Positions 1-64,000 of a DNA stretch of 64,000 nucleotides are shown piece after piece. The stretch comes from Watersipora subatra. Taxonomy: Eukaryota > Bryozoa > Gymnolaemata > Cheilostomatida > Watersiporidae. Position 1 is the first letter of the stretch; the number at the start of each line of letters is the position of its first letter. The stretch lies in assembly GCF_963576615.1 (NCBI RefSeq), contig NC_088708.1, positions 9,052,001-9,116,000 of the forward strand. The letters are read 5' to 3'. Position numbers and translations under genes: made by a program. The notes beneath the pieces were generated by a model, which had not been told where the DNA came from, did not search any database, and saw nothing but the letters and a program-made list of their open reading frames with translations.

Positions 1-3000
1 GTCGCTCAAAATCGTAACAATCTATGCATCTGGTACAACATAGATTCTCCGGAGAGAGTCACCATGTTTGAAATCAAGGTGCGAATAATCCTTCTCTAAT
101 TACTTGCCTTTAATCAGTTACAAAGTTTGCTAACTTATTCTACACTGAGATTAGCTGGGATAATCCCCATCAGGTAATCAGCGTTGGGTGACAAAGCTAC
201 CTTAACTGTTGCTCAATGTTGTTGGTCACTCGTGTAGCAGAATTATTTCTTGGGCTATGTTGTGGTTTAGCTGTTGTCAAAAACATTAATTAAATATATT
301 CCCTTTTACCCTGAATTTGTAGTTTGTAAAACATCATTTTAGGGAGATATCGTGGACATTGAGAAACAAGATAAAAAAACTGTGGTCCTCGTGAATGAAG
401 GATTGGGGACGGTATCCTACGCCCTCGATGATCAGCTGATTGAGTTCGGAACAGCGATAGATGATGAAGATTATCTCAGGTGAGTTTGGGATTTACTCCG
501 CTCTTTCAAGTTTCTGCAGCTGAAATATGTACAACAGGTTACGACTGTACTCTTTATCGGTTATTTTCTATTTCTTGTGGCTAGATTTTTGGGTGTCAAC
601 ATTTTGGAGTGTCAACATTTTGGGGTGTCAACATTTTTGGGTGTCAACATTTTGGGGTGTCAACATTTTGGGGTGTCAACATTTTGGGAGGTCAAAATTT
701 TGGGGGTTCAACATTTTGGGGTGTCAACATTTTGGGGTGTCAACATTTTGGGGGGTCAACATTTTGGGGTGTTAACGTTTTGGGGTGCCAACATTTTGGG
801 GTGTCAACATTTTTGGGTGTCAACATTTTGGGGTCTCAACATTTTGGGAGGTCAACATTTTGGGGTGTCAACATTTTGGGGGGTCAAAATTTTGGGGTGT
901 CAACATTTTGGGGTGTCAACATTTTGGGGGGTCAAAATTTTAAGGGGTCAACATTTTGGGGTGTCAACATTTTGGGGTGTCAACATTTTGGGGTGTCAAC
1001 ATTTTGGGGTGTCAACATTTTGGGGTGTCAACGTTTTGAGGTGTCAACATTTAACTGTGCAGAGACAATGCTCTGAAGCAGTAAGTTTGAGTGAAGGTTC
1101 ATTTACACTTGATCTGTTGTGATTGGATGTGATTGTTTGCGAGTTGAATAAGTTCTAACTGCAGTTTGTCCAAATTCTTTGTACAATTTGAGTCATCTGC
1201 CACTAAAGATTTTTTTAATGTGCGTCGGTCAATCAATATTTTAGCAAATCACCTAATCATCGGCTCGCACACAAGCAGCAAGAATCTCGGCAGAACAGTC
1301 TATCTAGACCAGGGGCGGGCAACCTGCAGCCCCTGGTTTATCTAGACTGTCGCTAACTGTTCAAAAACTAGTGTAATCTTTCCAGGTATTTGAATGACGT
1401 GAGAAATGGTGAGGGTGGAGTGTTGGGTAGACCTATACGTCGATATTTTATAATTGAATTTTAACTAATATTCAGTAATCTTCCACCCATTTTTGAGAAT
1501 TTTTTAGCTAATCTAGATTATTTCGGATTAGAGATGCCATGTGGTACAGTTTTAAAGGATGATACTGTGGGTGGAATAGGCATGGAAACAACCACAGTGT
1601 GTGATCTAATGGTTTACCAACCACACACATTATGGAGTCATCAGAGAGCAAATGACGGTGAAATCAATCTGTAACTAATAGCATTCTTACATATTTTTTG
1701 CAATTTCCCAAAATTTCACTTTGCGTCATGTAGAGCTGCTTCCTACCTGGAAGGCCTGGAGATGGCACCAGAGACAGAGGCCATGTGGAAGAGTCTGAGC
1801 AAGCTGTCGCTGGAGAAAAGCCAGCTGCACATAGCTGAAAGGTTGTAATCAGTTAAGAGTTGTTGCTCTTGCTAAATGTACTGCGTCTGCGTGTTTAGTT
1901 TTCAAATTACAATAGAATTATTTTTTGTACAGCATTAACTGTTTTTAGCCATTTTATCAATTTTTAAGAATGATTAATATAATATTTTTGTCTTTTTTAG
2001 GAACTATAACCTCAAGTAATGCTTACAGCTGTAGTATAGCTTGTAATAAAATTCTTCTAATAAAAGCTATTTTGTGGGTTAAACTTAAAACTTGCTATCT
2101 GAACTTTTTATAGATGTTTTGCTGCCTTGAGAGACGTGTCAAAAATGAAAAGTTTACAGAAGATCAATGAGATGGCTGCCGGAGATGACTACCAGCATTA
2201 CAAGGTCAGAGCTAAACTCGCCATCCTAGACAAGCAGTTCAAACTGGCTGAGGGCATCTACCTAGAGCAGGTATTCTTACAGAAAATAATTTAGAAGTTG
2301 TCTACTCAATCTTGTTAGAACAATAACCCTTGCTGCGAACCCTTCAGTATTTATGTCATCTAGCAACATTACAATAATTCCATGATTTATTGTAAAGGTT
2401 TTTGTATTTATTAGTAAAAGTAATTGTTTGTCAGAATGACATTGAGGAAGCAATGGAGATGTACCAGTCTCTTCACAAGTGGGATGCTGCCATTGAAGTT
2501 GCCGAGGCGAAAGGTCACCCTGAGTTACAGACACTTAGGAAGAATTACTACCAGTGGCTGATGGAGACACATCAAGTGAGTCTAAATTCTGCTGATATTG
2601 CAAAAGTTTGCTAAACAGTCAGGCAGCATAATTGACTATTAGATTGAACCTCTTTAGTTAAAAAGGCAGTTGCATTGAACAATAGCTCAATTTAGTCATT
2701 GTGAGGATAACTTCAAACTCACTGAGCCTACATTAGTTTTCAGGTATTTTCGTCAATTGCATTTTTTATTGTAATATAAATATATTGAAAAAACTGTGCA
2801 TTTTAGTTTATACTTATATAGGATTCTTTGACATCAAGTATCTGGATGCTGTTATTTACTGCTTTAAGCTTCTTGCACCTGTTCTCACAAGCATTCAATG
2901 GTGTTACAGGAGGAGAAGGCTGGAGAGGTTAAAGAGAAGGAGGGAGATGACATGGCTGCCATACAACTTTATATGAAGGCAGGCTTGCCAGCTAAAGCTG

Positions 3001-6000
3001 CTCGTCTTGCTACCAGCAGAGAAGTGAGTCTATTGTTCCTCTAATACATGTCTATGTACTTCTAAAGTTATCAATAGTTATTAGTAAGACAACTCCTACA
3101 GGCTTTATGATAGACTTAGTTAAATCATTGTAAAATATCTAGGTTATTTAACATTCGTGTTTTTGATATAGCCCAGAATTCACCTGACATTTTTGACAAA
3201 ATATAAAAATACACAAAGCTTCCGCTCGATGTGCTATATTTCTAAGGGCAAGAAACAGCCAACATTATGGTCTTTTTTTACCCTCTGTAGGATTTCATTC
3301 AAAATGGTGAGCTGATATCTCGCATAGCTTCAGCACTGCTAAAAGGCGAGTTTTACGAAAGAGCAGGTAATCTCTATGAGAAGATTCGTGATTATCAGCA
3401 CGCCATGGAATGCTACCGAAGAGGAAAAGCTTTCAGACAAGGTACCATAACAGTAGTTGTGAAACAAACATTCTATTTCTAACTTTTGAACAACCAACTT
3501 GACAGTTGGAGGATGCTCAACGTCTGTGACAATGTCTTGTTTATTCTCTTAGGCAGTTTAACAAGATCTGTGCAGATGAAGCTGAGTTAAGTGTTTTCGC
3601 TTTGATACGTTCTTCTGTAATCAATAGACACTCTTTGGTGAGTGTCCTGTTTACATCAACTTTGCCATATGTTAAGAAGTAACGCTTTGAATTTGAGAGA
3701 GTGTTTATGGCTGTCACAGCTGTTGAGCTGGCACGCTACGCTTTCCCGGAAAAAGTAACAAAGCTGGAGGAGGAGTGGGGAGAGCACCTGGTGCAGCAGA
3801 AGCAGCTTGATGCAGCCATCAATCACTTTATTGAGGCTGGGTAAGAGATTCTCTCCATGCCTCCCTAGTTATTTCAACACCCTTTTGTGGTCTCATTTTA
3901 AGTGATTAAACCTTCTGCAAGTAGATGATTTTACGGAGCAGACAAGATTACTCTAAGTCAATTTATGCTGGCTATGGCTCATTTTCTGAGTACGTTAGTA
4001 TAACAGAAAAAAAGTATGTTGAAATCAAAATTTGCAATATTTTTTTTAAGTCAAGCTGTCGGAGAATTGCTGACCGTAAAACAATTTGTTGGTAAAGATG
4101 TTGATAAAGTTTCATTGAATCATGTTTCAGGTCGACAATGAGGGCTGTAGATGCTGCAATAAACTCAAGGCAGTGGAACAAAGCAGTGCAGATTCTGTCC
4201 GTGGCGAGTGACTCGGAGGGTGCTGTACGCTACTACATAAAGATAGCTAAGCATTTTGCCTCTGTCAATGAACTTGAGAAAGCAGAACAGTTTTTCATAG
4301 GAGCTGGAGCTACAGAGGAGGCCATTAAAATGTATAACGATGTTGGTAAATGGGAAGAAGCCCACAGAGTAAGTGAGAGTTAAAGATTTGTTTTCTCTTT
4401 AGTGGTAGAAAAGGCCCACAAAATCCTAAGGCAGTTGATCTTTTCAATCTGGTTGGAAGTACTGAACCCCAAGTGCCACATGTGCACTTCTTGCCAGTTA
4501 AACAGTCATATATAATACACGTAAATTTAATCAAATGTGCTACTTTAGTCAAAAGCCATGAGACTGTTTCGTTGAACTCTTCGGGTTCACTCACTCAAAG
4601 GTTGGGAACCACTGCTGTATGAACAACAGTTAGGAGGAGACAACACCAAAACTTTCCATTTACCAGTAGTCGCTTGAACTGACTAATGGAATCAGGTTTT
4701 TTGGTCAGGTTAGAAAACAGAATTTGTGGCACTGTTGTATGATCTGCTTAGGTCAAATTGACTGGTTGCACGTGTATCACTCATATCTTTGAAGCTGGCC
4801 ACGACATGCATGAAGCCAGAGCAGGTGTCAGGCATGTACATAGAGCAGGCCAAAGCCCTAGAGAGTCAGGGCAAGTTAAAAGATGCGGAAAGGCTCTATG
4901 TGACTGTGAAGGAGCCAGATCATGCAATAGCCATGTACAAGGGCAAGAAGATGTGGAATGATATGATTCGACTAGTTAAGACCTACTACAAAGACAGGGC
5001 GCAAGAGACACACCTGATCGTGGCGAGAGTAAGTCTGCGATGCTGCTGTCTCTGGATTTTATTTTGAACATTGTCTGCTGTTTTTACCACTAGAGTTTTC
5101 ACATTTGTTTAATGCTAAAACGTTTTCCCAAATTCAAAAAGATGAATAATTTATATAGATTTTGTTACCATTGATGGAAAGAAAGTTACGAACCTTATAA
5201 AAGGCTATAAACACTGTGATGAAGGGCATGCTGCCTGACATTGACCCCGAGCTAACCATGTGTATAACGAAAGGCAGTTCCTTGTTTGTACAGACCCATG
5301 GGAGCTCACAAAAGACAAACAGTTCACCCCATAACATATGTCACATACGTATCTTTCGTTAACTTTTGTATTTTTAGACACTTATGGAAGAAGACAACTT
5401 CAGACAGGCCGAACATTACTTCATAGAGGGAGGAGACTGGAAGCAGTGTATTAACATGTACAGGCAGAAGGACATGTGGGACGAAGCCTACAGGGTCTGT
5501 GACTAGCTGTACATTCCAGCCATTTTTGCTGATTCGTAAAACATATTTTTATATATCGAGTTTGTTGATGTTGTTTGATAATGCTGTTGCAATGAGAGCT
5601 TTATGTAGAACAAAGTGAAGAACTGTCTGTGATTCTGAGATGTCTTGTGATGTCTGCCCAGTCTGTGATTATGAGTAGGTTCTATTGGTCTGTATTAGGT
5701 GGCCAAGGCACACGGAGGACAGAACGCAGCTAAACAAGTAGCCTACCTTTGGGCTAAGAGTCTTGGAGGGGATTCCGCTGTCAAACTCCTCACCAAGTTT
5801 GGTCTACTAGAGGCAGCCATTGACTATGCAGCAGAGAACTGGTAAGAAGAACTGGAGAATCTTTTTTTGTCGTTTAAAACGAATTCTGTTTAGTTGCGCT
5901 CTTAGAAGTTTACAGTTGATGTACTTAATTTCAGTTCATTCGAGTTTGCATTTGATCTTGCCAACACCGCGATGAAAGCGAAACTACCAGACATACACCT

Positions 6001-9000
6001 AAAGCAAGCCATGTATTTGGAAGACGAAGGCCGATTTCAGGAGGCTGAACAGTGTTTTATTAAAGCTAGGTGAGTGAGTACATTAGCAATACTTACTAAC
6101 AGGTGAATGACTGGATAATGTTGACATTTGTTAGCTGGTCAGTGACTGAACCTAGATGACACTCATCAGCAGGTGGATGGCTGGATATTGTCAATATCGC
6201 TAACAAGTGAGATGGTGTATTTTTCTCAATTAATAATGTGAAGAAAAATTTTTAGGTAGTCTATACAATGAAGTAGTGTCATGCCTTCTGGGTACTTAGT
6301 TCAGTTGTCTAAAACTGCGAATGACTTTTGAACAGTCAAGACATATCATGACACTGAGTAGTTCCATCATGACTTATTCCAACACTTTTACTAGCCATAA
6401 CTTGTCGCAATATTGATTTGGCAGCAAGCCAAAGGAGGCGGTGCTCATGTACGTACACAGCCAGAATTGGGAAGCAGCGCAGAGAGTTGCTGAAGAGCAT
6501 GACCCGGACTCTGTTAGTGATGTTCTAGTAGGGCAAGCCAGACATGCCTTTGAGGCCCGCGAGTTCCAGAAGTACGTTTCTTACTCCTTCTTGGTTTAAG
6601 TTTTCAAATAGTTAAATTTTATTAATTTTTTTTCAATTTGGTTCTGTTTGAACAACTTGTAAATTTTTACTCACTAGAGCTGAATCTTTCTTGCTACGAG
6701 CGCAGCGTCCAGAACTTGCTGTCAAGTTTTACCGTGAGGCTGGCATGTGGCAAGATGTGCTGAGAGTTGCCAAGGAGTACTTGCCTCACAAGTTGCCACA
6801 ACTGCAGGATGAGTACGAAAGGGATATGATGGATAAATCTACAAGGTGGGTGGTCTTACAGGTTCAAGGTCAACTGTGAGTATTGGGTATGTCATGGCTA
6901 TTTTCAACATGAGTTCTGTGAACTTGTACATTTATAGAGGGGCAGAGACATTAGTACAGCAGGCCAAAGAATGGGAGTCATCAGGAGAGCATCTGCGGGC
7001 TATTGAATGTTATGTCAAGGTCAACCAACAGCAAACCAATGATCAGAATGTCATGCAGAAATGTTGGCTAAAGGTATGGCATTAAAATCTTTGCAAGTCT
7101 TTAGCCGCTGAGGCCTTTTTCTTGTGTATGCTATTCGTGTTCTCATTTTGTGCTTGTACTTTGTCTCCACAACTATATATGTATACTCTCTGTCTCCACA
7201 ACTATATATGTATACTCTCTGTCTCCACAACTATATATGTATACTCTCTGTCTCCACAACTATATGCGTATGCTCTCTGTCTGCATAACTATCGGTATGT
7301 AGGTATGCTCTCTTTCTCTACAATTATATACGTATGCTCCCTGTCTCCACAACTATATATGTCTGCTCCCTGTCTCCACAGCTAAATATGTCTGCTCCCT
7401 ATACACACCCTCTTCACACCTATATATGCATGCTCTCTGTCTCCACAACTATATATGCATGCTCTCTGTCTCAACAACTATATTACTATGCTTTTTGTCT
7501 TTACAACTATATATGCATGCTCTCTGTCTCCACAACTATATATGCATGCTCTTTGTCTCCACACCTATATATGCATGCTCTCTGTCTCCACAACTATATA
7601 ACTATGCTTTTTATCTTTACACCGATATGATTGTGCTCTCTTGGTTACATGTGCTCATCTTACCTGTGATCGCATTTGTATACATTTCATTATAACATCA
7701 ATTGAAGTATGTCCGCGTTCGATGTCCAAAATATCGAATGCACACTTTCTTCTTAATTTTACGTTTCAATTTTCAACTATGCGCATATGATCTGTGATTT
7801 AATCTGTGATTTCACAACTGTAGGTACACTTCTAGCATGCATCTTACAATTACTGTTAATTTAAACAATTTTGGCTTATTAAGTTATTGCCTGCTCATAT
7901 TTTATTTCAAAGCAAAACATGCTTAAATTTTTTAGTCTAGGTATCATTCAGCTAATGTTCGGTGCTAAATCCTGTTTTGTTCAATGTCAGCATGGAATCA
8001 TAAATGAACTATACATTGTATACCGTAGTTTCCTTTTCTTACTGCCTAAAGTACTTTTATATTTTATCTCCAGGCTTGCCAGCTCGCCGTCAAGTTCCTG
8101 CCCCCAGAGAAGGCTGTACAAGTTATACAGCACGTCGCTCCGATGCTGATCGGCATAGATAAACACAGTAATGTACGTTCATTCTAACTAATGCTGTCTT
8201 CTGTCGGTCATAGATACTTATTCAGAGAGAGAGATAAGACAACTCACTCTAGTTATCAGCCACTTGAAATACTTATAATTCTTTATGGCTGTGTCAGCCT
8301 CTTCAAACACCTGCTCACCTCTTCAAACACCTGCTCACTCAAGCGATCTAGCCTCAGCATATCTGTTGTCTCATCTGAGTTGTGCCAACTGGTGTTGATG
8401 GCCCTTGTCAAGAAATAGTACCATTGCTTTGCTGTGTTTGCTCTTCTCATAGACTCCTTCGGCAATACTCAGGAAATCTTATTGTCTAACGGGTGAAATA
8501 CCTATCTGGTTTAAAGAAATTATGTAGTTGTTCCTTGAGCAGGAAGTGTTGTCAAGGAATATCTCGTTTAAGTGACAATGTTTTGGTTGTAGGCGGCTGA
8601 GATGTACCTGCAGGTGGACATGGTTAAAGAAGCGATCGACGCCCTTATGGATGGCAAAGAGTGGAACAAAGCCAAGAAGGTGGCGAAGGAACTGGAGCCT
8701 AGATACGAGCCTTACGTCGATGATAGATACAAAGAATATCTCAAAGGAACAGGAAAAGCGGAAGATGTAAAAATTTTATTGACTCAGCCTTCGGGGAGCC
8801 ATCGGCATTCTTCGTTTGCTTCCTTCTTTTAATCACGCTTAGATATATTTAGCAGGTGTACTGTAGCTAATGCATCAAGGTTCTCTTTGTTTCTTGTTGC
8901 TCAGGTTTGAGATCTGTGACTAGCCTCTAGACAATATATTCATACTAGGTTGTCACTACAAATACAACAGTTGATGTTAGATGAATTCTACTGTCACAGC

Positions 9001-12000
9001 TATCGATCTCACAAATATTTGTTATTGAAAAAAACTTTTATTTACAATTAGAGCGTGTTCTTGTAGCTGGTTGGCGTAGATGTGAAGGCAGCCCTAGACA
9101 TGTATGTTGAAAACGGTCAGTGGGATAAGTGCATCTCTACAGCGGCTGGCATGGTAAGAACCCTTGCCACATTGTTTTCTTGGCTCATACAGATATTTTA
9201 GTTGTCTAATCGGTGTATTCTCAAGAATTAGTACTTGCATTTAATCAGTGCATGCCGCTGTGTGAAGGGGTGCATTATTTAAAATGTGATGAGGAAAACT
9301 TTTGTGGACCAGATTGTATGATTTTTCGCATTTTATCAAAAATTTTACCTTTTTTAATTTTTTGTATTTGGCATTCCCATGATGCAGGGCGGCGGCTTTT
9401 TATACTGCTATATATTTTTTTATATTATACTAGCTAAGACTATCTATGCTTTATCATATTTCTGTATTATGAAAATCTATAAAATAAAAAAAGTTATTAT
9501 AAATTTTTTATTATATTTGCAAAGTTTTGAATATATATATATATAGATAAGTATGTTGACTTTTAGCGTGGAAATGAACGAGCTTGGTTCTCAATAAATA
9601 CAACATTTTCTCTTAAATCGCTAGTTAATTTTAACTGTTTATTAAATTGCGATTTTGTTTAATTTACAGGACAACTTCAAAGTACTGCACAAGTATGTAG
9701 CCTTATACGCAACAATGCTGATAAAAGAGGGTAAATCAGAGGCGGCGATGGACTTATATGTTAAACACGGAACTCCGCCATATTCACAAAACTACAATAT
9801 ATATAAGCGAATTGCATCAGACATGCTGAAAGCAAAAGACCTGATGAAAGCCGATGCCTACAGAACTTGGGCTGACCTTAGAGATATGCTTCATGATCTC
9901 GTAAGCTCCTTGCTTTCTACTGAATTCAGAGAATTATACTGCTTATTATACAGGTTATTGATAATATTGTAAGCCTCTCGCAAGAGCTTTCAATCTCTGG
10001 AGATTGCCAGTTGATGACTCGTTATACTAAACAGCACAATGAATAAGCAGTCTCTATGTACTATAAGAGGTGATAAATTGTGAAAGGTTATATGGTATAT
10101 AATGTGCCTTGGTAGTGTACTATTACATGTTATATGATATACTAGAATCTAGTGCGGAGCGGTTTTTGTTCTTATAATTTTATCGCTATAACCGGACACA
10201 CGGATGACAGACAAACAAACACTGAGATTCATATACCGGTATATGTATAGATGAAGATGATGATAGATGATGTACATTGTAGTGTGAGAATATGGCGAAG
10301 TCATCCGAGTCCAACTCGCCGCCACATGAATATTTCGAGACAATCTTACTCATAGCTCACTACTATGCAACAAGGTCAGCGGCGATGGGACACGAACAGC
10401 TTAAACCAATCGCTACAAAGATGGCCGTCTCCATCTTACGTCACACGGATATCATTCCTGCTGATAAAGCATTCTATGAAGCCGGTATCATGTGCAAGGT
10501 ATGATTTTGCCTAGCCTATCATTTATTTATTTTGTGATACTCTCACATATTTTAGGGCCAATTGGTTTCTAGGCTGGTTGACGCTGAGCTTTGGTCTAGC
10601 ATATATTTTATCAGGTCGATGCTAAACTGAAGTCTTTTGTTCAGCTATGCTTAGGATTGTCAGGTTGACTTGTGACTATCAGTATCATTAAGAGTATAGA
10701 GCAGTTTTATACTCTTGGCTAAGTCTCTCAAATTCATATAGTTTGGGATCCACCTTTAGAATCCCCTTCTACAATTATACACTGATTTACAGTTTTATGG
10801 TTGAGTCTTTGAGAGATGATCAAAGCACAGGCTAGCAATCAGTCAAACTATTAACATTTTGGGAGGTGGCTCGGCCAAAGTAGGGCATTTGCTATTTTAT
10901 TTAAATAAAGTGCAAAGCATTCCATATTGTTAAAATGTAAGAAACATCCAATTTATTTTCATTGAATTTTGTTGCAATTCATTTAACAATACTGTTAATA
11001 CAAGTCATATAACAATACTGTTACCACAAGTCATATAACAATACTATTACCGCAGTTCATATAACAATACTGTTACTACAAGTCATATAACAATACTGTT
11101 ACTACAATTCATATAACAATACTGCTACTACAAGTCATATAACAATACTGTTACTACAAGTCATATAACAATACTGTTATCACAGTTCATATAACAATAC
11201 TGTTACCACGTTACATTTTGAACGCTTTAACATCGATGTAATTGTAATATTTGCTAAAATTACTACATTGCTACATTACTAAATAAAAATCGTTTTAGTT
11301 CTGAACGTAAGCACAAAAATAATCTGCATAATTTCTGCTTCAAAACTTCTATAGGTTAATATAAAAATGTATAATTATAAATTATTTCACAACCACGTGA
11401 ATGGACTGAAGTCATCTCTCACTTTATTAAGAATAGAAAGGTGTGAACCTTTGGAATTCAGAGGTGATTTAGCTAGTAATATAATAATTATAATAGAGTG
11501 CTATCTGGTGATATTGTTGTTATAACTACATAATGTTGAAAAATCACTGATCATGGTGCTCTACTCCCTAATAAGGGCTTTTCATAGACCTATTAACTAT
11601 ACAGTTAATAGTTAATTAATAGGTCAGTATAGTCAATAGGTCTATGGGTCTTTTGCTCTGGGCTGTGTTTTACAGCTTTTTCTTTTCAGCCGTTAGTCTT
11701 GCTCTTTGGATCACCTTTGTGAATCTCTTGCTCCTTACCAACAGGTTAAGACTGTTACTTCAGGCTTTTAGTTAACTTTAGACTTGGATTCCTTACAGGA
11801 TGCGGGTTGGTCAAGTATGGCATTCGTCTTTCTAAACCGATACTTGGACCTGGTTGAGGCAATAGAAGAGGGAACATTAGATATGCTCGATAATTCTGAT
11901 TTTCAAGAGACAGATATACCGGTAGAGGTGCCTCTGCCAGAAAAAGCCTATCTTTCGGTAAGCGTTGAAGGCTGTATTTCTTTCTATCGCACATTATTTT

Positions 12001-13248
12001 AGTAGCTGATTGTATTACCCAAAGGCAACAGCGTTGCATATGAGCTTTGCCTCCCAAGTTTGAGCTGGTCAAATATTCCGCCAAGAAAATCAATTTTGTT
12101 TTGTTATATAAATCTGATTGTAGCTGTGTTATTTCCTCTACTTCCTCCACATGTCTCTAATCGATACTCAGCCCTCTGGTTGAATTTATCTCATCTATGT
12201 TTGTGTTGACTGTTGTTGTTTGTTTGTGTAATTGATCTCTCCGCTTACAGAGTAGTGAACACGAAGAGATCAAGGAATGGGTCCTCGCTGTGAGCATGGA
12301 CCAGAGAGTTGAGCAGTCTCTGCCTCTAGACGAAAGAGAGACGTATGAGGCTTCCCTCATAGCTGGTAACAGCGGTATCCGATCTCTGCCATGCATCATA
12401 ACAGGTAGCAGTGTTTCGACATTTTAATTAGGTGGTCTGATGACTTGTATGGCTTAGTATGATTGTAATTTGAGCTGATAGGGTCAGCTTTTTTCCTCAC
12501 GCTTGCTCTTATCCATTACAAGTTAATCTGAGGCTTTTCTTGGGTTGAGGAGAGCATAGCATAATATTTCTTACTAACCGGTGAGTTCACCGTTGCTAGT
12601 TATTCCTCAACAAGTTCATATGTATAAAAGGCTAATTTGCACTTGGACCTTGTGGTTTGGTTCATGCAAAGTCAAGATGTTATTGACATTGGTCCTAATG
12701 CCTCTCATCATATCACACTTTGCGTATTTCATTTCTCCAAGAAGTATCAGTGAAATAGAGAATGAGGGAGAGAGAAGAGAGAAAATGAGGATGGTGCAAT
12801 ATTTCATAGAAAGTTTTAACTTGCGAATAAGATTCTCTAGATGTTAGAGTTTATTGCTATTTGTTAACTTTACTAGCAGGTTAATCCACATGTTAACTTG
12901 CAGATGTTAACTTGCAGATGTTAATTTGCAGATGTTAACTTGCAGGTTACATTGTCTCTATTCACGAGTCAGACTGTATACTTGCAGTTTATATGTACAG
13001 GTTAGTCTTTATCTACTTGTAGGTTATTCTGCTTATATACACACATTCATTGATATATATTTGCAGGTTATCCTGTTTTGAAAAACAAACTTGAATTCAA
13101 GCGACCAGGTAAAGCTGCTAACAAAGATGATTGGAACAAGTTTCTCATGGCTGTCAAGATGACACACGGAGCTGATCTACAAGATGTCATGAAGTTTATT
13201 GGCTCCTGGTGTGGCGCAGCCCCTAACCCCAGCTATTCGTTTCAGTAA
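1..13248 (+). CDS. IFT172: Intraflagellar transport protein 172, 3' part (5' partial, 24 exons)
   Basis: Subunit of the IFT-B complex that moves cargo along the ciliary axoneme. Exons: 1-78, 343-479, 1734-1841, 2114-2270, 2435-2575, 2910-3023, 3291-3441, 3720-3840, 4131-4368, 4795-5028, 5378-5494, 5699-5841, 5935-6069, 6425-6571, 6678-6845, 6938-7073, 8074-8172, 8593-8766, 9067-9153, 9670-9900, 10283-10498, 11799-11957, 12251-12404, 13067-13248. All junctions are GT-AG and every phase agrees, giving 1208 residues to TAA at 13246. The opening residues [13 protein letters not shown] match the end of the second WD40 propeller; the rest is the TPR-like alpha-solenoid with family words such as [44 protein letters not shown]-type [24 protein letters not shown] and the C-terminal [12 protein letters not shown]. 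The human protein is about 1749 residues, so roughly 540 N-terminal residues are missing left of the window. Introns hold several minisatellites. No frameshift or internal stop was seen. Exon edges are inferred from splice consensus and homology remembered from the family, not from transcripts. Confidence 0.96.
588..1052 (+). repeat. 16-bp G-rich minisatellite in an IFT172 intron
   Basis: About 29 head-to-tail copies of a 16-bp unit, GGGGTGTCAACATTTT, with single-base variants. Because 16 is not a multiple of 3 and the unit has no stop in any phase, all plus frames stay open and give false ORFs repeating [16 protein letters not shown]-like residues. It lies in the intron between exons 343-479 and 1734-1841. 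Confidence 0.97.
1307..1345. mobile_element. Possible hAT-like solo end flanked by direct repeats
   Basis: A 26-bp core that opens CAGGGGCGGGCAACCTGCAG and closes CCCCTG is flanked by TATCTAGAC on both sides. The opening resembles hAT termini; the core is too short to be a whole element. Confidence 0.3.
4555..4614 (-). mobile_element. hAT-like transposon terminus remnant
   Basis: On the minus strand the sequence begins CAGTGGTTCCCAACCTTTGA, the shape of a hAT (Charlie-like) terminal repeat. A matching second end and an 8-bp target duplication were not found, so the element is probably truncated. It sits in an IFT172 intron. Confidence 0.4.
7150..7625 (+). repeat. About 29-bp minisatellite in an IFT172 intron
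   Basis: Tandem units of the form CTCCACAACTATATATG followed by TATACTCTCTGT, around 16 degenerate copies in the intron between exons ending at 7073 and starting at 8074. It yields several spurious ORFs. Confidence 0.92.
10150..10262 (+). repeat. Dispersed SINE-like repeat, copy 1 (tail part)
   Basis: Shares TATAACCGGACA, GACAGACAAACAAACA and TGAGATT with copy 2 near 42.6 kb in the opposite orientation. It ends about 20 bp upstream of IFT172 exon 10283-10498, which consequently lacks a clear polypyrimidine tract. Confidence 0.6.
10980..11215 (+). repeat. 26-bp minisatellite in an IFT172 intron
   Basis: About nine copies of a 26-bp unit containing CATATAACAATACTGTTAC, alternating ACTACAAGT and CACAGTTC ends, in the intron between exons 10283-10498 and 11799-11957. 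Confidence 0.93.
11583..11646. repeat. 20-bp-arm inverted repeat
   Basis: CATAGACCTATTAACTATAC at 11583 and GTATAGTCAATAGGTCTATG at 11627 are reverse complements with one mismatch, spacer 24 nt, itself rich in TTAA. In an IFT172 intron. Confidence 0.9.
12888..12948 (+). repeat. 14-bp short tandem repeat before the last IFT172 exon
   Basis: Four copies of CAGATGTTAACTTG. Each carries TTGCAG, so the array multiplies acceptor-like sequences about 120 bp upstream of the real acceptor at 13066. Confidence 0.85.
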
Positions 13249-13304
13249 AACATGAGCGCTCAGCCCCTAATCCCAGCTATTCGTTTCAGTAAAACATGGG
13301 CAAT
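13217..13304 (+). repeat. 44-bp tandem duplication spanning the IFT172 stop codon
   Basis: CAGCCCCTAACCCCAGCTAT through the stop TAA and AACATG occurs at 13217 and again at 13261 with few changes. The second copy is in the 3' UTR. Confidence 0.93.
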
Positions 13305-13426
13305 CTCTCAGACAATCTTTGAGTAGAAACTGATCTCATTCAAGTTGAGGCCTTGTTAGCAAACGCTTTGATTTTCTTGGTTACACTTCTGAATGTATTG
13401 ATCTGTGATATCTTATTCTTGTTTTA

Positions 13427-13432
13427 AATAAA
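13427..13432 (+). promoter_or_regulatory. Candidate polyadenylation signal of IFT172
   Basis: AATAAA about 180 nt after the IFT172 stop, the first canonical signal downstream. Confidence 0.6.
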
Positions 13433-13439
13433 ATAGATA

Positions 13440-16400
13440 CATGTTTGTATTTATCCTTTGTAATGGATAAACAGGAGCTTTACTCAAGTATCCCCTTGAA
13501 CTGAAGTTGAAGGTGGTCTATTATTAATAATCTGTTCCGATGGTTGATGTTTGGAGAACCTTTCTCTTGAAGTTTTACCACTTACAATTTCCATCCAGCC
13601 AGAGGACATGTTCGAGTCGCTTAAGATTCATGAATGTATCCATAGAATGTATCCATAAAATGTCTGTGATTATGCCGAGCCATCTGGTTGACTCATTTAT
13701 GCTTGTTTGTCTCAGGGAATGATTGGTACAACATGAGTTAGATGGATTGTCTGAGGCAGCCTAGGATGGCCTATGAAATGACCTTTCGCTTTGAGAGTTG
13801 CATATTTTGCTACAGTAGAGCAAGTACATACCTTGTCCAGTTGATGCCCGCAAGTGCAGTTATCTCTTAAATGAAAATGGATTTTTTAGTTTTAATTAAC
13901 TTTAAAGGCCTACAAAGAGTGTTTAAATTATTGATGAATTGCTATCTTATCCAGGCACCTTACATGTAGATTGCTGCAGCAGACAGATTCTCACAAGTCT
14001 TAATATCTGACCAATAAACAAGAGTGATGACTCTAGATGCATCCACTCGTCTTTTCTTAATCAATAGACACAGCTGCCTCGCAATGTTATGATCAAAAGC
14101 AAACCATTTTAACAGTTTGTTAGAGTGGTAATATCAGAGAGTAACATCAAATCTCACTTCATGCCCACTTCCTCCAGATGCTCTCGTAAATATATAACCC
14201 ACTACACCTCGACGAGAACTTTACAGAAGTTAGATTTGTTTATAGTCAGCTGATGAGCTCTGCTGCCGCACATGCTTCAGGCTTCTATCCGCATTTAACA
14301 ATCACTAATCGGCTTTTTTTCACGAAATTAATCAGGCCATATGCTAAATATAGCAGAGCAGATCTGTTAGCATGACAGCTGGAGGAGTAGGGAAATGCCA
14401 TGTAGCCAGCTAATCGACCTGGTACTGTTTGTTTGCGCAGCTTTACCTCGGCAATTATAGCCATGCAATAGCAGGAATTAAGGGCAGTATTTGTGCATAT
14501 ATGAACAGCCTAGAGCACTGTCGGTTTCCACTGCTTTATGTGAAAAATTCGGTCGGGTTAAACTTGAAATTTTTAAGAAAACTGCTCATTCTTGTCAATA
14601 ACTGCTAACACGACACCTACATGTAGGCTGCTTTAATTGCCACTCTTATAAATGAGAAGAGAGTGTTTTGTTTCTTCTATGATTTGTTAAGAAAAACTCT
14701 GCTAAGACAGCAAGGTAAGGTTTGTAGGCTATTCTGTTTATATTATCACATTTTAGCATTGTTACTCGTAAGCACAGAACAGCTCACCGTGGATCCGGGC
14801 ATAAAACTTTACTGCTGTCGTTTATTCGAAAGAAGATGCGTGATGCGGATAGATACGAGCTCAAGTGATATGCTAGAAGTTAATCATATCATAGAATATT
14901 CAAGAACACTAGTCAGACGATATACTGAGATCTTATAAGCAAACAATCATCATTAAAGGCGCCTCCTACACTTCATGCAGTCCGTGTGGAATTGATCGTG
15001 TGCAAACAACATTCACTTGACTCTCTTCACCACACTTCTCAATGGATGCTTGCGTAACACGCTTGATAGAAAGGTAGCGCAACTTCTCTTCTCCTCTTCC
15101 ACTCTTCTTTCATTGGCTGCTTATTTTTATAATTCGATAAGCCAATGGAATCACCACGCAAATAATAGCGCCTAGCAAAGAAGTATTCATTTATTCACGC
15201 TCGGGAAGATAGACAAACCTGTCGCATTGATCAAAATTGCTAAATACCTTTAGGAGAGAACAAGGAGAGGCTAGCCTCGTTGCATTCCATATAACAACGG
15301 ACAAGTAAGTATTCACTGATCAGCCACTGTAGCTAATTTCATTTACTCTCTTATTGCCTATCAAATATTTAGAGAATATCCTAAACGGCTGCGCTCGCCA
15401 AGTTATTTGTCGTACTTTACAGGCACAGTAATCGCCCAACACTTGCATATAAAAATATTTTAAAGTTGTACATTTTACCATTTGAATTATTGCTCCTAGA
15501 ATTTTAAATAATCTTATTGTAGTCTTTAACTCTTCAGGCTGAGAAAAACCAAAATATTTTGTAGTGCAACATGTATTTCTAGTAATGCTACACATTGTAA
15601 GATAGCAGAAGTGTGAGAAATATAATAGTGCAAAGCGTTCTAGAGCAATAAAAGTTTGCATCAAGCATATGTTGTTCGTGAATAAAACACTTGAAATTAT
15701 ATTTCCTAAAAGTTCCCCAGGGTATGTAGTCGTTTATACCTGAAATTATAGCTCTGCCTATCTGCCTATCGTATAGCTTGTTGACTGTCTAATTGGATGT
15801 GTATAGATTTACCATGGTCAGCGCTGCCAAAGAGGTGTCCAATTAATAGACTTTGCTTATCTGACAATTTGCATAACAGTCTTTGCAACCTACCTGTCAT
15901 GTGCGAAGCCTTCAGCTAAAGATGAAGGTTTTATGACACTTCAAACATTGCTTAGCAAGGCAAGAAAATAATTTATTAGCTGTACTTTGAGCAAAACAGA
16001 ATAGCGCCAGAGCATGGCTGCCAGAAAAACTTAACAGATGCTTGTGGTTGTAAGTTTGAACCCAGTTAAAAGAGTATAATTTTGAAGATTAATTAGAAAT
16101 TAGCTTTAAAGTGAGAATATAGGTGCAGGCTTGTATATCACAGATATAGAGGTCATTGTATTAATTCCATGCCAAGTGGATGGCTTGTAATGAACATGCT
16201 GGCAGATAAGACTGTTTGTGTTTGCAAAAACTTGTCGAGTGTCTTAATGCATTTCAAAGCAGCAGCTGTTTAAACAACAGGTACACACTCAGGTGATAGG
16301 GAGCACGAGTAGAATATTCGTTATGCAAATCTAATTTGCTCACAAAACTATAGCCTAGTTACGCAGCTCAACTCACACCCTCATATGCTAATGTTTACGG

Positions 16401-19400
16401 AGGAGTCGGGAAGACAATCTAAACATTTTATAACAAATCTCTTCACCCAAACTGATGACCTTTCATTCTTGTTATTATTTTCACGAGTAAAAATAGCGAC
16501 TTAGAATAATAAAACTTATAAAATAATAGAAACTTATACTATTTCTATAAGTTTAATTTGTAATTTTATAATTTAGTTGTAGGATTTTTTCGTTAGTTGA
16601 ATTGAATTTTAAACTGAAGTGAATAGAGTGCTACGCAAAAATCAGGTGAATGCGGCATATCAATCTATGATTGAAAAAATAATTTGCTTTTCCTGTATTC
16701 ATGACATATGATGTCACAAGCAAACTGTTTGTTGAATTACACATCTAATTACAAACCTAATTACTCACTTATTGTGCATGAAGCACAAGTGTGGAATTCC
16801 AAGAATCAAGTTCTTTCTATCTGAAATGTTTGTTTTCGTGGTTGTTCTTCATAGCAGCATTTCAATATGTTATTATATGTTACATTATAAAGTTTGTGTT
16901 TACTTTTACATAATTATCAACCATAATATTAATAACTATGTTTTTTAGCTTTGTTGATTTTTACAGTTACTATCACGATGATCATTTATCGCAATTTAAA
17001 GAGTTTCATGTTTTAACGTTATCATAGGAATATGTGCAAATATAAAAAATTTTGAATTAGAATTTCTGAAAGAACAATTGAAATTAAACTTAACATTGTA
17101 ACTATTATTTGATAATATTGTAGCTTATTTTTAATTAATTATCTTAGTTTAATTATTGCGCAACTGCCCGCCATAAAAAACCATTTACCGTAGATGTGAG
17201 CAATTTTCATAGCAATCTGCAAATATTACACCAGCTGAATATTTTTGATGCGCTTCCCTCTATCCTTTTAAAATCTTTGAATTTATAAAGTTACATAAGT
17301 CTTTAAAAACACAAGACTTTGGTGAGCCACTAGGAAAAGCGCTGTGAGTAGGTGTTTCAAATCTTGTGATCGATGTCCTTGAATATCTGATTTGCATAGA
17401 ATCGACAGCTAGACCATACTTGATAAAACAGCCACCCGGACAATTATCTCATATAAGGAAATTAATTTTTCTACAAAAAAATTTAATTTAATAAGTCATT
17501 TAATTACTTCTGAGCAAACAGATAATTGTCAACTGATCTGAGAGGCTTGTTTACTCAAACGGTTCGCCGACTCAGTGAGTTGTGTCAAAACAAACAAGGT
17601 CATGGCTAGATTAGGAGTTTACACGCTTTTATCAAATGCAGAGCTGAGAGAGGGATACTCGCATGCCCCTTGGCCACGCAAGCCAGCTCGATAACACAAA
17701 GCGGCTTATGATATCTCGAGTTGAAAATCAATGCTGCCTTGATGATAAACAAACAAGGCTGCCTGTGCTGTGAGATCTCTCAATTCGTAATCAATCGTCA
17801 TCCAATCAGCTCTGATGCCTTAATTCAATTGTTTGTTGCTGACGCTGAGGGAGCATGGAGTTGTTCGTATCTGATCATTCTCATGCACAGGAAGCTTCTC
17901 TAAACTCCATCATTATTTTTCGTCCGCTTACAAGATACACATTTCTAATAGTTGATATGAATATATCGAATGCTGATATATTAATATATGCTAACAAAGT
18001 TCAATGAGCTTATAACCATCGCTGTCAAAAATAACTAGCCTAATTTTTAAAGCTGAATGCAAATGGTTAAAAGCTGCTTAGCCTGCCTCCCTTTGACCAT
18101 CAGCTAGTACAGCTCTACAACTATATTTTTAGGATTCAGAGCTCTTGAACTTGTTCAGGTCAACAAGGAATACTTCTTTAGAAGTTTGTCATGTTGAGTA
18201 GTTGGCAGAATTAGTTAAATACGTGGTCTCTAAAAATCCCCAAATTTAGTTTTGAGAAAATGTGTTCAGAATTATTTTTTGAACAGGTAGATTGTTTTTT
18301 TAAGCCTCAATATAAGCCTTATACAATATAAGCCAAGACATGTTCAGTAAACTTGAGCTGCTTTGTTATGGTTCAATAACTCTGCTTGCTTGAGTTGTTT
18401 CAGTTTTTACAAATTTCGATTGGATCTTGGCATGGGAAACAGAATGTGACTGCAAATGCGTAGTATCAAAAAAACTTCTTCTCATAAGCAATGTTTCAAA
18501 AATCACAAAAAAAATAAATAAAAAGTGCAGCAATAAATCATTCACCAGTGACTTATCAATAAGTAATATTAGGCTGACATTACTAGCTCTGAAATCCCTG
18601 CAAGCTGCTCTTCAAATGTGAGAGTATTATGTTTATTATACATACATATAATAGCAACATTGATATTTAAATACTCGTAATGAATGTAAATCTAAATAAA
18701 ATACTATAATTAAACTTGAACAAATATAAACAATATCTTACACTCGAATTTAGTATTTGTATCGACATCAATCAAAAAGGCTCTGTCAGTGAACTTCAAC
18801 CACAGCCTTAAAAACAGTTCCTAAACACCTCTATGCCTATGTCAGCAACCTGCAATGCAGTTCATAAAATACTACCTTGGCTTGCTCATATTAAAATCAT
18901 TTCATCCAGGAGGTAACTGCAGTGGTTTTATGGAGTGGTGAAGAACTTCTGGCCTGCCCTAAGGGCACTGTTTTTTTGTTTGTACAGCTTAGAATTTACC
19001 ATTTGAACTATAAAGATTAATAATATTTTTTCAGCTAAGGCCCTTTAAAGTATTGAGCATGACTAACATGCCACACCTATACAAGCACGACTAACATGCC
19101 ACACATATGCGAGCATGACTAACGTGTCATACTTATGGATTTGAGAACTTGCCTAGCAATGACTTGAACAGTTTTAAATTTGAAAAACTGAAAGTGCCTG
19201 TCAAAACCTTTTCGTGTAGAGCTGAAAATATATACAACTCATGGAGCCATCATGGCGGCTCAACTAACCCCAATATTGGCAGCCCCATTAAATAGCGTTT
19301 CCACAGACGCTAACAGCTAATAATTGGCCAATCCTCGTGCAAAAGAAATTAAATTCATCTCTATTAAATTAATATTGTTAGTGACTGCCCTTATTGCAAT

Positions 19401-20877
19401 TTACAGATGCACACAAACAGAAGCGTCTAATCAAAGCTCTTGATTTCCCACAAGATTAGCAAGAAATTTTGGGCCGTTGTAACAATATTGACATAATTAC
19501 TCTCCTAAGATACACTCGTAGCACAGCATGTCTAAGGATGAAGCTGTAGTGTTTGAGTAAGAATTGTATACGGAAAACAAGTGGTACTTAAACTCTTGCT
19601 TGTTTATCAATCACACTGCTGTATTTACTACACCTACAGTCACCTATGGTTCAAAATGCTAGTATAACAAGGCTCATAGCTCGTATGTGTGCTGTGATGG
19701 TATGATTTTGTTGTTGTTAGAGTAAAGATGAAGCTATTGTGGAATGCATCCACTAAACTGCTATCAGCACCTCCAACCGTGACTGTTAGAGCTTAAATTT
19801 CTCTAGCGTAGAGTAACTCTTGTGATAAAAATATCCTTCGATAAAAGTTAAGAGATAAAATGTCTTGGTCGATACAGATGCTGTTTTTTTCTTAGCATCT
19901 ACAAAGAATAAGAATTCTGAAAAAACAGTAGGAATAAGTATTTAAAAATCACTTAAAAACTCTTATATACGTGGTTATATGTAAACCTATGTAAGGTATT
20001 TGATATATGTAACAAAGTCCGTGTAACCATATATCTATTCATGTAGTCTATATATCTATACTGTATATAGCAGGTACATGTATTTATACACAGTATATAA
20101 AACATATATACCCTATATAGTATATAGATATGTTATACATACCATATATACATATAAATAAATCTATAGGCTATAGCTCATCAGAGGCATTTGTTCTAAA
20201 ATTTTCAAGACACCTGATGAGCGGACAACACAAAACGGATTTGAGTGATGAAAAATTGGATTTTTTAGTCTAAACAATTACATTACTTACTACTCCTTGC
20301 GTAGAGTTTGTTTGTAGCTTTGAATCTTACTCTGTCTTATTTATGTTTAGCCGTAAGATTACTTTTGAACATAATTTAGGACAACCAGCAACTTATATTT
20401 ATAAACCGATATATAAATATACACATATAAACATAGGCCTACATACAAATATAATGTTTATACGTGACATATGTATACCATCTATGTCAACTTGACATGA
20501 TAATAAAACCAACTAGATCTTTTTAATCAATATAATACTTGAACCTTTTTTTAGAATAGTTAAGTTCACAGGTGGTTTAAGGTAGTAACTGAGGTATGCA
20601 AGACAGCTAAATTAATTTCATGATTCATAAGCCTTGTTATACTAAAAATAGTGCATAGCATTTGTTAAAAGTGAATTCTAAAATTTTTTGTCCCAATGCT
20701 AAGTTATGCTGTTTACAGAACCTGTTGACATGTGCTACCATGAGACGCTATTTCATAAAAACTTATTAAGCTTTTGACAGCCTATGGGTTTTTTGTAACT
20801 GGTGACTGTTAACATTTCATAGCAGTTGTTATGCTGACCATTTTGTTATTTTATCATTCTATTATTTGAAGTGAATA
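13440..20877. other. Intergenic region IFT172 to GPCR, no supported coding gene
   Basis: AT-rich DNA with only short unsupported ORFs. It holds a small 27-28 bp triplicated motif at 19060-19130 (GACTAACATGCCACAC) and AT-rich simple sequence at 19970-20170. A GTAAGT donor at 15305 after a relatively GC-rich block could be a 5' non-coding exon of the GPCR. Nothing else recognised. Confidence 0.6.
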
Positions 20878-20888
20878 TTTTTTACAGG
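20878..20888 (+). promoter_or_regulatory. Candidate 3' splice site just before the GPCR start codon
   Basis: A T-rich run ending in ACAG at 20887 precedes the 27-nt leader of the receptor ATG at 20915. It suggests that the coding exon is spliced to an upstream untranslated exon. I do not know where that exon is; a GTAAGT donor near 15305 is one candidate. Confidence 0.45.
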
Positions 20889-20914
20889 ATCACAAAACAT
20901 CACAGAAACTAAAA

Positions 20915-22186
20915 ATGGACGGCTCGACAAATTGGTCAATGACAGCAAATGACTCCACAACAATGACAACCGTTCACTATTCACAGTTGGCAGAATTCGC
21001 AAGGGTCTTTCTTAAACCTGCGGGAGTTATATCAGTTGTAGCCGCATCAACCGGCATCATTTTTAACATCCTCAATATTATAGTTCTCACACATCCAAAG
21101 ATGAGAAATTCGGTGAACCTGCTGCTAACCTTGTTGGCGGTGAGCCAAGTACTGCTACTCCTATTTTACATCCCATATGTTACCATATTTAATATCAATC
21201 TCGATATAGACTCGATACCAACCTTTCACACAACCAACATTCAAGAAGCAAGATTTTTACTCTTTTACACGGACATCAGTGTCTTGTTGCAATTATCAGC
21301 CTCATGGCTGATCATCACGACAGCTTGCTTCAGATTTATCTACGTCCAGTTTCCTCTCAAGTCATCTAAGCTCTGCTCTTACCAGAGAGCCATAACAGCC
21401 GGCTGCTGCACTGTACTCGCTTGTCTCTTGATATCCCTACCAAATATGATGCTCAACACCATCATTCAACCCTGTATTGACTACCGTGAGTCGGAGTGGT
21501 GCCGCAATAACGCCACCTACTACAGCCTCGGCATTAACTACAGCTACGGAGAAGCGTTTACAATCTTCAACTTCTGGTTGTACGCTGTCTTCGGCAAATT
21601 TCTTCCTGCAATACTTTTGCTTGTATTCACTGTATTTCTTATCAGAGTCCTCCGCGAGGCGAATCAACGTAAGAAGAGACTGCATTCTGATGCTGGAGGT
21701 AATCGAAATCATGCCCAGTCTAACAATTCCTCCAATGAACATGCTCAGACAGCCAGAATGCTTCTAGCTGTCGTCATTTCCTTCTTCTGTATTGAGTTTC
21801 CACATGGGGTGTTAATCGCGTATATGGTGGTGGCACAGGACTTTTACATGTACGATTACTTGGGTGAAGTGATCGACTTGGCGACAGTTATCGCCTTCTC
21901 TTGCAACCTTATACTTTACAGTGCAATGAGTAGACAGTATCGAAAACTCTTTATTTCTATCTTCATTAGGATGCCAGCGACTAAACTACGTTTTGATAAA
22001 TTCTCAGCCAAATACAAAAAGTGCAGCTGCAGCGGTATTTCCCACAATGCGGTGTGCTTGCCTGTCAAGGCCGAAACGTGCGCTCTTAGTGTAGCGCATG
22101 ACACTCACACAATGCATTCGGTTCTTCCTTCCGATGAAAGTCTCAACCTGATTGACTCCAAACAGAAATTCTATGTGGAGAAGTGA
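20915..22186 (+). CDS. Class A (rhodopsin family) GPCR, DMSR/myosuppressin-receptor-like
   Basis: Complete 423-residue receptor in a single coding exon. Seven hydrophobic segments are visible, at about residues 35-60, 68-93, 112-142, 158-180, 215-245, 280-305 and 318-340. The N-terminus has NWS and NDS glycosylation sites. TM1 has the FNILNIIVLT core and the first loop has MRNSVNLLLTLLAVSQ. The DRY box is replaced by FRF (ACFRFIYVQFP). TM6 carries ARMLLAVVISFF followed by EFPHG, and TM7 has CNLILYSAMSRQYRKLF in place of NPxxY. These are hallmarks of the DMSR/FMRFamide-type peptide receptor group known from insects, nematodes and lophotrochozoans. The ligand cannot be read from sequence; a short RFamide-like peptide is an inference. 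The cysteine-rich tail (KKCSCSG) could be palmitoylated. A good acceptor (TTTTTTACAG) at 20887 lies 27 bp before the ATG, so a 5' non-coding exon probably exists upstream. TGA is at 22184. Confidence 0.9.
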   Translation: MDGSTNWSMTANDSTTMTTVHYSQLAEFARVFLKPAGVISVVAASTGIIFNILNIIVLTHPKMRNSVNLLLTLLAVSQVLLLLFYIPYVTIFNINLDIDSIPTFHTTNIQEARFLLFYTDISVLLQLSASWLIITTACFRFIYVQFPLKSSKLCSYQRAITAGCCTVLACLLISLPNMMLNTIIQPCIDYRESEWCRNNATYYSLGINYSYGEAFTIFNFWLYAVFGKFLPAILLLVFTVFLIRVLREANQRKKRLHSDAGGNRNHAQSNNSSNEHAQTARMLLAVVISFFCIEFPHGVLIAYMVVAQDFYMYDYLGEVIDLATVIAFSCNLILYSAMSRQYRKLFISIFIRMPATKLRFDKFSAKYKKCSCSGISHNAVCLPVKAETCALSVAHDTHTMHSVLPSDESLNLIDSKQKFYVEK

Positions 22187-23874
22187 CTGCGAACTGCTAC
22201 ATCTATTTAACAGATCTTTAGATGCTGCAGTGATGTCATACATTTTATTGTTAACTTTTAAGTTTTACGAGTTAGTCAAATCATTCCCTGTGAAGAGTAA
22301 ACAGTGTCTATAACTGATCACACTTAGGACCTACATTGCCTGATTGCTAGTCCTAAACAGCTGAATGCCAAAATAAGGCTTTTATTGTAACTGCTCCGAT
22401 TCTTTATTTTTTGGTGATGTTAAGGATGAGAAGAATAACAATTGAATACATGTAGCTAGTGAGTGTAAAAGTACATTGTGTCTAACATGTATAAAAATAT
22501 ATCAGCTGTATAACCAAACTCTAAGTTACTTGAAGAGCTCAACAAAATAGACGAGTGTCTATGAAAAAATGTTTATGAGCAATATGGTAGGAAATATTAA
22601 ACATTTGCTCCGACATAATAAATAGAAGGGTCATGGCTATGTCTTGACGATCTCATCGGGGTACTACAAATAGTCATAAATATGGTGAAGCTCTACGAAT
22701 AACAATTAAAAAAAAAAGTACACAGAATAGCGGAGAATGTTAAGAAACCAGACTTGTTTTGAACTTTTGAGACAAATAGGTTGCACCAATCAGGACAGCG
22801 ATTAGTTACAGGAATGACACGTGTCAGCGGGTGAGTGTCATACGCGGTCTGCATATGTGCATACAGATTGCAAGCGGCTTGAGCTGTGATCAACATAAAA
22901 AGCAAGTAGAATGAGAGAAGAGGGAGTAGGAAGGAATGGTGGAAACTGCAGAAGCATGCTCAGTGCTACACGTAGGAGTAGACATGAAACAACTCATCCA
23001 CATTCAACTTGGATGCAAATAAGTCCATTTCGCCAGGGGCTAGGCGATGAGAATTCTTAAAGATATTATCTCTGCACTAAAGCAAAGTCACCAAGAAAAG
23101 GTTTAGGCTTCATTGAGCAATCCTATTGAAGGACATTTTTAAATGTAATTGATTACAATAGCCATTAAGACGTTAAACAGAGTAATTAATGATATATAAA
23201 TACAAAATGAACAGAGTGACAGACATTTTAAACGATCTTTTCACAGGAACTAAAGTGCTGATTCATCACCTCTTCATTTGCTGCTAGCAGAATACAATTC
23301 TTTGGCAAACAACCTGCCATAATTACATGTAGTACAAATATTGCATCACAAAGCCTAATCATTTCGCAGCATTTTACAAATGTAAGGTTTGTATAATCAC
23401 CATCAGAGACGAGACTAGACACCCTTCCTGACATGACAGAACTTAAGACTTCGAGGAAGTGAATCGATACACCAACCGACCAACTAAATCTGCTCCTCAT
23501 GCATACCTAATAGCTCCATCGAGATTGTAATGTCTAAATTATATGATATCAACATTATTTGCATTTAAATACAGTTGAAACAAAAATTGATTCTATGATA
23601 ACAATATCTGAGTGAGCTTAGAGGATTCCAAGGATAAGGCTGGGATGATAAGATAGAGGCTAAGCAGCTCAACACACTCTTGATTCAACCAATCACCACA
23701 CACTGACAGCTGACAGCTCATACCCATTACCTTAACATTTTCTGAAAGGTAGAAAAAATGATGAATGGTCTGTGACCAGATCGGGCAGCAAAGGTCACAT
23801 GACTGGACAGACCAAATAGACTATAGTGAAAGTACAAATACAAGGAGTAACAATAACCTAACATGTACTTGAAA
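22187..23874. other. Convergent intergenic region between GPCR and sugar transporter
   Basis: Probably the two 3' UTRs and spacer. The minus-strand ORF at 23228-23500 has no recognisable domain; it could be the true 3' end of the transporter if the GTGAGC donor at 24099 is used. Confidence 0.4.
22617..22622 (+). promoter_or_regulatory. Candidate polyadenylation signal of the GPCR
   Basis: AATAAA 431 nt after the receptor stop codon. The stretch between is AT-rich with no other ORF of note and is best read as 3' UTR. Confidence 0.4.
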
Positions 23875-26800
23875 TCATTCATTTTTCACGGCACCAATCA
23901 GTAGATTAATAACCAAAGGAGGACACATGACTCGCTGGCTTCTCAGCAAAAATTTAAATGCAAAATATGAGTGAATATAATGTATATAACTTATATAATG
24001 AATTTTGCAACACATTTCCCAAGAAATCCATTTTCTAGCTAATGAGAGGCATGAGCGCCAGGCTGTTGATCTACAATGTATATGTAAGAAGGTGCTCACG
24101 TGTTCATCAGCCGTGTCACTGCTGATACTCTCACAGTTAAGGGTAGTCAGAGAGTCGAGAGGAATCTCTCCACTGACCAATGGTCTATAGCTAGTACTCC
24201 TCTGCAAACCCTGGCAGCAGCTCAATCCAGCACATTTTTTTATTTCTGTTACCAAGGACCTACAAGAACAGCATATCATTCGATGCAATGACAGAGTACA
24301 AAGCTGAATGCTACGCTTACAAGATAAAACCTAATCAAAGGGCATTAAATCTCACTTGAAACTTTACAAACATTCATATGTAATAATCCTGTTTCACTAT
24401 CCAATAATTCATACAATTATGGTATTCGCTTACATATCAACAGCCATTCAAGTTAAGTCAAGCATAGAAGGGACGACTGGTAACATTGTCTGATTGAGAT
24501 ATGGCAGTAAAAACAACCGATAAACTTACATCGTGTTGAGCAAGTGGTTTATTTCTTCGAGATTTTGTCCTCTAGTCTCAGGAACAATAAGTAGAATAAA
24601 CAGTATGCCTAGAAGACAGGCTACTCCATAAGTAATAAATACGCCTGAGATACCGACACTGTCTAAAAATATGAGATTACTGATATGCATCTAAACCGAA
24701 AATGGTAATGAGGAACATGAATAGCTCTTCTGCATTTACAGAAAGTAGCACATACAAGCAGGTGTATGTTTTCATAAACAAAATGAGTGTAATGAGAAGA
24801 TTAGTAGGAAAGATTGAAGAGTTGAGAAAGGAAGTAGGCAAGCAAATGAGATCAAAATCGGGCTAGACAGAAGCGAGAAAAAATAAGTGGATCGGGAAAA
24901 CGCAAAGAGAGAAATACAAAGAAATCAGGAGAAAAAGAAGGCAAAGAAGTTGAAGAAATGAGTGTGAAAACAAGGAATAAATGAATGCTGCATACAAGAC
25001 ACTGATTTTCACAGATAGTGTAACCTTTCTCTAGGACTAACGATATAATCGTTTTCATTAAAGGCACGACTCTGGAGTGTTAGGTTTAAAGTCTATCAGG
25101 AAACACTAAGTAGTCGGCAAAAAACAAGCTGAGTATATTCATTGGTATACTATACTGCACACTATATATACTGATATTGTCATATATTGCTGGCATGCAA
25201 TGCTGTTTCACAATGCTGTCACAATAATCAGTGTCATATAACACGGAAATATTACCATATGACAATACTATATGACTAGATGTAATCTTGTCATATAGTA
25301 TTGTCAAACATTATTGTCATGTAATACTGTCATACACCAATATCATATGATATCATTAAATATTACGGTCATGTAACACTGTCATATGTTGCTGTCATAT
25401 TAATACAGCCACTAAAAGTGGGCAGACAAACTGAAATGCCTTGAACTAGAAATATATGATTAAAATTGTGGTTTTTTGTAGAAGCTTCAGGCCTGCTTGG
25501 TAGAAATACGGATACTGGGTCATGTCAGTGAATACAGTTACTGGGACATGTCAGTGAATACAGTTACTGGGACATGTCAGTGAATACAGTTACTGGGACA
25601 TGTCAGTGAATACAGTTACTGGGACATGTCAGTGAATACAGTTACTGGGACATGTCAGTGAATACAGTTACTGGGACATGTCAGTGAATACAGTTACTGG
25701 GACATGTCAGTGAATACAGTTACTGGGACATGCCAGTGAATACAACTGCTGGGACATGTCAGTGAATACAACTGCTGGGACATATCAGTGAATACAACTG
25801 CTGGGACATGTCAGTGTATACAACTGCTGGGACATGTTAGTGAGAACGTGAAATGCGAGAAACGATAGTGAAACTGACTTGTTTACCTTCCAAGTCACAA
25901 TGGCTATTTGACTCTTCCAACCTTAACATCGGCAACATACACCACAGTTTATTCCACTGACAGCTGCATTTGTTTAAGTTTTTCATCGCATAGTGCTTCT
26001 GTTGTAAAAAAGCTGTGTAACAATGCATGTGGAGATGAATCTAAACTAGTATCACAACACAGCCACTTATCTTCATTATTTTCTGCTGTGATCTTTGAAT
26101 ATGTGTATATAAAAGGTGCCTAATACTGATAAAAGTATATGAAAGTACCTAAAGCCTACTATTAATGTTCAGTGCCTTTTAGTAAAGTAAGAGAAAGAGA
26201 GCAATATACCGAAAAAATTAGTGTTTCCTATCGCGTATGTTTTCACGCACGTTGATTGCTAAAGGCAGACTCGAAGAAGCACTTGGATCAGAAAATAAAA
26301 ACAAATACTAAACGATGTAATTATAATTACTGTATCCATGACATTGTTAATTCGCAAGATAGAAACAGCAAATCAAGCAAGTTTGGTTACTCGCAAAGTT
26401 TTACAAAATATTGTTTCCTGCTTACAAATGATGGAAACGGCACTTGCGAATGATGCGTAAGCTATTCCACTTTAAACATTTTCCACACTTGAGCCTGCTA
26501 TTTCGTGAGCGAGCTGCTAAGCGAGACAGGAGTGCCAGTAGGTCACTCTGAGCTTTGGCGTAAAATTCCTAACCGTTTTTAACAAAGTGCCCTCGTTAAT
26601 CCGCAACACGCGAATGTCCAGTGAAATACTTATCACACGAGCGCACAATTCCAAATCCACATCATCCACCCAATGTAAACATTAATTGTAGTTGTCTTTT
26701 TACAAAGGACACGCTTTCCAGATATGTGCTTACAAACATTTCCTGCTACATGTTATTTACCACCATTCCTGGCTCAGATCGGATGCATTATAGTGACAGA

Positions 26801-29800
26801 AGATTAACATATTGTGTAGACTTTCCAATTTCATGGGAAGTAGATGAGCTGTTCCACCTCTGATCTCATTGACCCGGACATAAATGAACAGCTATGACTC
26901 ACCGAGGTAATCTAGGAGTGTGAATGAGACGAGAGTGTTAATGGACCAGTTAATAGCCCCTATGAATGCAACTGCTCTTCCTTTGACGGCTGATGGAAAT
27001 ATCTCACTGAGGAGGAGCCAGGTAACTGCAAGACATTAACAGAAACTGTCGACAGACGTGTCTAGAAGAGCTGCTGTTGACATACATTATATGTCTAGAA
27101 AAGAAGCTGTCGACATGCGTGTCTATGAGAGCTTGCAGTGGCTGCGATTGTCTCACCCAACTAAAATAATGCAGCAGCCACCCATAGCCTAACATCCAGC
27201 AAATTCTGACAATCTTCAGCCTTATCCAGCCCCTTTCCACTTTCATGGTGTGCTAGAAAACGGCTCTTTTGAAAATAAGGTAGTCTAATCTATTAGAATG
27301 CCTCTATTCCACATGTGCAAATGACCGAAGCATTGTTGGAGCAAACGCAATGCACAAAATATAATACACAAACATGAAATGAAAACAGGCGACATTCCTT
27401 CAATTTAATTAATATTACCCTAGGACACTTTTATTTCGCTAGTATTTAGTTTCGTGAGTAGCACACAGAGTAAAATTTCGCTGCAACTTAATTTCGCGGC
27501 TCTGATGAGTGCGAAAATATAGTGATGTGAAAATAAATGCCGTGGAAAAAACAGATTACATTCCTCAGGTCCAGTTTGCTAATAAGAAAAAAATTCAATT
27601 TGGGCCTAGTTCGTATTTGTAAACCGCAGGTTGAAATGTGTGGGTGAGATCGATAATTCAATTTGATCACTTGCTGTCAATTGTTTCTTGGACTATCAAT
27701 GACGTCTAGGTCCCTCGCACTCGAATCCCAAGAAGAAGAAAATAGATAGGTAACAACTAACTTCACAACCAAAACTGCATAACCCTTTCACTGCCATAAA
27801 CGCATTTATGCGTTTTCTAGGGGTCACTGCCATAAACGCATTTTTGGACTTTCTCAGCAATTGCGTGGTAACCTGATTTTATTATTCATTGACCACATAA
27901 CCCACGGTCTTTAAGAGTTTTATGAAATTGACTGTGTTGTCCGAAGATTTCTCTATAAAATCAGCCTAAAACAACGAAGCAATTTCAAACTTTTGTTTGA
28001 GAATTTCTAATCTAAAAATGAACATTTTTCTGTGAGTTCATTAACTACCCACGCGCGAGTCATAAAACAGGTAATTAGTTGTTGATGACATTATAGCCAA
28101 TCAATATTTCGATTTTCGTGATTATACAGATAATTAAAGTAGTAGCACTGTCTTTAATGTGTCTGTTCACAACCATAACTGTATAATGTGGTTGGACCTG
28201 GTGAGGGTTGATATTTTTTTGGTTGGTAATAAAATTCATCACTACAATAATTACTCTTCAATTTTATGACTTCACCTACCAGACTTTCATCCTCATCAGT
28301 TACAAATTCGGTGACTAAACTGATATCATCTTAATTTGCTTTGCCATGCTGCTCAGTGTATTAGCTATGAGTTTACCAGAAATTTCCCATTGAGCCCAAC
28401 CACAGACGAAAATTGCCTGCATTTCTAATATGAAGATTTTATTGTGGATATCAATGAACAAAGCTATTTAATTTCACGTTTTCGCTCGTTCGTTATGATA
28501 GTTTAGTTTCACTCATGAAATTTTCGCGAGAGGATGACGCCGCGAAAATGCGAAAGTTAGATGACGCGAATACATAAGTGTCCAAGGGTAGTCAAACATA
28601 CTCATATTACAAAAAAATTCTAAAAGCATCGAGTATGCTTCTCAAACACTAACTAAACCAAAAGTCGCACAAGAACATATTTTATATTAATTAGCTATTT
28701 CAGCATGGCCAGCAAATGAAAGATAATGGCGAGACAACTCTTTATTTATAGGGTGATACTCACCTGGACCATAGCCTAAGCTGTAGGCGGCTGCATAGCA
28801 TAACATTGAAATGAGAGAGGCTATCTTAGATGGGGTAGAATATGATTGGCTAATCTGAGAAGAGTTCCTATGCAGGCTTTCACCTGTAGCATCTCCAGAA
28901 ATGTTTTGGCATCGTGCACTGTTACAAAGAAAATTGAAAGCTTGGAGCCACAATATAAATGTTGTTTTTTTCAATATTTCCACCATTCCATTTATTCGCT
29001 GACAATTAACATAGAATACACTGTTAACCTGGCGGTGAAGAGAGAGTTCATGTTGAGCTGAGCCATGACAAAAAGAGAAATGGCCATGACAATGCAGCCA
29101 GTGACAAGAAGTTTTTTCCTCCCCACTTTATCAACAAGAAGTAGTGATGCAACAACAGCGACAGCCTAAAAGCATACCACAGAAACTTGCTCACTGGAAC
29201 CGCTACAAATCTTATCCATGCCAGATGTCAACTTATTCATCTCGATATATAATTTATCTTTGACCTACTCATGACTGTCATACACAATATGAGACAGACA
29301 CATATCGCTAACAGCTAGGCCCAAACATGACAGCAGGTGCAGGTTCTCACCTTAGTAGCTCCAGCGCCGATAGAGGCTAAAGTAGCGGACTCATTTGACT
29401 CGAAGCCCATCTGCTGGAGCAGCTGAGGAGAATAGTATAAAACACTCGGCAGACCTGAGAACTGAAGAACAACATTCAGCATGCAACATCAACAGGCACC
29501 GGCGAACTGATAAACATAAGAATATAGACATGCATACCAAGCGTGCCCAGTTTTTTCATGATTTGTCTGATAAACGGAAAGCAACAAACGGTGTAGGTTA
29601 CACGATATAAATGAAGGTACCGAAGCAATTTTCTCAAGACATCCGGTCTGATGATGATCATAATTATCTGCTAACTGCAAAAAGATATTGTTATTATTGT
29701 TATCATTGTATAAACTTGAGTCCGCTTATCTATAGCTTTGTATGATAATCTTACAGACTGAATGAAATGCAAACTAAAGGTGAAACATTAAGAGAGCTAT

Positions 29801-31973
29801 TAGCACCTACCTGTTGGGCAACGACTAAACCGAGTCCAATAATCAGCCGATAATGCATCCCACTTTTTAAGGAGAAAATGTTCCTCCAGCCGAGGCCCTA
29901 TAGCAAAGCGATAGGCGTGCACACAGCAACAATAAACAATTTACTAACACACATGAAACTGATAGTATAAAGCTAACCAAAGATTTCTAGCAATCCATGA
30001 CAACAGGGGCTCTAGCCTAGCATAATAATACACCATTGAAGAATTGAAAATGCAATGCGCCAAGTACACTGCATGTCTTTGTAATTGTATAACGAACCTT
30101 TTCTGCAGATATGTTATTTTGTATGCGAGACAACTCCGCTTTAGCAACAGCTTGACTTCCACGTAACTTTGCTAGCACAGTGAGAGCCTAAAATACCATC
30201 CATCAAATCTATAAAAATACAGCATTCATTCTCAGTGTAACAGTTAGAAATGGCAAAAATTCAGTTTACATGTCTAAAATGTGTCGTAGCAGTTTTTATA
30301 ATCACTTGGCTATGAGTTGATTAGTGACAAAATTCCAACCGCTCTGTTAAATTTGTGCTCATACTCAGGGAACATTTAATAACAAAATAATACACTTGGT
30401 ACAATGCATCGAGTGAACCATATATTTATTTTGTTGGAGGCGAGTAGTTACCATCTAGGCGCATCCACAATGCAGTGAAAAGATAACAGGGATATTCAGA
30501 CATGAACAAAGTGGAAATCCATGTGCCACAACTTCTACATATATTGACAAGCCCTTGAAGCTGACCTGTTTTTGGTAACAAAGGCATAACGACAATTATG
30601 ATATCAGCTATGGCTACAACAGACATGCTCTATATGAAGCACTGAACATAGCATACTAGCTGTACATCATATGTACAATAATGGTTTATCTCTATATTGA
30701 GCACTGAACATAGCATACTAGCTGTACATCATATGTACAAGAATGGTTTATCTCTATATTGAGCACTGAACATAGCATACTAGCTGTACATCATATGTAC
30801 AAGAATGGTTTATCTCTATATTGAGCACTGAACATAGCATACTAGCTGTACATCATATGTACAAGAATGGTTTTTGTAAAGATGACCTACAGAAAACTAA
30901 TAGCTTAAAAAACAAATTCCTAAATCACAACTGAATAACTGAAAACACTCACAATTTATTAGTAAAATTCGATTTTTGTGCCACACAAATCATATGGATA
31001 CATATAAACATTTTAAATCAACACATGACCAGGTTGGTAACAGCCAGAAGAGTGAATCCAATGGCTGTTCTATTACATGCCGATACTTGACCTCATCACG
31101 TGCATCTTTGACTAGAAGAAATCGAGGAGTTTTGGGCACAAAGAAGAGAGCCACGCATTGGAATAGTGCTAACAATCCGGAGAGTCCAAACATAATTCTC
31201 CTACAAACGAGTGTAAAAGTACTAAGAAAGCAAAGGGAGACAAATCCTTTGAATACCCTACAGAAGGAGAGAGGGAGAAATACATTGGATATGCCTTAGT
31301 ACATAAAGGCACCTGCTATCCAAGGTTCATAACTGAATACACCACTTTTTAATTACATGTACATTAGTTCTGCACAATATCTTTGCATGTACATTTGATC
31401 GCTAAAAATATCGAACATTGGAGTTGTCTTCTATCGACATATAAGGTTGGACGATATGAATGGATATTGGTTAACATGTTAAAAATCCAAGTTGTCCTCT
31501 CTTTACAATAAAGAGCTTAGACAACTCTAGTTTTGCAAAATAACAAGCCGATATTTTGATAAAATATCGGCTTCGATATATATATATCGATTTGAAAACT
31601 GACCAAATATAAAATCATCCACTGAAATATATCGTCACATCGAATGATATAGTTTTATCATGCAACACTAAAGTACATACATTAATTTATCACTACATTA
31701 AAGTTGCCTGTTATAATACAATATGACCTTAGTAGTACGATGCCAATAAAACACAGAGAATAGGTATAAACACAACAATTGTAAAATCATCAAAGGTGAA
31801 CGACTAGCACAAATGGTCACGTGCCGGCTGCTCAGCTGAATTTCCCGCATGATGCAATCTTTTTTCAACTTCCAGAGTGGCTTTGGCCGGCAATGGCTTA
31901 TTATAAAGATGGCCTCTCAAAGTAAATGACTCCGGCTAAACTTGGAGCCAGACACGAGCTTACATCTAACAAG

Positions 31974-32027
<54 letters not shown>

Positions 32028-34171
32028 CCATACAAAAGGTGAGAAAAGATGAGAGAAGACGTACCATCCATTGTTGACTGATATACAGAGGTAGTTAACA
32101 AGATAAGCCAAAAGGAAGCCAACAGCGATAGCAACCTCATTAAGAGATACAAGCTTGCCCCTGTGTTCCTACAAATAATGCATTAACTCTGGACTTATCT
32201 AGGTAAAAGTCATTGACTAATGCTAATCTGCAGCTGTATGCAAAATCTTACATCAATGGCAAGATAAACAAAGACAGCAATTTTGGTTGAAAATTATCAA
32301 AGAGGAATTTGAAGCGGCGCGGAGCATACATACCGGACTAGCGATTTCTGAGATATACGCACACTCAGCCACAGCAGACAGGCCTACAGCGAGTCCGAGC
32401 AGCACTCTCCCTATGATCTACAAGAGGTTCAGCCAAGAGTGCTAGAGGTGAGATATAAGGTTAAAATCATCCTCAAGAATCTGCGAGCGCAACAAATGAA
32501 TATAGAACACCTTAATTTCCCTCAAGCTGAGCAATCAGAAAGTATAAGTGAATAGAGAATAACCTGACAAAAAAGATGAAGTGACAGGAGATGGAAAGCA
32601 GATAGCGAGCCGCTGAACACAAAATGAAGAGAAAATCAGCACTACTATCAATAAGTGAATAATGGGTTCCTTAACCAGTTGGGGAGAGAAAATCAGCACT
32701 ACCATCAAGAAGTGAGTAGTGAGTATCTTGACTAGTAGCGGATAGAAAGCCAGTGCTACCAATAACGAAGTGAGTAGTGAGTACCTTGACTAGTAGCGGA
32801 TAGTAAGTCAGTGCTACCAATAAGGAAGTGAGTAGTGAGTACCTAAGCTGTGAATAGTTGTAACTCACCAAAGAAGTGAATGAGTAGGCAATAGACAAGA
32901 TGAGAGCACCAATTATAAAGAGCACGCAGTTGACTATCATGGTGAGCTTTCTCCCAATCCAATCTATCACAGATCCTTCAAATATCGAGGACAAAATCAC
33001 AATAATCATTTGACAGAGCAAAGATGCAGTGGTCGACAACTAGCTGATTGCAACTAGATGTAGCTAACCGAGCCTTGCCGAGAAGAATTGTGATCTCTTT
33101 GTAAGTTGTAGCCACTAGCATATTTACACGTAAAATTTGCTTTTCACTTATACAGAACAATGCAAATTAATTGGCATAGCATGTCATATCGGTTGTTGTA
33201 AAAAGTCTAGAATGTGATTCGCCAAGATATCTAAATTTGGTTTGCGGACAGATAGAAAAGATAGAAGAAAGGGCTAGCGTTTAATAGCACACTCAGTTAC
33301 CTCCTAAAAGAGAAGAGAGCAAAGCTCCAAATAAAACGCATGACACCAGCAGCTCCTCCTGCAGACATGTCATGTTAAACCTTGTTCTCAGCTGCAATAG
33401 TGCTCCTGATATGATACCTGCAATAGGAAAAAGTATACCAACCTATAACTGAACAAATCACAGAGCTCTCCCTCCCAGAGGTGATTATTCAAGCAAATCT
33501 CCCACAGGTCGCTGTAAAATAATACTCGCAGTGTAAGGGCAGGGACCCTGCAAGTTTATTTTCTTAGAATATTAATGCTATAAATGCATAGGCAGACATC
33601 TTTATTCTAAGGTAATAATTTGGTAGAAGGGTATCTTGATGATGAGACCAGCTAATTTTGCCTAGACAGTTAGTAGCTCATAAGCCAAATCAAAAAGAAA
33701 GTAGAACATGCAAGAGATATATCACTTTCTGAGGTTGAAAGTCTAATGACCTGCTTGCTGTACCAATATACAGAGAGTGGCCTATGTCTATCCCAGCATC
33801 CTTGAGGCTGAACCGCTCTAACTACCTAAATATAACCATACAATGGAAGTTTCTAGAACAAGAATCCAACCAAAGATGAGTTGTTATTTAATTTTAATAA
33901 TACACACTTAAAAATATAAGCATTTTGACTTATTTTAATTTCGTTGTTACAGTAAGTATTCGATAAAAGTAACTAAAATAAAAAGCTTCCATCTCACTGT
34001 GTGACTCACCTGGTGCTTGTGTGAAATGCTAGCACATTTAGCTTTAAGATTACAATGCTTTGCAGTTAACTTGCAGCCCTTACCCATGTCGTATCCAAAC
34101 AAGATTCCACCTGAGGCTGCCACAAGTGATGCTCTGACTGAGAGGTAATTGCTTTTCACTACAACTGCCAT
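23875..34171 (-). CDS. SLC2A12: Facilitated sugar transporter, SLC2A12 (GLUT12)-like, 14 exons
   Basis: Class III GLUT-type major facilitator, a 12-TM plasma-membrane or endomembrane sugar transporter. Exons in coding order: 34171-34084, 33417-33301, 32975-32869, 32417-32334, 32168-32065, 31200-31092, 30187-30098, 29897-29811, 29461-29351, 29165-29029, 28918-28764, 27025-26903, 24662-24530, 24259-23875. All phases agree and the total is 609 residues (human GLUT12 617). Visible motifs: [10 protein letters not shown] in TM1, [17 protein letters not shown] between TM2 and TM3, [10 protein letters not shown] in TM4, VPKTPRFL after TM6, [14 protein letters not shown] in TM7, VDKVGRKK in loop 8-9, [13 protein letters not shown] in TM10 and [11 protein letters not shown] after TM12. 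The large extracellular loop between TM9 and TM10 carries NIS and NSS sequons, as in GLUT10/12. TM10 has GPVTW (GLUT10-like) rather than GPMPW. The last exon is uncertain: after ADEH a GTGAGC donor at 24099 could splice to a further exon. Substrate is not deducible. Confidence 0.92.
25130..25410 (+). repeat. Degenerate AT-rich tandem repeat
   Basis: Many loosely spaced copies of TGTCATATA and ATACTGTCAT in an intron of the sugar transporter. It looks like an old, decayed minisatellite. Confidence 0.6.
25505..25850 (+). repeat. 26-bp minisatellite in a sugar-transporter intron
   Basis: About 13 copies of a unit GGGACATGTCAGTGAATACA + GTTACT. The first eight or nine are almost identical; the last four change GTTACT to ACTGCT, showing two homogenised sub-blocks. 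Confidence 0.96.
27416..28590. mobile_element. TA-flanked inverted-repeat transposon (non-autonomous)
   Basis: Left end TACCCTAGGACACTTTTATT and right end (inverted) TACCCTTGGACACTTATGTA mirror each other, with TA at both borders. Both ends carry TTCGC-rich subterminal sequence. The interior has no transposase ORF but has a doubled CACTGCCATAAACGCATTT motif. It sits in the large sugar-transporter intron between exons 28764-28918 and 26903-27025. Family unassigned; a TA duplication fits Tc1/mariner-like elements. Confidence 0.7.
30632..30872 (+). repeat. 62-bp minisatellite with internal palindrome
   Basis: Four copies spaced exactly 62 bp (anchor GCACTGAACATAGCATACTA at 30639, 30701, 30763 and 30825). 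Each contains the near-palindrome TGTACATCATATGTACA. Located in a sugar-transporter intron. Confidence 0.96.
31546..31590. repeat. Two adjacent perfect palindromes
   Basis: 31546-31572 has 12-bp arms AGCCGATATTTT with a 3-nt loop GAT. 31573-31590 is TCGATATATATATATCGA. Possible cruciform in a sugar-transporter intron. Confidence 0.85.
31975..32026. repeat. (TA)n microsatellite
   Basis: About 52 bp of uninterrupted TA repeat, ending 38 bp from sugar-transporter exon 32065-32168. Confidence 0.97.
32595..32850. repeat. 58-bp minisatellite next to a sugar-transporter exon
   Basis: Copies of AGTGAGTAGTGAGTACCTTG at 32711, 32769 and 32827 (spacing 58), with a more diverged copy at about 32653. 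The array starts about 20 bp inside the intron after the donor at 32868. Confidence 0.9.
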
Positions 34172-34998
34172 TTTCCTCTGGTCTCTCTTATGACAGCAGA
34201 CGGGATGCCATTATGAAGAGCGTTTAGGATCACATACCCACCTCACTGCAGCTAGCCTTCCCTGAAATAGGCTAGCTATGAACAAATCAAGTTTATCGCG
34301 CTCAGATTCCAAATTGAAAAGATTTTGAAAAAACTTTTTTAATATTACCAAAAGCTCTTTAGCTAATACTAATAAATAAATATATAATGCTGTGGTATAG
34401 GTAAGTTGAAAACTAGCATTAACGTGGCAACATATAAGCCTTTTTAGTAAAACCAAATTTACATCCAAGGCTAAATGATTACCATCAGCTAATTATAAAA
34501 TTTGATTAAAAATATTTGTTGAAAGTCCATTTTTCTGTAAATTACAATCTTTCCACAAAATTTTACAGCTTCACATCAAAATTAAGATGGTGTGATACCA
34601 TCTTGCTCAGACAACTTGTACCTAATGCAGGTTGCTTCTACTCATACAGCAATCAAACTGGTGGAGCATATTCGTATGTACAAAACAGTTTGGTAAAACA
34701 TCTGTCGCCTCAAACAGGACCATTTGTTAAAATATCTGTCACCTCAAACAGGACCGTTTGTTAAAATTAAAATATTTGTCAACTTGAACATAATCAACAG
34801 CTTCCTTAATCGACGCTACTAGCCCTCCATGCTTTCAACTTCTCAATCAGATAAGCTACACTTTTCTAAACAAACATTTTATCCTTACCATATGATCGCT
34901 TTTAAAAGCCACCCTGTAAACATCTACAAAAATGCAAGAATTACTAAGCCTGCCTCCCAGTTTTTATTTGAGCCTTTGCAATCTTTTTACACTCTTTT

Positions 34999-35128
34999 AA
35001 CTGTTCTACCAGAACTCTACCAGAACTCTACCAAAACTCTACCAGAACTCTGCCAGAACTCTACCAGAACTCTACCAGAACTCTACCAGAACTCTACCAG
35101 AACTCTACCAGAACTCTACCAGAACCTG
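34999..35128 (+). repeat. 11-bp minisatellite
   Basis: About eleven copies of AACTCTACCAG with point variants, upstream of both the transporter and XYLB. Gives a spurious repeating TLPELYQNS reading frame. Confidence 0.95.
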
Positions 35129-36254
35129 ATTTAAGTACTTGTCGCTGAATCATCCTGTTTTCTAACCATAATTTCAATCATTTGTCAAAACAAGAATAAT
35201 TTCTTTATTTACTATTTGTTCTATCTTCTTTTAATGTAGATTTTTCAAACTAATATGGATCATACATGTAGTTAATCCTTTTTCTTATTTTATGCTGCAG
35301 AGTCTATGTCAGACCTTTCCACTCACCACCATAACCTGCTACCTATCAATCACAGTAATAAGCTGACTACTATCTGCCAAAATCGTAAAAAGGTGCCTCA
35401 ATCTATTCTGTAATAAAATTTTATTTTTTCAAGGCTATTTAAAAACACAAAAACAGTAAATATTAAAAACAGTAAACAGAATTAACCAAGATTAAGCTTT
35501 CAATCATACTGTCCAAATTCTAACGAAATTTTTCAATTTGCGAGTCATACTGAAAAAGATAAGGCACGAGAAGGAAGTGTATTACGGAGGTAAAACAAGC
35601 ATCAACAAACTCTTCACATTATTAAATCATCACTTAATGACATCATTTTATAGCAGCAATGTCTGAATACAAGTTAGATCCAATATGTAAACTGAATCGC
35701 TGAGTATATCAAGAATTATGGAAATTAATACAAGAACTATACAATATAACAGAAATGTAAGATAACTAATAATATATAATACAAAACATCCTGAACAACT
35801 CAATAAAATAAAATCATAGTACTAGTGAATATGAAAAAGCAAGAGCCATTCTGTCTAGGGACTATCTGAATAAAACCTGAGAAGTTTCATGTGAAACCGA
35901 AAGGTTAGTTGCAACATCTTTTTATGATAATTATTGATGGGCTTAAATAGAGCTAGTGTGATACACTGGTCTGTCAAAAAAGGCAGTAGAGTCATTAAAA
36001 TAAATCTCATCTTCATACACAGAAACAGCTGATATGAAGTCTACCTCCCTTCTCAAACCTTAGCAGGAAGCAGTTATAATACTATTCCTATGAAAGAGAT
36101 GACTACCTGAACCGTGCTTTTACTAGCTTAATCTTATTAGAACTAGCGTGAGAATAAAGTGAGCAATAATATTCTAGAAGCCATTTGGACACCAACTTTT
36201 TAAAAGTACCATAACACTTGTTTGGTATTCGCAGCTACTAACTCCTTTCGCACC

Positions 36255-36450
36255 TATCAAATTATGAAAAAAAGTGTTGGCTTAGACAACACCCAGTCTA
36301 TGATACAAATTATCAAAAAAAGTGTTGGCTTAGACAACACCCAGTCTATGATACAAACTATCAAAAAAAGTGTTGGGCTTAGACAACACCCAGTCTATGA
36401 TACAAATTATTAAAAGAAGTGTTGGCTTAGACAACACTCAGCCTATGATG
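36255..36450 (+). repeat. 48-bp minisatellite, each unit with a small stem-loop
   Basis: Four copies of a unit containing AAAGTGTTGGCTTAGACAAC + ACCCAGTCTATGATACAAA. GTGTTG and CAACAC within each unit can pair around GCTTAGA. Confidence 0.95.
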
Positions 36451-37675
36451 TCTTATTGAGAATTATGGGAACCTGACATATTAGAAATGCTACCATGTAA
36501 AAAATCAGGTGCTCTTAACATGTCATTTATTTACTAGCTAAGCACACGAGAAAAATATTAATTTGAGACTTATTGTAAACAGTTTGCAAACGTTATCCGA
36601 TACATTTTTCCTTTTGACTGATAATTGTACATGTAAGAGCGTAGTGAACATTAATAGATGACACTATGAGTTAGTTTGTCAATGTTGATATTAGTGAGGG
36701 GCACAGAAAATACTAAGGTTCAAAAACACTATAATATCACTATTCTGTCCTATCTATCTATGATTGTGATTGTTCGCAGTGTGACAGTGGGTTAAATAGA
36801 ACGACATATGCGGTGAAGGTTATAGCTCTATGTAACCCACTCACATAGTGCATAAACTCAACTACATATATGGCATTGTGAAAGCTATTTAAAACACATA
36901 TAACAGGCTACCGATTAACAGAAGAACTTCTTGTGAGGCTAAAATTAGTCAATGTATTACTCTTGAAATCAACTTTGTGCAGAGTTCTTCAAAACATGGA
37001 AAAGGTCTATTATTAATCTAATCTTCTTTTAGCTGCCCAATGGACTAGTCATAAAAATATGTTACTTGCCATAAATTTATTTCTACTAATGAGGTTAATG
37101 AATTACCACAAAGCAAGAAAACTAATTTTTTTAAACGTTCAAATCCTACAAAATATACCAAGAGAGTGGTGCGAAAGATAGAAAGTAGGATAAAAAATTT
37201 TACAAATCCACATCATGTTTTTGTTTATTTTGGACATACATGTATTTAAAATCGATCACTTATAAATTGCTCATTTGAATTTGACTGGTCACTTATATAT
37301 GAGCAATCTTTATTGAGGTAATCAATAGTCATATTTTACAATATGTTTTCCACACGGTACCACAGCAACTAAACTAACTAAAATGCAGTGTACAACAAAA
37401 ATGATAAAAAAGAACGCAAAGAAACTACAGTCTAAACTAAATAACTAGTCAATAGTCTAGCTAATATAATAATGTTGGAACTGAATGCATAAAATATGTA
37501 AAATGCAAGCTTGAGGATTGATATGAGTATTGCTTTAACAAAAAGTGGACCAATAAAAGCTCTGTGAAAATAGTTATACATATCTATGACAACAAATTTC
37601 TAGTTATGAAAACAACGTGTAATATAAAAATGTTAAAATAGGTAAGGCTATATGGTGAATGGTATTATTGGTCAG

Positions 37676-38056
37676 AGGATAGTAGGTGTAGTTTGAGTTT
37701 TGTTTTAAAGATTGCAGAGGAAGAGTTCAGAGGTTATTAAATGAATTTAGCAGGTTACTGTCGAGTTTGTTGTGGTTTATGGCACTAGGTAATTTAAATC
37801 TGGTCCTGGTTTTGTGACCATGGTTTACGGTTTGAAAGCTATAGCTGAGATATTTAGGGCAATTATCGTAGAGTATTGAATGAGCAGTGAGGCAGGTAAA
37901 GTACTGTGATAGCTTAGGTAAGGGAAGAACACCCGTAGTGCTCGTTATTAAGTTGGTAGGTGGTAAGTGATGGTTTTTATGGGGTATGGTTCCCTTGACA
38001 TATATACATATTACATTGTCTATGCTGTTTCTAATGATCAGTCTTAATGTGACCAA
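37676..38056 (-). pseudogene. Old LINE-type retrotransposon fragment (ORF2 C-terminus)
   Basis: On the minus strand a frame ending NHGHKTRTRFKLPS then NSFNNL shifts frame into LNSSSAIFKTKLKLHLL. The pattern of basic TRxxxFxLP followed by FKTKLKLHLL is typical of the C-terminal end of jockey/CR1-type reverse transcriptase ORFs. The frameshift and shortness mean it is dead. Confidence 0.45.
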
Positions 38057-38857
38057 ACATTACAGAATATTTGTTATACGCATATCTAAACCCAATCGAT
38101 CTGGTTAGGTTACATAAATTAAATGAAACATCATACAATTTTTTGTAAGCTAACCAATGAGGCAGTATTGACGTCTTCTAGTTACAAGAAAACAATTCCA
38201 AGAATATTACACTAAATTTGTAATAAATCAAATATTGAAACAGAGCATATGCTAATCAGCTAAATTAATAGATAGGCCTACACCAAAGAGACCCTGATGG
38301 CTCACAGTAATGCGAATAGATATTTTTCACTAATTGCGTTATTAGCCTGATTTTGCCAAACCTCACATCATTTCAAGTTTACCTAGACTGCTACCGTATA
38401 CCATGCTTTGCTCTCTGCTATGTACCAGTAAGTCTTCAATCAAGCTAAAGTATTTGTTTTACATCTGAATAATAAAAATTACCAAAAAAGATTTATTTTG
38501 TTGCGTTATTCATTTTTACATTTTAGAACTTTCAATCTAACATTTCATTTATTTATAAATTTATCTGGGCGTTTTACCTGATCTGGTCAAAGCGTGTTCT
38601 AGCTACTTTCTTTTAGGAGTTTGAGCGTTCGTTGCATATGGCTTTGACGTATGTACACACATTTGCTTATGAACATCCTAATCGTTCCCTTTCGGTACAC
38701 AGTAAAAGGTTTGACTCGCTAATGGAAGACGAACCAACTAGCTTTCTTAGACGTTTCCCGGAACTTGCTGATAGGCGCAGCCCCGCCTTTTCCGCTACAC
38801 CCGTCAGCGGTCGCAGTAACTTGTCAACCATCTCATTTTTATAGCTTGAAGCAAAAT

Positions 38858-40465
38858 ATGGACAATGAGCAATTTTACTTGGGTTTTGATTTCAGTACGC
38901 AAAGCCTTAAAGTTGTTGCAGTCAATGATCATTTCGACGTCATAATTGAAGAATCAATTAAATTTGACGACATCGGTAAATACAAAACTAGTGATGGTTG
39001 TCATATAAACCCAGACGGTTTAACTGTAACATCGCCGACAATCATGTGGGTTGATGCCCTAGATATTGTTCTTGGACGACTTCTGCAAAAGGGGTTCAAC
39101 TTTCAAGCTGTAAAAGCCATTTCTGGCGCAGGGCAACAGCATGGAAGTGTATATTGGAAAAAGGGTGCCGAAAAGGTTTTAGCATCATTAAATCCGTCTA
39201 GCACACTTGAAACTCAACTGAAGCACTGTTTTACTTTAGAGGAATCTCCAATTTGGATGGATTCTAGCACCAAGAAACAGTGCAAGTATTTGGAAGCTGC
39301 TGTTGGTGGCTCGCAGGCAATGACAGACTTGACTGGCTCGCGAGCTTACGAGCGCTTCACTGGAAACCAAATTCTAAAGGTTATACAAAACTATCCAGAA
39401 ATATACCAGCAAACTGAAAGAATTTCACTTGTTAGTAGCTTTGCAGCTTCTTTACTTCGAGGGGCTTATTGCCAAATCGATGAAAGTGATGGATCTGGTA
39501 TGAACCTCATGAACATCAAATTGAGAGATTGGGATGAAACCCTTGCAAAAGCCTGCAGTCCAGACCTTCAAGATAAACTTGGCATACCAGTTCCAACTGT
39601 AACTGTTCAAGGTTCAATCTCAAAGTACTTTGTTGAGAGATATTCATTTTCAGACACGTGCCAAATTGTCAGTTTTACTGGAGACAATCCTTCTTCGCTG
39701 GCAGGAATGAAACTTGCCAAGGGTGAAGTTGCCGTTTCTTTAGGCAGCTCGGATGTCCTCTTTCTATGGCTTGAAAATCCACTAGCTAAAACTGAAGGTC
39801 ATATTTTTGTAAATCCTGTCGACACAAAAGCCTATATGGCACTACTCTGCTTCAAAAATGGTTCACTTACTAGAGCAGCTATTAGAGATAAGTACGCTCA
39901 TAGCGATTGGTCTCACTTTGAGACATTGCTGTTGAATCAACCTAGAGGAAACAATGGAAAAATAGGATTTTATTACACAATAGCTGAGATTATTCCTGAT
40001 GGTGTAGAAGGTTGTTATTATTTTGATGAAACTGATCAGCAAGTAGAAGATTTTGCTGATGCTGAGCACATTCGAGCAGTCATCGAAAGTCAGTTTCTTT
40101 CACGCAGAGTGCACGCTGAAGACATGGGATTTGAGCTTGGCAAAGATTGCCGAGTATTAGCCACAGGTGGAGCTTCTAACAACCATGCTATTTTGCAAGT
40201 GATGAGCGACATATTCAATGCTCCAGTGTACACCCAGAGTGTTGCTAATTCGGCAGCATTAGGAGCTGCAATGCTTGCTATGCATGCTGTAAACGTTACC
40301 ACTGATAACTTATCATATAAGGAAAGGGTGCACGACACAAGAAACTTTGAGCTGGTCGCTCAACCCCAACCTGACAGCAAACAGGTATATGATGTAATGG
40401 CCGCCAGGTACAGAAAACTAGAAAAGCAAGCAATTGAGCTGCACAGAAAGCAATCTGGACAATAA
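38858..40465 (+). CDS. XYLB: Xylulokinase (D-xylulose kinase), intact and intronless
   Basis: Cytosolic FGGY-family kinase that phosphorylates D-xylulose to xylulose 5-phosphate, feeding the pentose phosphate pathway and ending the glucuronate-xylulose route. The 535-residue ORF is about the length of human XYLB (536). FGGY landmarks: N-terminal phosphate-binding GFDFSTQSLK at residues 8-17, the sugar-pocket word GAGQQHGSVYW, IWMDSST, the catalytic-loop FTGDNPSSLAGM, SLGSSDVLFLW, and the C-terminal adenosine motif ATGGASNNHAIL. I chose the ATG at 38858 because the first 31 residues of the longer open frame look non-conserved and have no ATG. The vertebrate gene has many introns; this copy has none, while all multi-exon neighbours keep theirs, so intron loss or a retrocopy is possible. 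No poly-A tract follows the stop. It lies head to head with the SLC2A12-like sugar transporter and converges on DENND4. Confidence 0.96.
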   Translation: MDNEQFYLGFDFSTQSLKVVAVNDHFDVIIEESIKFDDIGKYKTSDGCHINPDGLTVTSPTIMWVDALDIVLGRLLQKGFNFQAVKAISGAGQQHGSVYWKKGAEKVLASLNPSSTLETQLKHCFTLEESPIWMDSSTKKQCKYLEAAVGGSQAMTDLTGSRAYERFTGNQILKVIQNYPEIYQQTERISLVSSFAASLLRGAYCQIDESDGSGMNLMNIKLRDWDETLAKACSPDLQDKLGIPVPTVTVQGSISKYFVERYSFSDTCQIVSFTGDNPSSLAGMKLAKGEVAVSLGSSDVLFLWLENPLAKTEGHIFVNPVDTKAYMALLCFKNGSLTRAAIRDKYAHSDWSHFETLLLNQPRGNNGKIGFYYTIAEIIPDGVEGCYYFDETDQQVEDFADAEHIRAVIESQFLSRRVHAEDMGFELGKDCRVLATGGASNNHAILQVMSDIFNAPVYTQSVANSAALGAAMLAMHAVNVTTDNLSYKERVHDTRNFELVAQPQPDSKQVYDVMAARYRKLEKQAIELHRKQSGQ

Positions 40466-40536
40466 CGGTACATAACAAGTATCACATTTATAGATATACG
40501 CAGTACACCTTGTTTATGGCGTAGAAGATGAATATT

Positions 40537-40542
40537 TTTATT
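40537..40542 (-). promoter_or_regulatory. Candidate polyadenylation signal of DENND4
   Basis: TTTATT on the plus strand is AATAAA on the minus strand, 322 nt past the DENND4 stop. Together with the XYLB signal it predicts an antisense overlap of the two 3' UTRs. Confidence 0.45.
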
Positions 40543-40758
40543 ATAAATGTAATCACGGAACACATAGAGTTAATATGAACACCAAATGGAGAAAACATCA
40601 ACTTTTAAAACCGTCGTTCTATGTACAGGCACATTATATGGAATGGTGAAATGTCATGTTGTAATATGCAACCACCTAGTGCTTACATACATCATAAAAT
40701 ACACTAGTAAAATAGAAGTTTTTTATATCATGTACGTAGTGAGCAACGACATTGTTTA

Positions 40759-40764
40759 AATAAA
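40759..40764 (+). promoter_or_regulatory. Candidate polyadenylation signal of XYLB
   Basis: AATAAA 294 nt downstream of the XYLB stop, within what should be the opposite-strand 3' UTR of DENND4. Confidence 0.5.
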
Positions 40765-40863
40765 AAGAGTTAATTATTATCAACAGGAGTAAATCTTATA
40801 TATTCAACATAATATGAAAGCATTCGAAGTTAGAGCTGATCTAGACTAGATTGCTGTTTGAGC

Positions 40864-43800
40864 TCACGTCACATCAAGGTGGCCAAAGAGCTTTCTGCAC
40901 CACATGACTGTCGGAGTAGGAGGGGAGTCTGTTATGTGCAAGAGTTCCTTATCTGTCAGTAGCAGCTTTTTGTAGGCAAATTTATATTCTCTATCGAATG
41001 CATCTACAGTAGGAAAAGCGGAATGTGTTGCGCAATCACATAGCTTCTACAGAAATTGTCTGGAGCTCCGAGTAAGATTTGATTGACAATTCTCATTATA
41101 GACAACCAACTGTGCTGTTAAAAAATTACTGAAAATGCAGATCAAAATCGCAAAGGGATCATAATAGAAAACTCACCATGATCCATGGCATCACGCCCAA
41201 AATGTGCAAAAGAAAGAAAAAGAATATCTCTGTAAGCGCTGTGACACTTGAGGGTTGACTTTGTTGATTGCAGTCGCCTGTTGCACAAGATTTGACGGAG
41301 AGGTGTGCACATATCACTACAGCCTACATTTGTCAATATCTGCTGCATGAACCTACAAGCATATATAACCAGCTAGAGTTAGCTCTTTAACATCACCAAC
41401 CACGAAGCGTATTAAATATGTTGTAAATTCATGGCCATACTTGAATAGGTCAGGAGGTGCTTAGTCCTTGGCGGGAGCGTTATTAACCACCCATCCATAA
41501 GTGCACACATAAAGGACTTCATTTTCTATATTGACCTATTTAAAGTAATTTATTATGGTCGTTAACGCTTTCATTACTTGATGAAACTTGGATGAACCTG
41601 CGCATAGTATAATGACAAAATGTGCTCTGATCCACTAATCCTTAGTAAAAGCCAACTCGATCCAGATCTCAAACATTTCATCAAACATGCATCTATTTCT
41701 TTGTTAGTATGTACAAAAATGAAAGTGCAAAAACGTAACCTTGTAATGTTAGTAAATGTAAGTATTACAGAGCATTTCTAGCCTGTGATTGCTTGTAATA
41801 ACTTTTATCATCGTAAATAGGAATTGTGACACATTATTTACAACCAGTCTAAAAAATTGTTAGCCGGGTGAGTTGATCAGCTATGTCACTCAGGTATGAA
41901 TAAAAGTGAAGTTCTAGTATCAGAATTCATAAGATATTCATATCTATGTGATAAAAACTTTCGGTTTATTTTATTTATCAGTGGGTAGGCTAAATACTAT
42001 TACCATGATCAACAGTAGACTCGTAGGAAATATCTGAGATTTGGTTAAAAACCAGAAGATTATCTAAAAGATTGGTAGTATGGCTGTATTACAGTATTTA
42101 TCTAATATAGGCCTATCTTTTACAGATTAATCGAGTATTTTTAGTCCTACAGTAAATACATTTGAGAGTGCTGAATTTGCCTTGAGGTTGAAGCTTACCC
42201 AGATCTGCCTCTTGCAAATTTTAAATTGACTTTTGACCATTTTTGCTTGGCGGAAACTCATCTCAGTAATTTTAATAATTTATTGCTGAGACCAGAGAAA
42301 CCATACAAATAGTGATACTTACGTTGAGGTGCATTTATCAGATAACAAAAGTTGGATGAAATTTTCCATTGATACATGAAGTGTTGCTCAAAAGATAAAA
42401 TAGCCTAGAGAATGAGATGCTAAAATATGGCCAGCATTAACGCAAGTATCTTGAAGTTGCCTACAATTAGTTTGCAGCTACTAACATTGCTGTGTTATCG
42501 ACTCATTCCGAACTAATACAAGAAAATAATCTATCCTTGCATTATTCCTTCAGCTAAAAGGTGAGAAACAGATCAGATCAGCTCTCTAGGAGCTCAAGTG
42601 GAACTAGTCTATCTATATAACGTATATATAAATCTCAATGTTTGTTTGTCCATCTGTCTGTCCGGTTATGACAAGTTTTAGGAATGAAAAATCTGCTGCT
42701 CACTGAATTTGAATTCAGAACCTCCAGTTCTGCAAACAGACATTTATCTAATACATTACACATTCCAACTAGCTATACGATGAAATAAATTGGGCACATA
42801 CTTATTACACATGCCAATCTTCATGGCTTCATGGTTAACACTGCAAAACCCACACCATACGCACACCCATACCAAACGTAAATTGTGTGCCCATATGTGA
42901 AAAAAATCCTCAAACTCACATGGCCAAGACTATTGCAATCAATATAGAGCTGTAGTAGGCACAGCAGCTGGTACCATATGAATTACACAGAAATAAACAC
43001 AACCCATGCAATGCTGAGCATTCAGCTAGTATTCATATTAAGTAAAGACTTACTGCTTAGATTTAGACATATCTTCCGTGACAAGAGCTCTCACCATTGT
43101 AGACTTTTTAGCTGTAACAAATGCATTCATAGTAAACCAGTTGGGTGCCAAAGAGTAAATAACACAGACAAACAAACCACAATTGCCAGTCATGTTTCAG
43201 AATATACATCATGCTAGCATTGGTAATATTGTGAGATAGAGACAAGTTCATCAACCATTAGTCTGTTCTATACGGAAAGCTTCACCTCTGTCTAAATTAT
43301 ATAGAGAGTAAATTATATACGAAAAATATATGAATAATCAAAAGAAGCAATCTGTACAAGGTCAAACTACAATATATTTGTCACAGATGTGTTAGCTTAG
43401 TAATACGTACTGACCTGAATCTTTCCAGAGCTTGTACATAGGAGTTGCCATAGCGTCATGCAGCCTGGGGTTATCCCAGACAACTCGAAGTGAAATATCA
43501 CAGGGAGCAGACGAGGCTGTATGCATGTCATCTAGTTGCAGTGTTTTTGATTGAAACAATAGCTGTGGGAGATGACTCGGCACATTCATACGTTTGAAAT
43601 ACCACATCTGTAAAGGAATGTCCAGAGTTGTGCTCAGTTAAAGATTTTAGAACACGAGCAACCCCATCAACAATAATAATTTGACTTTCATTCGCAAATT
43701 GAACCTTACCAAATTGAACCTTACCAAATTGAACCTTACCAAATTGAACATTACCAAATTGAACCTTACCAAATTCCAATAAACAATCGAATGATTGTCA

Positions 43801-46800
43801 ACAAAGTCGGGGTGCGTCAGAGCTACATCTCCTTCCCTGTCAAGTACAATCTCTAATTCCTTCCGTAGAACTAATGGGCTAAGGTATGGCAATTTTATTG
43901 GCTCCCGGCTTGTGCTGCTGAGAATGACAAACAAAAATTGTTTCCCAACAAATAAATGAGGCAGTTGAAAAGTGTTAAGTAGATATTTCTGTGTTTGCCG
44001 AGTGAAGTTTTTGCAGTTTTATATTTTCATATCCAAAGGCAGTTGGAAGTTATGCGCTTCTTTGGTAGTACAAACTGGCAAAAACCTATCGTCATCTATC
44101 AATTGATTGAAGTCAACAACGAAAAACCGCCTAATTTGCACCAAAGTGTAAATCACATAAAACAAGAACATAAAACGAACTTGAAGTACTGCTTACTCGG
44201 TGTCTGATCTGGGAGTCAATGGGGGAGTTGAAAAACAAGTATCATCCGATGCTGGCTTATTATTACCTTTCACCCTCAAGTCTTTAATCTCAATCTGCAG
44301 GAATGGTACCTGCTTTCTATCACAGAACCTACAGCTGTCAAACAGCAACAGAATTTAAATGTGTACTTCAAACCAAGCGTGCAAACATTACAAACAATTT
44401 TTTCATCTCAAAAAAAGACAACATCTGTTAAAATACTGTTTTAAAGTGCTTTGAGGAGCTAGTGTTAGCAGATAATTTTTAATCACAATGGCTTACTCTA
44501 TACAAATCTCAAGAACCAAAAATCATAACTAACCTGACATCAAAGGTCATGACTTTAAGCATTAATGTGTCAAGTGTAGCTTACAGTATAAAAAATTGCT
44601 TAATTAGTAACAGATGGCCATAAGCTGATCTGGTGACAGCATCATATTTGTACAGTTCAAATGTATACAACGTACTGGTAAAGCGAATAGACATATACTT
44701 ACGTAGTGCTCAAATCACTGTCTTGTGCTGACCAGCCTGCCATTATATTCTCATCATAGAGAATGGCTGAGCAGTGCTCGCAGAGCGTTGCTGAGCAAAT
44801 GACCACTGACAGCACAGGACCTTTGTGTGTAAAATCAAACAAGCTGTCTGGTGCATCATGGCCCGACGCTGGTGGTAGATATTTGTACATGAACGCAGCT
44901 GATATGCCATCTACAAACAATATAAATGGAATTGTATCAAATGTTGTGTGAACAGTGCAAGTGAACAGAAGCCACAAGGGCCAAAAAGGCTAATTTTAAC
45001 GAGTGTATAACGAGTAAAAGACTCACTGTAAGAAATTCTCACATCAAAGGGCTTATCTCCATCATCATGAGGTACACCTCCCTCTTCAGGGTTGGGCGCT
45101 AATACCCCCAATCCACTGTGTGAACTAAGCCTATCAAATATTCACAAAGATGGCTACAAATAATGACTATCAAAACGATAGGCCCAATATCTGCTCTTAT
45201 GTGCTTCAAGATTTTTGTCACCACAAGTACGTTAATAATACAAATGATCAAATTTTGCTAAAAGTGGCTTAATGATCAGAGTTCAGCATGGCTTTTGTTA
45301 ATAAGTTATACTTGGAAGCATGTAACCTGAAGTATGTTTATATATAATAACTGCACATCTGCATTCACTACCAGTGACTACAGAATACGGAACTCACAGA
45401 CTAATGTTGTCTTCATTACTCTTAGCATCCGATGCTTTATCATCCTTATACGGTGTGCTGACAGTGCTAGGGGTGTGATACTCTTTGACAGTATGTTTCA
45501 GGTGCTTATAATTAGCTGTGGTCGCCTGCATCAGCTTACTGGCCACTGATGATGACACTGATTTAATCTTCTTTAATGATGCCCTCATGTCCTCATTTCT
45601 ACTGCAAGAGAAAGTTACTTAACACAGTGCATAAAACTGAAGTTTTGCCAACTAATGAACATTGAATTATCAAGTTGCACAATATTAGAGAAGACAGCGA
45701 ACAATAATACCAACTTTTTTATAGACTTGGGTGTAGATCCGATGCTATCCAAACTTTCTCGAGAAGACAACGCATCTACAAAATACAAACGCAGTGAGGT
45801 TCCGAAATATGAGTTTCAGTTCGCTCGTATCTTCAAGTAATTTGTTTAATTTATTATCATAGTAAAATGAATTTACTGTAGTAAACTTTAGTGTAATAGC
45901 CATACGTACCATACTGTATTACCTTTATTTACCATACTTAGATACCATACCTAGCGATACTTATTAGGGCTAAGTATATAGACAACTACTAGCTTACACT
46001 AATCGCAAGAAAAACTTACTTGAGGTATATTCTAAAGCTTGTTCAAACCGATAGAAGGCTGTTACACTTACTAAAATCTGATCATGATGGAGCAGCAAAC
46101 ATAGAAACACTAATAATTTGTGCTAGCAAATTTGTACAGACATAACACACAGAAGTACTACAATTGTTAAATGTTGTCATTCATTGCAAGTGAAAAACTA
46201 ACATGAAATTATAGTTGGTATAACTATACTAGTTTATGAATAATGAAAAGAAGTAATGAGATTTTTGGATTCTCCATTCATTTTGTTTACTCTTTGATAT
46301 AGATGCAAAGCTTGAGTTTGTACAAGTCCACAAAGTGACTAATCAATCATTATAGCTGTGGTTTCAAGGTTGATAGGCCTATCAAGAGAGATATTTTGAG
46401 TAACAGACATAGAGTATACGACAGCTATATCTCTCACACCAATGTTCAAATTACAGGTCTATGAAGCAACTTTATATATTATTGTATTAAAGTATTTGTA
46501 TCTGTATTTATAATATTGTCAGGCACCAGCTTCAATGCCTTTATACCAACAATTTTTGTATAATTTCTCAGCATAGATTGGTTTCTACACTATAACAGAG
46601 GTCTGTAGTTTGTGTTCACTAGTTGTAGAATTTATCTTCAAGTTCAAGTTGCAATTTTTTTTCAGGGCTGAACATTTTAGTAGACTATCAGCAAAGTCCA
46701 ACTTTATTATGTTAAATTAAACTATACATGTGTGTTTCAAAAGAAATTAGAAGGAAACTACTACTTAGACGTATAAAGAACGCATCAGACCATATTAGCA

Positions 46801-49800
46801 GCAAGACTAACGAGGTTCTGTACCTATGGTAAAGCAAATAAATAGATCACAAAGAGATTTCTCTTACTAGCTGGTTCGGCCTTTGGCTTTTCTCCATACA
46901 CCATCGACTTCATTTTTGATAAGTTTTTTGTGAGTGCAAAACCACTTGCTGACTTCTTGAGAGAGGCTGTAACCCAGCCCTTGTATGATGAACCATTGGT
47001 CGCATCTTCCAAGTTTGCATTTGATAGACTATCCTAAAGAAAAGAACTGTTAATTTCTAATTTGTGTCATGTTTGATAATAAAACTGCTTGAAGCAAATC
47101 TCAAACTTTCCAAAGGTTTACAGACTCGAACACAAACTTGCATACTGACTTTTGAGCTGTTATCTTTCGCACTTCTGCCACCTGGTGTGCTAATCTCAGA
47201 GGTCAGCTCGGCAACTTTTTGACCCTCCTCCTGCAGGGCAGCCTGCAAGGACAATTAATAATATATATTTTGCTGAATAATACGGAAAGCTAAAACAATT
47301 ACTTGATTCAACGTAACATTGATGAAAGAAATAGAAGTGCTGACATCTGACTACCCGAACAAGAAACATTAAACAATAGGTATTGCCCTATAAGCAATAG
47401 GTATTGCCCTATAAGCAATAGGTATTGCCCTATAAGCAATAGGTATTGCCCTATAAGCAATAGGTATTGCCCTATAAGCAATAGGTATTGCCCTATAAGC
47501 AATAGGTATTGCCCTATCAGCAATAGGTATTGCCCTATAAGCAATAGGTATTGCCCTATAAGCAATAGGTATTGCCTAATGTTTCTTGTTCAATTATCTC
47601 TTCAATTCACACTCAAATCATTATTCAAACACAAACATTTTACAAACTCCAAGAATTTTTCTATATTGGGTTGTTACCCAAATTCAACGAAGCAGATGTA
47701 TTAGCAAACCTAATTTTAGTTAAAGATGCTACCTTGTAGCTGTTGTGCGAGTCCAAACTAACACTCTTGCGCAGCGGTTGCGATGGGAAGCTTGCTGGTG
47801 GTTCATCAGGTGACAGCTCAAGCAGGTTATACTTCTTCACTTCACTGTCAGTGGCTGTTGTGCTGCCGCGTCCAAACAACTTGTCTAGCAAACACATTGT
47901 TCTATTGCATGCTCATCATTTATATACACAAGGTTTCATATAAAGCTGCTATAATGCAATTTATTTTTCACCATTGATAGTTTAGAGTAGAATAGACGTA
48001 CCGACATCCATGGATGTGATAGATGAGGTCTGAGAGCTGCTAGGAGTGTCATCTGCTTTAGGTGTGCTTTGCTCCACATCAGAATTGGAAAACAATCCGA
48101 GTGGGTCATCGCTCACAACTGAGCAAACGAAATGGTTAAACAAAGAATTACAAAATGTAACAAAAGCCTGTGACTCTACAAATTAGTTTGAATTATGAAA
48201 ACTATTGTGGTAAACCAATCAAGCAACCAGAATCATCTGCTAACTTTTCAAAATCTCATAGCTACTTAGCAGATGGTGGTGTACACAACTCTTTGAAGCA
48301 GCTCAACACACTTCTCCAGGTTATAAATAATAACATTAATGAAGCAGAATTAAGATTTCAAACGATTCATTGGGTTGTCTCTGCATGCTTTCTGCTACAT
48401 TTAAATTCACATCATCACATCTGATTAGCAATAATGACGAGTGATTACAAACTTACCAGATTTTTTCTTCAAAGGGTCATCTTGGAAGGGCTGAGAATAA
48501 ATGTCTGTTGTAATAGAACTAAGAGAGAGTGGATCCAGAACACCGCCTTTGCTAATCTGAGATAAAGTTGCCGTCTGAGGCTGAACCACATAATCATTAT
48601 CAAGGGATATATTATCCCCTGCACCATCACCTACATTCCCATCGACTACAGTTTGACTGGTCGGAGTGGCCCGACTTTCTGCAATGTCCAGAAGAGGCAT
48701 GTTTTCAGCGGTCTTGTCTCCAGCAGAATGACCAGAAACTGCCTTCTCATCTTCATTCTCTGCCTCTTCTACCAACTGTGATACAGAATGTGTCTCTATG
48801 AGTCACATGAGGATATGCAAAAACATATGATTACCAAAACCCCTTTAAGAAGGTATTGTCTCCGTATGCTCTCCTTTATCTCTGATATTATACAGCAATA
48901 TAAAGATCATACTAATGTACGGCTACCTCACCATACCAATGTTTTTATCTCATCATTTCACCACTTCTGACTCACCATACCAATGCTTCTGCCTTCAAGA
49001 CATGTAAAGTAAGTACAGTGCACCCTCGTGCAGTAAGTACAGTACGGCTGCCTCACCATACCAATGTTTTTATCTCATCATTTCACCACTTCTGACTCAC
49101 CATACCAACACTTTTGCCTTCAAGACATGTAAAGTAAGTACAGTGCACTCTCAGGATACGATTACCTTGAGACATACGATTTTTTCACCTTACGAAGTAG
49201 AACCTGATGATTTTTTTCACCTCGACATACGAATCTTATTTCACCATAGGAATCCAACAAAACTTTCGTCCGCGTTCAAATTTGGCAGTCGGTATGCTTA
49301 TTATGTACATCAAAATAACAAAGACACTGCAATGCTGTTCGCCAAAAATATTTTCACAGTACCTGATAGAGACACGATGACCAATTTCTCTAAATTCCGT
49401 AATTCTTGTATGTAAAACGGTAATTTTTTTTAAACCAGAAGCAATGCTGGAATTATGATCTCTTCAAACAGAAGGTCAGCCGTCAGACAACTTTCCTTAA
49501 CCTGCTACCAAAAATCTACTTCATTACGAAAACAGCATCATTCGGGCTTTCTTGCTGAATTAAGTTGGAAAAGGTTTTAAACAGGTCTGCTACAAGTTTT
49601 AGAGAAAGCGAAGACAGAAACTGACAAGTAGAAAATTTTATTGATGAAAGTTGAAACTCAGTAAAATGGTTAAAAATACATACTAAAACTTAGCTTCAAG
49701 TGTGTGTGTTTAGTAAGCTAAACTTATTTGAGGTGAATTCAAAGTTTATGTTATCCGTACATCTGTCTTGAAGGTAAGAACTCCCTACAGTACTGCATAT

Positions 49801-52800
49801 GGTACATTACGGATATTACATTTTATTGCAGATCACAACTACTAAATACAATAAAATTACTGTAGGTAACTATTATAATTACTAAGGTTAACATACTATT
49901 TTGCTACTAATTTTAATATGTACAGCATTTATATAAAATTTTGACGAGTTTTACCAAGGGATGGTTGCATTATATAATTGCTATCATTTCTATACCCCCT
50001 ACATACATTTTCACCATACGATGCCAACCCTGGAACGGATCAAAATCGGGTACTGAGGGTGCACTGTACCTGACTGCGTCTTAGTTGATCTCCTGCACTC
50101 TTGTGCCGCTTTTTAGCCTCACTAAGCTCTGTTCGGTAGCTGCCTGTGTTAAGGCTACCCCCCAAAGGCAGCTGCCATACTGTCCTTTTGGCAGTCATCA
50201 GCAGCCCGGCAGAGTTCGCCACTGCAATACAGCCATATTAGGAATTAAGAGAATAATGCTGAACGCATGTCTGTAGCACCAGGAGACGTAGTAGAATGAG
50301 AAGTATGCAAGGTCTTACTGGCCTCCCCTGGTTCTGGTGAAGAGCTCAATGCTATAATTACAATGTATTCATTTCTACAGCTACTCTCCAGAATATGAAG
50401 ACACCAGTCTCTATGTGAACAAAAGCAATAGTAGCTAAATGCTTTGGTGATTTTGTAACCAACACAAGGGTTATTTTTGCCTTTTCTGAAAGAGAAAAGT
50501 CACTTATCTACCCTAAACACTTACTTATAGGCAGCCCATTATGAAGAATCGCACTACACTAACACTGATTGTTTTCATATATATGGTATTGAAAACAGAC
50601 CTTTAACAGTAACAAAAGATGTTTTACTGGTTATAAAAACTGTCAACTCCATATGCATCAAGTTACGATATTTATTCACATAGTGCTTAGCAAGATCGTT
50701 TTTGTAACAAACTATCTTGATTAGCTGCCCGATCGATCAATCTATATTAAGAAAGCAGCAAAGAGCAGTAAAAATTTCACAGACTTGTATTATTGACTTC
50801 CATGGAAGGAGACAAATGTGAAATGGTAAATACTTACAGTGACTGCCTGTGATATTATGGCTGGTTCCACTGTCATCACCGCTAAGGTTCATCTTTATGA
50901 TACTGCCGACTTTGGCGCAAAACACTGCATTCTGTGTGTCACTCACTGTAAAGACCATGTTGTGATTATGTGTTCCACACAAGCAGCTAGAAGCAAATAC
51001 TTAACACAATAGACATCTCTCACCCATTCGCTTCTGTATCTAGCCCAACGAATAAGAGCCTTTGAGTCATAACAAGAAATCATGACTAGGCGATGCATTC
51101 ATCTTAAGCTGGGCGGCAGGAGAGAGTGATGACTGCATATGTACAGCCCATCATGTCATAGTAATGACATGATGGGCTGTATTCCAGACAGCCCATCATG
51201 TCATTACTATGTTAAACCATAACTGTCACGTATAACTTTTATCGTATTTTCTAGGTAAATCAGACACGCGGATTCCAATTTTGTACTCAAAATAAAGATT
51301 GGTCCACTAACCTTCAAAGTCATGAAGGCTTTTTTAAAGTGTTTTAAAGATGTGGTTGCGTCAAAAAGGTCGATTTAATGAAATTAAAACCCATAAAAGG
51401 CTAAAACATCAGCTACAATTTGATGCCATTTTTGTCTTTGTAGACCGACCCTGTCCAGAGATGTATGCGTTTGAATGAGGCCCTCTTTTAAAAAGCTCAC
51501 GTTCCAGCGGGTGCTTCTTTCGTGACGTCACTAGTGATACATCTGAAAAGAAACCACGATCAATAAATATAAGGTCGCTTCATTAGCCAATCATCAGCGC
51601 GAAACTTTTATATAGGTCGTAATAAATGTTATCACTCGTAAAACGCGTTGTCTGTGATCTCGAATTTAGGGATTTTACTCTATTATTAAATCGCATGGAC
51701 ATCGATATTTACTAAATTAATTAACATCGTTACTTTAATGAATTACTCGATCGACAAGTTTTATTGGCGAACAACATAATTGTAAAAATTGCTGTGAAGT
51801 TACTGCGAAGGTGACTCCGAGTTTTCTGGGCATCAGGTGGTTAAAGTTCTACGAGGAAGATCAGAGAATGGAGGTAAATTTATCTTTTACTTTGAGTCTC
51901 CTATAGAGTTTCCTGTTGAGTTTACATTCAGATTATATTTCCTTGTTTGAGGCTAAAATGTAATTTCCTGCGCGTGCGAGATACGTATGTACAGTAAGTT
52001 CTTGACGGCTTCTTTTTAATCTTTAGCATCTAGCAATACAATGGCTTAGATTGATGAATATACTGAAGGTAATATTTTAGTACTCATTAATACATGTACT
52101 AATTAATAAAATTATAACTTTTTGCTATCACTAATCATCGTTTTATAATTTTTTATCGGTTCACCTAGCTACATTTGCTTAAAGTTTTCTGTGGCAGTTT
52201 TATCTAGTAAATTAGATTTATGATTTGACTTTGGATGTTCACTTCTCACTTGTAGAAAGTGAAGAAAATCGATTGATCAATGCAAATCTTCAATTTCCAG
52301 AACCAAAGCTCCGAATCGTTGGCTTGGCGTACTTATGCCTTTGTTAAACATTTATTCATTTTAAAAATTACACTCGCAATCTATCTAACTCCCAATTTGA
52401 AAGCTTTCAGTAGATACACGTTAGAATGACATATCTATGAATGACATATATTTATTGTATTTGTTTTACAGATTACAGGATGTTTATGTGGTCCCACCCG
52501 CCGAAGCAGCTTTGTCAGTGTGGAAACTGCCATAAATGGGAAAGAGAGACTTGAATGTGTGCTGCATAAACCATGATGTTTTGTTTGAGTTTGCTGCAGT
52601 AGATGAATTTGTCTTATTGTATCAGCTAAAACTATGTGAGTGGCCACGACTTGATGAATATTTTTAATGAAAGCTTTATGCCAAGAAGAAAATTTTTTCG
52701 TTTGTAAAAATTATATAATAAAATAATAATGTTGAAGATAATGCAAAACATGATTTGCAGAATATTGTAGTAAATTGGATACGGTATATGGATGTCCGCA

Positions 52801-55800
52801 GAACTGGAGAATGTGAGTTCAAATCCAGTTTGCAGCAGATTTTTCATCCTTAAAACTCTATCCCTATGTATATTCTTTTCAAAGACGCAGCTTGCTTATT
52901 TTACTTACGGTAGTAAGAAACTAATTTTCGGTGTGGGCAATGATATACAGCCCCACCCCCACGATTGGCAACGGGCATAATGTGGGCGGGGCTTTTGGGA
53001 GGCTGTATATCGTTAGTGTGGGTAGCGACGGAACTGTGCCGATACAAAGATCTTATTCTACATACCCTAGTGCGCTTGACAGAATTACCGTAGACCGGTA
53101 GAATTGGTAGTCGGTACTCAAATGTTTACACAGCATTTGGAGAAAGTGAGTAGAACAAATTTTCAATTTTCATTATTTGAGGCCTTTGAAACATTCATAA
53201 TAATGTATCTGTAGCTGGATTTAAAATTTTATTCCAGCCAACATGAGCAAATACAAAATAAAATATATGCCAATAGAGCCGCGTAGGACTAGACTTTTAT
53301 TGCAAATAGCCGATGTGAATACGAGATATATTGACAGATATATCACGCGTGACATCATTTTGGGCAAGTCTGGGCATGTTTTTTTGGCCTGAGCATTTTT
53401 ACCGCGATCAGATTTTTTCGATTTTAATTTTCAAATATCTTGGCAATGAGATTGCCTAACACAACAACCAACATGTCAACTGATAGAGAAAAAAATGCTT
53501 TCTTTTAAGATCAACTCAAATTTGACGCAACCACATCTTTAATATCCATCTCGAAAACAACACAATCGGCATAACAAGCTCCGCCTATGAATATTGGACG
53601 TAGCCTAGCTTTTTAAGAATGGAAGTTAGGGATGTTTAGTCCGATTTAGAATGATAGAGATGGGTGTCTTAAAACCCATTATCTAAATTAAGCCTGTAAA
53701 ATAATCTCAGTCTTTTATGAAAGGTAAATAAACCATTTAAAATTGCCCGTAGCTTGTTACATGTTTAATAGGCTGAACGCCAAAAAAATGAGCTCAAAAA
53801 AGCTCCAAATCCGCAATTTCACCACAAACTAGCGTGTTATCACGGTTTGTTGAGCTCATTTTTAAATATGCATTGTTAAATAGCTTATCTACCTCTCAAA
53901 AACGACTTAAATTATTTTACAGGCTGAATTTAGATAATAATGGGTTTTGAGACACCCATCTCTATCATTCTAAATTGGACTAAACATCCCTAACTTCAGT
54001 TCCTAAAAAACTAGGTTACGTCACATATTTATGGACGGAGCTTATCGTGCCGATTGTATTGTTTTCGAGACCGATAATAAACGCTGTAAAAACGCCTTCA
54101 TTACTCTGAAAATTAGTGGACCAATCTTTATTTTGAGTACAAAATCGGAATCAGCGTGTCTGATTTACCTAGTAAACATGATAAAAGTTGTACGTGACAG
54201 TTATGGTTTAAACTAATCTGAAGCCGTGACCACACAGCAACTGAAACTTCTCAGCCGATGTTTGTAGCTGACTACCACGTAAGTTTGAACCGAACTCCAC
54301 AGATTAATGTCATTTCAGCTATTTCTTGTTCTAATGCTGCACAATTCCATTTACAACGTTAGATTTTTACTTAGATTTCAGTAAAACGGATCATGGACTA
54401 CGATAAACTTATTGCATAATTTACTACTTTAGGAAGGTGAATAAATATTGTGTTCGCTAATAAAAGTTGTCCAATTAAACGCAAGCTTTGGTTACACCTA
54501 GCCAAACGAAATTGAGCGTACAGTAATCGAAGCTGTTTAGCGGAAAGCTTTAATGCTTTGGCTGGTTTCTTCACTAAAAGCTTCTTGCTTTGCTTCCGAA
54601 ATCTTTGCTTTGGTTGCCCCTTGTGGTAACCCCTTGATAGAATAACAACAACCAAGATAGAGGTGATTGTTATATAAGCAAAAGAGCTGGCATTAGTTGC
54701 TTATCAAAACAGATCCAAAGGACCAACCATAAAAATAACAGAAAAAGCTCTTATTGCTTCATAACAATATTAATGTTATCGGCTATGTATTGCGTTAAGT
54801 AAATTTTGATTAAAAAAACTATGACTGAAACGTGGTTGAAATCGCTTGCCGCAGTTCATAAGACGATCAATTTCAAAGCATTTGAAATGAGTTTAACTGA
54901 AACTATGCACAAGGTATACAAAAACGAACGATGAGACTATTGATGCTAGTTAGCGTAGATGATTCAAACCTACTAGAGAAAGATAATCACATGGGAACTC
55001 CAAGGATCATGGGGAAGCTACTCCTACCAATTGTAGGAGTATAACAATATGGTAAGTACAGAAGAGTGCAGAGAAATGACTAACACTGGCTAGAGAAAAG
55101 AGTGCATAGCATAAATACAGTAAGAAAACAATTCCTACCTGCTAGAGGAGTTTTGGTATTGGAGCATTTCCGTATATCCTCATGACTCATTGAGCTATAG
55201 CCGATGTCAGCTACAACCACACAAACACAGAATCATGATAGCCCACCGGGTATCATACTCCATGTATACTGCGTTTGGTAAAACTCAGCCTTGCTTCTGT
55301 TGGACAACAACAATTGTACAGGAGGCAAATAAAAACTGCTACTAGTAAACTAGATATATACTCGAGTTTTTAACACTGGCCAAGCTAAAATGCATAGCCT
55401 AATATACATAATGTCGTGTAATTGAGTTAGGCTGAAATATTCTTGCAAGCATTGAAAGAATCAGCCTCACGCTATGTCCTCAAATTACACTAAACACATT
55501 AGCATGACTGGCGGACTCAAACGTGACCGCTATATGAATCACATGACTACCTGCAGCAGTGTTTCCATCTACTTTATTGTAAGCGGAAGTGAGGTCAGCT
55601 GTCTCTAACACGAGCTCCCCGCTGTTACCACTTCCTCTGCTGAGAGAGTCAGCATCGATGGAGGGTCCTATACGAGTGAGCAGCATAAATTGCATGTAAA
55701 TTGAGTAGAGACTCATAGTCAAGGGAACACTGCCAAAGCATTAATTAGTTAGATGATCTATCAAACAAATAATTAGCAAGACTCACTCCGAGCCTTGACG

Positions 55801-58800
55801 GGCCGTCGAAACTGTGAAACAGCCCTGATGAGATGTCGCAGCTTTCGCCATTTCTCAAGAGCATTGGAAGCTTCTTCTGGCCATTTGCTCTCCAGCACTG
55901 CCTGAAATATAGTGACACCAAATCATGTTCCAAGGAAAATAAGAGATTTCTGAATATTCGAGTATATGACTGGAGAAACAACCTCCCCCTAGAAGCTTGT
56001 AATACAAACCGTATTATAGTAGCCATAAGTGATGGCATTGGCATTCAGTCCAATTCTTCTCATCTCACACAATACCTTGACTGCCAAGATGGGAAGCTTG
56101 TAAATACCGCAGAGTTGCATCATTGTCCGATAGCATATCTGCGAACAGAACCACGACAGAGTATGCTTCTATTCAGGCTATGTTATTATACCACTTATGG
56201 TTTTTCTAATACGTTTTCAGTATAGATGTGCAATAACTAGGATGAACTGTGTAAAACTTGAAATTGAACAGATATGGTTTGGTTGAATTTATGTTGTCTA
56301 TATATTGTATATTTAACACTTTATTGAATCGTAATTAGTTCTGAAGATTCAGGGTGAAACAGCTGAAAGACAAGCACAAAAGCCTTCTCGCTAGGAACCC
56401 TGGTAAATTAGAACGAAAAAAACCTGATGAATGAAGCAGCTAGAGAATGTTGGCAAGTGTACTGCTATTAGTCTCATGTCAGAAAGCACCCTAGTGGACT
56501 TATGTTTGACAGAACTCGCTCACTGATACTGAGTCATAATGAATAGTGGATTCTGATAGGCTCAAATTGTATGCATGAATATGTATGCATAATAATGTAT
56601 GCATAAACTTTACTGAAAACAGATCACATCTAAGTTGCAAAAGAAACTCCTTCAGGTCGTGATATTAAGCGTAATTCTCATCTGGAGAAGCACTAGGAAT
56701 TTGCATTCCAAATACCGAAACATTTTTTATTTCGCAGGAATCACGGAAAGCTGATTTAAAGACTCAGACAGAATATATCAGCAATGATCGAAAAGTCCAA
56801 TAGGGTAGAACGAGTCTGGAAGGATAAATCAGCTGCATAGACGTGAAAGGAGTGCGAAAACCCAACAACCAGACAATGCTCGTCATAACTTGATCTAGCA
56901 GTTAGTAGCAACGCCCACGTGGGTACCTCTTGGGTCACACAGATAGCCTTACCAACTCTAGTTTGTATAACGTGTAAGGAATCTTTTCCGCTAAAGCGAT
57001 CTACGATGAAAACAAGGTCACTTTAGGTCTACACTAGAACAGGATATACAGACAATCTCTAGTCCATAATAGCGTGAGTAGGCGGTGGGAGCTGATTTAA
57101 AGGATGACAACTTATTGTACAAAATGCATACAAAATTTACAGCAAAAACTCGCAATGGTGAATGTTTAAAATTCAAACTGATGCATTTAATCAATAATTA
57201 TGTAAAGATGAAACAGTTGAAAATATATCTAGGAGTCATGGTAAGCCTTCCTACAACCCTTTAATATATAATTAAGTTTTCACATTTATAATTGGTCAGT
57301 CAGCATATGCCACACTGTACTGCAGTATTCACTCAACAGTCAGCTATCGTATTCACAGAAAGCAAGTAAGTTTAACAAAATTTTAGCGGCATAGTTGCCC
57401 TTGTCTTTGAGAATTTATCAGGCGATCTATTACTTGACCTAAAAACTGCTCCCAGGGTTTTGGGTTAATCAGTACGTATATACCATAAAACCTCTAATTG
57501 AATGCCACCTCCATTTGACACTCTTTGATCTTTACGAATCCATAACAGCGAGTGATCAGTACAAAAGTGTCCAAAAACCGTACTAATAATGACTCAGTGA
57601 ATAACAATTAATTCTTTCAATGTTTCTATTCGTATCGAAGTCCGTTTTCCAACTCCAAAGCTAGGTTTTTCTATTTAAACTTTGAAAGCAGCACCACAAA
57701 AATAACTAATAACTGTATCAGGCTAATCGTAATTTCTTTTTTTAATGTGGTCTTGATACTTCGATGTATGTAAAAAACGGTGCACATTTACGATGGCATA
57801 TATGAATGACTAGTTTTGAGCTAAAAGCTGTCCTGAGAGCACATGCGGCTAAAAGTCTATCATTATTTGTGCGAAATGCAAAGCGTAAAGGTTTTGCTCT
57901 GCTAAAAAATTGTTTGGACACTAGTACTGACTAGTTCAGCTGTGCAGAAGAAGAGTTGAGGTCAGAAAACATTGTGAAAGGAATTGAACTGCAAGATTAA
58001 ATCGTTCTAAGCAAAAGCAACAATCAGAACGCAACTGGCCAAGCAAGCAATGCAAATATTTTTGTTTCAAATATGTTAATTTTTGTTTTTGCTTGTATTA
58101 TAAGAATGGTTAAATTATGTCATTTGTTCTTGAATATATATTTATAGTATTTGATAGATTATTATTATTTAACTTTATTATTAACTTATAAATTTGCAGA
58201 TTTATAGCATATTATTTAATAGCATCGCTGCGGTGATCTGAACTCGGGCTTACAAAGGATCGACGCTCATAACTCCTCTTCTATTGCACATAAAAAACTA
58301 GTTTTGGCTGCAAACTGTGGAAAAGATATCAATGAATGCAATGAGTTTTTATGCAACATTTTGAAATATAGTTATAAAATAAAAATATGCCTTCAAATTT
58401 AGAATGAAATAAAAAATTCATAGTTCTGACGACCTATTTGAAAAATACTACGCCAGCTTCTATTTGAACTCTACTTCTATTTGACCACCACTACAGAGGA
58501 AGGGTTGAGAGAGTGTGAGAGCGCCATGGAACTCAAATAAAGGTTTTACAGTAATCCTATAGTGACTTGCGACATGCAAATAAAACTCGGTAAAAGATTA
58601 AATAGACTTTCCTAAAGATTATTTGGGTGCATTAGAGTGTCTTGCTGCTAAGTCATTAAAATTAAGTGTGTAAACATATTCACATGATAACATTTATATA
58701 AACAAACAGATGAGAGCAGGCACGCCTTCATGATTACCTCATCAGGAGTATGTAGCCTGTACTCCTGCGTTTTCTTCAACACTATGTTAGCAGCTCTCAT

Positions 58801-61800
58801 TGCCGATTTAGGAGAGTTGCTGACTTGAATGAATGCAGGTAGGTGTGCAAACCACATGCTGAATGTGTTATTCACAAGACACTTGGCCCAGAGAGTAGAA
58901 GCTGCAACACCTTTTCGAGACACGGAGGCAAGCTGTAATACAAAAAATGTTAACTGTGCAGCAACTTCAACTCGTAACTTGAGCTAATTCACACTTCAAT
59001 GACACAATTTAGAAATGGTTATAAACGGAGACGTTTTTTCCAGCAAACCTGTATAAGTTGTCATAGGTTGCACATTTTCTCTGCCTATCATCAGCCATTT
59101 AAGACAGATTTTAAACCCATAGCCAGTGTGACGTACTAGTTTTAATGCTGCTACTCTTTGTTGCTTAGGAACAGATAATGAATAGCCTAAAACTGTATTT
59201 GGAAACTTAACATTATAGTCACAAATACGATTAAGCTCTTCTGATTATTACAAATTACAAATTTTTCTTACCAAATATGTCACATAACAATGACATGTAT
59301 AACGAAGCTGAAAACTATGAATGACTGATTAATACAAAAAGGAATCAAAACTCAAATATGATAATACATGTATATATAATTATATACAGTATATATTACT
59401 CATACACTATTAGTATTTGTAATATTCTATGAACCTACATGTAGCAGTCACAAAATACAGGGAAGTAAATTTCCGTACTAATTTTGTATTACTATTTTGG
59501 TGATAAGCAGTCAAGATTATTCGCACACACTTGCAACAAAATTTCATATGTAGCTTTCACATCTCCAGTAAGCCTTGGAAAAAGCGGGCTTAACATTATC
59601 ATTAACACCTTGTGTGGAAGTTATACACCATAAAACCTCTAATTGAACGCCACCTTTATTTGAACGCCACCTCCAATTGACCGCCACTCCGAAAAAAGGG
59701 TTAAAAAATTGACCGCCACTCTCCAATTGAACACGAACTCCATTTTACTGCCATTTTGACATTATTTGACTTTTTCGAGCTCGTAATAATCACTGAAAAA
59801 ACGAAAAGCTTAAAGCTTTTCGTTAAAACTTTGAAAGCAACACCGTAACAATAATCAATAACGGTCTCAAGCTAGTAGTAGCTCTCTGTTTAACGCCGTC
59901 TTTCTACTTCGAAGTAGCCTATGTTTATAAAAAAAAATGGCTTAAATTTACGATGGTAGATGAACTTGAAAGCAATGCCATTGAAATAACTACAAACTGT
60001 CTCAGACTAATAGTAGCTCCTTGTTTAACGCGGGCCTAATACTTTGAAGGACATACATATAAAAACCGGTTCGCAAGTTTTTGATCAAGGGTTACGCAAG
60101 CAAACTTTTAGCAAGCAAACTTTTACGCATTGCATTAGTACTAAATGCAGAGCGTGAAAGTTTTGCTCTGCCAAAAAATTGTTTGAACGCTAATATCGAC
60201 TAGTTCAGCAGTGCAGAAGAAGAGTTGAGGCCAGAAGATATTGGGGAAGGTATTGGACAATTAGAAGATGTTCGTTTCATCGAAAGCAACAATCAAAACG
60301 CAGCTATCCGAGCAAACCATCGAAATATTTTTGTTTTAAACGTAAATTTTTGTTTCTGCACGTAATATAAGGATGGTTAGTTTATGTCACTTGTTCATGA
60401 ATATATATTTGTATCATTTGATAGATTATTGTTGTATAACTTATAAATATGCAGATTTATAGCATGTTATATTTAATAGTATCCTCGCGGCTATCTTAAC
60501 ACAGCTTACAATGGATCGATGCTCATAACTCCACTTCTATTGCACATAAAAAGCTAGTTTTGGCTGCCAACCATAGCAAACATCAGTGAGTGCAATGAGC
60601 CCTTATTCAACAATGTTCAATATAAATATAAAATCAAAATATGTCTTCAAACTTCGAATGAAATAAAATTTGAAAATTCCAACAAATTGCAAAAAAGGAC
60701 ACAGGCCATTAATATCATCGCAGGTCAATTGCAAGCAATAGATATCAACTGGTAGAGATAATTCTCAGTTTCTCGATGCACATTTATTAAGAGATCTTTG
60801 ACAAGTTGGAGGTAAGTTAGCACATTTATTGCATTCAAAATGTTTAAAATCGGTCCACCGGAAAGAGAGAGCAAAATATAAGCGACATTCGCTGCGCCCG
60901 TAAGAGGGCTAAACTTATCTTCCAAAAATTCTGACGAGCCATTTGAAAAATAGACCGCCAGCCTCTATTTGCCCGCTGCCTCCAATTGACCGCCACCATA
61001 GACGAGAGGTTGAAAAATAGAGTGCCATGGCGATGAATTACAGGTTTTACGGTAAGTGTCTTTTTATTGGCAAGATATATATATATATATATATATATAT
61101 TACCTGCAATTGAGATAGTCTTCTTTTCAAAAATGAAAAGAAAACTATCTCAATTGCAGGTAATGGAAGATACAGTGCTGGCATATCCATGCAGCGACAC
61201 AGAAAGCAAGCAAACTAATAACTGCTTGGTAAATAGACTTGCAGAGTTACTCATCACTCTGTATCTGTAGTAAGACAATAAGTACACCACTCTCACCTTA
61301 AGACCTGCCTTCACCTCAGCCTTACTACGTTTAGCAATGAAGGTGTTGGCATCAGGTGCAGGAGTTGGCTTATCCTGATTTATGTGTAACGATTCTGGCT
61401 TCTCTCGGTGTGGAAAAAGATCAAGGTCGAGTCGAGAGGGAAATGTCCCATACTGATAGGTTACTGGAGTGCCTTGAGACTCATCTGGCAGTGGGGGAGT
61501 TACAAACACTGTATGTCCGCTATAACATCAAGAACACACGATAACTGAGTAGACAGTATGTTCAGTTTAATGTGTTCGAACTGATAAAAAGCAAGTCGGA
61601 GATGAAGAATATCGTGGTCACTCACCTTTTGTAAGGATCAGGTTCGAGCAGCTTGGGAGTGTCATAGTTCTCATCCACGTTCTCCGCACACTCATCAAAA
61701 AAGAGTAAACTTGTGTCATTCCGCATGTTGAACGACCTCTCTTCTATGAAGCTGGCAAAAGCTTGGGTTCTTACGAGTTGCTCATAGAGCTTATGGTAGG

Positions 61801-64000
61801 CCTTGTCCCTGCTCTTTATGAAACCTGCATTTGGGAAACAAAATGCTCTGAGACTAATCTACAATGCAAAACCTGGAAACCATTTTTAATCAGCAAATAA
61901 TCACAGTTCTAAGTTTTACTTTTTCGGAGGCAAAATGAAAGATCATCCGGTAGTAGCTGCGATAGTCATGTAAACATGATTCCTGTTTAGTATACTACCT
62001 TTAATATCGAATAAGTTTTTAACACTGGTAGAGACTTCACTAGGAGCGGAGGTTATCGGTAGAAGGAAGTTCTTGTAACCTTTCAACATAGCAGCCATGA
62101 ATCGAAGAAATGCTTCCTGGATTAACAGTTCCATGGCATTCTACAACATCTTCAGAGAATAAAATACTAGCTAATCAGCTGTCTTTCTAAAATGTCATGA
62201 GCCTCAAACATAGCTCTACACGAGTAACCTTGTGGTCTGAAAGTAAGTATTACGTTGTACTTGTTTGTATTGGTTAAACACCCTCATAGGTTACACCATT
62301 TGTCTGGGGTTATGCAAGCACGGTGTCTTATAGCTTATACAGAATAAAATAGGGGCACAGAAATTCTGTCAAACAGTTTACTCAATCCAATTACAAGTGG
62401 TCTTCATTATGTGCTTGGTATTTTTAGCTTTCCTTATATCAATCTCACGCTTTTAAAGCATAACAGTCAGCCTATCTACCTCCCTACTGACTCAACATCT
62501 ACCTCACTACTGACTCAACATCTACCTCACTACTGACTCAACATATACCTCACTACTGAGTCCATATCTACTTCCCTACTGACTCAACATCTACCTCCCT
62601 ACTGACTCAACATCTACCTCCCTACTGACTCAACATCTACTTCCCTGCTGACTCAACATCTACCTCCTACTGACTCAACATCTACCTCCCTACTGACTCA
62701 ACATCTACCTACCTGCTGACTCAACATCTACCTCCCTACTGACTCCACATATACCTCACTACTGAGTTCATATCTACCTAACTACTGATTGAATCTTGCA
62801 AGTTCTTCCTTTACAACTTTGAAACATTTAAGGTATTATTCATATTGAATGACAGATTTAAGGATTTCTTTGCACAAATAATGATTTTTTGCCTAACAAT
62901 TCCTAGTTCCTGAATTAATCATATAAAGTAAAAATATAACCTTTTCCAGTTAATATTTAATAAACGCGTCCATTCAATTTTTTAATAATATTTGCTAGTA
63001 ACAGTCAATTGGTTTGCTGTCAGTTATGCTATGAATCATAATGCTTATCAAGATATGGTAGCTTTTTCAGTATATTACCTCTGCTGCCACCTGTTTTTCA
63101 CTAGACATCACAGTGCCATGCTGCTCGCTGACTATCTTGTAGTAAAGATTTTCCAATGTCGCCCTGAGCACTTTCGTGGGCCTCTATAACAAACAGCATG
63201 TTATCCAAGAGCAGCTACGGCAATGCCACACTGATATGCTTTTGTAAAAAATAAACCAAATTTATTTGATTCTTATACAGTACATAGCATACCTTAGGTA
63301 AGAGTTTGCTGTCGCTGGGCTTTGAAATTGTGTTTGTGTCAAGGTCAAAGCATGTAACGTCCTGCGGAGGGTCATATAGGTCAAAGTATCGTGAGTCAAC
63401 TCCTAGCAAACAATGTGCATTGTAAGACTCTTATACTAATCTGCTTATGACAAACTACTTCCAGTTTCGACATGTTTAATGATTCCAGCCTCCTTTCCAT
63501 CGCATAAACTCGGTTGATCCCAAATTTAAAACCAGATGCTGGTAGGATGACTTTAGAAACAAGCAAGTGAAGAGACAGGAAATGAACAGGTAAACAGACT
63601 TGTGTTCAAACAGGTACATTTATACAGAAGAGAAAATGATTGTTTAGGTTGTCTTACGCGTAATGGGTAGGGGTCCATCTATAATGGAAATAGGTACTAA
63701 CCAAATATGTATGGCACGGGAGCAAAGAGCATCTGCGTGAGGCCGAGGGGACACAGGGGAATGTAAGGGCATTTCCAGCTGAACGGAAATATCATTGTTC
63801 CTAAAACATCAGTTGAAAATACATAAAAAATGGGGCTGCTGAAAATCTCTCGAGTAATAAACAAGGGCAATATGTAGGAGCTTTTAGTAACTAAAGGCTG
63901 GTTCACACTATATTACCGTATTTCAGCTTTAATGCCACAATACTTCGGTGATCGTCGATGATAGCAATTTTCACACTATCACAAACTCATCCGCGTTTAC
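40864..64000 (-). CDS. DENND4: DENN domain-containing protein 4 (Crag-type Rab10 GEF), 3' part, 27 exons
   Basis: Rab guanine nucleotide exchange factor; DENND4/Crag proteins activate Rab10 (and Rab11 in flies) in exocytic and basolateral traffic. Exons in coding order: 63800-63702, 63402-63293, 63183-63079, 62140-61999, 61824-61626, 61519-61297, 58932-58738, 56138-56010, 55901-55787, 55667-55551, 55210-55139, 50945-50838, 50221-50070, 48775-48457, 48118-48002, 47884-47733, 47242-47150, 47033-46868, 45775-45715, 45601-45398, 45130-45027, 44910-44703, 44328-44197, 43917-43770, 43607-43411, 41352-41177, 41003-40864. Phases agree throughout: 1326 codons to TGA at 40864. The N-terminal MABP and uDENN parts lie beyond 64000. 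Seen here: cDENN end ([24 protein letters not shown]), dDENN ([19 protein letters not shown]), PPR region ([29 protein letters not shown]), a long low-complexity linker, and the conserved C-terminus ([46 protein letters not shown]). The donor of exon 45775-45715 is weak (GTTGGT), but only it keeps the frame. Confidence 0.94.
42610..42785 (-). repeat. Dispersed SINE-like repeat, copy 2 (longest)
   Basis: Read on the minus strand: a head with GCAGAACTGGAG and a B-box-like TTCAAATTC, then GCAGCAGATTTTTCATTCC, then CATAACCGGACAGACAG and a CATTGAGATTTATATATA tail. The head matches copy 3 and the tail matches copy 1, so the three belong to one family. The B-box-like segment suggests a tRNA-derived SINE, which is an inference. 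Confidence 0.6.
43696..43775. repeat. 15-bp tandem repeat containing a DENND4 splice donor
   Basis: Five copies of AAATTGAACCTTACC (plus strand), that is GGTAAGGTTCAATTT on the coding strand. The donor of exon 43917-43770 (TTTG/GTAAGG) is the first of five equivalent sites spaced 15 nt apart; one copy reads GTAATG. The array crosses the exon-intron border. Confidence 0.95.
47357..47591. mobile_element. 21-bp minisatellite enclosed by perfect terminal inverted repeats
   Basis: About ten copies of CAATAGGTATTGCCCTATAAG lie between GAACAAGAAACATTA (47357-47371) and its exact reverse complement (47577-47591). The structure looks like a short inverted-repeat element whose interior is a satellite. 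No clear target duplication. It is in the DENND4 intron between exons 47733-47884 and 47150-47242. Confidence 0.9.
48917..49140. repeat. About 125-bp tandem duplication beside a transposon
   Basis: GTACGGCTACCTCACCATAC begins at 48917 and again at 49042. Copy 1 ends with a 13-nt stub of the transposon terminus (CAGTGCACCCTCG); copy 2 runs straight into the complete element at 49141. Confidence 0.9.
49141..50066. mobile_element. Tigger-like (Tc1/mariner superfamily) non-autonomous transposon
   Basis: 926 bp bordered by TA (49139-49140 and 50067-50068), with ends CAGTGCACTCTCAGGATACG and, inverted, CAGTGCACCCTCAGTACCCG. Subterminal GACATACGA and CCTTACGA words resemble pogo/Tigger termini. No transposase remains. 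The right end coincides with the splice donor of DENND4 exon 50221-50070. Confidence 0.8.
51142..51211. repeat. Two overlapping perfect hairpins sharing one arm
   Basis: Arms 51142-51159 and 51164-51181 (18 bp, loop AGTA) pair perfectly. Arms 51157-51180 and 51188-51211 (24 bp, loop ATTCCAG) also pair perfectly. The common word is ACAGCCCATCATGTCAT. Only one can form at a time. It ends directly at the TTAA of the neighbouring transposon. Confidence 0.95.
51520..52560 (+). pseudogene. Possible decayed gene inside the TTAA element
   Basis: CRE-like TGACGTCA (51523), CCAAT (51587) and TATATA (51609) precede an ATGGAG/GTAAAT at 51868. A strong acceptor TTTGTTTTACAG at 52471 opens a short frame that stops after about 33 codons. 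This looks like the 5' end of a former transposon gene; no domain is recognisable. Confidence 0.3.
52776..52855 (+). repeat. Dispersed SINE-like repeat, copy 3 (head part)
   Basis: Contains GCAGAACTGGAG, GAGTTCAAATCC (a good RNA polymerase III B-box match) and GCAGCAGATTTTTCAT, as in copy 2. The tail is missing. It is nested inside the TTAA-flanked element. Confidence 0.55.
52942..53011. repeat. GC-rich imperfect inverted repeat
   Basis: GATATACAGCC at 52942 and GGCTGTATATC at 53001 pair around a C-rich/G-rich interior, a local GC island in AT-rich DNA, inside the TTAA element. Possibly a small nested element. Confidence 0.6.
57481..58553. mobile_element. TA-flanked inverted-repeat transposon, copy A
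   Basis: Left end TACCATAAAACCTCTAATTG; right end, inverted, TACTGTAAAACCTTTATTTG. About 1.07 kb, no ORF of note. Homologous over most of its length to copy B at 59.6-61.1 kb in the same orientation (for example AAAAAATTGTTTGGACACTA-like and TTGATAGATTATT words). In a DENND4 intron. Confidence 0.75.
59628..61052. mobile_element. Inverted-repeat transposon, copy B, with extra internal segment
   Basis: Same ends and body as copy A (CCATAAAACCTCTAATTGAA; inverted CCGTAAAACCTGTAATTC). It carries about 250 bp (60670-60925) absent from A, open on the minus strand for 66 codons with no domain I recognise, and a re-duplicated left end. In a DENND4 intron. Confidence 0.7.
61077..61100. repeat. (TA)n microsatellite
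   Basis: Short pure TA run directly abutting the hairpin at 61099-61164. Confidence 0.9.
61099..61164. repeat. 66-nt hairpin, 31-bp arms, 4-nt loop
   Basis: ATTACCTGCAATTGAGATAG at the start pairs with its complement at the end; the inner TTCTTTTCA pairs with TGAAAAGAA around AAAA. Only one mismatch in 31 bp. Located in a DENND4 intron, 133 bp beyond the donor of exon 61519-61297. Confidence 0.95.
62470..62790. repeat. 23-bp minisatellite in a DENND4 intron
   Basis: About 13 copies of CATCTACCTCCCTACTGACT + CAA with substitutions such as TATACC and TCACTAC. Lies between exons 63079-63183 and 61999-62140. Confidence 0.95.

Follow-up and report, generated by a model that had tools for sequence, protein, structure and literature searches.

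A 15-bp minisatellite straddles the 3′ edge of a coding exon in a DENND4-like gene and carries five predicted splice donors at 15-nt steps, all in the same reading frame and four of them identical. The reading that we favour, with a probability of about 0.6, is that of a young minisatellite born at the exon boundary, in an animal genome rich in minisatellites. In this reading, donor 1 would be the main site and a minor use of the downstream donors would yield in-frame isoforms with 5–20 extra residues, which would be noise, tolerated or slightly deleterious, and not a regulated switch. The window is the whole 64-kb stretch of DNA that was analysed, and the features on which the argument turns are the following:

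43770 to 43917, minus strand: coding exon of the DENND4-like gene, ending W-N-L (TGG AAT TTG), from the phase-consistent exon model and the sequence
43695 to 43775, minus strand: 15-bp minisatellite, unit GTAAGGTTCAATTTG, 5.4 copies, covering the exon's final 6 bases, from TRF and pattern search
43764 to 43769, minus strand: putative donor 1, GTAAGG, yielding YWNL/MWYF
43749 to 43754, minus strand: putative donor 2, GTAATG, a weaker variant
43734 to 43739, minus strand: putative donor 3, GTAAGG
43719 to 43724, minus strand: putative donor 4, GTAAGG
43704 to 43709, minus strand: putative donor 5, GTAAGG; the CGAATG after its unit is no donor
43608 to 43769, minus strand: intron, 162 nt from donor 1, with acceptor CCTTTACAG
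43415 to 43607, minus strand: next coding exon, beginning after CCTTTACAG

Read directly on the minus strand, the order across the boundary is TTTATTGGAATTTG, GTAAGGTTCAATTTG, GTAATGTTCAATTTG, GTAAGGTTCAATTTG, GTAAGGTTCAATTTG, GTAAGGTTCAATTTG, CGAATG, and the exon itself is preceded by the acceptor TTCTCAG. The second of the five units has GTAATG instead of GTAAGG, which is the sole difference among them, and donors 1, 3, 4, and 5 are letter-identical from −6 to +15. TRF reports the array (43695-43775) with a period of 15, 5.4 copies, 96% matches, and a score of 155. Moreover, the pattern AATTTGGTAANGTTC, with at most two mismatches, occurs five times in the 64-kb window, always within the array, and this number was reached in 0 of 100 shuffles (maximum 4). 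The five in-frame GT donors at 15-nt steps, four of them identical, which the preliminary description had proposed, are thus borne out by the sequence, by TRF, and by the translated products. The positions that it gave for the donors are right as well, except that they were those of the T of each GT; the G, the first intron base, lies one base higher, at 43769, 43754, 43739, 43724, and 43709. That the copy number could be an assembly or allele artefact, the true locus having a single donor, is a very improbable explanation: assemblies are error-prone at tandem repeats, but a single read of any of the common technologies would span an array of 81 bp, and a distinguishing base marks the second unit.

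The host gene was modelled as 16 minus-strand exons, from 50945 to 43054, picked by eye with GT/AG ends. Their phases agree once one donor is shifted by four bases (last exon base from 45711 to 45715), and the last 14 of them form an open frame of 663 residues. Upstream on the same strand, the exon 61625-61858 matches the Pfam dDENN domain with an E value of 7.5e-15, above the cut-off, and a sub-threshold match to the DENN domain, covering its end, lies at 63218-63430 (E 0.0034; 17.8 bits for a curated cut-off of 23.4). Both are tied to exon 43917-43770 by their strand and by a crude gene model, which holds spurious small exons and was partly trained on the 16 exons themselves. The gene of exon 43917-43770 probably belongs to the DENN family, as these matches suggest; of the DENND4 identity first put forward, the family stands, and the subfamily is presumptive. 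The name DENND4 comes from human DENND4, whose C-terminal block with W-N-L-(V/M)-W-Y-F is presumably conserved. The YWNL/MWYF part of the protein gave 0 matches in Pfam and 0 in the PDB, and the read-through VRFNL stretch had no match in Pfam. A PDB search with the dDENN exon returned one match, the cerebellin/glutamate-receptor construct 5kca (E 6e-05), which was set aside as it is not a DENN protein. Around this gene, we also observed a 21-bp minisatellite in one of its introns (47370-47576, minus strand, 9.9 copies at 98%) and, upstream of its exons, a long inverted repeat around TAGTAATGACATGATGGGCTGT, with an additional direct copy after it (51140-51215, minus strand, read by eye). Just past its modelled 3′ end, an uninterrupted open reading frame of 580 codons runs on the plus strand (38723-40462), and what it encodes presumably resembles a xylulokinase.

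The resemblance between the junction and its intron was compared with 3000 dinucleotide shuffles. The best match of the junction 16-mer in its own intron is 14/16 (P 0.0007), and three copies reach at least 12/16 (P 0.0003, the lowest value that 3000 shuffles can give). Such copies are unlikely to be a product of chance. The position of the array was also set against the array density of the window, which holds 26 non-overlapping tandem arrays with a TRF score of at least 50, totalling 3769 bp and selected from 76 TRF rows by removing the overlapping and lower-scoring ones. When these 26 arrays are placed at random, a mean of 2.9 fall on a junction of the list, which has 70 entries. When the placements may include no more than 12 nt of listed exon, a threshold set post hoc, after the array was seen, a mean of 0.32 arrays fall on junctions and the chance of at least one is 28%, one being observed; with the same threshold, one 81-bp array by itself would cover a listed donor in 0.7% of cases. 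Hence, for the window as a whole, some array meeting some junction while sparing the exon is nothing surprising; for this one array considered by itself, it is. As not all junctions are listed, the expected overlaps between arrays and junctions are probably higher than these values.

The strength of the donors was estimated in two ways. Using a position matrix built from the gene's other 15 donors (leave-one-out), TTG/GTAAGG scores 4.31, which exceeds 3 of these 15 donors and lies below the 12 others, and TTG/GTAATG scores 1.76, exceeding one of the 15. The calculated pairing with the 5′ end of U1 amounts to −8.5 kcal/mol for donors 1, 3, 4, and 5 and to −5.3 for donor 2. The median in the window's 35 introns is −5.5 kcal/mol, and −8.5 ranks sixth of the 35 in a set that includes the array's own intron and takes 21 introns from a crude model of IFT172, so that wrong weak donors may flatter this rank. 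Between 60 nt upstream and the end of the intron, the highest-scoring GT apart from these donors is GTCAAA at 43685, which has a score of 1.78, about that of donor 2, and a poor U1 pairing (−1.6). By these calculations, donors 1, 3, 4, and 5 are unremarkable in strength, equal to one another, and predicted to be usable, and donor 2 is predicted to be weaker.

Splicing from donors 1–5 would remove introns of 162, 147, 132, 117, and 102 nt, respectively, the shortest intron in the model measuring 66 nt. Translation of the five predicted forms keeps the frame in each of them, with 0, 5, 10, 15, or 20 residues added between YWNL and MWYF, the last two pentapeptides gained being VRFNL. As anticipated in the preliminary description, a change of copy number cannot shift the frame, given the 15-bp unit and the five in-frame products. 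A third of all periods are multiples of 3, however, and 82% of the 15-bp units starting with GTAAG that were drawn from the window are stop-free in this phase. Thus, an array that is both in frame and stop-free is weak evidence for design.

Donor 1 is probably the ancestral site and the main productive one, and it is favoured as the main site because it leaves YWNL-MWYF uninterrupted. The downstream donors are probably used somewhat, giving minor in-frame isoforms. In human exons with near-equal donors, short flanking introns (<250 nt) are reported to favour the downstream donor and long ones the upstream donor, and in exon-defined human minigenes carrying two identical donors 52 nt apart the upstream one was exclusively used (PMC9225289). 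For human coding sequence, selection is reported to act against tandem sites that keep the frame (3, 6, or 9 nt), most in ordered regions (PMC2279118). The introns flanking exon 43917-43770 are 168 and 162 nt long and, given the human preference for the downstream donor in this setting, they speak against a main role of donor 1. On the other hand, the interruption of a motif that appears conserved and the selection against human tandem sites argue against the use of the downstream donors.

The same observations weigh on other ways of reading the array. It could be a functional multi-donor device, in which several donors are substantially used and the shares of isoforms carrying 0–4 pentapeptides depend on copy number and splicing conditions. 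In its favour, four donors are identical and every product is in frame; its inserts, however, would land in the apparently conserved motif, and the selection reported against in-frame human tandem sites speaks against it. We hold it to be unlikely, even though the short flanking introns would favour downstream donors as in the human data and although IFI6 of human is reported to have three mRNA species, produced by the use of two of its downstream repeat units as donors (PMC4526556). Conversely, donor 1 could be solely used, the remainder being inert intronic DNA. YWNL-MWYF would then be intact, and the minigenes with identical donors offer a precedent for exclusive upstream use; but the introns here are short and belong to the other class of that study, and the sites are identical and 15 nt apart, so that exclusive use would require a position rule. 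This appears quite unlikely to us. Quite improbable too is a copy-number-variable array in which the acceptor-proximal donor would be preferred and each gained repeat would add one pentapeptide to the main isoform, inside an otherwise invariant motif. If it were true, the locus would constitute a natural series for the choice of the spliceosome among identical donors 15 nt apart. As for RNA structure as a selector of donors, the predicted fold of the array region is not more stable than those of shuffled sequences (z −0.44). We observed in its centroid fold that an exon word, CATTCG, and an intron word, CGAATG, which flank the array (43689-43793, minus strand) and are complementary, pair with each other; this pairing would place the donor array in a loop of a fold that, as a whole, does not surpass shuffled sequences.

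In the reading that we prefer, with a young minisatellite born at the boundary and donor 1 as the main site, the ancestral junction would have been AATTTG/GTAAGGTTCAATTTGCGAATG, containing two AATTTG words 15 bp apart, one at the exon end and the other at intron position 10. A first duplication of 15 bp could have arisen by replication slippage or by unequal exchange between these AATTTG words, and repeats of this event would have led to the growth of the array. The exon ends with AATTTG, and the last unit also ends with AATTTG, then CG. We infer this junction from the present units; no relative of the exon was confirmed in the viral contigs and prokaryote genome contigs searched, where animals are not expected; the exact repeat was likewise absent from the viral contigs, in which animals are not expected either. 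The near-identity of the units, with one difference among five, suggests that the growth of the array is recent.

We also asked whether other junctions of the window have copies in their introns. Thirty-five introns provided 33 donors and 33 acceptors, two introns being dropped as their target was shorter than 40 nt. Three junctions have a P value ≤0.05, namely the array donor, the donor of DENND4 intron 1, and the acceptor of the last IFT172 intron. A genome-wide habit of duplicating splice junctions in introns is unsupported, since 3 of 66 junctions is about what chance gives, and the combined statistics (50.4 and 32.1, with 66 degrees of freedom each) indicate no excess. As a possible second case, we considered a 58-bp repeat (32630-32844, minus strand) which begins around 24 nt past a donor of a transporter-like gene and whose units hold donor-like words; it was rejected, as it has no similarity to the donor above that of shuffles (P 0.35 and 0.90). 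The plus-strand gene at around 2–13 kb is IFT172, according to a PDB match with an E value of 6e-157, the edited model protein being used as query. Its last intron contains, at 12890-12945 (plus strand), four copies of the 14-bp ATGTTAACTTGCAG, one with a base change, each of them acceptor-like at its end. These copies outscore the inferred real acceptor of IFT172 at 13067, and splicing into any of the four hits a stop. Their similarity to this acceptor exceeds that of shuffles (P 0.0003 for the copies and 0.011 for the best match), for a repeat that was chosen after being seen and that ends around 120 nt from the acceptor. Further on, the coding end of IFT172, stop codon included, is apparently tandemly duplicated (13213-13300, plus strand, read by eye).

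Several known systems can be compared with this array. Tandem alternative splice sites, i.e., GYNGYN donors and NAGNAG acceptors, are described as closely spaced and as causing small protein changes (PMC1779574, PMC8055015); they consist of two sites a few nucleotides apart, whereas whole junctions are copied here. In human segmental duplications, internal tandem repeats at exon–intron boundaries are reported to alter splicing patterns, with 27 intron modifications in the survey after manual inspection (PMC2812944), but the cases described there are novel introns between paralogues and not stacked donors. In human CBS, a 31-bp VNTR, c.1444_1467+7(16_21), is present in 16–21 copies at the exon 13/intron 13 boundary (PMC2630376), and a higher copy number is reported with a lower CBS activity (PMC5188458). 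This VNTR resembles our array as a tandem repeat across an exon/intron boundary, which by its notation includes the donor. It differs in that its 31-nt unit is not divisible by 3, and in being longer and polymorphic, while the array here is known from one sequence.

A minisatellite with multiple donors is already known in human. Turri, Cuin and Porter published in 1995 a minisatellite providing multiple splice donors in IFI6 (G1P3, 6-16), the units of which are reported elsewhere to be used as alternative donors (PMC4526556), and the initial impression of a donor minisatellite as something unusual gives way before it. As in an array of the IFI6 type, the repeat here starts inside the exon end (the last 6 exon bases being overlapped), its units hold plausible donors (four GTAAGG and one GTAATG), and all the alternative donors keep the frame in the five translated products. 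The IFI6 minisatellite is said to have a 12-nt unit resembling the donor consensus, in around 26 repeats from near the end of exon 2. Its in-frame inserts are reportedly of 4 or 8 residues, 12 nt being also a multiple of three. In both genes, the minisatellite units carry splice donors, the use of which is reported in IFI6, while those described here are predicted from the sequence; the gene and the animal are other ones, the unit is of 15 nt, and the copies are fewer. The same accident would have occurred as in human IFI6, a minisatellite having grown across a splice donor, and the DENND4-like array, with its predicted donors, is another example of it. On sequence alone, the biological claim is modest. 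What deserves attention in this example, beside IFI6, is the identity of four donors and the probable taxonomic distance from human, and four letter-identical donors would allow one to test, in a clean natural setting, how position affects the choice between donors of equal strength.
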